DNA of 44,249 bases from Thermoplasmata archaeon (lineage in GTDB: Archaea > Thermoplasmatota > Thermoplasmata > Methanomassiliicoccales > Methanomethylophilaceae). The first letter of the stretch is position 1. Each line of letters opens with the position of its first letter. The position numbers were made by a program, and so were the translations under genes. Shown piece after piece: positions 1-44,249 of the stretch. The stretch is taken from contig SUSX01000005.1 in the NCBI GenBank assembly GCA_015063195.1, positions 1 to 44,249 of the forward strand. The letters are read 5' to 3'. Under the pieces are notes generated by a model. It was not told the origin of the DNA. It was given only the letters and a program-made list of their open reading frames with translations, and searched no databases.

Positions 1-929
1 AGTGTATTGACCGAATCCACTTCCATATCCATCCTCAGAACGATTACGAAAATGATTGCGGTCATACACACAATCCAAATTGCAAGCTGTCTGAGTTCAG
101 AGTCCTCTTTGTAAGGACGGAAACTCCTGAGGATTACCGCACGGTACGTAGTTATGAAATTTACAGAACTGAGAATCATACCGATGGTGATGAAGACTTT
201 GGAAAGGAAGTTGAATTCAATCAATTCTGTATCGGATGTGGCGAATCCTGTTGTAGATATGGTTGACATCGAGATGCATATCGAATCCAACAATCCGTTA
301 CCCAGAACTGTGAGGATAACTGCAAGAATCGCTGTTATTGCAATATAGATTTTGAGGAATCCGAATGATATCTTCTTCACCTTGAATGACTGGGATTCGG
401 AGAAAGATGTAGATTCCGTAGAGAACAGATATCTTCCGGCCAGTCCGAAAAGAGGCATCAGAAGTGTGAATACGATGACGAAGAACATGGCACCGATCCA
501 TCCTGTCATGGACCTCCAGAGAAGAAGTGAACTGTCGATGGTATCGAAGTTATGGATTGTACTGAGTCCTGTGGTGGAGAATCCGCTGATAGCCTCGAAT
601 ACGGAATCCACGAATGTGAATCCTGAAAGAAGATACGGTATCGTCATGTAAACTGTGGCTAACAGACCGGCCAAAGCTATCGTCACGATACCGACAGCCG
701 GTTGTGCCTTTCTGACCGGCTTGATAAACATGAATAATGCAACTGATCCTGCAATTCCGATGAGGGAAATGATAATCATCGGAACGGCTAGCTCCTCGCT
801 TATCACGAACGGAAGGAAACAAAGAAGTGACATGCAGGAGACAGCAAACAGCACTATTCCTAAGACATACAGAGTGAAGTTCCGTATTTTCTTCTCTTCA
901 GGAACGAGGCTTGTGATTTGCTGCAACAT
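1..929 (-). CDS. trkH: TrkH-type potassium uptake protein, membrane subunit (partial, C-terminus outside window)
   Basis: I translated this from the minus strand; about 309 residues are visible and the frame is open to the window edge. The protein is a string of hydrophobic segments. Two pore-loop filter motifs are visible, STTGLS at about residues 118-123 and ISTTGFA at about 224-230, as expected for TrkH/KtrB potassium channels. It is the ion-conducting membrane part of a Trk uptake system gated by the cytoplasmic TrkA ring. The ATG at 929 lies 5 bases after the trkA stop, so the two genes form one operon, trkA first. The remaining filter repeats must lie to the left of the window. Confidence 0.93.
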   Translation of the reverse strand, partial: MLQQITSLVPEEKKIRNFTLYVLGIVLFAVSCMSLLCFLPFVISEELAVPMIIISLIGIAGSVALFMFIKPVRKAQPAVGIVTIALAGLLATVYMTIPYLLSGFTFVDSVFEAISGFSTTGLSTIHNFDTIDSSLLLWRSMTGWIGAMFFVIVFTLLMPLFGLAGRYLFSTESTSFSESQSFKVKKISFGFLKIYIAITAILAVILTVLGNGLLDSICISMSTISTTGFATSDTELIEFNFLSKVFITIGMILSSVNFITTYRAVILRSFRPYKEDSELRQLAIWIVCMTAIIFVIVLRMDMEVDSVNT

Positions 930-934
930 AATCT

Positions 935-2281
935 TCACAGATTGTGGTTGATCCTGGTCCTGAACATCTTCTCAAGTTTCTGGATCTTGGCGTTGTATGT
1001 GTACATCAGAACCTTGTCACCGTTACGGTATTCGGTATCCATACGGGGATAGATCTGCTTACCTTCACGGATGATACATGCGACACGGCATCCGGGCGGC
1101 AAAGGAACATCTCCCAATCTCTCGTCGCAGACATCCGACTGTTCGTTAACATTCAGGGAGAAGAAGAGTTCACCTTCATGCTTCATTTTGAGGATAGCAT
1201 CCTCATCGGACACCAATGTCTTGATGATTTCGTTGGCAACGACCCTGTGATATCCTATTGTTGACTGGATTCCAGTGAAGTCGAAGATATCCTCGTATTC
1301 GTTGACTGAGTATCTAGAGATGATCTTCTTCGATCCAAGTTTCTTGCACATGAGACATGCGAGAAGGTTCACCTCATCGGTCTTTCCCAATGCTATGACC
1401 ACATCGGCCCTGCCTACATTTTCCATGTTAAGTGTGTGGGGATCGATGAAGTTTCCTTTGATGATGGTCATGCTGAACTGTTTCGTCAGCTTGGAACAGA
1501 GTTCATGGTCGGGCTCAACCAGCTTAATGTAACGTTTCTTCTGCTGGAGCAGACGTGCTGTATGGATTCCCGCAGTAGTTGCTCCGAGAATGAATATCTC
1601 ACTTGCCTCACGGATAATTCCCATCGAACGGTTGAACTCGTGTATTCCGTCATGGCTCCCCAGGACACATATTCTGTCACCTTCGTGCAGTTCCGTTGTC
1701 TCGGCCTCAAGTATGACATCGTCACCGCGGTAGATAGCAACTACAGTGACATCCTTAGGAAGGTCCAGTCCTATTACGACTTTTCCAATAATGTCGGTAT
1801 GTTCTTTGGATACAAGGAAAGTTGCAAGACCCATGTTCATCGATTCAATGGATTCGTATTCGACTGCATTCTCCAATGTTGCAAGTGTCGAAATGAGATT
1901 TCCGGTCAGGAGTTCGGGCGAGAAGATATGGTCGATACCTTCCGCAACTTTGTCGGTGGTCTTGAAAAGATAGTCGGGGTCTGTGATACGGGCAACGGTC
2001 TTGATGTCGGGATTGAAACGTTTCGCCATTATGCAGATGAAGAGGTTGCTTTCATCGGTGGATGTAGTAGCGATGATGACTTCTGCGCGATGCCTTGTTA
2101 TAGCTTCCTCAAGCGTCTTTGGGTTTGTACCGTTTCCTTTGAACAGAGAGACGTTCAGCATAGAGTTTGCACGTGATGCTGCATCATCATCGTATTCAAC
2201 GACCATAACATCGTTCTTCGGTGCCAAAACTTCGGCGACCGTGTATCCGACCTGTCCCGCTCCGACTATAATGATATTCAT
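935..2281 (-). CDS. trkA: TrkA potassium uptake regulatory subunit
   Basis: A 448-residue cytoplasmic protein with duplicated RCK architecture. The N-terminal Rossmann motif GAGQVG is at residues 7-12, followed by an acidic strand end (VVEYDDD). A second Rossmann half starts near residue 230 (ILGATTAGIHTARLL). Each half is followed by a TrkA-C-like domain (for example DLPKDVTVVAIYRGDDVI). The length matches two-repeat TrkA proteins. It binds NAD(H) or nucleotides and gates TrkH, encoded 5 bases downstream. An inverted repeat sits just in front of the start codon (see 2289-2304). Confidence 0.95.
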   Translation of the reverse strand: MNIIIVGAGQVGYTVAEVLAPKNDVMVVEYDDDAASRANSMLNVSLFKGNGTNPKTLEEAITRHRAEVIIATTSTDESNLFICIMAKRFNPDIKTVARITDPDYLFKTTDKVAEGIDHIFSPELLTGNLISTLATLENAVEYESIESMNMGLATFLVSKEHTDIIGKVVIGLDLPKDVTVVAIYRGDDVILEAETTELHEGDRICVLGSHDGIHEFNRSMGIIREASEIFILGATTAGIHTARLLQQKKRYIKLVEPDHELCSKLTKQFSMTIIKGNFIDPHTLNMENVGRADVVIALGKTDEVNLLACLMCKKLGSKKIISRYSVNEYEDIFDFTGIQSTIGYHRVVANEIIKTLVSDEDAILKMKHEGELFFSLNVNEQSDVCDERLGDVPLPPGCRVACIIREGKQIYPRMDTEYRNGDKVLMYTYNAKIQKLEKMFRTRINHNL

Positions 2282-2288
2282 TATGACC

Positions 2289-2304
2289 GAAACCTAATGG
2301 TTTC
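2289..2304 (-). promoter_or_regulatory. Inverted repeat in the trkA leader
   Basis: GAAACC-TAAT-GGTTTC is a perfect 6-bp inverted repeat with a 4-base loop. It ends 7 bases before the trkA ATG on the minus strand, so it covers the ribosome-binding region. It could be a protein operator or an RNA hairpin limiting translation. The sequence does not say which. Confidence 0.45.
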
Positions 2305-2460
2305 TTCTGTATTTCATACTGTCCCTATTATGATGTTACAGAAAATGACAGGGAATTGTTTTCTATGCGGTTTTATAGTAAAATCATAGCCTACTTTGTG
2401 TAAGTATGTACTTATCCATCAGTTCTGGGTTTTTGATACACTCTGTTTTTCCAAGAGCCA

Positions 2461-2470
2461 TTTATTTATA
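2461..2470 (+). promoter_or_regulatory. TATA box for hisD
   Basis: TTTATTTATA is centred about 27 bases before the chosen hisD ATG at 2493. At archaeal TATA-to-start spacing, transcription would begin almost at the ATG, giving a leaderless or nearly leaderless message. This argues against the upstream in-frame ATG at 2406. Confidence 0.5.
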
Positions 2471-2492
2471 TTCTTATTATATCCGAGGAATT

Positions 2493-3764
2493 ATGTGGCA
2501 ACAACTGGATGAAGGTTTTTGGCAGAAGAACAGGACATCTAAGGTCGACGATGTTACCGAGATTGTTTCCGGAATCATCGACCGTGTGAGGGACGAGGGC
2601 GATGCAGCTCTTTTGGAACTCACGGAGAAGTTCGACAAGGTAAAGCTCAAGACCGTAGCGATCTCAAGGGAAGAGATCGAAGATGCATACGAGAAGGTGG
2701 ATCCCGTCCTCGTTGAGGAACTCGAAGTGGCCGCCTACAATATCCAGCGTTTCCATGAGATGCAGTTGCCAGACGACCTTTGGCTCAGGGAAGTGGAACC
2801 CGGAGTCACATTGGGTGTCAAGAGTACACCTCTTGAGAGAGTAGGATGCTACATCCCTGGAGGAAGGGCAGCCTATCCGTCCACAGCAATGATGACAGTC
2901 ATTCCTGCACGTGTCGCAGGTGTAGAGGAAGTCATCTGTTGTACTCCTGCTCCCGTAAATCCCGCAATCCTTGTTGCTATGGACATTGCAGGTGCAGATG
3001 AAATCTATGCAGTCGGCGGTGCACAGGCAATCGCCGCAATGGCATTGGGAACCGAGACAATCGAACCTGTTCAGAAGATTGTCGGACCCGGAAATGTCTT
3101 CGTTACATCCGCGAAGATGATGCTCCGTAACGTTGTCGACATCGATTTCCCTGCTGGACCAAGCGAAGTGGGAATCATCGCAGATTCATCCGCAAATGCA
3201 GAGTACGTTGCCGCAGACATGATTGCGCAGGCCGAACATGATCCCTCATCAGCAGCTATCCTCGTCACAGATGACAAGAAGTTTGCAGATGAAGTAGGAA
3301 AGTTCATCGAGAAGATGACAGAGAAGGCCGAGAGGAAGGAAATCATTGAAGTCGCTCTCAAGAACTCAGGATATATTATCGCTGACAGTTTGGACCATGC
3401 AATCGAGATCATGAACGACATGGCTCCCGAACACCTGTGCATTCAGACAAGGGATGCTTTGGATACACTTTCGAAAGTAAGGCACGCAGGTTCAATCTTC
3501 GTCGGACCCTACACGCCGGTTGCAGCAGGAGATTATGCTTCAGGAACCAACCACGTTCTCCCCACAGCAGGAAACGCAAAGGTCAGTTCAGGACTCAATG
3601 TTGCCCACTTCCGTAAGACATCCACAGTTCAGCTTCTGACCAAGGAAGGACTTCAGTCGATGGCATCCACAATCAAGAAGATTGCCGAGACCGAAGGGCT
3701 GATGGCTCATTCGAAGTCGGTCAAAGTACGTCTTCCTTCGGAGAAGAAACAGGGAAAGAAGTAA
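2493..3764 (+). CDS. hisD: Histidinol dehydrogenase
   Basis: The protein is 423 residues from the ATG at 2493, close to the family norm of about 430. It oxidises L-histidinol to L-histidine with two NAD+, the last step of histidine synthesis. Family blocks are visible: GCYIPGGRAAYPSTAMM, VGGAQAIAAMALGT, GPGNVFVTSAK, the zinc/active-site stretch AQAEHDP, APEHLCI, and GTNHVLPT near the C-terminus. The frame is open back to 2406, but the 29 extra residues do not look like HisD and the TATA box lies inside them. GAGG precedes the chosen ATG. It stands alone, with no other his gene nearby. A T-rich tract after the stop is probably its terminator. Confidence 0.95.
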   Translation: MWQQLDEGFWQKNRTSKVDDVTEIVSGIIDRVRDEGDAALLELTEKFDKVKLKTVAISREEIEDAYEKVDPVLVEELEVAAYNIQRFHEMQLPDDLWLREVEPGVTLGVKSTPLERVGCYIPGGRAAYPSTAMMTVIPARVAGVEEVICCTPAPVNPAILVAMDIAGADEIYAVGGAQAIAAMALGTETIEPVQKIVGPGNVFVTSAKMMLRNVVDIDFPAGPSEVGIIADSSANAEYVAADMIAQAEHDPSSAAILVTDDKKFADEVGKFIEKMTEKAERKEIIEVALKNSGYIIADSLDHAIEIMNDMAPEHLCIQTRDALDTLSKVRHAGSIFVGPYTPVAAGDYASGTNHVLPTAGNAKVSSGLNVAHFRKTSTVQLLTKEGLQSMASTIKKIAETEGLMAHSKSVKVRLPSEKKQGKK

Positions 3765-3820
3765 TCTTCCCTGCTTTTTCCAAATCCATTTCCTTTTCAC
3801 CTTTTCTTTGTAAAATTATG

Positions 3821-3837
3821 TAAAAACGTTGTTTTTA
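3821..3837. promoter_or_regulatory. Perfect AT-rich palindrome TAAAAAC-GTT-GTTTTTA
   Basis: Seven-base arms around a 3-base centre, in the hisD to HD-hydrolase gap, about 125 bases upstream of the structured RNA candidate. The architecture (arm ending AAC, N3, GTT) resembles the TTAAC-N3-GTTAA sites seen later in the window. Its function is unknown. Confidence 0.35.
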
Positions 3838-3960
3838 GTGAATCATCATTTCATTATTTTTTATTCAATGAAACACCATTTCAAAATGAACATAAATGTA
3901 CATAATTTTTCAATTGGATGAGAAAAACCCTAATATATTACCAAAAGCAATTACCAAATC

Positions 3961-4030
3961 AACACATAGGCGGTCGTCCCTTGCAATAATCGAAAGATTA
4001 TGACCGCCTCTTGTGGGAACTTTTACTTTT
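3961..4030 (+). ncRNA. Candidate structured small RNA
   Basis: A stretch of about 70 nt between hisD and the convergent HD gene folds into a compact structure. The outer stem AGGCGGTC (3968-3975) pairs with GACCGCCT (4002-4009). The inner stem ATAATC/GATTAT (3986-3991 and 3996-4001) is capped by GAAA and stacks directly on the outer stem, leaving a 10-nt bulge at 3976-3985. CACA (3963-3966) can pair with TGTG (4012-4015), and the CCC of the bulge could pair with GGG at 4015-4017. A TATA-like TAATATATTA at 3931-3940 would start transcription near 3961, and T-runs follow at 4021-4031. It does not match an RNA class I recognise. It could also be only a terminator for hisD. Confidence 0.45.
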
Positions 4031-4661
4031 TACCGTTCCATTCTTCAAAGAACTCTTCGAGGAATCCTTCCATATAGGAATGTCTGTCCTCTGCCAACCT
4101 TCTGCCTGTTTCTGTGTTCATCATGTTCCTCAGTAACAGAAGTTTTTCATAGAAGTGATTAACAGTTGTTCCCTTGTTACTGAAGTATTTTTCAGAATCC
4201 ATGTCCAACTGTGGTTTCTCTTCGGGATTGTGCATGGATCTACCTTTACTTCCGCCGTATGCGAATGCCCTTGCGATTCCAATGGCACCGATTGCATCCA
4301 ATCTGTCGGCATCCTGAACGATTCTTCCTTCTAAAGAATCCGGAATTTCAGTATCTGTTCCTTTGAATGATATCTTACTGATGATGCCAATAACCTTTGA
4401 AATCGTATTTTCATCGCAACCCAAATTCCTCATGGTGGTTACGGCGAATGTTTCGTTTCCCTGTTCGAAGAGTTTACGATCATCCACATCGTGGAGAAGG
4501 GATGCCAACTGGATGATGTCCATGTCTCCCCCTTCGGATTCATGTATCGTCATTGAAAGACGGTATACTCTCAGAGTATGCTGAAGATCGTGACCGCTGG
4601 AATCTCCTGAGAACCTTTCTTCCAGAATTTTTATCAATCTGTCCCTGAGAACATCATCCAT
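4023..4661 (-). CDS. HD-domain phosphohydrolase (YedJ-like)
   Basis: A soluble protein of 212 residues. The HD metal-binding signature is present: HDLQHTLRV near the N-terminus, LLHDVDDRKLF, then QDADRLDAIGAIGIARAF. This pattern is typical of uncharacterised YedJ-type HD hydrolases, which cleave phosphate esters or nucleotides with a divalent metal; the substrate is unknown. I chose ATG 4661; an upstream TTG at 4670 is in frame. The tnpB element is inserted only about 30 bp upstream of this start, so it has replaced or altered the native promoter. A TTATAA inside the element's terminal repeat is placed to act as an outward TATA box. Confidence 0.85.
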   Translation of the reverse strand: MDDVLRDRLIKILEERFSGDSSGHDLQHTLRVYRLSMTIHESEGGDMDIIQLASLLHDVDDRKLFEQGNETFAVTTMRNLGCDENTISKVIGIISKISFKGTDTEIPDSLEGRIVQDADRLDAIGAIGIARAFAYGGSKGRSMHNPEEKPQLDMDSEKYFSNKGTTVNHFYEKLLLLRNMMNTETGRRLAEDRHSYMEGFLEEFFEEWNGKK

Positions 4662-4682
4662 ATATCGCAATCGATGAACGCA

Positions 4683-4690
4683 TATAGAAT
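4683..4690. repeat. Left target-site duplication TATAGAAT
   Basis: This 8-bp sequence touches the outer edge of the left inverted repeat. The same 8 bases occur at 6207-6214, directly outside the right inverted repeat, in the same orientation. That is the footprint of a cut-and-paste or replicative insertion with an 8-bp stagger. Confidence 0.9.
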
Positions 4691-4710
4691 GGCTCTGTTA
4701 TAATTTGAGT
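4691..4710. repeat. Left terminal inverted repeat
   Basis: GGCTCTGTTATAATTTGAGT is identical to the reverse complement of 6187-6206. It runs on into TTCCACTCAAATT (4710-4722), giving a 9-bp hairpin AATTTGAGT-TCC-ACTCAAATT that ends only at the tnpB stop region. The same 13 bases TTCCACTCAAATT occur in direct orientation at 6183-6195, overlapping the right end. Read outward on the minus strand, the repeat contains TTATAA, a possible TATA box for the HD gene. Confidence 0.92.
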
Positions 4711-4715
4711 TCCAC

Positions 4716-6040
4716 TCAAATTCCGTAAGTGCTTACCGGTAATGGTTCGCTGATTTGTCTTTGACCGCGGACCTGCCTGGCTGCCCCCAGGCCGCGTTTC
4801 AGTATGTTACTTGCTGCGTTGATATCTCTGTCCAATCTAAGATTGCAGTAAGGGCATTCATGTATCCTTACTGACAGATCCTTTTCTACAATATTTCCGC
4901 AACGTGAACATATTTGGGATGTGTATGCAGGGTCCACTCTGTGAATTACCGTACCGGCTTCTTCCGCTTTGTACGATAATATACTCAGAATGTAGACCAT
5001 GCTGCATCCCTGAATTGTTTTTTCATGGTTTTACTTTCAGTTTCTTCGGATAACTCTTTTACGTTTAGTGATTCTGCATATATGTCTCCGTGATTGTATG
5101 TTATTTCCCTGGTTGTTTTGTGATAGAGGTCTTTTCTGTGATTCTTCAGTTTTCTGAATCTGTGGGTGAGTCTGGCTCTCATTCTGTAGTAATCATCGGA
5201 TTTTTTGTAATCAGGATTATCTTCAATAGCCTTGGAAAGTTTCCTTTGTATTTTGGCTAGTTCTGATTCTTTCCTGCGGTATGTGTTGTCATTAGGAATT
5301 ACTGTTCCGTCAGAGAATGCAGCTAATGATCTTAATCCGAGGTCCATTCCTATGGGTTTACTGTATGTATCTTCGAAATCCAATGAGGTCTGATGTTCTG
5401 TGAATTTGTTAACCATCCAGACGATACAGATCTTCCATCTGTATTCCTTTCCTACCCTGGTACGGGAGATGGTTGCAGTTTTCATGATTCCGGGAATTCT
5501 GAATCTGTTACCGAATCTTATGTTCCCTATTTTTCCAAGCCTTATACGGTCGAATCCTCCTTTCTTACCGTCTTTGGAAACGAAATAATAACCCTGGGGG
5601 TGAGGATATGTGAACGAGTCGTATCTGTTTTTGGATTTGTATCTCGGATATCCTACATTTCTTCCTTCTTTCCTTCCTTTAAGGAAACTCTTGAATGCTT
5701 TGTGTACTCTTTTAGCTACATCATTGAGACAGTTTTGGTAAATCGGTTTCATCCATTCATTATGGTTCCAGATACCTCTGGCAACTTTCATCAAGTATAT
5801 GTCATTGGGAAGGCCGAGATTACGTTCGAGAAGGAATTTACAGACTTTCCATAGTCTGTTATAGACTTCACGGCATACCTCGAGAAATAACAATAACTTT
5901 CTTTCCTGTTCCCTGTTAGGGTAAAGAGCATACTCTGTTGTTCTTATGAAATATCCTTCATCAGAACTTTCTTCAGAATTATCTGAGATAACAGAATGTG
6001 TACATTCTTTTCTGAAACTGTGAAAGTTATCGTTTCCCAT
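4716..6040 (-). pseudogene. tnpB: tnpB-like RNA-guided nuclease, interrupted by a -1 frameshift
   Basis: Two overlapping frames, 6040-4985 (351 aa) and 5000-4716 (94 aa), together make one TnpB of about 440 residues. The first ends in RDAAWSTF and the second enters at LSILSYKAEEAG, which is the normal TnpB continuation; stepping back one base (TTC then CTG) restores it. All catalytic parts are present: RuvC-I Asp in PIGMDLGLRSLA, RuvC-II Glu in GDIYAESLNV, zinc finger CSRCG...CPYC, RuvC-III Asp in RLDRDINAASN. No good slippery heptamer is visible, so a one-base deletion is more likely than programmed shifting. About 32 residues precede the usual TnpB start. The stop lies 25 bp from the element edge, so any omega RNA scaffold would overlap the 3' coding end. 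Confidence 0.88.
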
Positions 6041-6092
6041 CTTGTTTTGTTGATTGTTAATTATCTTATATTAATCTCTGAGGGGGAGGTCA

Positions 6093-6117
6093 CCGAATCG
6101 CCCGAATTTCCCGAATC
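6093..6117. repeat. Three CCGAAT units at 9-bp spacing
   Basis: CCGAATC, CCGAATT and CCGAATC start at 6093, 6102 and 6111, within the non-coding part of the tnpB element upstream of tnpB. They could be protein-binding iterons of the element or chance repeats. Confidence 0.4.
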
Positions 6118-6186
6118 GGAGAAGGATTGATAATCTTTCATCGAAATGGTGTCCTAACTGATCTCTGAAGAGAAAAATACCTTTCC

Positions 6187-6206
6187 ACTCAAATTATAAC
6201 AGAGCC
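6187..6206. repeat. Right terminal inverted repeat
   Basis: ACTCAAATTATAACAGAGCC is the exact reverse complement of the left terminal repeat at 4691-4710. Identity stops at base 21, so the repeat length is 20 bp. Confidence 0.92.
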
Positions 6207-6214
6207 TATAGAAT
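6207..6214. repeat. Right target-site duplication TATAGAAT
   Basis: Direct copy of 4683-4690, immediately outside the right inverted repeat. The two exact copies suggest the insertion is recent. Confidence 0.9.
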
Positions 6215-6247
6215 TGTAATGCAGAATATCCGATGATAAGAAGTTTG

Positions 6248-6266
6248 AAAAAGGGGATAAATCCCC
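6248..6266 (-). terminator. Hairpin terminator after gdhA
   Basis: On the minus strand, a stem GGGGAT-TT-ATCCCC (6253-6266) lies a few bases after the gdhA stop and is followed by a run of five T. Confidence 0.7.
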
Positions 6267-6270
6267 GATT

Positions 6271-7653
<1,383 letters not shown>

Positions 7654-7855
7654 TCATCACTGAAATGCGGATTGACATAGTAGTATATAACCGATTCTTT
7701 TGTTTGTCAAAAATTGATGTTTAAATATCTATTTTTGTATATTACGATATTATAATATTAGACATTTGTCTATTTTCAAACAATTATAACTGTCACTTTG
7801 ATGGTTTTCTCACCGACCGTCTTTTAGAAATAGTCTGCTTACAATACGGACCAAC

Positions 7856-8674
7856 GTGAACAGCTATCTGCAGTTATTCAGATTGGGAAATGCCCTTATG
7901 GGGATCGTCGGTGTCATAGTTGCGGCTTTCATGGCAGCAGGAACCGGAGTGTTCGACCATTGGGTAGATCTGCTTATCTGCGGATTCTCCGTTGTTGTAT
8001 TCATCGCAGGCGGTAATGCTCTCAACGATTACATCGATGCGGACATTGACAAGGTTGCCCACCCCGACAGGCCGATTCCATCCGGAAAACTCAGTAGACA
8101 GCAGGCATTCATTTCCGGACTTCTTATGTTGGGAGCTTCCGTGGTAGCATCCATGTTCACCTTGGATCCTGCATGTTTCATGATAGTACTCGTTGCATGT
8201 GTTCTCATGCTTGCATATGAGACACTTCTTAAACAGAGGGGATTCATAGGCAATCTTACAATTGCAGTCCTTACAGGAATGCTGTTCCTTCTCGGTGGTG
8301 CTGCAGTCGGAGATTTCAGAGCTAACATAATCGTTGCCCTGATGGCTCTGCTTGTAAGTGTCGGAAGGGAAATTGCAAAGGACATTGAGGATATGGAGGG
8401 TGATGAAGGCCGTAAGACATTACCCATGAGCATCGGTGTAAGGAACGCATCGATCATCGCTGCTGTATTCTTCATCGCAGGCCCTGTACTAAGCATTTAT
8501 CCGATTATACAGGAGACATACGGAATTCTGTATTATCTTGTTATAGTCGCTGACATCATCTTCCTCTACTGCGCATACGCAGTGTTCAAAGATCCGCACA
8601 AAGCTCAGAAGAATGCCAAACTGGCGATGGTGTGTGCCCTGTTTGCTTTCATTCTAGGAATAGCGTTCGTTTGA
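7856..8674 (+). CDS. UbiA-family prenyltransferase, probable digeranylgeranylglyceryl phosphate synthase
   Basis: A 272-residue integral membrane protein with about eight hydrophobic segments. The polyprenyl-diphosphate site NDYIDADIDKVAHPDRPIPSG carries the NDxxDxxxD aspartates at about residues 60-80, and the second aspartate-rich loop reads GREIAKDIEDMEGD. In archaea this family attaches the second geranylgeranyl chain to glycerol phosphate during ether-lipid synthesis, which is the likely job; other UbiA substrates are possible. The start is a GTG with no clear ribosome-binding site; the sequence NSYLQLFRLGNALMG matches the usual N-terminus, so I keep it. The MFS gene follows after 4 bases. 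Confidence 0.88.
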   Translation: MNSYLQLFRLGNALMGIVGVIVAAFMAAGTGVFDHWVDLLICGFSVVVFIAGGNALNDYIDADIDKVAHPDRPIPSGKLSRQQAFISGLLMLGASVVASMFTLDPACFMIVLVACVLMLAYETLLKQRGFIGNLTIAVLTGMLFLLGGAAVGDFRANIIVALMALLVSVGREIAKDIEDMEGDEGRKTLPMSIGVRNASIIAAVFFIAGPVLSIYPIIQETYGILYYLVIVADIIFLYCAYAVFKDPHKAQKNAKLAMVCALFAFILGIAFV

Positions 8675-8678
8675 TATA

Positions 8679-10106
8679 GTGGATTTACAAGTATCCCCTA
8701 TGGAACGCAGGGAATCGATTCTACTTCTTTTGATAGCTGTAGTAGCATTCATGGACTGTCTTGACGGCAGTATCATTAATGTGGCCCTGCCTACAATTTC
8801 CGACCAATTGTCGATCGATATGGCATCGGCGTCATGGTTTACAATCTCATATTTCGCAATGATGGCGGGTCTGCTGATCCTCTTCGGAAGGATTGCTAGC
8901 AATACCTCCATCAGAAAGGTGTTAATTTCCGGATTGGTAGTATTCATCATCAGTTCTTTTGTCTGCGGAATAGCTGAGAGTTTCGAAGTATTGCTGATAG
9001 CACGTATTGTTCAGGGAACAGGTGCGGCGATGATGGGTGCTACTGTTCCGATGGCATGTGTGAAGTTCTTTTCGCCGCGCATATTGGCATTCGCATTTGC
9101 ATTCATCACAATAGGATATTCCGTAGGAGCTGCCATGGGTCCTGCTCTCGGAGGAGTTCTTATCGAATTCTTCTCATGGCATTGGATATTCTTTATCAAC
9201 ATACCGATAGGAATCATACTCATCCTTCTGTTGATGATATTTCTTCCTAAGGAAGAGGAGAACGAACACACTCCTGTGGACTATATCGGAGCCGAACTCC
9301 TGTTCATTTCCATTCTGGGATGCATTATGTTCTTCCAGAATCTCTCTTCGGATATGGTAACACTTCTGTTCTATGCGGCAGTGTTTTTAATATTCCTTGT
9401 ACTGTTCACTATCAGGGAACTCCGTACCGAATACCCGTTACTGAATGTCAGAATGTTCCTCAATTCAAGATTCAATCTTACCATCTGTGCATATCTGATT
9501 GTAAATGTGGTTTACTTGGGATTGATGTACCTGCTTCCCTTCTACATCGAGATTGTTCTCGGATACGGAAGTTTCGAATCAGGAATGTTGCTGTTCATCC
9601 CGCCTGTTGTGACATTGGTATTCTGCATCCCTATTGCAAGATGGTCCGACAATGCAGGCCGTCGCTGGTTCTGTGTAGCAACGTCGGTTTCGATGGCATT
9701 GGCCTTCGTTCTGTTGTACTTCAACGGAACATCACTCGGAATCATGATCTTCCTTGCATTGATTCTCATGGGATTCACATGGGCATTCTGCGGAGGCCCT
9801 CTTTCATCCAACATTATCGAAACGGTCGAAGGGGAAAGCAGAGAGATGGGTTCTACGATGGTAAGCGAGGCAGGATACTTCGGTTCCACCATCGGAACAG
9901 CATTGTTTGCATCACTCTTTTCGTTGTTCGCAGGTACTTCCGGAATAGATATCTCTGACGTTTCACCATCCATGTTCATCGACGGATTTTTACCCTTGAT
10001 GCTAATCGGGTGTGTCATGGCAGTTATTGCTGCTTTAATGTCATACGTGGTGAAAGACAATGGACGTCAGAATGGAGAAGATGGAATCCAAGGAGATCAA
10101 AGGTAA
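8679..10106 (+). CDS. MFS multidrug exporter, DHA2 (EmrB/QacA) type, 14 TM
   Basis: A membrane protein of 475 residues (GTG 8679) or 468 (ATG 8700, starting MERRESIL). The N-terminus has the DHA2 pattern: FMDCLDGSIINVALPTISDQL, then ARIVQGTGAAMMGATVPMACV and the motif-C-like IGYSVGAAMGPALGG. About 14 hydrophobic segments are visible. It should be a proton-driven drug or metabolite exporter; the substrate cannot be read from the sequence. It starts 4 bases after the prenyltransferase and overlaps the start of the next gene, so the three form an operon. Confidence 0.88.
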   Translation: MDLQVSPMERRESILLLLIAVVAFMDCLDGSIINVALPTISDQLSIDMASASWFTISYFAMMAGLLILFGRIASNTSIRKVLISGLVVFIISSFVCGIAESFEVLLIARIVQGTGAAMMGATVPMACVKFFSPRILAFAFAFITIGYSVGAAMGPALGGVLIEFFSWHWIFFINIPIGIILILLLMIFLPKEEENEHTPVDYIGAELLFISILGCIMFFQNLSSDMVTLLFYAAVFLIFLVLFTIRELRTEYPLLNVRMFLNSRFNLTICAYLIVNVVYLGLMYLLPFYIEIVLGYGSFESGMLLFIPPVVTLVFCIPIARWSDNAGRRWFCVATSVSMALAFVLLYFNGTSLGIMIFLALILMGFTWAFCGGPLSSNIIETVEGESREMGSTMVSEAGYFGSTIGTALFASLFSLFAGTSGIDISDVSPSMFIDGFLPLMLIGCVMAVIAALMSYVVKDNGRQNGEDGIQGDQR

Positions 10107-10974
10107 GACTGTTGATTACACAGTGACCAATGTTGGTCCTGTACCCGGAGGGGAAGCTTTCCTTATCGTTTCAGAGAATTCCACCATCCTCTACGATTCA
10201 GGATTCGGATTCTGCGGAAACCAGTTGGTTGCAAATATCAAGAAGGTTCTTGGAGGCCGTCCCCTGGATTATGTGCTCATCACCCATTCACATTACGATC
10301 ACATACTCGGAAGTGCATACTGTGCCAGGGAATGGAAGGATGTGAAAATTGTCGCAGGTGCACACACATCGGATGTCATTCTGAAAGAAGGTGCCAAGAA
10401 GACCATGAGGGCACTCAACCACGTAGCAGCAAAAATGTACGGTGTCAACGAATACGAGGATCTTGTAGACAACCTACGTGTGGATATCGCTGTGAATGAA
10501 GGCGATGTAATCGACACAGGTGATTTCAGATTCGTTGTTAAGGAGTTTTACGGACACACATTCTGTTCAATCGGATTCTACTGTCCCGAAGAGAAATTCC
10601 TTCTTTCATGCGAAAGTATCGGTGTATATCTCGGAAATGATGAAATGGTGCCGATATTCCTTGTAGGATACAATATCGCACTGAACTCCATCGACAAGGC
10701 TTTGGAACTCGATATCGATTCGATGTTGCTGGCTCATACAGGAATCGTCACAGGTGACAGGTGCAGAAAGCTTCTCCAGACATCAAGACAGATGGCTGTA
10801 GACGGTGCAAAGGAGATTATGGCTGCACACAACGAAGGTAAGGAGTACGAGGAACTTCTCGCAATCCTGAAGGAGAAATACTACACAGCATACGCAAGAA
10901 AACTCCAGCCGGAAGCAGCATTCGATGAGAATGCAAAATACATGATTCCCGTTATCATCAGGGATCTCAGCTGA
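10060..10974 (+). CDS. Metallo-beta-lactamase fold hydrolase
   Basis: Up to 304 residues. The metal-binding motif HSHYDH is at residues 76-81 (THSHYDHILGSAY); further ligand candidates are GHTFCSIGFY and LLAHTGIVTGD. This is a soluble MBL-fold enzyme; substrates in the superfamily range from thioesters to nucleic acids and cannot be assigned here. The start is uncertain: ATG 10060, 10072 and 10081 are all in frame, the first overlapping the MFS gene by 47 bases. Translation coupling with the exporter is likely. It ends 8 bases inside the convergent membrane-protein gene. Confidence 0.87.
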   Translation: MDVRMEKMESKEIKGKTVDYTVTNVGPVPGGEAFLIVSENSTILYDSGFGFCGNQLVANIKKVLGGRPLDYVLITHSHYDHILGSAYCAREWKDVKIVAGAHTSDVILKEGAKKTMRALNHVAAKMYGVNEYEDLVDNLRVDIAVNEGDVIDTGDFRFVVKEFYGHTFCSIGFYCPEEKFLLSCESIGVYLGNDEMVPIFLVGYNIALNSIDKALELDIDSMLLAHTGIVTGDRCRKLLQTSRQMAVDGAKEIMAAHNEGKEYEELLAILKEKYYTAYARKLQPEAAFDENAKYMIPVIIRDLS

Positions 10975-11617
10975 TCGATTCTTCTTCGGAGGGTTTTACC
11001 CTCCTTACGATCGCTGAATAAGCTCTTATGAACAATCCGACGAATACGGCAGCAAAGACCGTTCCTTCCCTTACGCCGCACAGTTCCCCGAACAGGATCA
11101 GTGACATCACAGCTGCAATGGTAATCCACGTAACATCCAATGCAATCTTCACTTTACTGAATTTAAGTCTGAATGTTTCCGAGACTGCAAGCACTATTCC
11201 TTCACCGGGCATCATCGAAGTCTTTGAAGAAACCTCTATGAATATTCCCAATGCAAGTACCATGCTGCTTACAACTGTCAATAGCCAGCACATCACGTAT
11301 CCGTCAGGGTTTATTCCGGATACCAAAGCAACGGATATGTCAGTGAAGATTCCGAACACGAAGGTAACCGCTATCTGAATCAGATGGTGTGCGGTGAAAT
11401 TCCTTCTCAAAAGAACAAACTGCGCACCGACAAGAAGGAAATTGAATATCATCGTGTAGGTTCCCAGTGAAATTCCGGTGGCAATGTTCAGAACAAAAGG
11501 TATGGATGAAATCGGTGTGGTACCTAACTGTGCTTTTGTGGACAGGGCTATACCAATCGTCATAGTAAAGAGTCCGACTGCCATGATCAGGTACCTCTTT
11601 ACAAGATCAAATTTCAT
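10967..11617 (-). CDS. YczE/YitT-like membrane protein
   Basis: A 216-residue protein with about five to six hydrophobic segments. The start RYLIMAVGLFTMTIGIALSTKAQLGTTPISS is typical of the YczE/YyaS/YitT group of uncharacterised membrane proteins. ATG 11617 is preceded by AGGGA at good spacing, so I prefer it to the TTG at 11620. The last codons overlap the stop of the convergent MBL gene, and the hairpin encoded at 10988-11004 falls inside this gene. No function is established for the family in archaea. Confidence 0.8.
   Translation of the reverse strand: MKFDLVKRYLIMAVGLFTMTIGIALSTKAQLGTTPISSIPFVLNIATGISLGTYTMIFNFLLVGAQFVLLRRNFTAHHLIQIAVTFVFGIFTDISVALVSGINPDGYVMCWLLTVVSSMVLALGIFIEVSSKTSMMPGEGIVLAVSETFRLKFSKVKIALDVTWITIAAVMSLILFGELCGVREGTVFAAVFVGLFIRAYSAIVRRVKPSEEESIS
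10988..11004 (+). terminator. Hairpin GGAGGGT-TTT-ACCCTCC
   Basis: A 7-bp perfect stem 14 bases after the MBL stop, embedded in the 3' coding end of the convergent membrane-protein gene. It is the same style of hairpin as at 30245-30260 and 35714-35733, so it probably ends transcription of the plus-strand operon. Confidence 0.5.
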
Positions 11618-11687
11618 CAATATCCCTGGAAAAATTAGTGGTATTTATACCTCGTCCTTTTTATAAGAAGACTCTTATTGAGTCAGC

Positions 11688-11954
11688 ATGTCACTCACGA
11701 TGGGACTTGTTGCGGTGTTTGCGGTAGTGAATGTTATCGCTTTTGCCGTATATGGAGTAGACAAGAACAAAGCTATCAAGAATCAGTGGAGGATTCCTGA
11801 ATCTACGCTCCTCCTTATTTCATTCTTCGGCCCGTGGGGTGGAATACTCGGAATGAACGCATTCAGGCATAAGACACAGAAGCCTAAGTTCAAACTAGTC
11901 TACATCTTCGGAATAATCCACCTGATGGTCGTCGCTTTCTTACTGCTCAGCTAG
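11688..11954 (+). CDS. DUF1294 small membrane protein
   Basis: An 88-residue protein. The family signature is clear: VYGVDKNKAIKNQWRIPESTLLLISFFGPWGGILGMNAFRHKTQKPKF, with a hydrophobic segment on each side. DUF1294 proteins are small inner-membrane proteins of unknown role. It ends with TAG, one of only two UAG stops in the window; readthrough would run into sequence antisense to the helicase, so UAG is a true stop here. It converges on the helicase-nuclease gene, overlapping it by 8 bases. Confidence 0.85.
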   Translation: MSLTMGLVAVFAVVNVIAFAVYGVDKNKAIKNQWRIPESTLLLISFFGPWGGILGMNAFRHKTQKPKFKLVYIFGIIHLMVVAFLLLS

Positions 11955-14900
11955 ATTCGACGATTTTCACGATTTTATCCACTTCGGATTGAGGATTCTT
12001 CCACCAGAGCGGGCTCCACATTCTGTAGATGTCCCAACCTCTGGATTCCAAATATTTTCTGCGGTGATAATCTCTTTCTTTTGTAGACATACTGTTATTG
12101 TACAGCTTTCCGTCACACTCGATACCGAGTACGTATCTGTCTCCTTTTCTGACAGCTACATCGATTGAATATCCGCCGATTCCAACATTCTTCTCTGCGG
12201 TAAGTCCCCTTTCCAGGAGCATTGAATGGATTTCATCAATCATACGGTCGTTGTGTTCGGTATTGTACGTGAACATATCGTCATCGTGCAGTCCTTTCAA
12301 AATACTCTCAGCTGCTGTTTTGCTGCCTTCGCTGATAGCGAAACAGTACTGTAGGTATTTCTTCAGAAGCTTAGGACCTTCGTTCTTAACGTCATCTACA
12401 TTGAGTTCCGAAGGAACGAATGATGTGACAATGTGGATTTTCTTCTTTGAACGGCTGATAGCGACATTGAGACGGTTCTCCCCTCCGTGCTGGTTCAGCC
12501 AGCCGAAGTTCCTTACAATTTTACCGTTAGGGCCTTTTGCATATCCGATGGAGAAAATGATGATGTCACGTTCGTCTCCCTGAACATTTTCTATGTTCTT
12601 GACGAACAATCCGATGTCCTCTCCATTCTCCTTCCTGATAATCTCCTGATTGTAGAGTGCAGCAAATTCTTGATCTTCTGCACATCTGTCCTCAAGGAGT
12701 TTTTCGATGAGGTCCATCTGTGTGCTGTTGAATGTAATCACACCGATTGTCTCATTTTCCTTTCTCGTCTTCAGGATGTTATCGATGAGTTCGACTACCT
12801 TCTTTGCCTCTTCGATGTTGGAACGGTTCTCCCACTGTCCGTTGTCAAGTTTGTGTACGACGATCGGAGGTTCGATTCCTTCATCCACATTCGGTGAAAC
12901 GAAAAGCCTTCCGTTGTAGAATGCATAGTTGGAGAATGCAATCAGCTCCTCATACTTAGAACGGTAGTGGTATCTAAGCATCACATTGGGGTATCTGAAC
13001 CTGGAGACATCCAACAGACTGTTGGCTTCCTCAAAGATGGGCATATCCTCATCCTCGTCCATATCGTCTTCATCCATTCCGATACGTCCGGCACCGAGTT
13101 TCGAAGGACGTAACTGTTTGTGATCTCCCGCAATTACAACCTTTTTCGCTCTCATGATTGAAGGGATTCCTTTCTCGATGAACATCTGTGATGCCTCATC
13201 GAATATGACGAGGTCGAAAAGACCGCTCTGCATCGGTACGATTTCGGATACTACATCAGGTGTAAGCAACCATATTTTGATTCCTTTGAAGAGTTCGAAA
13301 TCGAATTTTTCAATATATTTGTTAACACTCCACTTACGTTTGAGTTCGATAACACGCTGCATCTCACCAAAACGTTTGGATGTTGTAATTGCACTGAGGT
13401 ATGCAGAGAGTTTGTGTTCTATCTCAGACTTGGAGACATCCTTTTTACGTGATATGATTCTGTCCAACTCATCGGTCATCATTGAGAAGTTTGACATCTC
13501 CTTGATGACGTCTCTGTTGTCGTTCTCATACTTCTGAATCTGCTGAAGGATAAGGAAATTGAAGAGTTCGTCATTGATCAGGTTAGGTGAAGTGACTTCT
13601 GTCTTCAGAACCTTGTGAATAACATCCACATACATTTTCTCAGAATCAGTGAGGGTCTCGTATGCGTTGTTCACGGTCATGAACTCGTCGTAGTAGTTCA
13701 TTCCGACAAGGTACTCGTCGATATCGATGTACGTTCCCATTATATCATGGCATTTGTAGTACTGCCAATATTTTGCGAAAACGTCATTGATCTTGTTCTT
13801 CATCTTTCCTTTACCGAGGAGTTTGGAGAAGAATCCTGAATTCCTCCATGCATTGATGTCCGATTTCACGGACAGCATGTCTTCCTTCGCCATCTCTATC
13901 TGATAATCGTTCAGATCCGGTTTCAGATCCATCATCCAGGGATGCTGAGCTCTCATATCGAGACAGTCATTCATCTCCGTCACGAAGGAAGGTCTTCTGA
14001 ATTTGTCATGGATTGAATTGACTGTATTGAAGTCCAATTCAAGCATCTTGTTGTAGAATGCTCCGTTGAATGCGTTGTATTTCTCCAGTTCCCTCTTGTC
14101 GGTGGGGTCCAGTTTCTTGTTGATTGAATACAGTCTGTAAGGTTCTACACCCAATTTTCCGGCAGTGTAGAATCCTTTGGAGATCCTCTCCAATTCATCG
14201 AGTTTAGCTTCAATCTCAATGGATGTGTTATGGGCATCGTTAGGTGCAGGATCAGTCGGAGGAATTACCTGAATCATGGAATCCAACTGTTTGAAGAAGA
14301 GATTCTTATTGTTCACGTCATCGATAAGCATAGCGTATCTTGACAGTTTACCCAATCTGGAGTAAACGACATCCAATGCCGCTTTCTTCTCAGAAACGAG
14401 AAGGACTGTGTTTCCTTCACTGGCGAAATCCGCTATCAGATTGGAAATAGTCTGTGACTTTCCGGTACCAGGAGGTCCCTGGATGACCAAACTGTCAGTG
14501 TTCTTGATGGTAGAAATCGCTTCTTCCTGTGCAGTGTTCAGATCGTTGATGTAGATCAGATCCCTTTCGGAGAATGAGTTGTTAAATGAATTTCCTGAAA
14601 CGGGATCCTTGTGATCCGTTTCTACATACAACAGAAGTTCATCCAACAGAGGATTGACCATCTTTCCGTCTACGATCTTGATGAAATCCTTCTGAATCGA
14701 GTTTGAATAAGTAGGGAACCTTCCGATGACTGCATTCTTCTTCAGGAAAAGCGTTCCCAGGTCGTAGTTGGGGAACTGGTCTGCGAGATAGTTGACATAG
14801 GCTTCGATGTCTCCGGGAGCGGATTCGTCCTGAATCCTCAATCCGACCTGTGCATAGAAATCTATGACTGTATCGATAAACTCCTCTCTGGAAACATCAT

Positions 14901-15678
14901 CCATGACGTTATCCGGAAGAGGTTTCTTTATCTTGTTGAGTTTGAACAGTCCCAATACCAATGTGTTGTTGAATATGGCATCCCTGCTGTCATCGAACCT
15001 CATATCGATGGATCCGTTACTCTTAACGAGTTCAACAGGGAACAGCACCAAAGGTGCCTTGACATCGAACTTCTCGCCGGGAAATCTTCCTTCGACGAAA
15101 GGATAACCGACATACAGGTCGTTCTGTCCCTTCTCCCTGATGATTCTGTTGATGTTCCTCTGTAAAGTGGAGAGTTTCTCGAAGTGATCCTTCCTTCTCT
15201 CCAGTTTTTTGTTGGTGTTGGTTGCGAGTGTTACCTTCTTGTTCCTTTCGAACAGAGGCTTCAGGGGATCGCAGAATTCCTTAACCTTCTCCAAATCGAA
15301 AGCTTCCTTAGCACTCGTTATTTTGGGAAGATAGAGTAGTTTGTTTCCGCGGCTGATGTTGACGAGCTTCTTCTCAAGTTCCTGAAGGGTTGTTTCCATA
15401 TTCTGGTCCATCTTGACATCCTGGGTGACGGACCCGTCCTTCATACTGAACGCATATACCGCATCAAGAAAATCCTGTCCGAAGTTGGATATGAATGCCT
15501 TACCCAATCCTGGAATCGTATTGAAATCCGAAAGTTTACGCGGCCTCAGCCTTGCGATATCCCTGAGGTTCTCATCTGTACAGATCCTCGGGGTCTTGCC
15601 GGTCATGATCTTCATTTCTTTCTTCAGTTGGTCTCTGAGTACCAGAAGCGTTTCGTAAAGCTCGTTTTCGGATGTCAT
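11947..15678 (-). CDS. HRDC / SF1 helicase / MTES_1575-type nuclease protein
   Basis: A 1243-residue single-gene protein. Residues about 6-77 look like an HRDC domain (LYETLLVLRDQLKKE...LARLRP-like...IPGLGKAFISNFGQDFL). Walker A GPPGTGKS is at residues 401-408, Walker B is in VIFDEASQMF, then GDHKQLRPS, RYHYRSKYEELI, NVQGDERDIIIFS and LNVAISRSKKKIHIV, all Upf1-like SF1 motifs with a helical insertion. The C-terminus (about 1150-1243) carries SIDVAV...GIECDGKLYNNS...KYLESRGWDIYRMWSPLWW, the REase_MTES_1575 pattern with D and ExD catalytic residues. Helicase-nuclease proteins of this build, such as Hhe-like ones, belong to genome-defence repertoires; defence here is inference. A perfect palindrome lies in its upstream region. 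Confidence 0.85.
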   Translation of the reverse strand: MTSENELYETLLVLRDQLKKEMKIMTGKTPRICTDENLRDIARLRPRKLSDFNTIPGLGKAFISNFGQDFLDAVYAFSMKDGSVTQDVKMDQNMETTLQELEKKLVNISRGNKLLYLPKITSAKEAFDLEKVKEFCDPLKPLFERNKKVTLATNTNKKLERRKDHFEKLSTLQRNINRIIREKGQNDLYVGYPFVEGRFPGEKFDVKAPLVLFPVELVKSNGSIDMRFDDSRDAIFNNTLVLGLFKLNKIKKPLPDNVMDDVSREEFIDTVIDFYAQVGLRIQDESAPGDIEAYVNYLADQFPNYDLGTLFLKKNAVIGRFPTYSNSIQKDFIKIVDGKMVNPLLDELLLYVETDHKDPVSGNSFNNSFSERDLIYINDLNTAQEEAISTIKNTDSLVIQGPPGTGKSQTISNLIADFASEGNTVLLVSEKKAALDVVYSRLGKLSRYAMLIDDVNNKNLFFKQLDSMIQVIPPTDPAPNDAHNTSIEIEAKLDELERISKGFYTAGKLGVEPYRLYSINKKLDPTDKRELEKYNAFNGAFYNKMLELDFNTVNSIHDKFRRPSFVTEMNDCLDMRAQHPWMMDLKPDLNDYQIEMAKEDMLSVKSDINAWRNSGFFSKLLGKGKMKNKINDVFAKYWQYYKCHDIMGTYIDIDEYLVGMNYYDEFMTVNNAYETLTDSEKMYVDVIHKVLKTEVTSPNLINDELFNFLILQQIQKYENDNRDVIKEMSNFSMMTDELDRIISRKKDVSKSEIEHKLSAYLSAITTSKRFGEMQRVIELKRKWSVNKYIEKFDFELFKGIKIWLLTPDVVSEIVPMQSGLFDLVIFDEASQMFIEKGIPSIMRAKKVVIAGDHKQLRPSKLGAGRIGMDEDDMDEDEDMPIFEEANSLLDVSRFRYPNVMLRYHYRSKYEELIAFSNYAFYNGRLFVSPNVDEGIEPPIVVHKLDNGQWENRSNIEEAKKVVELIDNILKTRKENETIGVITFNSTQMDLIEKLLEDRCAEDQEFAALYNQEIIRKENGEDIGLFVKNIENVQGDERDIIIFSIGYAKGPNGKIVRNFGWLNQHGGENRLNVAISRSKKKIHIVTSFVPSELNVDDVKNEGPKLLKKYLQYCFAISEGSKTAAESILKGLHDDDMFTYNTEHNDRMIDEIHSMLLERGLTAEKNVGIGGYSIDVAVRKGDRYVLGIECDGKLYNNSMSTKERDYHRRKYLESRGWDIYRMWSPLWWKNPQSEVDKIVKIVESS

Positions 15679-15829
15679 TTAATCAACCCTTGGGAAAGTT
15701 ACACTTAGTGAATTCAGAATCTAATGTGCATCCCAACAGAGGGTGTATATACTAGCCCCTTAAAATCATATCTAGCCAAACAGTAGGGATTATACTGTAA
15801 TCAAACATTTGAAAAATTCGTCATTTTTG

Positions 15830-15850
15830 ACATAATTTTCAAAATTATGT
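15830..15850. promoter_or_regulatory. 21-bp perfect palindrome between divergent genes
   Basis: Ten-base arms ACATAATTTT and AAAATTATGT around a single C. It lies 150 bp upstream of the helicase-nuclease start and 78 bp upstream of the lipid-kinase start. A second, looser repeat, ACAGTA-N7-TACTGT, lies at about 15780-15798. Both are in the only control region for two divergent genes, so operator function is plausible. Confidence 0.5.
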
Positions 15851-15927
15851 AGAAATTGTAAATTCCGTAACAAAAATTATACAAATACGTTATATACAAT
15901 CTATCCTTCATCGGGTCTACGGGTAGA

Positions 15928-16785
15928 ATGAAGTACCAAATCATTTTCAATCCCATGGCTCGCAACAAAAAGTCCAAGAAGTTTCTGGACCAGGTTTGCG
16001 GCAGATTGGACAAAGAAGGACTCGAATATGTGGTCCACTCCACCGAATCCAGAGGTCACGCTGAAAAGATAGCTGGAGAACTTTCTAAAGAACATAAGGA
16101 AATCATTGTAGTCGGCGGAGACGGAACCATACACGAGGTTATCAACGGTATTTCAAATCACTCAGATGTCAATTTGGCACTGATCCCTGCAGGAACAGGT
16201 AACGACTTCTGCGGAGGTTTCAACGGAACCGTAGATTCTGTTATGGATGCTGTCATTGCCGGAAAGACACAGCCCACCGATTTTATGGAATTCAACGACC
16301 GTATCTGTGTCAATGTCGGCGGAACAGGACTCGATGTAAGTGTCCTGGAAGGTGTCGCCAAGGGAAAGATGAAGAGCAGCATCAAGTACACATGGTGTCT
16401 CATCAAATGTGTTTTCACATACAAGGCACAGAAGGTAAGAGTTGTCGCAGACGGTTATGAGTTCGATGAGAAAGCACTGATCGTTGCAGTATGCAACGGA
16501 ACAAGACTCGGAGGTGGACTCCCCATATGTCCTACAGCATCCGTCGATGACAAGAAAATCGAAGTTGTCATTGTCAAGGATATGAGCACTATGAAACTTC
16601 TCGGTGCAGTTTCATATCTTCTCCGTAACAGGCTTTTGGAAGTTCCTTTGGTAGAGCATATCACATGCAACGAGGTGGAGTTCATTCCCGAGAAAGCATG
16701 TACCATCCAGATGGACGGTGAACTCTATCATAACGTCACAAGTCTCAAAGCAAAGGTGAGACAGGCGCTCAACCTTTACAGATGA
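15928..16785 (+). CDS. Diacylglycerol-kinase-like lipid kinase (YegS/DgkB family)
   Basis: A 285-residue soluble kinase. The N-terminal IIFNPMARNKKS and the nucleotide loop GGDGTIHEV at residues 63-71 are diagnostic, followed by IPAGTGNDFCGGF. Family members phosphorylate lipid alcohols or related substrates with ATP; in an archaeon with ether lipids the substrate is unknown, possibly an archaeol-type diradylglycerol. A TATA-like TTATATAC lies about 35 bp before the ATG. The gene is followed after 114 bp by thrS, which has its own promoter. Confidence 0.87.
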   Translation: MKYQIIFNPMARNKKSKKFLDQVCGRLDKEGLEYVVHSTESRGHAEKIAGELSKEHKEIIVVGGDGTIHEVINGISNHSDVNLALIPAGTGNDFCGGFNGTVDSVMDAVIAGKTQPTDFMEFNDRICVNVGGTGLDVSVLEGVAKGKMKSSIKYTWCLIKCVFTYKAQKVRVVADGYEFDEKALIVAVCNGTRLGGGLPICPTASVDDKKIEVVIVKDMSTMKLLGAVSYLLRNRLLEVPLVEHITCNEVEFIPEKACTIQMDGELYHNVTSLKAKVRQALNLYR

Positions 16786-16899
16786 TGCCCATATATCTTC
16801 TTCAACAGTGGTTGAGTCCAAGCCAAATGTTTTATTTATAATGCGCAATCGGGAGTTTATCAGATTCAGACCCATCGTCTGAAATGGAGAAAGATTCAG

Positions 16900-18654
16900 A
16901 TGAAAGCATTATACAGTGACGGAAGAGTTGAAGAGTGTGAAGACGAGTTGCCTGTAATCAGACACACTACATCACACATCATGGCACAGGCAGTCCAGAG
17001 ACTTTTCCCCGGTATCAAGCTTGCCATCGGTCCATCCATCGATGACGGTTTCTACTACGACTTCGACAAGGACGGCGGATTCAAGCCCGAGGATCTTGAA
17101 AAGATCGAAGCTGAAATGAAGAAAATCATCAAAGAGAACCTCAAGATCGAGACGTTCACACTTCCCAGAGAAGAGGCAATCAAATTCCTCGAGGAAAAGG
17201 GAGAACCCTACAAGGTTGAATTGGTCAATGACCTTCCCGAAGATGCACAGATCAGTTTCTACAAACAGGGTGAATTTGTGGATCTCTGTGCCGGCCCTCA
17301 CTTAACATACACCAAAGGAGTCAAGGCATTCAAGCTCATGTCCCTCGCAGGAGCATACTGGCGCGGTGATGAGAAGAACAAGATGCTCTCAAGGGTATAC
17401 GGAACAGCATTCCAGGACAAGGAGAAGTTGGAATCATACCTTACCATGCTAGAAGAGGCAAAGAAGAGGGACCACCGTAAATTGGGTAAGGAACTGGGAT
17501 TGTTCACAATGATGGAAGAAGGTCCAGGATTCCCGTTCTTCCTTCCCAAGGGAATGGTTCTCAAGAACACTCTCATCGATTACTGGAGAAGCGTTCACCA
17601 GAGGGAGAACTACCATGAGATCTCAACCCCTATCATGCTTAACAGACACCTTTGGGAGATGTCCGGTCACTGGGACCACTACAAGGACAACATGTACACA
17701 ACGAAGATCGATGAAGAGGACTTCTGTGTCAAGCCAATGAACTGTCCTGGAGGAGTATTGGTCTACGGAAGCGAGTCACGTTCATACAGAGACCTTCCCT
17801 TAAAACTCGCAGAACTGGGTCTTGTTCACAGGCACGAGAAATCAGGTACATTGCACGGACTCATGAGGGTCAGGTGTTTCACACAGGACGATTCACACAT
17901 CTTCATGACAAGGGATCAGATTACTGATGAAATCAAGGCAGTAGTACGTCTGATTGATGAAGTCTATTCCATGTTCGGATTCAAGTATCATGTCGAACTC
18001 TCAACAAGGCCCGAGGACAGCATGGGAAGCGATGAGGACTGGGAGGATGCAACCAACGGCCTCAGGGAGGCATTGGAGGATCTGAACCTCGATTACGTTG
18101 TAAACGAGGGAGACGGTGCATTCTACGGACCCAAGATCGACTTCCATTTGGAGGATACCTTGGGAAGGACATGGCAGTGCGGAACAATCCAGTTGGACTT
18201 CCAGATGCCTCAGAGGTTTGATATCAGCTACATCGGAGCTGACAACGACAAGCACAGGCCTATCATGATCCACCGTGTCGTGTTCGGTTCAATCGAGAGG
18301 TTCATCGGAATCCTTATCGAACATTATGCAGGAAGGTTCCCTGTCTGGCTCTCACCTGTTCAGGTCAAGGTACTTTCGGTTTCCGAGAAATCACGCCCAT
18401 ATGCAGCAGAGATCTACCAGAAGCTTAGGTCTGCAGATATCAGGGTTGAAATCGACAACAGGGACGAGAAGATCGGATACAAGATCCGTGAGGCTCAGTT
18501 GGAGAAGGTACCCTATATGCTTGTAATCGGTGAGAAGGAAGTTGAGACTTCAACACTCACAGTCAGAAGCAGGGACAAGGGAGATCTCGGAACACGTGCT
18601 GTTGAGGAATTCATACAGCAGGTTGTTGAAGAGACAGTCAACAGGTCCGCTTAA
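16900..18654 (+). CDS. thrS: Threonyl-tRNA synthetase, bacterial type without TGS domain
   Basis: A 584-residue enzyme charging tRNA-Thr. The N2 editing domain is present with HTTSH (H22, H26) and CAGPH (C130, H134), the bacterial/eukaryotic editing site that removes serine. The class II core follows: GMVLKNTLIDYWR, MNCPGGVLVYGS with the zinc cysteine, HRHEKSGTLHGLMRVR, and HRVVFGSIERFIGILIEHYAG; then the anticodon domain. Only about 20 residues precede the editing domain, so the usual N-terminal TGS domain is missing. Many archaea instead use a ThrRS with a DTD-like editing domain, so this gene was probably acquired from bacteria. A hairpin terminator follows. Confidence 0.95.
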   Translation: MKALYSDGRVEECEDELPVIRHTTSHIMAQAVQRLFPGIKLAIGPSIDDGFYYDFDKDGGFKPEDLEKIEAEMKKIIKENLKIETFTLPREEAIKFLEEKGEPYKVELVNDLPEDAQISFYKQGEFVDLCAGPHLTYTKGVKAFKLMSLAGAYWRGDEKNKMLSRVYGTAFQDKEKLESYLTMLEEAKKRDHRKLGKELGLFTMMEEGPGFPFFLPKGMVLKNTLIDYWRSVHQRENYHEISTPIMLNRHLWEMSGHWDHYKDNMYTTKIDEEDFCVKPMNCPGGVLVYGSESRSYRDLPLKLAELGLVHRHEKSGTLHGLMRVRCFTQDDSHIFMTRDQITDEIKAVVRLIDEVYSMFGFKYHVELSTRPEDSMGSDEDWEDATNGLREALEDLNLDYVVNEGDGAFYGPKIDFHLEDTLGRTWQCGTIQLDFQMPQRFDISYIGADNDKHRPIMIHRVVFGSIERFIGILIEHYAGRFPVWLSPVQVKVLSVSEKSRPYAAEIYQKLRSADIRVEIDNRDEKIGYKIREAQLEKVPYMLVIGEKEVETSTLTVRSRDKGDLGTRAVEEFIQQVVEETVNRSA

Positions 18655-18663
18655 GAAAACTAC

Positions 18664-18690
18664 GGGGTTCAATCCCCCAATTTTTATCTT
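18664..18690 (+). terminator. thrS terminator
   Basis: GGGG-TTCAAT-CCCC (18664-18677), followed by AATTTTTATC, begins 10 bases after the thrS stop. Confidence 0.65.
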
Positions 18691-18795
18691 TACTAAACTT
18701 GCTTTTTACTCAAGTAATTTGTAACCTGTTTTGTATGATTTTTCTGCGAATTGTATTATTTTCACGTCAATGTTCAATGGACTATCATTAAATTT

Positions 18796-19099
18796 TCATA
18801 GGAAATGATGGTTTTTTTGAAATTTCCTTGTAATTATGAGAAACTCCTTTCCGTCCTTGGAACGGACGAACATTTCAAAAATATCCTTCCAATTTTTCTA
18901 TTCATCCGGAGGGATTCCGCAATATGATGAAACACTTTCAGAAAATTACTTCAGAAGTAAAGAACTGTTGTTTCTGTTGGTGAAGAAATACAAAGCATCT
19001 TTGTCTTTGATGAACTCCAGAATCTCCACCATATCAATGATTACGAAATTTTTATTCGAGTAATTATTATCTGAATAATAATCAACGTGTTTCTAACAT
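18796..19099 (-). pseudogene. Decayed small protein gene with in-frame stops
   Basis: In one minus-strand frame the translation reads like a normal soluble protein: FVIIDMVEILEFIKDKDALY, then FFTNRNNSSLLLK, a TAA, FSESVSSYCGIPPDE, a TAG, KNWKDIFEMFVRSKDGKEFL, and IITRKFQKNHHFL to a TGA at 18796. A TATA-like TTTATTATATCA and an ATG at 19099 are upstream, but that ATG is one frame away, so a frameshift is also needed. It looks like a relic of a gene of about 100 residues. I do not recognise the family. The plus-strand ORF at 18836-19063 is its shadow. The rest of the gap from 18655 to 19161 holds only the thrS terminator. Confidence 0.5.
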
Positions 19100-19161
19100 C
19101 ACTACTTAAAGTAAGAGATATGATATAATAAACAATGTAGATAAAAAAGAGGATCCAGGAC

Positions 19162-21804
19162 TCACAGCCTGGAAATCCTGTTTTTTAATTCCTCAGTCAT
19201 CTCGGTAGCAGACTCATAATCCTTGGGATCCATAGTCTCTCCGAATATTATACTGAGTTTCCTTCTCTTCAGACTGATCAATTTCGGATACTTCTTATGA
19301 CGAGGGAAAATCTCGAACGAACCGTCTATCCTTACAGGAAGGATCCTTTTTCCGGACTGTATGGACAGTTCTGCAGCTCCTTCTTTGAAAGGAAGCATAG
19401 TGCCATCCCTTGAACGTGCACCTTCGGGGAAGATCATCATGATGTACTTCTCATTCTGAAGACATTCCAATGCTCTCTTCGTTGCAGGTAAAGCATCTCC
19501 GAATCTGTCAACGGGAATGGCACCGAACACATCAGCCAATCTGCTTTCGATTCCGTGGTCGTCCAACCTTTCCTTTGCCGCCATTCCTGCGATACGGCTG
19601 TAATCTATCCTGCCGTATCCTGCATTGACGATCCAGAAAGGATCCAGATAGGATTCGTGATTACTGCTTATAATGTAGTTGTCTCCGTCGGTGGGGATAT
19701 TCTCCAATCCCTTGATTTCAAATTTGTAAGGCATGGAGAGTCTTCTTGCCCATTTACGGAGTCTCTTACCTGTCACCTCATTCCTGGGTGAAGGGTACAT
19801 ACTCATGTCCTGCTCAGGAACATCGTCCACGACAATCTCATCATCATTTTCGAGGGTTTCCAACAGATCTTTTACGGTAACCGCTCTTGCAAAAAGATAT
19901 CCCAAATCACGGTCGTAGATCTGTTCGAGGTCACATTTTACATTGAACAACGTGATCGAATCAAGACCCAAATCGTCAATGAGTTTGCTGTCTTCAGTGA
20001 TACGTACGTCAGGCCTGTATTTCCTCAATACGGAGAAGAGGTCATCCATATCCTGCTGGATTGTCTTGTTGCTCTCAGGTGACGGTTTCTTTCCGTACAA
20101 TGCAATGTCCCTGAGAACGAAACGTCTGATTTTTCCCACTGAAGTTTTAGGAATTTCTTCAATGAAATGGATCTTGTCAAGACTGTACATCGATGCAGCC
20201 GCTGCAGATGAAGATCTCAATTCGCTCTTAATCTCATCCTTCCTCTCATTGGTGAATGACTCATCCAATACGAACATGTGGATTTCATCGTATCCTTCCT
20301 CTGTAGGAACTCCGCAACATGCAATCTGGTATGCACCGTTGATCAATTCTGCATAGTAAGCGTCAACATCCTGAGATGCTACCTTCTTTCCGTTACGGAG
20401 GATGATACTTTCTTTGATCCTTCCGACGATACGTACTCTTCCTTTTCTGTCGATATATCCTCTGTCTCCTGTATGGAACCATTCGCCGTCGAATGCCTTC
20501 TCAGTGGAAACGGGATCCCTGAAGTATCCTTTCATTATCAGCTCGGTGTTGACCTGAATCTCTCCGATTCCTTCCTCGTCAACATCAGCCACTCTGACTT
20601 TTACAATATCGACAGCATCATACTTTCCTGAGGATTCGTATTTGATGTTGTCTGCAGCTGAAATAGCAGCGATAGGAATGTTGGTTTCAGTTGTAGCGTA
20701 GAAGTTGACCCATTCCAATCCCATTCCTATGAAGAATTTAGGTGTCGAATCTTTAACCGGAGATGCACCTGTTACAATGGTTACTATATTTTCACCGAGG
20801 AACTGTGAATAGATTCCCTTAAACAGTTTTCTTCCCATCTTTATTCCAGTCTTCCTTCTGATAAATCCGTTAAAATTCAATATGGATTTGATAGCAAAAT
20901 GTACCAACTTTCCTTTCTCACGGATCTTCTCGAAAGCCTTCTGCTCCATGATGTCGAAGACGGCGGGAACTGTAAGGAAGTGTGTGGGCTGGAACATTTT
21001 CAGTCCTTCGAGATAACGTAAAGGTGTGACGTTCTCAAGGAAATCCAGTTCAGCTCCCCAGAAGAATGCTACCATTGCAGAGATGTATCCTGCTATGTGA
21101 TTCAAAGGAAGGACGTAGAAGTAGTTAATTTTGCCAGGAACACCGTCAAGACCGACAATCTTACTGTCCACTTCCATGGCACGCATGACACTGTGGTATG
21201 TCACATTCACACCTTTCATCAATCCTGTGGTTCCCGATGAGAAAAGGACAATCATCACATCTTCATCCGGATCGACTGTGTGTGAAACGATGTTTTCAGG
21301 AGTTCCTGCCACATGTGTCAAAACCCTCTTTTCCTCTCCGAATATGAAACAAGGCATGCTGTTTCTGAATGATTCGTCAAAGTTCTCCAATCTGTCTCTG
21401 ATTGTTATGAGTGCAGATGGGTCGGATATTTTCAGAAGTCTTCTGATCTCGTCACTGGGAAGTGAATCATCAATCAATGCTGCGGTGATACCGATGCATG
21501 GTAACGAGAACAGGGTCATGAGATAGAATGGTGACAGAGGCGCGACTATTGCAACTCTGTCTCCTGCAGTGAAACCGCGGTCGGTCATTTCCTTTTTTAC
21601 GATTTCAATCTGTTCTTTGACCTGTGAATATGAAAATCTAAGTTTCTCTCCGGAATCATATGCATAAACCAATGCACTGTGCGGACCGAATTCACCGGTA
21701 ATCCTTTCAACGAGTTCGGAGAAATCATGACGTGTGAATCTGATGCTGCGGTCGGACGGGATGATTTCCTTCCCTGCGGCCGACGCCTTACTGGAACTTG
21801 ACAC
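19162..21804 (-). CDS. Acyl-AMP ligase / acyl carrier protein / PlsC acyltransferase fusion
   Basis: An 880-residue three-domain protein. Residues about 1-570 form an adenylating ligase: P-loop SSGTTGLMKG (189-198), YATTETN (369-375), the hinge FHTGDRGYID...GRIKESI (443-466) and PKTSVGK with catalytic K558. Residues about 580-655 form an acyl carrier protein with DLGLDS and the pantetheine serine S616. Residues about 690-880 form a PlsC/LPLAT acyltransferase with HESYLD (H716, D721) and FPEGARS (792-798). The fusion should activate a carboxylic acid, load it onto its own carrier and transfer it to an alcohol such as a lysolipid-like acceptor. A PPTase gene precedes it in the operon, 18 bases away. 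The acid and acceptor are unknown. Confidence 0.9.
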   Translation of the reverse strand: MSSSSKASAAGKEIIPSDRSIRFTRHDFSELVERITGEFGPHSALVYAYDSGEKLRFSYSQVKEQIEIVKKEMTDRGFTAGDRVAIVAPLSPFYLMTLFSLPCIGITAALIDDSLPSDEIRRLLKISDPSALITIRDRLENFDESFRNSMPCFIFGEEKRVLTHVAGTPENIVSHTVDPDEDVMIVLFSSGTTGLMKGVNVTYHSVMRAMEVDSKIVGLDGVPGKINYFYVLPLNHIAGYISAMVAFFWGAELDFLENVTPLRYLEGLKMFQPTHFLTVPAVFDIMEQKAFEKIREKGKLVHFAIKSILNFNGFIRRKTGIKMGRKLFKGIYSQFLGENIVTIVTGASPVKDSTPKFFIGMGLEWVNFYATTETNIPIAAISAADNIKYESSGKYDAVDIVKVRVADVDEEGIGEIQVNTELIMKGYFRDPVSTEKAFDGEWFHTGDRGYIDRKGRVRIVGRIKESIILRNGKKVASQDVDAYYAELINGAYQIACCGVPTEEGYDEIHMFVLDESFTNERKDEIKSELRSSSAAAASMYSLDKIHFIEEIPKTSVGKIRRFVLRDIALYGKKPSPESNKTIQQDMDDLFSVLRKYRPDVRITEDSKLIDDLGLDSITLFNVKCDLEQIYDRDLGYLFARAVTVKDLLETLENDDEIVVDDVPEQDMSMYPSPRNEVTGKRLRKWARRLSMPYKFEIKGLENIPTDGDNYIISSNHESYLDPFWIVNAGYGRIDYSRIAGMAAKERLDDHGIESRLADVFGAIPVDRFGDALPATKRALECLQNEKYIMMIFPEGARSRDGTMLPFKEGAAELSIQSGKRILPVRIDGSFEIFPRHKKYPKLISLKRRKLSIIFGETMDPKDYESATEMTEELKNRISRL

Positions 21805-21822
21805 GTCTCTCGGTATACACTC

Positions 21823-22389
21823 TTATTTGTTAAGTGTATCGTGTGTCAGCTCTATGTTGCCTATGGTTTTAGGTGAACATACAGAGATTATGTAGTTCTG
21901 ATAATTCAATGATATGGCAGAATATCTGGCACTTTCATTCTCCGAATCGTACACTTCATTACAGTCAAAGTCTACGATTATCCTTGACGGATCGATACGC
22001 AGTCCCAAACCGATCATTTTCAGATATGCCTCTTTGCATGTCCACATTCTGAAAAGATATGTAAGTCTGTTATCGGATAATTTCATGTATCGGATTTCTT
22101 TTTCATTTAACGCTTTATCAAGATTCTGTGACAGTTTTTCATCTATCTTTTCTATATCTACACCGATAGGTTCGTCGGATGTGACAAATACAGTGTATTT
22201 TCCTGAATGTGAAATGTTGAAGTAAGTTTTCTCTGAAATTGGCTTGCCGTTTTCATCCTCACCAATGCAACATGACAGATTTCTGTAGTATTCGGATGCT
22301 TTTCTTTCAGAACTTCGAGGAGTTCCGTCACCGAGATCGGAATGATCAAGAATATGACAGATGACAGTTTCACAATTGTCCGTTTTCAT
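21823..22389 (-). CDS. Sfp-type 4'-phosphopantetheinyl transferase
   Basis: A 188-residue protein. Diagnostic blocks are FNISHSG (57-63), GVDIEKID (76-83, with magnesium ligands D78 and E80) and WTCKEAYLKMIGLGL (116-130). The enzyme transfers phosphopantetheine from CoA to a carrier-protein serine. It is encoded 18 bases upstream of the fusion protein, whose carrier serine S616 is the obvious target. It is shorter than Sfp (about 225 residues) but keeps the core. The divergent DUF4143 ATPase gene shares its upstream region. Confidence 0.87.
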   Translation of the reverse strand: MKTDNCETVICHILDHSDLGDGTPRSSERKASEYYRNLSCCIGEDENGKPISEKTYFNISHSGKYTVFVTSDEPIGVDIEKIDEKLSQNLDKALNEKEIRYMKLSDNRLTYLFRMWTCKEAYLKMIGLGLRIDPSRIIVDFDCNEVYDSENESARYSAISLNYQNYIISVCSPKTIGNIELTHDTLNK

Positions 22390-22484
22390 ATTGACGGTCT
22401 CCGTTTTTACTGTATAATTATTAAATCTAATAAGATCTTTGCAGATTGTGAATAATCCATTCAGTTGGGGATAAATCTGTTTTC

Positions 22485-22500
22485 TGCAGATTAATCTGCA
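22485..22500. promoter_or_regulatory. Operator-like palindrome TGCAGATTAATCTGCA
   Basis: A perfect 16-bp palindrome. A near-identical one follows with its centre 33 bp away, about three helical turns. Half-sites TGCAGATT (about 22440) and ATAAATCTG (22471) lie just upstream. This is the intergenic region between the PPTase and ATPase genes. Confidence 0.7.
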
Positions 22501-22517
22501 AAAAACAGCATTTTTTC

Positions 22518-22533
22518 TGCAGATAAATCTGCA
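22518..22533. promoter_or_regulatory. Operator-like near-palindrome TGCAGATAAATCTGCA
   Basis: It differs from 22485-22500 by one central base. It ends 41 bp before the ATPase start, where it would overlap or abut the core promoter, a position suited to repression. Confidence 0.7.
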
Positions 22534-22574
22534 AAAAATCGATATGTATTTAACTAAATAAAATCATCAACACT

Positions 22575-23945
22575 ATGATGCTCAGAAGAAAAATGTTTGA
22601 TCAACTCAAAAAATGGAAGTCCAGATCTCACAAATCGTTGCTGATTAAAGGTCAAAGACAGGTTGGGAAGACATATATCATAAGAGAATTTGCCAAATCT
22701 GAGTATGACGATTATATCGAAATCAATTTCTCAAAGGATAAAAGCATCTTCAAAGTCTTTGAAGGTGACCTCGATGTTGATGTAATCATTAATAACATTT
22801 CCATTGTAAAAAACAAAGAGATTGTACCTGGAAAAACATTATTGTTTTTTGATGAAATTCAAGAATGTATGGAAGCATGGGCTTCATTAAAATTCTTTAC
22901 CATAGATGGGAGATATGACGTAATAGCTTCAGGTTCTCTTCTTGGTGTCACTATACCTCATAAAAATAAGTCAGAAATTGAACCTCTGTTACCTGTCGGA
23001 TATCAGGAGCAGTTCACGATGTATTCGCTCGATTTCGAGGAATTCCTTTGGGCAAACGGAGTATCAGAAAAAACTATCGATATTTTACGAAACAACATCC
23101 GAAATAAGGAACCGATTAACGATATCATATATGAAAAAATAAGGGGACTTTTCAAATCTTTTATGATTGTCGGCGGAATGCCGGAGTCAGTTGATAGATT
23201 TGTCAATACTGGAAAGTATAGTGAATCATTTAATGTAATGGATACAATCCTTGCTGTTAGCCGCAACGATATGCTTCGTTACAATTCAGGTGTCAACAGA
23301 GTAAAGACTTTGGAATGTTTTGATGCAATTCCTTCAAATCTTTCCCAATCTAATAAGAGATTTATGTATTCCCGTATTGACGGAGGCGGATCCAGGAATT
23401 CAGCAGAGAAATACATGGGTAATATTCTTTGGATAAGGGATGCGGGAGTTGCCAATATATGTTATTCTCTGTATCAGCCATCTCTTCCGTTAAAAGGAAA
23501 TGAGATAAGGGATGTATTCAGACTCTACTTGTCCGATACAGGGCTTCTTCTGCATATGTTCGGACCGGGTGCAGTTGAAGCTGTAAATGATTGGAACACT
23601 TCGTACAATATGGGTGCTATTACCGAGAATATAATATCAGAGTGTCTTGTAAAATGCGGTTTCGATCTTCATTATTACAGAAAAAATAGCGGTCCCGATA
23701 AGATGGAATTAGACTTTGTAATTGAGACTCCAGCCGGGTGTACAGTGATTGAGGTCAAATCAGGTAAAGACAGGACTGCACCCTCTATCAACAAAGTTTC
23801 TAAATTCCATGAGATTGATGAAAAGATTGTATTTGAAGATTCAAATATATCTGCCGATGAATCTGGAATGCTTCATCTCCCATTCTTTGTTGCTGCATTT
23901 ATGAAAGAAATATATCATAATATGGAAAATTCTTTATTCAGATGA
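22575..23945 (+). CDS. AAA ATPase with DUF4143-type C-terminal domain
   Basis: A 456-residue protein. Walker A GQRQVGKT is at residues 26-33 and Walker B is TLLFFDEIQEC. Family traits follow: LLPVGYQEQFTMYSLDFEEFLW, a FMIVGGMPESVDRF block, and a C-terminal LDFVIETPAGCTVIEVKSGKD stretch that resembles the PD-(D/E)XK fold of DUF4143 proteins. The group is large and mobile in archaea and bacteria; its role is unsettled, with proposed links to toxin-antitoxin or defence loci. The gene is more AT-rich than its neighbours, which suggests transfer. It is bracketed by matching palindromes before (22485, 22518) and after (23970) it. Confidence 0.85.
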   Translation: MMLRRKMFDQLKKWKSRSHKSLLIKGQRQVGKTYIIREFAKSEYDDYIEINFSKDKSIFKVFEGDLDVDVIINNISIVKNKEIVPGKTLLFFDEIQECMEAWASLKFFTIDGRYDVIASGSLLGVTIPHKNKSEIEPLLPVGYQEQFTMYSLDFEEFLWANGVSEKTIDILRNNIRNKEPINDIIYEKIRGLFKSFMIVGGMPESVDRFVNTGKYSESFNVMDTILAVSRNDMLRYNSGVNRVKTLECFDAIPSNLSQSNKRFMYSRIDGGGSRNSAEKYMGNILWIRDAGVANICYSLYQPSLPLKGNEIRDVFRLYLSDTGLLLHMFGPGAVEAVNDWNTSYNMGAITENIISECLVKCGFDLHYYRKNSGPDKMELDFVIETPAGCTVIEVKSGKDRTAPSINKVSKFHEIDEKIVFEDSNISADESGMLHLPFFVAAFMKEIYHNMENSLFR

Positions 23946-23969
23946 TTTTTCACTAAAAATTGTATGGCA

Positions 23970-23985
23970 GACAGATTTATCTGCA
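23970..23985. promoter_or_regulatory. Third copy of the palindrome, downstream of the ATPase gene
   Basis: GACAGATTTATCTGCA matches the reverse complement of 22518-22533 at 14 of 16 positions. It lies 25 bp after the ATPase stop. Having copies on both sides suggests looping, or a mobile cassette that brought its operators along. Confidence 0.55.
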
Positions 23986-24039
23986 ATCTAGACACACTAC
24001 GGTTTGATAGTTTAATCCACAAAAATTCTTAACATAAAT

Positions 24040-24091
24040 CCCCCGAGGGGGGTAAAAAGTTTATAGAGGGGCGGTAGGGGGGTAACCTACC
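24040..24091 (-). terminator. Two GC-rich hairpins between convergent genes
   Basis: CCCCC-GAG-GGGGG (24040-24052) and GGTAGG-N7-CCTACC (24073-24091) lie between the ATPase end and the rubrerythrin end. The second is 12 bases past the rubrerythrin stop and the following minus strand carries a T5 run at about 24054-24058. The plus strand shows three G runs of four or more within 35 bases. Confidence 0.5.
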
Positions 24092-24102
24092 AATGGACGA
24101 AT

Positions 24103-24648
24103 TCAGCTGAAATATCTCTTCAGGAGACCTTCGAAGGCTTTTCCGTGTCTTGCCTCATCCCTTGCCATCTCATGTACTGCATCGTGGATAGCATCGAGGT
24201 TTGCTGCCTTTGCCATCTTGGCAAGCTCGGTCTTTCCTGCTGTTGCTCCGAATTCTGCTTCGACTCTCATCTCGAGGTTCTTCTTTGTGCTGTCTGTTAC
24301 GACCTCTCCGAGCATCTCTGCGAACCTTGAAGCGTGGTCAGCCTCTTCATAAGCAGCCTTCTCCCAGTAGAGTCCGATCTCAGGATATCCTTCTCTGTGT
24401 GCTACTCTTGCCATTGCAAGATACATTCCGACTTCGGTACACTCTCCCATGAAGTTTGCTCTGAGGCCTTCAATGATCTCTTCGGGGACACCGTCGATGA
24501 TTCCTACTTTGTGCTCGGCAGCCCAAGTCTTGTCCTCATCGAGTACTTCCTCGAACTTCTCTCCGGGTGCGTTACAAACTGGACATTTGTCGGGGCGGCG
24601 GTCGCTCATGACAATTTCACCGCATATCAGGCATCTCCATTTCTTCAT
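24103..24648 (-). CDS. rbr: Rubrerythrin with N-terminal rubredoxin domain
   Basis: A 181-residue protein. The rubredoxin-type iron site comes first (C6, C9, C22, C25), followed by a ferritin-like four-helix domain with di-iron ligands in [35 protein letters not shown] and [13 protein letters not shown]. This domain order is that of reverse rubrerythrins. It reduces hydrogen peroxide in anaerobes using NAD(P)H-linked donors. A TTAAC-N3-GTTAA palindrome lies upstream of its TATA box, suggesting specific control, possibly by oxidative stress. Confidence 0.93.
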
Positions 24649-24697
24649 TTTTAATCACCTTGTCCGTGTTATTCTCTAATTATCATATAGATTTACT

Positions 24698-24718
24698 AGT
24701 ATATATTAACAACGTTAA
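24698..24718 (-). promoter_or_regulatory. Rubrerythrin promoter with TTAAC-AAC-GTTAA palindrome
   Basis: TATATA-like sequence at about 24699-24706 on the minus strand would start transcription about 25 bases downstream, 25-30 bases before the ATG. The palindrome TTAAC-AAC-GTTAA (24706-24718) abuts the TATA box on its upstream side, where it would cover the BRE element. The same architecture recurs several times at 39.4-40.2 kb. Confidence 0.55.
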
Positions 24719-24801
24719 CAGGCATTTAAAAAAATGTTATTCATAGTCAAATTTTCTTAGTAATCCCTTGATTTTAATATGAAAAGACAGATTGAGAAAC
24801 A

Positions 24802-25725
24802 ATGGAAGTCACTGTTTTCGAATGGGGGGTCTTCTTCGCAATAGTGTTGATTCTCCTGTTTATAGATCTGTTCGTACTTCACCGTAAGAACAAACATATC
24901 ACAGTGAAGAGGGCAGTTCTGGAATCAATGATGTGGATATCTGTCGCCCTTCTTTTCGGTATATGGATTTATGTCAAGGGCGGTACGGACGATGCGGTCA
25001 GTTACTATGCCGCATATGCCATCGAGAAGGCGATGTCCGTGGACAATCTCTTTGTGTTCATATTACTGTTCTCGATGTTCGCAATACCAGACGAATATCA
25101 ACATAAGGCACTTTATTATGGTATTATCGGAGCGATCGTTTTCCGTGCAATATTTGTCTTTATCGGATCCGGACTGTTGGAAACCATAGATTTCATGATG
25201 TACATCTTCGGAATCATCCTTGTTTTGTTCGCATTCAAGACCATACTCAAGAAGGATGATGAAGGTGAGAGCAAGATAGTCAAATGGCTGTGTAAACACA
25301 TCAATATGTCAGAGAATCTTGACGGAACCAAACTGTTCACGGTTCAGAACGGAGTGAAGATCGCAACACCGATGCTTGTCTGTGTCATCGCTATCGAACT
25401 TACTGATATTGTGTTCGCTATAGACTCCGTACCTGCATGTTTGGCAATTACAAGCGATACATTCATCGTATACACATCCAACATCTTCGCAGTTCTCGGA
25501 CTCAGATCACTGTACTTCGCTCTCCGCGGATGCATGTGCTCACTCAGGTACATGAAATACGGACTGGGCGGAATCCTGCTGTTCGTAGGAATCAAGATGC
25601 TCATTGCCGACTTCTACCATGTGGATGTTGTCACATCATTGGTAGTAATCCTCGGAATGATACTGATTACAGTAGTTGCATCCGTGATGTCCAATAAGGG
25701 ATGTCAGGTCGACAAACCAGCTTAA
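24802..25725 (+). CDS. TerC/Alx-family integral membrane protein
   Basis: A 307-residue protein with about eight to nine hydrophobic segments. The signature motifs are SVDNLFVFILLFSMFAIP and LTDIVFAIDSVPACLAITSDTFIVYTSNIFAVLGLRSLYFAL, in which conserved acidic residues sit inside membrane segments. TerC/Alx proteins are implicated in manganese export and metal homeostasis. It is divergent from rubrerythrin, and the shared upstream region could couple metal and peroxide responses. Confidence 0.92.
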   Translation: MEVTVFEWGVFFAIVLILLFIDLFVLHRKNKHITVKRAVLESMMWISVALLFGIWIYVKGGTDDAVSYYAAYAIEKAMSVDNLFVFILLFSMFAIPDEYQHKALYYGIIGAIVFRAIFVFIGSGLLETIDFMMYIFGIILVLFAFKTILKKDDEGESKIVKWLCKHINMSENLDGTKLFTVQNGVKIATPMLVCVIAIELTDIVFAIDSVPACLAITSDTFIVYTSNIFAVLGLRSLYFALRGCMCSLRYMKYGLGGILLFVGIKMLIADFYHVDVVTSLVVILGMILITVVASVMSNKGCQVDKPA

Positions 25726-25730
25726 TCAGG

Positions 25731-25967
25731 TTACTCATCTCTGCAGGAGACAAGTTTCCTGTAGAGATCTGTACCTATGCATTCTTCTGCATGTTCACAC
25801 CACTGAATACAGGACTGAATATCGTTGAAAGCTACGAATCCGCATTTGTCACATTCAGCTTTCAGATCGATTGAAAAAAGTTCAATTTCGTTACCGCAGT
25901 TCGGACAGATTTTAATCTCAAGCTGAGGCGTACTGTTGTTGCATGAACCGGGGCACTTGAACTTCAT
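25731..25967 (-). CDS. Small zinc-ribbon protein next to the Hdr-like gene
   Basis: A 78-residue protein with eight or more cysteines: CPGSCNN, ICPNCGNEIELFS, ECDKCGFVAFND and CIQWCEHAEECIG. The ICPNCG...ECDKCG pair forms a zinc ribbon; the C-terminal CxxxCxxxxxC part may bind a second metal or cluster. I recall similar proteins beside heterodisulfide-reductase-like genes in anaerobes, and here the Hdr-like gene ends 15 bases upstream in the same direction. A role as a partner or assembly factor is inference. Its stop lies 5 bases from the convergent TerC stop. Confidence 0.8.
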   Translation of the reverse strand: MKFKCPGSCNNSTPQLEIKICPNCGNEIELFSIDLKAECDKCGFVAFNDIQSCIQWCEHAEECIGTDLYRKLVSCRDE

Positions 25968-25982
25968 AACAGGTTATGGCAT

Positions 25983-26966
25983 TCAAACCGTTAATACATT
26001 CTTGTGGAATCCGAGTGATCTGCAATCACCGGATGCCAGAGAAACAAGTTCCGATATGTGGAGTACAGGTATTCCGTCTGGATACGAATCGTATCTGCTG
26101 AAACATGACGGACATCCGACAATGACGGCATCCAGACCCTTCATGGATTCCTGTCTTTCCTTCATTATTGATTCTGATATGCCCTCAACCATCTTACCGC
26201 AGCAGCCTATCTGCAAATCAACCAACTCAATTCCCGGGATCGATGAAACGACCTCTTTGATTTCCGCCGTTTTGTGAAGGAGGTGGCATCCAGGCTGTAT
26301 AGCCACCTTAAGATTTACAGAGTTCATTTCCTTCAGTTTTTGAATATTCTGATGGTAGATGTCTACAATATGTACAGCATCGGCACCGGCAGAAGACATT
26401 TCATTCGAACATCCGGGACAGAGAGTAATTATTTTCCTGCACGTATCGTTTTTAACATAATCCATCTTTATTCTGTTCCTTTCCTCATCTTCCATTATGC
26501 GGTAAGGTATGGGGAAGGTACAGCACCCCGCTTCCAGACGTTTATTTTCAATTCCGAGTGAATTAAGGGATACCGATGCAGAATACTCGATGAAAGGCAG
26601 TAAAGCTCTGACGAAACATCCCGGCATAATCTCCAATCCATTTTCAGAAAAAGGAATCTCAGGCACAGAATCATCATCTCTTATCGGAAGATGGTATCCT
26701 GTTCTCATGAAGGTCTGCGGGATCCTGAAGTTGTATTCGACACAGGTAACATACATCATCACTTTCCAAGGATCGGTTTCCGAACAGACCGAAGTACATT
26801 TACCGCAGCCTATGCAGCCTTTGGCTGAAGATAGATTGCCCAACATTACTTCCATAGGATTGCATCCACCGTGTCTGTGTGACGTACATGTCTCCGTACA
26901 TAATCCGCACTCGATACATTTCTTCATCAGCTGGACGATATCTTCCCTGTACTGTTCCTGTGCCAT
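25983..26966 (-). CDS. HdrC-HdrB (HdrD)-like iron-sulfur protein
   Basis: A 327-residue protein from ATG 26966. The N-terminal half has two 4Fe-4S sites, CIECGLCTETC and CIGCGKCTSVC. The C-terminal half has two CCG domains: GCFVRALLP...GCCTFP...CPGCSNEM and PGCHLLHK...IGCCGKMVEG...CPSCFSRYD, the ligands of the non-cubane clusters of heterodisulfide reductase HdrB/HdrD. It probably carries electrons to a disulfide or similar acceptor; no HdrA or HdrE is encoded nearby. Upstream frame extends to 27032, but a TATA-like TTTTTAA is placed for a message starting near 26966 and the extra residues do not look like Hdr. The zinc-ribbon gene follows. Confidence 0.85.
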   Translation of the reverse strand: MAQEQYREDIVQLMKKCIECGLCTETCTSHRHGGCNPMEVMLGNLSSAKGCIGCGKCTSVCSETDPWKVMMYVTCVEYNFRIPQTFMRTGYHLPIRDDDSVPEIPFSENGLEIMPGCFVRALLPFIEYSASVSLNSLGIENKRLEAGCCTFPIPYRIMEDEERNRIKMDYVKNDTCRKIITLCPGCSNEMSSAGADAVHIVDIYHQNIQKLKEMNSVNLKVAIQPGCHLLHKTAEIKEVVSSIPGIELVDLQIGCCGKMVEGISESIMKERQESMKGLDAVIVGCPSCFSRYDSYPDGIPVLHISELVSLASGDCRSLGFHKNVLTV

Positions 26967-27050
26967 CGGACGTTGAATATTGTCTGCCTTAAAAAGATAA
27001 ACTGCCGAAACAGATGGGATTATTACTTTCAAAGGTAATATCAGAACGCT

Positions 27051-27431
27051 ATGGCCAAAATATCACATTCAACGGATGCCGCTCCGGGTGCAGTCGGACC
27101 CTATTCTCAGGCTGTATCGTTCGGAAACACACTCTACATTTCCGGACAGCTTCCTGTAGATCCCGTTACAGGTTCCATACCTGAATCACCTTCCGAACAG
27201 GCAGAACAGGTACTTTCAAACATTCGGAATATAGCAGAATCTGCCGGCTACAGAATGGACGATGCTGTGAAACTCACAATGTTCATCAAAAATCTCGATG
27301 ATTTTTCCGAAATAAACGAAGTGTATGCAAAATTCTTTACTGAGCCTTATCCGGCAAGATCCTGCGTACAGGTCTCCGGAATCCCAAAAGGCGCAGATAT
27401 GGAAATCGATGCAGTATTTATGAAGGGTTAA
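27051..27431 (+). CDS. ridA: RidA-family reactive imine deaminase
   Basis: A 126-residue protein, the normal size. Blocks GPYSQAV, LYISGQLPVDP, KLTMFIKNLDDF and the active-site YPARSCVQVSGIPKGADMEIDAV are all present, including the conserved arginine. RidA forms trimers and hydrolyses enamine/imine intermediates released by PLP enzymes. It is divergent from the Hdr-like gene and converges on the MORN gene, sharing 4 bases of stop codon with it. Confidence 0.94.
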   Translation: MAKISHSTDAAPGAVGPYSQAVSFGNTLYISGQLPVDPVTGSIPESPSEQAEQVLSNIRNIAESAGYRMDDAVKLTMFIKNLDDFSEINEVYAKFFTEPYPARSCVQVSGIPKGADMEIDAVFMKG

Positions 27432-28213
27432 CCGATGTACTCCCCTCTGTCAAATCTGCCTCTGATGAGTGATCCGTCATCCGCATAGGCGATACCGTCA
27501 CCATGAGGTTCGCTGTTCATGAACTCTCCTTCATAACAGAGTCTGCCGTCGGAATACAGTTTACCTCTTCCGCAGAATTCAGAATCTTTAAAGTCCCCAT
27601 CATAACATAGTTTACCATTTGGAAGGTATAATTGCCCTTTTCCGTTGGGTTCACCGTTAATGAAATCGCCGATGAGTATCGAACCGTCAGGAGTGAACAG
27701 TTTACCTTTACCGTTCTTATCACCGTTTATGAAGGATCCCAGGTACTTCGTACCGTCAGGTGTGATTAGCTCTCCGTTTCCGTGCATCTGGTTGTTCTGG
27801 AATTCACCCGAATAAACTGTTCCGTCCGGAAGTTGAAATTTTCCCAAACCGCAAAACTGTCCGTTGACAAACTGCCCGCTGTATCTGGAACCGTTGCTGT
27901 AGTACAGTTCTCCTTCACCGTTGAAATTGCCGTTGACGAAATCTCCGTGATACCTTCCGCCGTCAGGTGCAGTGAGTGTTCCTTTTCCGTGGATGACATT
28001 GTTCATGAAAGTACCTACAATCCTGGAACCGTCTTCCAGAATGTATTCCCCTTCACCGTTGAACATTCCGTTAACGAACTCGCCGATGTAACGTCTTCCG
28101 TCGGAAAACCTCAGATCTCCGTTGCCGTGAGGTATTCCTTTAAGAATCTGACCTGAATATGTTCCGATATCCATCTGAATGTCCGTTACTTCGATGATTC
28201 CGTCTTCTGACAT
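27428..28213 (-). CDS. MORN-repeat protein
   Basis: A 261-residue protein made almost entirely of about ten 23-residue MORN repeats (YxGxFxNGxxxGxGxLxxxDG), for example YIGEFVNGMFNGEGEY, YHGDFVNGNFNGEGEL and YSGEFQNNQMHGNGEL. There is no signal peptide, membrane segment or fused catalytic domain. MORN proteins form elongated beta-sheets and usually act in protein or lipid contacts; in archaea their role is unknown. It is third in a minus-strand run ybaK, radical SAM, MORN, with a 43-base gap. Confidence 0.9.
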   Translation of the reverse strand: MSEDGIIEVTDIQMDIGTYSGQILKGIPHGNGDLRFSDGRRYIGEFVNGMFNGEGEYILEDGSRIVGTFMNNVIHGKGTLTAPDGGRYHGDFVNGNFNGEGELYYSNGSRYSGQFVNGQFCGLGKFQLPDGTVYSGEFQNNQMHGNGELITPDGTKYLGSFINGDKNGKGKLFTPDGSILIGDFINGEPNGKGQLYLPNGKLCYDGDFKDSEFCGRGKLYSDGRLCYEGEFMNSEPHGDGIAYADDGSLIRGRFDRGEYIG

Positions 28214-28256
28214 GGGAGTTCAGAACCCAATCATCTTCAGATATAATAACATCTGG

Positions 28257-28844
28257 CTATCTAGATAGGAACTTAACTCCCATTCTTTTGGCCATTTCCA
28301 AACAGGTACGCTCCTGTTCATCAGTAATTGTACCCGATACTACAGATACAGTTACGCTGGGGATGTATTTCTTACAGTTTTCGATAAATGAAAGGAGTTC
28401 TGAATAACATCCTTCGCCGAATATACAGTCGGTGAGTTTCAGATATGTTTCTTCATCAGGAGCATTAAGAGATACCGATACGGCATCAAACATCTTCAGT
28501 GAAGGTACTATATCCCTTCCGTTAATCAGATTACCCATCCCGTTGGTGTTGAGTCTAATCCTCTTTTTGTACTCTTTTTTAATGTGCTCAGCCAATTGGG
28601 TGACAAGATCTATTCTCTCTGTAGGTTCCCCGTAACCGCAGAACACTATCTCCTTGTACTTTCTCATATCCCAAGATATAAGTTCCCTCCTCATCTCATC
28701 GAAATCAGGTTCCGTAGATAACCAAAGCGTATCCGCATCTCCCAAATTGTCGGTAAGATTCCTAACACAGAACGTACATCTGTTGGGACACCTGTTGGTT
28801 ATGTTCAGATAGAGGCTGTCATGCAGACTGTACACGATCGACAT
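28257..28844 (-). CDS. TatD-associated-type radical SAM protein
   Basis: A 195-residue radical SAM protein. The cluster motif CPNRCTFC (CxxxCxxC) is near residue 18, followed by CGYGEPTER, a glycine-rich SAM-binding turn, and RLNTNGMGN. The short length and start YSLHDSLYLNITNRCPNRCTFCVR match the group found next to TatD nucleases; no tatD is visible here. The reaction is unknown. It overlaps the 3' end of ybaK by 26 bases and ends in TAG, the second UAG stop in the window; the family normally ends here, so it is a real stop. Confidence 0.87.
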   Translation of the reverse strand: MSIVYSLHDSLYLNITNRCPNRCTFCVRNLTDNLGDADTLWLSTEPDFDEMRRELISWDMRKYKEIVFCGYGEPTERIDLVTQLAEHIKKEYKKRIRLNTNGMGNLINGRDIVPSLKMFDAVSVSLNAPDEETYLKLTDCIFGEGCYSELLSFIENCKKYIPSVTVSVVSGTITDEQERTCLEMAKRMGVKFLSR

Positions 28845-29319
28845 TTGCGGGCTCCCTGCTTATGTTCTCAGTTTTGAATTTTGTATATCCGAGGAAGTCC
28901 TTGGAGGACATTTCGATCTGAAGTCCGATCTTGCCTGCACTGAAATAGACTGTATCGAAATTCTGAATCGAACTGTCGACTACGGTTCTCATCTCCTTCT
29001 TCATACAAAGCGGAGAACATCCTCCGTGAACATACCCTGTCTGATCCAGAAGTTCCTTGGATTTCATCATCTCAACTGATTTTTCACCTACGGAGGCTGC
29101 AGCCTTCTTAAGATCCAGCTCCATATTAACCGGAATAAGGAAAACGAAACCTTTCTTGCTCTTTCCAACAGTTACAAGTGTCTTGAACACCTGATCCGGA
29201 TTCTCACCCAACGAAAGAGCAACCTCTTCTCCGTTCATGGATTCGCCGTTTTCGTATGTGTGAACGTTGTAACTGAGTCCGGCTCTGTCCAGGGCCCTCA
29301 TGGGGTTCGTCTTCTCCAT
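28819..29319 (-). CDS. ybaK: YbaK/EbsC-type aminoacyl-tRNA deacylase
   Basis: A 166-residue protein, the family's usual size. Blocks include NPDQVFKTLVTVGKSKKGFVFLIPVNMELDLKKAA with the conserved lysine, and TGYVHGGCSPLCMKK with the conserved GxxSP-like turn. YbaK hydrolyses Cys-tRNA(Pro) and related mischarged tRNAs in trans. It is the first gene of a minus-strand operon with the radical SAM and MORN genes, and is divergent from the ZIP transporter. Confidence 0.92.
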   Translation of the reverse strand: MEKTNPMRALDRAGLSYNVHTYENGESMNGEEVALSLGENPDQVFKTLVTVGKSKKGFVFLIPVNMELDLKKAAASVGEKSVEMMKSKELLDQTGYVHGGCSPLCMKKEMRTVVDSSIQNFDTVYFSAGKIGLQIEMSSKDFLGYTKFKTENISREPANVDRVQSA

Positions 29320-29448
29320 ACTGCATCCGATTGCTGAATGTATTCAATATCCTTTCCGTTCAACCCTAATAATATTCTTTTTTCGGAGGTTTCAAAATTA
29401 TTAACATTCGCACAATACTTTAATAATAGAAATCCAAAATAGCCTTTT

Positions 29449-30246
29449 ATGGACGGAATGATTGTATTCGCATGTTATGCTGTCATCCTGTTCCTGGTCT
29501 CAATGGTTGGTGCATATCTTCCTCAGATCAGGAAGCTGAGCGATGAGCAGACACACATGCTCATCGCATTGGGAGCGGGAATCTTCCTCGGATTGCTGTT
29601 CCTCATGCTGATTCCTGAGGCCTTCCACATGGCCGTCGGACACGAAGGAAAATCATACGATACTGTTGCACTGATGTTCCTTATCGGATTCCTTCTCCTG
29701 GCTTTCGTGGACACATTGATCAAACATTATCATATGGCAAGCTGTCCCTGTGAGTGTCACCAGGACGAACACAGGCACGAGATCTATTCGATATCTGCAT
29801 TCATCGGACTTTCGGTACACGCATGCTGTGACGGCCTTTCTTTGGCTGCCGCATTAATCGGGGGAGAGAGCATTGGATTTGTCGCACTCATCGGAATGTG
29901 CGTTCACAAGTTCGTCGTACTGTTCTCACTTTCATCATCACTGCTTCTGAGTATCGACAGTATGAAACAGAGATGGAAGTATCTTACAGCCTTCTCACTC
30001 ATCACACCTTTGGCAGGTGTTGTATTCTATCTCTTCATGCAGGGAATACATATCGATGATTTCGTAGGTATGCCTCTGGCATTCGCTGCAGGAACATTCA
30101 TGTTCGTAACATTCTGCAACATGATCCCTGAAGCATTCCACAGGAAGAACAATGAACTGAAATCGTTCATCATTGTATTCCTCGGAGTTGTGATTGCTGC
30201 AGTAAGTATCGCAATAACGTCTGTTCTCGGCGGACACGTACACTGA
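29449..30246 (+). CDS. ZIP-family metal transporter
   Basis: A 265-residue membrane protein with about eight hydrophobic segments and a histidine-rich cytoplasmic loop (HYHMASCPCECHQDEHRHE, about residues 90-110). The metal-site helices read SVHACCDGLSLAAAL and MCVHKFVVLFSLS, and NMIPEAFHRK lies near the end. It probably imports zinc, iron or manganese. A TATA-like TTTAATAAT precedes the start by about 30 bp. Its stop codon lies in a hairpin shared with the convergent larE gene. Confidence 0.9.
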   Translation: MDGMIVFACYAVILFLVSMVGAYLPQIRKLSDEQTHMLIALGAGIFLGLLFLMLIPEAFHMAVGHEGKSYDTVALMFLIGFLLLAFVDTLIKHYHMASCPCECHQDEHRHEIYSISAFIGLSVHACCDGLSLAAALIGGESIGFVALIGMCVHKFVVLFSLSSSLLLSIDSMKQRWKYLTAFSLITPLAGVVFYLFMQGIHIDDFVGMPLAFAAGTFMFVTFCNMIPEAFHRKNNELKSFIIVFLGVVIAAVSIAITSVLGGHVH

Positions 30247-30260
30247 GGGTATTTACCCTC
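30245..30260. terminator. Bidirectional hairpin over both stop codons (ZIP / larE)
   Basis: GAGGGTA-TT-TACCCTC, a 7-bp perfect stem, includes bases of the ZIP TGA (30244-30246) and the larE TAA (30253-30255). It can serve both converging transcripts. Confidence 0.55.
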
Positions 30261-31020
30261 TGTACGGTTCTTTTTCTATCACGTATTTGTGTCCGATGGA
30301 ATCCAGATAGTATCCGATATCCTCTTCGGATTCCATAAGTTTCCTGTATTCCTCTGCGGAAGTGAATATGTGTAACAGTCCGTCGTAGACCCTCACACGG
30401 AGCTGTGTTACTTCTGAGATTGACCTGATGCTGTATTCTATATCCTCAACGAACTCCAGGTCATCGGGTGTGACAGGTGTTCCGATGGGATACCTCATGA
30501 GCATACATGTCTCTTTGACGAGGTTGACCGGGAGATTGAGGGATTTGTAATAATCCTCGATGGCTTTCCTTCCCACATTAGCATCAACAAACGGTGATTT
30601 GATTCCCTGTTTGAATGCAGCCTTCATTCCGGGTCTGAACTTGTTGACATCATCTGCGTTGTCACCGTTGAGGATCCATTTGATTCCCTGCTGATCCGCA
30701 TATTTCCATATTGCCCTGTACATTGTGTCCTTACAGATGTAACATCTGTCTTCTCCGTTGTCCAGGATATTCTGGAGATCCTCATACTCGAGTTTGATGA
30801 CCTTGAGCCTGATATCCAGATGGTTGGCAAGGACCATTGCTATGTCCCTTGTCCTTTCGCTGATCATGGGAACATCGACCATGATTGCTGTTACGTTATC
30901 GCCAAGGACATCCTTGCAGATGCTCAACAGTACGGTACTGTCAAGACCGCCTGAGAAACAAACTATTGCCCTTTCCATTGATTCAATGTACTTCTTCATA
31001 ACAGCTATCGACGTATCCAT
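30253..31020 (-). CDS. larE: LarE-type PP-loop sulfur transferase
   Basis: A 255-residue PP-loop ATPase. The pyrophosphate loop FSGGLDSTVLL is at residues 22-32, RCYICK at 92-97, and ETCMLMRYPIGTPVT near 170 keeps C172 at the position of the sacrificial cysteine of Lactobacillus LarE. LarE sulfurates the pyridinium dicarboxylate precursor of the nickel-pincer cofactor. It is divergent from larB across an 87-bp region. No larC or larA lies in the window, so whether the full cofactor is made cannot be decided here. Confidence 0.88.
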   Translation of the reverse strand: MDTSIAVMKKYIESMERAIVCFSGGLDSTVLLSICKDVLGDNVTAIMVDVPMISERTRDIAMVLANHLDIRLKVIKLEYEDLQNILDNGEDRCYICKDTMYRAIWKYADQQGIKWILNGDNADDVNKFRPGMKAAFKQGIKSPFVDANVGRKAIEDYYKSLNLPVNLVKETCMLMRYPIGTPVTPDDLEFVEDIEYSIRSISEVTQLRVRVYDGLLHIFTSAEEYRKLMESEEDIGYYLDSIGHKYVIEKEPYRG

Positions 31021-31107
31021 GAATCCTGAATGGATTACAATCTATATAATGAATGATAAATCCATAGCTGTCGCTACCATTAAGAAACATGCAGTCAATC
31101 AGGGAAT

Positions 31108-31860
31108 ATGGACGTGAAAAGTATCCTGGAATCCTTTAAGAAAGGGGAATTATCCGCCGATGAGGCAGAGAAACTCCTCCGTATGGATTATATCGATTCC
31201 ATCGGAGACAGTGTCCTTTTCGACAGTTCACGTCATCTCAGAACCGGAATTCCGGAAGTAGTATACGCAAATTCCAAGAAACCGGAGACCGTTCTTGAAA
31301 TTGTAAGAAAAAGGGATTCCGGAATTCTTCTCATATCCAAAGCAAAGGATGAACATCTGGATCTTCTTGAGAAGGGGATTCCGGAAATCAGGATATTCCG
31401 TGAATGCGGAATGGCCGTTAAAGGGGAATTTCCGGAAAAGAAGAAGGGTAGGATCGGGATTATTACTGCAGGTACTTCCGATATACCCATCGCTATGGAA
31501 GCAAAACTAATGGCCGAAGCTATGGGTATCGAATGCATAACATTCTTCGATATCGGTGTCGCAGGACTCCACAGGATACTGGAACCTATGCAGAAGCTCA
31601 TCGAATCCCATGTATCCGCAATAGTCGTTGTTGCAGGTATGGAGGGGGCACTGCCTACAGTTGTCTCATCCCTTTCACCTGTTCCTGTAATCGGTGTACC
31701 TACATCCACAGGTTACGGGTACGGAGGAAACGGTGAATGTGCTTTGATGTCCATGCTCCAGTCCTGTTCTCCCGGGCTTTCAGTGGTAAACATTGATAAC
31801 GGAATCGGAGCGGGAGCAACCGCAGCATTGATCGCAGGAAACAGATCAGATGTCCCGTAA
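31108..31860 (+). CDS. larB: LarB-type nickel-pincer cofactor carboxylase/hydrolase
   Basis: A 250-residue protein. After a short helical N-terminus (LESFKKGELSADEAEKLLR), the C-terminal PurE-like domain contains GIITAGTSDIPIAMEA, VAGMEGALPTVVSSL and the ending STGYGYGGNGECALMSMLQSCSPGLSVVNIDNGIGAGATA. LarB carboxylates and cleaves nicotinic acid adenine dinucleotide, the first step to the pincer cofactor. AGGGA precedes the ATG. The next gene, nreA, overlaps its end by 11 bases. Confidence 0.92.
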   Translation: MDVKSILESFKKGELSADEAEKLLRMDYIDSIGDSVLFDSSRHLRTGIPEVVYANSKKPETVLEIVRKRDSGILLISKAKDEHLDLLEKGIPEIRIFRECGMAVKGEFPEKKKGRIGIITAGTSDIPIAMEAKLMAEAMGIECITFFDIGVAGLHRILEPMQKLIESHVSAIVVVAGMEGALPTVVSSLSPVPVIGVPTSTGYGYGGNGECALMSMLQSCSPGLSVVNIDNGIGAGATAALIAGNRSDVP

Positions 31861-33133
31861 GGCTCCCTTCTTCTCCACGGATACCCAGAACAATCCTTTG
31901 AACCGTAACACCAACGGTCTATGTATCGTATGTAAGGGGGCAAGGAGACTCTGCGGAAAAGACAGATGTCCTCTGATGGTTAAATTCTATTCTCAGCAGA
32001 AGGTATCACGTTTAATCGACACCACCGAACTCGACGGTTCCTGTCCTCCTGCTGTGTTCGTCGGAAGATACGGTTATCCCAAGGTTGACATAGGACCTTT
32101 GCTGCCACCTGAACACGGAGACACGTCCATTCTCGACAAACCGGAAAGATGGGTCGGTAAATCCATAGAGGAAATAACCGACATGAGGTTCAGACTCGTA
32201 CGCGGTAAGTACACCATCGATGCGAAGGATTTCAAAAAAGCCGGAAGGATAGTGGATCAGATACAGGAAATTGCCCTTACTGAAAAACCGATTGATGTGG
32301 AAGCATCATTTTCAAAGAAACCCAGCGGACGTCTGATTTTGGATGATGAGGTTCAGCCATTCGGTCCTTCCGCTCCCATGGAAAAACTCATTACGACGTC
32401 GGGAAGGTTCGAAAAATACCTTGAAAGGAGTTTTTATGATACAGATATGAAGGCCACCGATGCCGTCATAAACGCTTACAGGAACGGTACTCTCATATCC
32501 GAGATACAGAAGGCATTTTCAACTGCCACGATGGGGATAGACAAGAATAGACGTTTTGTTCCCACCAGATGGAGCATAACGGCAGTCGACGATATCATCG
32601 GCAAGGATCTGCTTAAAACCACTAAATTCTACAACACCATCGATGAGTTCAGAGTCTACCACTGGGAGGAACTGGACAACAGATGGTGCATACTTATGAT
32701 GCCGTGCACATGGAGGTTTGAGCTCATTGAAGCTTGGTATCCCAACACTACATGGAATCCCATGGGCAAGGATATCGAAATAATTTCAGACTGTGAATTC
32801 TTCAACGGCCGTACGGATTATGCACACATCGGCGGCTGTTATTACGCTTCAAGGATGGCTATCAACGAACTCCTTACTGAAGAAAGACGTACCGCAGGCG
32901 CCGTTATCCTCAGAGAAGCACATCCGGGATACATCATGCCTGTCGGAGTATGGAATGTAAGGGAGAACGTCAGAGCAGCTTTGAAGACGAAGCCGCTCAA
33001 ATTCGATACATTGAATAAGGCATTCGATTTCATAGAATCCGTCATGGACATCAAAAGGGAGATGTGGACTGCACATTCCGGAGTCCTCAGAGATTACATG
33101 ATACAGAGAAGGCTTGACGATTATGTCACTTGA
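31850..33133 (+). CDS. nreA: Archaeal DNA repair protein NreA
   Basis: A 427-residue protein. It starts with a cysteine cluster, CIVCKGARRLCGKDRCP (about residues 24-40), then the Nre blocks SCPPAVFVGRYGYPKVDIGPLLPP and WSITAVDDIIGKDLL. The last residues, QRRLDDYVT, fit a PCNA-interacting PIP box (Q, L at +3, Y at +6), as reported for Nre proteins. Nre proteins act with PCNA in DNA damage repair. It overlaps larB by 11 bases and the SPL-like gene by 11 bases, so the three are translationally linked. Confidence 0.93.
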   Translation: MSRKAPFFSTDTQNNPLNRNTNGLCIVCKGARRLCGKDRCPLMVKFYSQQKVSRLIDTTELDGSCPPAVFVGRYGYPKVDIGPLLPPEHGDTSILDKPERWVGKSIEEITDMRFRLVRGKYTIDAKDFKKAGRIVDQIQEIALTEKPIDVEASFSKKPSGRLILDDEVQPFGPSAPMEKLITTSGRFEKYLERSFYDTDMKATDAVINAYRNGTLISEIQKAFSTATMGIDKNRRFVPTRWSITAVDDIIGKDLLKTTKFYNTIDEFRVYHWEELDNRWCILMMPCTWRFELIEAWYPNTTWNPMGKDIEIISDCEFFNGRTDYAHIGGCYYASRMAINELLTEERRTAGAVILREAHPGYIMPVGVWNVRENVRAALKTKPLKFDTLNKAFDFIESVMDIKREMWTAHSGVLRDYMIQRRLDDYVT

Positions 33134-33920
33134 CGATTTCATCACCGAAAAGGGAGAATATGACGGTCCTTTCGAGTTAATTCAGTGTAAGAAGGCACTC
33201 TATCCCTCCAATCTTCCGGAGATGGATTATGCACTGAATCCGTACAAAGGATGTTCCCACGGATGCATTTACTGTTATGCACCTGAAGTCACCAGACAGC
33301 CCTGGAAGGGGTGGAGGGTACCGAAGGTTAAGACAAACATCGCCGAACGCCTATACAGTGAACTCAAAGGTCTCCACGGTGTAATCGGTATCGGAACGGT
33401 TACAGATCCGTACCAATATGCTGAAAGGAGATTTATGGTCACCCGTCACTGTTTGGAAGTAATATCGAGAACTGAAATGGGTATCCATGTGCACACAAAA
33501 TCCGATCTTATTCTCAGAGATACGGACCTTATTTCCAAAATCGACCACAAGATAGGGATCACTATTACGGGAACACAGGACAATCATTCAAAGATTACCG
33601 AACCCGGTGCACCCCTCCCGTCAGTAAGGCTGAATACGCTGAAAACACTGGTTTCGGAAGGCATCAACTGTTATTCATTGATCGGACCCGTTCTTTCAAC
33701 AGTCGAAGGCCGTGAGCAGGAACTTATCGATTCAGTCATCGATACGGGAGTAAAGGCTGCACAGATAGACCGCCTGAACATCAGACCTGAACTCGGTAAC
33801 AGGATCGAAAGGATGGGAATAACCGGTAGCGAAAACTCTGTCAGAAAGATAATCGACGGACTGTCGGATGCGGGGATTAAGGTCACTTTGGTCTTCGAAG
33901 ACGGCCGATTTCTGAGATAA
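33123..33920 (+). CDS. SPL-like radical SAM protein (DNA repair photolyase family)
   Basis: A 265-residue protein from ATG 33123; a TTG at 33114 is less likely. The radical SAM site CSHGCIYCYAPEV (CxxxCxxC) is preceded by YALNPYKG, as in the SplB-like group, and followed by GIGTVTDPYQYAERRF. Whether it repairs spore-photoproduct-like lesions is not established for archaeal members. Direct coupling to nreA (11-base overlap) supports a DNA-repair role. Confidence 0.88.
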   Translation: MSLDDFITEKGEYDGPFELIQCKKALYPSNLPEMDYALNPYKGCSHGCIYCYAPEVTRQPWKGWRVPKVKTNIAERLYSELKGLHGVIGIGTVTDPYQYAERRFMVTRHCLEVISRTEMGIHVHTKSDLILRDTDLISKIDHKIGITITGTQDNHSKITEPGAPLPSVRLNTLKTLVSEGINCYSLIGPVLSTVEGREQELIDSVIDTGVKAAQIDRLNIRPELGNRIERMGITGSENSVRKIIDGLSDAGIKVTLVFEDGRFLR

Positions 33921-33983
33921 TCAGTCAATGTCCTGCCCTTACCTATAATATTAAGAGGGCAAAGACAACCCATACAGGGTGTA

Positions 33984-34039
33984 TTTATAGACAAGTTAAT
34001 ATAGAAGAACAAAATTACATGAACCAATAGAATAAGGAG
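33984..34039 (+). promoter_or_regulatory. Thermosome promoter and ribosome-binding site
   Basis: A TATA-like TTAATATAG at 33996-34004 would start transcription near 34026. AAGGAG at 34034-34039 is 8 bases before the ATG, one of the best ribosome-binding sites in the window. Confidence 0.5.
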
Positions 34040-34047
34040 TACATATC

Positions 34048-35691
34048 ATGTATGGTTCCGGAAACAATCAGCCCATAATCGTTCTCAAAGAGGGAACGGA
34101 AAGGAGCAAAGACAAGGAAGCTCAGTTCAACAACATCGCAGCAGCAAAGGCAGTTGCAGATGCAGTCAGGTCAACACTCGGTCCTAAGGGAATGGACAAG
34201 ATGCTCGTCGACACAATCGGAGATGTCATCATCACCAACGACGGAGTCACAATCCTCAAGGAGATCGACGTTCAGCACCCTGCAGCAAAGATGGTTGTTG
34301 AGGTCGCAAAGACACAGGATTCCGAGTGCGGAGACGGAACAACATCCGCAGTCGTCCTCGCAGGAGAGCTCCTTAAACAGTCCGAATCACTCATTGATGC
34401 AAACGTCCACCCCACAGTTATCACAAACGGATTCAAACTCGCCGCAGCAAAGGCAGTCGAAGTCCTCAACAACATCGCAGTCGATGTTACAACAGATGAA
34501 CTTCTCCAGAAGGTCTCAGTCACAGCAATGACCGGAAAGTCCGTCGGAGGAGAGGGAGAGCTTCTCTCTGAGCTCGTTGTCAAAGCATGCCGTTCAGTCG
34601 AAGAGAACGGACTCGTCGACACAGACAACATCATGCTCGAGAAGAAAGTTGGAGGAGTCATCAGCGACACATACATGGTTGAAGGTCTCGTCATCGACAA
34701 ACAGAGGGTCCACCCCAGGATGCCTAAGAAGATCGAGAACGCAAAGATTGCACTCTTCACAACACAGATGGAGAACAAGAAACCTGAAGTCGATGCACAG
34801 ATCAGCATCACCGACCCCATCTCAATGCAGTCATTCCTTAACCAGGAAGAGGAGCACCTCAGAGAAATGGTCGAGAAGGTCAAGTCCGTAGGAGCAAACG
34901 TTGTCTTCTGCCAGAAGGGAGTCGACGACCTCGTACAGCACTACCTTGCAAAGGCAGGAATCTACTGCTGCAGGCGTCTCAAACAGTCCGACATGGAAGC
35001 AATCGCAAAAGCATGCGGTGCAGCACTCGTCGGAAATATCATGGAAGTCAAGGAATCAGACCTCGGAACCGCAGCAGCAGTCGAGGAGAAGGAAGTCGGA
35101 ACAGACTTCATGACATTCATCACCGGATGCCAGAACCCCAAGGCAGTTTCAATCGTCATCCGCGGTGGAACAGAGCACGTTCTCGATGAAGTCGAGAGGG
35201 CAATGACAGACGCACTCCGTGTCGTCGGAGTTGCAATCGAAGACGGAAAGGTTGTCGCAGGAGCAGGAGCACCCGAGATCGAACTCGAACTCAGGCTTTC
35301 ACAGTACGCATCATCCGTCGGAGGAAGAGAGCAGCTCGCAATCGAGGCATTCTCAAAGGCAATGGAGATCATCCCCTGGACCATCTCAGAGAACGCAGGT
35401 ATCGATTCAATCGACTCAATCATCAAACTCAAGAGCGCACACGAGAAGGAGAAAGACGGAAAGTACTTCGGTCTCTGCCTTGACTGCGGACAGGCAGTCA
35501 ACATGCTCGAGAAAGATGTTGTTGAGCCCCTCAGGGTCAAAGTACAGGCAATCAACTCTGCAGCAGAAGTTGCCAACATGATCCTCAGGATCGATGATGT
35601 CATCGCATCACGCAGGGCACCCCCCATGAACCCCATGGCAGACCCCACACTCGGCGGTCCCGGAATGTCCGGAATCGGCGGAATGATGTAA
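34048..35691 (+). CDS. Thermosome subunit (group II chaperonin)
   Basis: A 547-residue chaperonin. Blocks are [49 protein letters not shown] (ATPase GDGTT), [20 protein letters not shown] and [18 protein letters not shown], with the GGM-type tail [12 protein letters not shown]. It folds proteins in a double-ring cage. Codon use is strongly biased and uniform, as expected for a highly expressed gene. A strong hairpin follows the stop. No other thermosome subunit lies in the window. Confidence 0.97.
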
Positions 35692-35713
35692 GCTCAAAAC
35701 CAATTAATTTCAC

Positions 35714-35733
35714 AGGAGGGGATTTTCCCTCCT
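35714..35733 (+). terminator. Hairpin after the thermosome gene
   Basis: AGGAGGG-GATTTT-CCCTCCT, 7-bp perfect stem, 22 bases after the stop. The downstream tract is C/T-rich rather than pure T. Confidence 0.6.
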
Positions 35734-35810
35734 TCAACCCCACCCTTCTGTCAACCACAAGTTTTGTAGACTTGTCGTTTTAATATATTCAACAAAACAA
35801 TCAGTAGCAC

Positions 35811-36326
35811 ATGATTGATGTTACCATAGAAATGGTTCAAAAAAGAGGTGCTCAGATTCCTCTTGCGATCATGAGATTCGCCATGGCATTCATGCTGTTA
35901 TGGGCATTCCTCGATAAAATGTTTGGATTGGGATTTGCCACTCCGGCCGGAATGGGAATGATAGATGGTGGATCCCCAACCAAGATGTTTCTTCTGAATG
36001 TCAGCGGACCATTCGCAGATATGTTCCATATGATGGCAGATTTCTCTCAGATCACTGATGTTTTGTTGATGGCAGGATTCCTTCTTGTTGGAATGGCTAT
36101 CCTCCTTGGAATCGGAACGAAGATCGCAACGGTTGCAGGTTCATTGATGATGCTGATGCTGTACCTTTCGGTATTGCCTATTACATCCAACCCGTTCTTT
36201 GATTATCACCTGTACTACATCATCTCTCTGTTCGCCATATACATGGGCGGAGGATACGATATCCTCAGTCTTAAGGAGAGATGGATGGGATTAGAGATAG
36301 TAAGAAGATTTCCCATACTTCTTTAA
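35811..36326 (+). CDS. DoxX/DoxD-like membrane protein
   Basis: A 171-residue protein with about four hydrophobic segments. The first, LAIMRFAMAFMLLWAFLDKMFGLG, and the later LLMAGFLLVGMAILLGIGTKIATVAGSLMMLMLYL are typical of the DoxX family. DoxD is part of a thiosulfate:quinone oxidoreductase in Acidianus; most DoxX-like proteins have no known function, and that is the case here. A TATA-like TTTTAATATATTC lies about 25 bp before the start, so the mRNA is nearly leaderless. Confidence 0.75.
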   Translation: MIDVTIEMVQKRGAQIPLAIMRFAMAFMLLWAFLDKMFGLGFATPAGMGMIDGGSPTKMFLLNVSGPFADMFHMMADFSQITDVLLMAGFLLVGMAILLGIGTKIATVAGSLMMLMLYLSVLPITSNPFFDYHLYYIISLFAIYMGGGYDILSLKERWMGLEIVRRFPILL

Positions 36327-36330
36327 AACT

Positions 36331-36356
36331 ATTGAAACGGATTTATCCGTTTCAAT
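36331..36356. terminator. Bidirectional terminator between DoxX-like and DUF89 genes
   Basis: Twelve-base perfect stem (36331-36342 with 36345-36356, loop TT), starting 4 bases after the plus-strand stop and covering the stop codon of the convergent DUF89 gene. Confidence 0.7.
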
Positions 36357-37218
36357 CAACCATTTTTACTACATTTATATCTGCAGGAACACCCAAAGAT
36401 TTTGCAACAGGTTCACATTTAGTCCTAAGAATGTAAACTATGGGCACATTCACCTTTTGATCGGAAAGCGATTCATAGTTAGCCATTCCTTTTGATATTA
36501 TTAAGTCAACCTCAGATAGTTCCGATAGAAGATCTTCACCTGCTTTGGAAAGATCTACGCCGATTGCAAATGTCCCTGTTGTTATAAGTTTGTCAAGTAT
36601 TTTATCCAAACCGATGCGCTTAGCATCTTCCAGGGTGACATCATTAAGTATTGCCTCACCTCTGACAACACCTGTGACTTTCACTCCCATCTTCTGTATT
36701 TCTTTAATCAGAAGTTTATCAAACTGAGATTCACCACAGTTATCAAAGAAGTATGCAACTTTTTTAGCATTTTTAAGATGATTTCTCAGGATTTCAGTGT
36801 CATCTGCACCGATGCCCTGATCCAAAAGGTCTTTGAATCTGTAACGGAACTGTTCAGGATTGTCAATTGCCAAAGAAACACCGAAATCCATTATGTTTCC
36901 TATGACTGCAACACGCAATGCAGCTGCAAAAGAATCATCGGAAGTATCGACATAGTTTGTTACATAATCGAGAAATTCTGCAGCAACATTGTCTGCATCT
37001 ATCTTCATTTGTTTGTAAGGATCTGCACCCATTATATTGTAAGCAGCTCTATGTACCTCAGTTGCAACCGAGGCAGAACTTCTGGAGGTGTCATATTCTT
37101 TAGAAAATGTATCAACTGCAGCTTTTATACAGTCAGATTCACACCCGGAATCCAAAAGTCTTGCTTGAAACAGAATCCTTTTCATCAGACACGGAACACA
37201 ATCGGGTGTAATCTTCAT
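36352..37218 (-). CDS. DUF89-family damage-control phosphatase
   Basis: A 288-residue protein. The N-terminal CVPCLMKR (CxxC) and the central NCGESQFDKLLIKEIQKMG, with GEAILNDVTLEDAKRIG following, are the DUF89 pattern; the Asp/Asn cluster near YFFDNCGE forms the metal site in characterised members. These enzymes dephosphorylate harmful sugar- or cofactor-phosphate by-products with a metal ion. The substrate here is unknown. Upstream lies the AT-rich border of the accessory island. Confidence 0.85.
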   Translation of the reverse strand: MKITPDCVPCLMKRILFQARLLDSGCESDCIKAAVDTFSKEYDTSRSSASVATEVHRAAYNIMGADPYKQMKIDADNVAAEFLDYVTNYVDTSDDSFAAALRVAVIGNIMDFGVSLAIDNPEQFRYRFKDLLDQGIGADDTEILRNHLKNAKKVAYFFDNCGESQFDKLLIKEIQKMGVKVTGVVRGEAILNDVTLEDAKRIGLDKILDKLITTGTFAIGVDLSKAGEDLLSELSEVDLIISKGMANYESLSDQKVNVPIVYILRTKCEPVAKSLGVPADINVVKMVD

Positions 37219-37311
37219 GAATCTTAATAGTTAAACGAAAATTAATTCTTTCGTTTTGATTAAGTACATAATTTTCTTTAGATCTATTAATAATCTAATC
37301 ATAATGAACTA

Positions 37312-37330
37312 ATTAAGCTAATAACTTAAT
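37312..37330. repeat. Island palindrome ATTAAG-N7-CTTAAT, copy 1
   Basis: Six-base arms around CTAATAA. It is embedded in 23 bases identical to copy 2, exactly 80 bp away. It sits 94 bp upstream of the DUF89 start and about 340 bp upstream of the first recombinase. Confidence 0.6.
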
Positions 37331-37391
37331 CTACAATAATATTTATCTACATCTAAAAATAGAAAATAGCAATTTATTTTCATCATAACTA

Positions 37392-37410
37392 ATTAAGCTA
37401 ATAACTTAAA
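37392..37410. repeat. Island palindrome, copy 2
   Basis: ATTAAG-CTAATAA-CTTAAA, one mismatch in the right arm. The identical flanks (37387-37409 against 37307-37329) show duplication rather than chance AT-richness. Confidence 0.6.
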
Positions 37411-37470
37411 TAGAATTATAATTATAACAAAATACAATCTTAGAATTTTATTATGATTTTAAATAAAATA

Positions 37471-37632
37471 TGTCTGACAATTATCTGACATTCAATAAAA
37501 TAACGTAAAAAACATTATATGCATTAATAATGAAATAAAGTTTAGACATTAACTAATACAAAATTTAGGTTAATTAGATAAATGTATAGTGTAAATAAGT
37601 ACGGGCAGACATACGTCAGACAATTTTATATA
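37471..37632 (+). promoter_or_regulatory. Recombinase promoter with paired repeats
   Basis: TTTATATA at 37625-37632 is a TATA box; transcription would start near 37654, giving a 20-nt leader with GGGGAG before the ATG at 37675. CAGACA occurs at 37606 and 37617 directly upstream, spaced 11 bp, and TCTGACA occurs at 37473 and 37484, also spaced 11 bp. The rest of the AT-rich gap 37219-37674 shows no gene. Confidence 0.5.
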
Positions 37633-37674
37633 CAATCAATAGGATATCAAATTGGGATGGAAGGGGAGCAACCT

Positions 37675-38454
37675 ATGAGGGCCGCACTCTATGTCAGAGT
37701 GTCTACAGATGAACAGGCCACCGAGGGTTATTCTCTGGATGCACAAATTTCCAAGCTGAAGAATTACTGTAGATTCGAAGGTTGGGAAGTAGCTGCTGTA
37801 TACTGCGAGGAAGGGGAATCCGGGCGCAGTATAAAACGTCCCCAATACCAAAAAATGATGTCGGAATCCGACACCTGGGATGTGATTCTGGTCTATAAGA
37901 TGGACAGGATTCACAGAAACAGCGTGAACTTCGCGAACATGATGGAAGATCTGAACCGCATGGGGAAAGATTTCTGTTCCGTACAGGAGAAATTCGACAC
38001 AAGCACTGCAATGGGGAGATTCGTCCGTGACATCACCGAACGTATCGCCCAATTGGAAAGTGAACAAATTGGTGAGAGGGTGAAGCAGGGTATGGAAAGA
38101 AAAGCTAAATTCGGAACAGGTTTCCTCGGATCAGGACACCCATACGGTTACAGTTACAAACGTGGTAAACTGAACATTGAGAAAGATGAAATGTACACTG
38201 TCAGGGCAATCTACAACATGTATGTAGGCGGCCACAGCATGGAAAATATCGCCGAATACCTCAATAACGGCAATATCCCATCAAAGACAGGCGGAAAATG
38301 GTACAAATCAACCATTTACGGTATTCTTCACAACCCCCTGTACGCAGGATTCGTAAAGTGGGACGGAATCATCAAACCCGGAGAGCACAGTGCAATTATC
38401 GAACTCGAAACATACGAAAAGATTAACGGCAGGCTCTCAATTTCAGAATTCTGA
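37675..38454 (+). CDS. Short serine recombinase 1
   Basis: A 259-residue protein from ATG 37675. The resolvase domain starts at once: RAALYVRVSTDEQATEGYSLDAQ with the catalytic serine in RVST, then VYKMDRIHRNS and ITERIAQLESEQIGERVKQGM. A recombinase domain follows (GHPYGYSYKRG to YAGFVKWDG), and the protein ends there, lacking the zinc ribbon and coiled coil of large serine integrases (450-550 residues). Upstream ATGs at 37582 and 37657 are in frame, but the TATA box lies between them and GGGGAG precedes 37675. Its TGA overlaps the ATG of recombinase 2. The two proteins are clearly paralogous. Confidence 0.88.
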   Translation: MRAALYVRVSTDEQATEGYSLDAQISKLKNYCRFEGWEVAAVYCEEGESGRSIKRPQYQKMMSESDTWDVILVYKMDRIHRNSVNFANMMEDLNRMGKDFCSVQEKFDTSTAMGRFVRDITERIAQLESEQIGERVKQGMERKAKFGTGFLGSGHPYGYSYKRGKLNIEKDEMYTVRAIYNMYVGGHSMENIAEYLNNGNIPSKTGGKWYKSTIYGILHNPLYAGFVKWDGIIKPGEHSAIIELETYEKINGRLSISEF

Positions 38455-39296
38455 TGGAAGAAGAGAAGAAACGCGCCGCACTTTACGCAAGAGTTTCTAC
38501 CGATGAGCAGGCACAAGAGGGATATTCCCTCGATGCTCAATTGGATGTAATGCGCGCTTACTGCGATATACATGAATTGGAAATCGCAGGAGAATACGTT
38601 GATGACGGATATTCAGGTACAAATATCCGCAGAAACGCTTACAATTTTATGTTTAGTCCCGATGAAAGAAAAAAATGGGACGTTTTAATTGTCATGAAGA
38701 TGGACAGGATCCATAGGAACAGCCGTAACTTCATGGATATGATGCAGGATCTTAACCGTCACAAGCAGCAATTCATCTCCACATATGACAGAATCGATAC
38801 AAGCACAGCTGTAGGAAGATTCGCAATGGATATGATCCAACGTATCGCTCAGCTGGAAAGTGAACAGATCGGTGAAAGAACTTACATGGGAATGAGAGAA
38901 AAGGCAGAATCCTTTGCAGGAATTCTTGGATTCAATGCACCATTCGGATATTCATTTGAGGACGGAAATCTTGTAATAGTTGAAGATGAAGCTGAAATTG
39001 TTAGGGAGATATACAACAGGTATCAAAACGGCAGCACTATGGATGAAATAGCATTCTATCTGAATACCAATCATCTACTTACAAAGAATAATAATCCCTG
39101 GAATAAATACAATTTACGTACAGTCCTACATAATCCTACATATGCAGGATATCTCCATTGGGAAGAAATAGTTTGGAAGGCAGATCATGAACCTATAATA
39201 GATCCGGAATTCTTTAACGAGATTCAGTTGTTGATCGCTTCTAAAATCAGAAATCCTGCACACAGAAAATGCATCAGACTTGAAACTGATACATAA
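38454..39296 (+). CDS. Short serine recombinase 2
   Basis: A 280-residue protein starting in the TGATG overlap with recombinase 1. It has the same layout: RAALYARVSTDEQAQEGYSLDAQ, VMKMDRIHRNS, IQRIAQLESEQIGER, then a recombinase domain (NAPFGYSFEDG to YAGYLHWEEIV) and an early end with no zinc ribbon. The catalytic serine and arginines are present in both copies. Strict coupling suggests equal amounts of two subunits, hence possibly a heteromeric recombinase. The target sites are unknown; palindromes in the flanking AT-rich DNA are candidates. It is more AT-rich than copy 1. Confidence 0.88.
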   Translation: MEEEKKRAALYARVSTDEQAQEGYSLDAQLDVMRAYCDIHELEIAGEYVDDGYSGTNIRRNAYNFMFSPDERKKWDVLIVMKMDRIHRNSRNFMDMMQDLNRHKQQFISTYDRIDTSTAVGRFAMDMIQRIAQLESEQIGERTYMGMREKAESFAGILGFNAPFGYSFEDGNLVIVEDEAEIVREIYNRYQNGSTMDEIAFYLNTNHLLTKNNNPWNKYNLRTVLHNPTYAGYLHWEEIVWKADHEPIIDPEFFNEIQLLIASKIRNPAHRKCIRLETDT

Positions 39297-39324
39297 GTAT
39301 AATTATGATTCATTCGATGACGGA

Positions 39325-39426
39325 ATGATGTCAAAAAGCACAAGAGAGAGCCTCATTAAATTCGGGGCAATTTTTGTCGTAGTACTCTTCATCGGAACTG
39401 CAATGATTGCTATGGTTTCCGCTTGA
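39325..39426 (+). CDS. 33-residue single-span membrane microprotein
   Basis: Short ORF beginning MMSKSTRESLIKFG and continuing AIFVVVLFIGTAMIAMVSA to TGA. A charged N-terminal segment of about 12 residues is followed by one clear membrane helix. It begins 28 bases after recombinase 2, and its base composition is much less AT-rich than the desert that follows, which supports coding. A second start at 39328 is possible. I know no function; it may be expressed with the recombinases. Confidence 0.55.
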   Translation: MMSKSTRESLIKFGAIFVVVLFIGTAMIAMVSA

Positions 39427-40265
39427 ATTTGCAATTTTGATTAATTCAACATATTAACAATGTTAATTAACATTTTTTATTATATTAGTTCAAATTATAT
39501 GATTTTTAAGAAAACATGATTATTGGAGATTTTTTAACAGAAAGTAAATTAACAGTGTTAATCACCATGAAAGAATCAAAACAATTTGTAATTAAAAAAA
39601 TGTATGGAAAATGATCTAAAATATCCAATGTATGAGTAATACTGAATAAATTATTATAGTTAAGTTATCACATTAAATAATTCAAAATTATTATTTTACA
39701 CCAAGTTTTTAACAAAAAGTATTGATTTTGCTCTAAATATTGGCAAAAATTTTCATTTTGATTCTAAATGAAAAAAGTGAATGAAAAGTGTAGGGTAAAT
39801 AATTAAATTTTCAATTTTTTAGTTGATATTCGGGAGTCCGTCTCGAACGGTTTTGGGGCATTTTTGAGCATATTTAGATAGATTTTAACAAAAATTGATA
39901 TTAATTGATTGTTTCAGAATTTTTGAATATAATTAAGTAATTAGCTTAATTAATTCTTAAATATACTAATTGCTAATATAATTTCAAATATTGATAGAAA
40001 TAACATTGTTAATTACTCTACATTCTAAATTTGTATAAATATTATCTGAAATTATCAATAATGTTAATATTTTAGATTAATAAATTAAGTTAAGTTATCA
40101 GATTAATTAATAACAATATATTCAATTTCGTAATTAGATACTTATTATAGGGAATTGACATTGTTAAATTCATCATAATGAAGACTAGAAATATAGCGTA
40201 TTAACATCGTTAACATATAAAATGAATAAACCGTTCAAAATTCAAAAAAATGAAAAAAAACAAGC
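39427..40265. other. AT-rich gene desert with repeated palindromes
   Basis: About 840 bp with no supportable gene; only ORFs of a few codons occur. It holds TTAAC-N3-GTTAA at 39454-39466, 39549-39561 and 40201-40213, one-mismatch copies at 40000-40012 and 40155-40167, and one ATTAAG-N7-CTTAAT (39932-39950). Two further half sites TTAAGTTAT lie near 39660 and 40093. A lone GC-richer patch at 39828-39862 contains CCGT-CTCGA-ACGG. It could be a regulatory array, a recombination region or the remains of an element. Confidence 0.6.
39932..39950. repeat. Island palindrome, copy in the desert
   Basis: ATTAAG-TAATTAG-CTTAAT with perfect arms. The reverse complement reads ATTAAG-CTAATTA-CTTAAT, nearly the same centre as the other copies. 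Confidence 0.55.
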
Positions 40266-40808
40266 TCACTGGAGCTTGAAAGGATCTTCTTTAATTTCTT
40301 CGATGGATTTCAAAGAATCTACATATGCAGTGTGCTGATCGTTGGAAGCTTTCCTGCATTCAAGGTACTTTTTGTGAGCAGCATCTGAAAGCTGCCTTGC
40401 AACATTTGATTCTTCGAAATATGACTGCATTTGCTGGTGTGCAATACGTCCTTTTTCTGAAATCTGTGCCATTTCCTCATGGATTTTGTTACCCTGCTCT
40501 CTGGCAGCCTGATAACCCTCCTTATCGTCGGTTTCTTTCAAAGCTGCAGCTTTTGCATGCCATTCATCCCTGAGTGCTTTGAGCTCTTTCACCTTGGCAT
40601 TGCACTCGTCCCTCTCGATCTTTGCTTCTTTTCCTTTCTTAGAAGCCTCAATGGACATCTCACGATAATCGTCACGCCTTACAATCCACATTTTGGCCTG
40701 GGATGAAAGGTCGTTCCTCTGACGTTTGTGATCGATTGCGCTTGCGTACCTGTCTTTACATATCAAATCAAGTACAGATACGGTCTGAGAAACGGTGTTC
40801 TCGCTCAT
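40266..40808 (-). CDS. Coiled-coil protein of unknown function
   Basis: A 180-residue protein from ATG 40808, which has GGGAG five bases upstream; a GTG at 40814 is in frame. Nearly the whole length is charged heptad-like helix (for example ERDECNAKVKELKALRDEWHAKAAALKE), rich in K, E, A and Q, with no membrane segment or catalytic motif. It resembles archaeal coiled-coil proteins loosely described as phosphoserine-phosphatase-like (COG1340), but without any phosphatase motif. It lies about 100 bases downstream of the protease/GIY-YIG-like pair and could be in the same transcript. Confidence 0.75.
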   Translation of the reverse strand: MSENTVSQTVSVLDLICKDRYASAIDHKRQRNDLSSQAKMWIVRRDDYREMSIEASKKGKEAKIERDECNAKVKELKALRDEWHAKAAALKETDDKEGYQAAREQGNKIHEEMAQISEKGRIAHQQMQSYFEESNVARQLSDAAHKKYLECRKASNDQHTAYVDSLKSIEEIKEDPFKLQ

Positions 40809-40909
40809 TAACACTCCCTAATACCATGGAATATAATAACTTACCCCAGATGAAACATAATAATTCGGTTGAAAAACGGTTTTTAAGGAGTTTAATTGGT
40901 TTAGGACGA

Positions 40910-41251
40910 TTACCAATCGTCCTCGATGATTTCCTTAGGCTGACAGACCAAAGAAGCACTTCTCTTGGAGACGATACTGTCTGTGATCTTCTTCCTTTTA
41001 TCTTCTGGAATGTCTGTAAGGTAAATGTAGATGTCAACGATTCCGTGGTATGCATTCTCCTTCCAAAGTGAGATTCTGTCGGAACCGAGAATGTGTGATC
41101 TGAGATCTCCAGATTCCTCTACACTGAGAATCTTGACCCCCTCTCCAGCCTCGGTACACATCAATGCAATACCTGCAGAAGCGGGAAGTTCATCCTTTTC
41201 AAGTACATAAGGCCCCTCGAATGAGTAACCGTCAATTGCCATTTTCTTCAT
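40910..41251 (-). CDS. Small protein, possibly GIY-YIG-like
   Basis: A 113-residue protein. GAGGG six bases before ATG 41251 sets the start and overlaps the protease stop, so the two genes are coupled (9-base gap). The order FEGPYVL, GIALMC, ILSVEESGDLRSHILGSDRISLW, then AYHGIVDIYIYLTDIPEDKRKKI, resembles the V.vGeS.dvr.Rl...d...W core of small GIY-YIG-like proteins. The GIY and YIG motifs themselves are weak and catalysis is doubtful. I cannot assign a function. Confidence 0.6.
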   Translation of the reverse strand: MKKMAIDGYSFEGPYVLEKDELPASAGIALMCTEAGEGVKILSVEESGDLRSHILGSDRISLWKENAYHGIVDIYIYLTDIPEDKRKKITDSIVSKRSASLVCQPKEIIEDDW

Positions 41252-41260
41252 GGATATCCC

Positions 41261-42118
41261 TCAGTCATTGATCCTATAACCGTCATCGTCTGCTTCAGAC
41301 TTGTACTTTATGTCGTAATAATCCAGGAATTCGATGACGCTTTTGATGTGAGTTGCAACTCCGACGTTAAGATACTGATGTTCTACAATCTTTCCGTCGG
41401 CCGATTTGATGTTGTATCCAAGATCAAGATGCATAGTCCTTGACTGGATACCTATGATGTGTCCGTGTTTATCAAAAATGGGACCTCCGGACTGTCCTCT
41501 CAGTCCCGGAGTGGATGTCTCTAGAAACATCCTGTCAAATACTCCGTTAGAAGTCCTTCCGTTATTGATTACACGTGTAATGATTCCGTCGTTGGGGAAG
41601 AAGGGGATAGGAAGCATTTCGTTTCCTAAGGTAAATGTGTGAGTGTTATGGTCAAATGTACTTGTGACATTAACAAAGGGGAATCCCAATCTGCAGATAC
41701 TCGTACCTGTTCTGAGTTTGCTGGGATCTGTAAAGATAGGATATTCCTTAACACTGTCTCTTTTGAAATTTACAAGTTTTACAGCAGCAAGGTCCAATTC
41801 AGGGCTGATTTTAATATCGTTGTGAGCAACTCCGTCCCAGCTCCACCAGAAACTGTGAGCTTTCAACCAATCGGATTGATATGGTCTTGGATTCGAAGGA
41901 TTTTCTTCATTGAAATGATCGATATCGGAAATCTTCTGCAGATCATCCCTGTATGTGTAGTATGGAGCGATAACATGAGCTGCAGTAAGTACCCATCCGT
42001 CCGGATTCACAACAACAAACGATCCTACGGAAGAGGATATGTCACCGCCTATCGTACATGTAGAAGAGATCACTGGACGGGTACATTTCATCATCTTCTC
42101 GCAAGCGTCTGCAAACAT
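41261..42118 (-). CDS. Trypsin-like serine protease (S1 fold)
   Basis: A 285-residue protein. The catalytic triad is visible: His in GWVLTAAHVIAPYY, Asp in SPELDLAAVKLVNF, and Ser in LRGQSGGPIFDKHGHIIGIQS. There is no PDZ domain, signal peptide or membrane anchor, so it is probably cytoplasmic, unlike DegP/HtrA. The TATA box at 42141-42150 puts the transcription start at about the ATG, so the message is leaderless. It is followed 9 bases later by the GIY-YIG-like gene. Stand-alone intracellular trypsin-like proteases occur in some immune and stress systems; the substrate here is unknown. Confidence 0.87.
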   Translation of the reverse strand: MFADACEKMMKCTRPVISSTCTIGGDISSSVGSFVVVNPDGWVLTAAHVIAPYYTYRDDLQKISDIDHFNEENPSNPRPYQSDWLKAHSFWWSWDGVAHNDIKISPELDLAAVKLVNFKRDSVKEYPIFTDPSKLRTGTSICRLGFPFVNVTSTFDHNTHTFTLGNEMLPIPFFPNDGIITRVINNGRTSNGVFDRMFLETSTPGLRGQSGGPIFDKHGHIIGIQSRTMHLDLGYNIKSADGKIVEHQYLNVGVATHIKSVIEFLDYYDIKYKSEADDDGYRIND

Positions 42119-42140
42119 CGAATCTGGATGGTCTAGAGGA

Positions 42141-42150
42141 TAGATATAAC
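42141..42150 (-). promoter_or_regulatory. TATA box of the protease operon
   Basis: GTTATATCTA on the minus strand, centred 27 bases before the ATG at 42118. An island palindrome lies about 33-50 bp further upstream. Confidence 0.5.
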
Positions 42151-42182
42151 TTACAACATTTAGAATTGATATAATGAAATTA

Positions 42183-42201
42183 ATAAAGCTAATAACTTAA
42201 T
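42183..42201. repeat. Island palindrome upstream of the protease operon
   Basis: ATAAAG-CTAATAA-CTTAAT, one mismatch in the left arm and the same centre as copies 1 and 2. The preceding ATAATGAA also matches the flank of copy 1, and TTAATTAGATAAAT after it recurs at about 37570, so the two island borders share sequence. Confidence 0.6.
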
Positions 42202-42216
42202 TAGATAAATTAATTA

Positions 42217-44061
42217 TTAGTATTTAGAATTATAATTTTTGTTACCATAATTCAAATTTTTTTCACTATTTTTGAGTCCGTTTCTGAATTTCGAACTGTC
42301 GGGCTTTTTAAAATCATTTTTAGATTGTTTAGCACTCTTTGAAGGATTTCCTTTTTTCTCATCCTTTCTTATGTTCTTATCCTTGAGGATGACATCCTTC
42401 TGACGCTGTTTCATCTGCATTGATTGTTCAACTTTGATGTTCTCTTTATCATCCCAATCACGTCTGGTGTAGTACATCATTGTTGACGGTGTTGAAGGAG
42501 TAGGAGTGAAAATCTGAACCTGTTCAGGAATCGTTTTTAAATGATTTACACAGAAATTTAGCATTTCTTTCATATGATATTCATAACATCCCGGATGTGC
42601 TGCTATCAGATAATAAGTGAGGAATATTTTCTTATCCGTCTCACTTTTGACCTCATCAAACATCTTTTTGAATTCAAGAAGCACCTTACTGTCTGGTTTT
42701 CCCATCATCTTCAGAACATCATCACTTACATGTTCGGGCGCTATCTTCATCTGACCGGAGATATGATTCCCTTCTATCAGTTGTTTCAGGTAGTTCTTAC
42801 CGTTCTTTTTGTCGGAAACAATAAGATCGTACCTTATTCCCGATGCAATGAATACCTTTTTCACCCTTTCAATTTCCGATATCTTTTTCAGAAGATCTAT
42901 CTGTCTTCCGTGATCAATGGGCAACAACCTGCACATTTGAGGGAACATACATCTTTTATCAGTACACGGTCCTTTTTTCGTTTTACCCGGGCAGTCAATA
43001 CCGTACATGTTTGCCGTAGGGCCTCCGACATCACGAATCACGCCGTCGAATCCTTTCTTCTTAGCGATATTTCTTACTTCCCTTAGGATGGATTCCTCAC
43101 TTCTGGAAACGACTGTCCTTCCCTGCATGACCGCAATGGCACAGAAATTACATTCACCGTAACATCCTCTGTGTGTTGTGATTGAATTCCTTATGGTATC
43201 CATTGCTTTAACGAATCCCTGTCTTTTGTAATACGGATGGACATCGTTCTCAAAATTCATCTCATAAATTCTGTCCAAGGTATCGGGATCCATCAGAGGT
43301 GAAGGCGGATTGTTAACGAGATACCTGTTTCCGTGTTTCTGAACGAAACCTTTTGCTGTCAAAGGTTCGTTGTTCCTGTAGAATGTTTTGAAAGCTTTGA
43401 TGAACTTTTTCGGATCGTCTTTACAATCCTCATATGAGGGGAGTTGGAGATATCCATCGGGAATTTCGGATGAAATGTAACATATTCCTTTGATTTCTTT
43501 CCAATCTCTTCCGTCCCTCAGATGTAAAGCCAACTGGAGATTGCTTCTTTCAGCCATTCCGTAAGTGATGAAATCCGCTTTTGAATCGAATAATATTGAC
43601 CTTCTGAGACTGTCTGACCATGAGTCATAATGCACAATCCTGCGGAGACTGGCTTCAACTCCTCCCAAGACTATGGGTTTTCCTTTGATGTATTTCTTGA
43701 TAAGGTTTGTATAGGCAATACATGCCCTGTCAGGACGTCTGTTGTTTATTCCGCCGGGAGTGAAATCGTCATCCTTTCTGAACTTCATGGTCGGAGTATA
43801 ATTTGCAACCATGGAATCGACACATCCAGATGAAATACTCCAGAATAAATTGGGTTCACCCAATCTTGTAATATCTTTATCACTGTCGATGTCGGGCTGA
43901 GCAATAATCCCTACCCTGAATCCATTCTCAATCAGCCAATGGCCGATGATGGCAGAACCGTTGTATGATGAATCAATGTAAGTGTCCCCGCTTACGAGGA
44001 TGACATCGAGAGAGTCCCACCCTCTTTTCCGGACCTCTTCCATCGTGGTAGGTATAAACAT
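42217..44061 (-). CDS. YgiQ-family radical SAM protein
   Basis: A 614-residue protein. The N-terminus RGWDSLDVILVSGDTYIDSSYNGSAIIGHWLIENGFRVGIIAQPD is the YgiQ signature. The cluster motif CYGECNFC (CxxxCxxC) comes in the middle, followed by DVGGPTANMYG and GQMKIAPEHVSDDVLKMMGKP. The C-terminal roughly 60 residues are very lysine- and asparagine-rich and low in complexity. The reaction of YgiQ proteins is not known. The ATG overlaps the stop of the acetyltransferase gene by one base (TGATG). Confidence 0.93.
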   Translation of the reverse strand: MFIPTTMEEVRKRGWDSLDVILVSGDTYIDSSYNGSAIIGHWLIENGFRVGIIAQPDIDSDKDITRLGEPNLFWSISSGCVDSMVANYTPTMKFRKDDDFTPGGINNRRPDRACIAYTNLIKKYIKGKPIVLGGVEASLRRIVHYDSWSDSLRRSILFDSKADFITYGMAERSNLQLALHLRDGRDWKEIKGICYISSEIPDGYLQLPSYEDCKDDPKKFIKAFKTFYRNNEPLTAKGFVQKHGNRYLVNNPPSPLMDPDTLDRIYEMNFENDVHPYYKRQGFVKAMDTIRNSITTHRGCYGECNFCAIAVMQGRTVVSRSEESILREVRNIAKKKGFDGVIRDVGGPTANMYGIDCPGKTKKGPCTDKRCMFPQMCRLLPIDHGRQIDLLKKISEIERVKKVFIASGIRYDLIVSDKKNGKNYLKQLIEGNHISGQMKIAPEHVSDDVLKMMGKPDSKVLLEFKKMFDEVKSETDKKIFLTYYLIAAHPGCYEYHMKEMLNFCVNHLKTIPEQVQIFTPTPSTPSTMMYYTRRDWDDKENIKVEQSMQMKQRQKDVILKDKNIRKDEKKGNPSKSAKQSKNDFKKPDSSKFRNGLKNSEKNLNYGNKNYNSKY

Positions 44062-44249
44062 CAGAGAACCTTTTCCATTACGTAATCATCCATGACGTAA
44101 CCGTCTCCGATGTCCGTACAGATGCTTTGGATTTTCTCAAAACCATTCCTTTCGTAGGCTTTGATGGCCTTATCATTGAATTTATTGACTGTAAGATATA
44201 GGGATAAATGATTGTTCTCAGAAGCATATGCAAAGATTTCCTTAATTGC
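44061..44249 (-). CDS. GNAT-family acetyltransferase (partial, N-terminus outside window)
   Basis: Only the last 62 residues are in the window. They contain LYLTVNKFNDKAIKAYERNGFEKI and DIGDGYVMDDYVMEKVL, the usual C-terminal part of GNAT N-acetyltransferases (final strand and the N...AYERNGF motif). The substrate is unknown. It is the upstream gene of an operon with ygiQ; the stop and the ygiQ start share one base. Confidence 0.85.
   Translation of the reverse strand, partial: AIKEIFAYASENNHLSLYLTVNKFNDKAIKAYERNGFEKIQSICTDIGDGYVMDDYVMEKVL

Follow-up and report, generated by a model that had tools for sequence, protein, structure and literature searches.

Aas (acyl-ACP synthetase / 2-acyl-GPE acyltransferase; PRK08633, PRK06814) joins acid activation and acyl transfer, as does the protein described here, and it is able to use exogenous fatty acids. 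The acyl donor of Aas is acyl-ACP (PMC4666226). The PlsC of T. maritima (PDB 5kym) has, by sequence, the same fold as the PlsC part of our protein, with the HX4D and glycerol-phosphate motifs, but it is a stand-alone enzyme, whereas ours is fused to its acyl donor. The ElbD-type myxobacterial ether-lipid enzyme is also a multidomain protein for acyl activation and transfer and may be a further parallel, but it has a reductase, a domain missing from our fusion. The same domains, order, and catalytic residues are found in the ligase-ACP-PlsC proteins (819-911 aa) of Fusobacteriota and Rubrobacter, hosts that synthesize their own fatty acids, where these proteins are annotated merely as “AMP-binding protein” (e.g., WP_013388596, WP_339072680, WP_084264133). 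Archaea normally build their membrane lipids without fatty acids, so an acyl-loading enzyme is unexpected in a gut methanogen. Most archaea have neither ACP nor its activating enzyme, and the few exceptions took both from bacteria (PMC3533463), while PlsC in archaea had been described chiefly for lineages from environmental metagenomes, namely Marine Groups II/III, DPANN, and Asgard (PMC6431249). We found no open-access paper on the ligase-ACP-PlsC architecture in Methanomassiliicoccales. The fusion analysed here extends this bacterial architecture, known but apparently unstudied, to an unexpected host.

The window (the whole stretch of DNA that was analysed, 44,249 nucleotides) lies on a contig of a Methanomethylophilaceae metagenome-assembled genome (MAG) of 1.19 Mb in 93 contigs, which is 85% complete and 0.3% contaminated, so gene absences in this fragmented MAG are provisional. 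The features of the locus are listed in Table 1. The 4'-phosphopantetheinyl transferase (PPTase) gene lies upstream of the fusion gene on the same strand, and only 18 nt separate its stop from the fusion start, a spacing that the initial annotation had given and that the ORF coordinates confirm. The two genes are likely in the same operon.

Table 1 Features of the fusion locus and related genes (window positions unless a locus is named)
Feature	Position	Strand	Basis
YegS-type lipid kinase	15928..16785	+	PF00781 E 1e-26; TIGR00147 above cut-off
Ligase-ACP-PlsC fusion	19162..21804	-	ORF, GTG start, 880 aa; domains; full-length homologs
PlsC-type acyltransferase domain, residues 690-880, H716/D721 + FPEGARSRDG	19165..19737	-	PF01553; 5kym profile match
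ACP domain, residues about 581-655	19840..20064	-	Profile matches to solved ACPs; ACP fold match
Phosphopantetheine site S616	19957-19959	-	Invariant in 8 fusions
Ligase C-terminal subdomain, residues 429-567	20104..20520	-	PF13193 E 0.0026, below cut-off
Catalytic lysine K558 in ligase C-terminal subdomain	20131-20133	-	Invariant in 8 fusions
N-terminal AMP-binding domain of the acyl ligase, residues 42-428	20521..21681	-	PF00501 E 3e-41
Sfp/AcpT-type PPTase	21823..22389	-	188 aa; PF01648 E 1.6e-14; active-site residue alignment
Two near-identical 26-nt palindromic repeats, TTTTCTGCAGATWAATCTGCAAAAAA, 33 nt apart	22477..22538	.	Divergent intergenic region upstream of PPTase
DUF4143/AAA_14-type ATPase	22575-23945		Pfam
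DUF4143/AAA_14-type ATPase	L090 4793-6187; L089 4445-5410		blastp
DUF4143/AAA_14-type ATPase	L092 12563-13834		By eye

The initial annotation described a three-domain chain with K558, S616, and H716/D721 intact, and this description stood up to the domain search and to an alignment of eight fusions (three archaeal and five bacterial). A Pfam scan of the eight proteins, with the ACP placed by profile and fold, gave the order AMP-binding, PP-binding, PF01553 within one chain, and K558, D615, S616, H716, and D721 were identical in all of them. The PF01553 (Acyltransferase) match covered residues 695-826 (E 3.3e-21, 75.9 bits against a cut-off of 23), with the NHX4D motif present as NHESYLD and the EGTR-type motif as FPEGARSRDG, in which P793, E794, G795, R797, D800, and G801 were invariant in the same eight proteins. 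The profile of the PlsC part also matched T. maritima PlsC (E 3e-14), and the assignment of this domain rests on sequence, as the predicted model of the ACP-PlsC part was poor over it. For the internal ACP, PP-binding in the window protein alone was under the Pfam cut-off (E 0.057, residues 597-634). But a C-terminal-part profile built from the three archaeal sequences matched solved ACPs (2cgq, E 1.5e-5; 6lvt, 1e-4; 2lol, 1.2e-4), and the predicted model had helices at segment residues 12-26, 46-60, 65-69, and 74-82, where residue 46 is S616; this is the four-helix arrangement of an ACP, whose second helix begins at a DSL/DSI-type serine. The two best Foldseek matches of this model were ACPs, from Pichia complex I and from T. 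maritima (E<1e-3), the latter with TMt 0.83 and rmsd 1.4. Thus the internal ACP proposed in the initial annotation is secure by profile and predicted fold despite its weak Pfam score.

The domain order had been said to recall Aas, and this part of the initial annotation does not hold. In the NCBIfam profile PRK08633 the PlsC part occupies 414-589 and the ligase follows after 765, without an ACP of its own, whereas the window fusion has the opposite order with the ACP built in, and it scored 121.6 bits against the curated Aas cut-off of 1221, so identity with Aas was ruled out. The true relatives are the bacterial ligase-ACP-PlsC proteins of Fusobacterium, Ilyobacter, and Rubrobacter, which share 24-28% identity with the window protein over 85-95% of the chain; for the Fusobacteriota and Rubrobacter proteins compared, identity is 22-28%. 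The top full-length match by tblastn against a plasmid collection was from Fusobacterium vincentii (27.9% over 95%, 224 bits), and the same collection, which was our whole bacterial sample, gave the fusions of Ilyobacter, Rubrobacter, and F. animalis. The bacterial fusions have no PPTase annotated alongside where the neighbourhood is annotated, unlike the window fusion.

Among archaea, at E 1e-60, the fusion was found in two of 102 genomes of the family Methanomethylophilaceae, and in a sample of 390 genomes across the phylum it occurred only in the window's own; it was near full length in 2 of 61 relatives. The second carrier is “Candidatus Methanomethylophilaceae archaeon RGIG5541” (G001) from sheep colon, of the same genus, with two fusion genes that are 72% identical mutually and 57-58% identical to the window protein. 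They lie on contigs with other neighbours, and one contig carries an archaeal riboflavin synthase, which means that the fusion is not an artefact of a single bin. Frames of similar length in G038 and G060 (other Methanomassiliicoccales) were rejected, as they have an N-terminal reductase-like domain and a ligase but no PlsC. As a separate observation, with all genes and domains named by eye, reductase-like and acyl ligase fusions in other Methanomassiliicoccales (L038 5025-10885 and L039 4661-8652) adjoin a polysaccharide-pyruvyl-transferase-like gene, and in L038 an oxidoreductase gene comes after the fusion.

The initial annotation had allowed for the fusion being confined to contaminating bacterial contigs, and the contig itself speaks against this. 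It carries a thermosome gene (NCBIfam 8.9e-229), an archaeal NreA-type gene, and a threonyl-tRNA synthetase gene (thrS) 81-86% identical to full-length sister-genome copies. The order helicase-thrS-(gap)-rubrerythrin-TerC is retained in sister genomes G002 and G005 and kept partly, at contig ends, in G003 and G001. Bacterial contamination was therefore ruled out by the archaeal markers and by this shared gene order. Neither fusion nor PPTase was present in the thrS-rubrerythrin gap of G002 and G005. In their place G005 has genes for a TetR-like regulator and for a large repeat protein, and G002 has several genes, one of them nitroreductase-like, all of these named by eye. Since the sister gaps hold other genes, the fusion, PPTase, and DUF4143 genes are a gain at a variable site, and the fusion/PPTase locus between thrS and rubrerythrin is a recent gain that is ultimately bacterial. 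The fusion may have been gained once, before the two species split, and later relocated, or it may have been gained twice independently.

A homology search and trees of each domain had been suggested as a check; the search and a tree of the ligase domain yielded the bacterial fusions above and a separation from native ligases but no close donor. The ligase-domain tree placed the three archaeal fusions in a single clade (100/100), separate from the ligases native to the order, and the other ligases of the window genome matched the fusion at 57 bits or less, so an origin of the fusion from these native acyl ligases was ruled out. The archaeal trio fell, tentatively, on the side of the Fusobacterium and Rubrobacter fusions (91/92), where Bacteroidota stand-alone ligases also fall inside and branches are long. 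Apart from the RGIG5541 copies, two scans of genome contigs turned up a single weak ligase match and no closer bacterial donor. We consider an ultimately bacterial origin of the fusion well supported. The PlsC part was the best conserved (26-33% identity to bacteria, 68-70% within archaea) and the N-terminal ligase part less so (23-25% to bacterial fusions, 56-57% within archaea). The branch leading to the archaeal trio is long (2.56 changes per column), so the function may have shifted.

The neighbouring PPTase scored 54.3 bits against the PF01648 cut-off of 25, with the GVD/E and WxxKE motifs in the alignment and the core residues D78, E80, K119, E120, and K124 in place. It is short relative to the two-lobed length of about 220 aa, with a shortened N-terminal lobe compared with relatives, but the core is complete. 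PPTase-family genes are rare (9/61 relatives), and both fusion-bearing genomes possess one. The initial annotation called this PPTase dedicated, which agrees with its position here but not with G001, whose fusion on contig C121 has no adjoining PPTase and whose PPTases are on contigs C49 and C151, away from the fusions. The C49 gene follows a 2-oxoacid-oxidoreductase-like and MFS region, as does the PPTase of G002, and contig C47 of the window genome ends inside an MFS gene matching that region, so a second PPTase may be hidden beyond the C47 end. The window PPTase is only 24-28% identical to the other PPTases compared, from which we infer that it was probably acquired separately. The two PPTase genes of G001 (L087 and L089) are near-identical and both near contig ends, and they could be a duplicate or strain variants.

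Our preferred reading, held as a whole with slightly better than even confidence, is that the fusion reached one Methanomethylophilaceae genus by horizontal transfer, was kept with its active sites intact, and is a bacterial-type acyl-ACP synthetase/acyltransferase, complete in one chain, whose target is a lyso-lipid or a comparable acceptor. Because PPTases of the Sfp type act on a broad range of ACP-like domains, the neighbouring enzyme is a good candidate for making holo S616, on which it would install the phosphopantetheine arm. Judging from the domains and their intact residues, the ligase would adenylate a free carboxylic acid, the likeliest being a scavenged fatty acid, and would then load the acyl group from acyl-AMP onto the S616 arm in cis. 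The PlsC domain (H716/D721) would hand it, as the family suggests, to an acceptor that is most likely a lysophospholipid or similar membrane glycerolipid. Among the open-access papers searched, none reported an experiment on a ligase-ACP-PlsC protein, so the transfer from ACP to lipid is proposed by analogy. In the window genome there was no match to ketoacyl synthase PF00109 and none to the PlsC family besides the fusion, and no PlsY was found in the genus or family genomes tested; the PF00109 matches in relatives were short pieces in frames of about 400 aa, thiolase-like by length. A scavenged acid with an imported or otherwise made acceptor is thus more likely than de novo synthesis of bacterial lipids, and the acid is probably scavenged, which makes the suggestion of scavenged acids in the initial annotation plausible. 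Against our reading, no lysolipid transporter gene was found beside the fusion in the window genome.

The acceptor is where the first alternative enters. With the same loading in cis, it could be, instead of a glycerophospholipid, a sugar, an amine, an ether-lipid headgroup, or a small molecule, and the product would then be an archaeal lipid carrying the decoration or an acyl conjugate that is secreted. The PlsC superfamily accepts varied acceptors elsewhere (OlsA acylates lyso-ornithine lipid), the lack of PlsY matches in the genus and of another PlsC in the window genome gives no obvious sign that the cell makes phosphatidate-type lysolipids, and the archaeal clade sits on its long branch. 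However, the LPAAT motifs of the domain are of the standard kind, its closest relative with a solved structure is a 1-acyl-glycerol-3-phosphate acyltransferase, and we regard this alternative as credible but unlikely. A second alternative concerns the acid, which might be a short branched, aromatic, or bile-derived gut acid that ends in a small specialised ester or amide. The N-terminal ligase is too distant from the bacterial fusions for specificity to be transferred, and ligases of the superfamily cover very different acids. But its best NCBIfam subfamily was long-chain-fatty-acid--CoA ligase PRK06187, though far below the cut-off (173 versus 476 bits), and it is fused to a fatty-acid-type ACP and a PlsC domain, which makes a non-fatty acid improbable. 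The patchy distribution, fragmented MAG, and diverged ligase domain might suggest a transferred gene that is decaying or of no importance, or an artefact of binning, but this is very improbable and largely refuted by the archaeal markers and shared gene order, by the two copies in RGIG5541, and by the key residues being intact in all three archaeal copies.

Under the preferred reading of a self-loading lipid acyltransferase, activation, carrier, and transfer form one transferable protein that comes with a PPTase, in host-associated methanogens seemingly without the remaining acyl-lipid pathway. This is a compact, testable case of the entry of bacterial acyl-lipid chemistry into an archaeal cell, and the named bacterial relatives, hitherto “AMP-binding protein,” offer subjects for working out the chemistry. 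A bacterial PlsC accepts in vitro both G3P- and G1P-based lysophosphatidate, i.e., both stereochemistries (PMC13400652), which makes it conceivable on chemical grounds that a G1P-based acceptor is acylated. We propose only tentatively, and think it rather unlikely, that the methanogen builds or repairs ester-linked acyl membrane lipids, possibly on glycerol-1-phosphate or half-ether backbones, with this one horizontally acquired, self-loading enzyme and with fatty acids scavenged in the gut, while synthesizing none itself. The YegS-type kinase gene lies beside thrS on the side opposite to the fusion only here, and the syntenic positions in G001, G002, G003, and G005 lack it; it is possibly a functional partner of the fusion, which would fit phospholipid chemistry.

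Strong matches to this kinase family were patchy in the family Methanomethylophilaceae, occurring in the window genome, in G004 (five, on C12, C257, and C309), and in G019 (two, on C76 and C289). A PlsC-domain protein of 403-411 aa with a cysteine-rich C-terminal half was seen at L094 6176-8714 (G001 C64), L093 5208-7689 (G002 C41), and L097 4723-5934 (G006 C112). In G001 and G002 its gene follows one for an Atg22-like MFS transporter, and it is another bacterial-looking acyltransferase in related archaea. The palindromes upstream of the PPTase have a degenerate third copy at 23970-23985, just past the DUF4143 gene, and their core was found in no other locus examined away from the fusion/PPTase site. 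They may act as an operator or mark the two ends of a DUF4143 unit that was inserted there. In four genomes a DUF4143/AAA_14-type ATPase gene is adjacent to a PPTase gene or only a few kb from it, which may be chance. The gut archaeon G029 of the same family has very large NRPS-like carrier-domain proteins at about 59000-72000 of C3 and about 140800-148100 of C2, with frames of 5225 aa and about 2450 aa, respectively, and a PPTase lies close to the one on C2.
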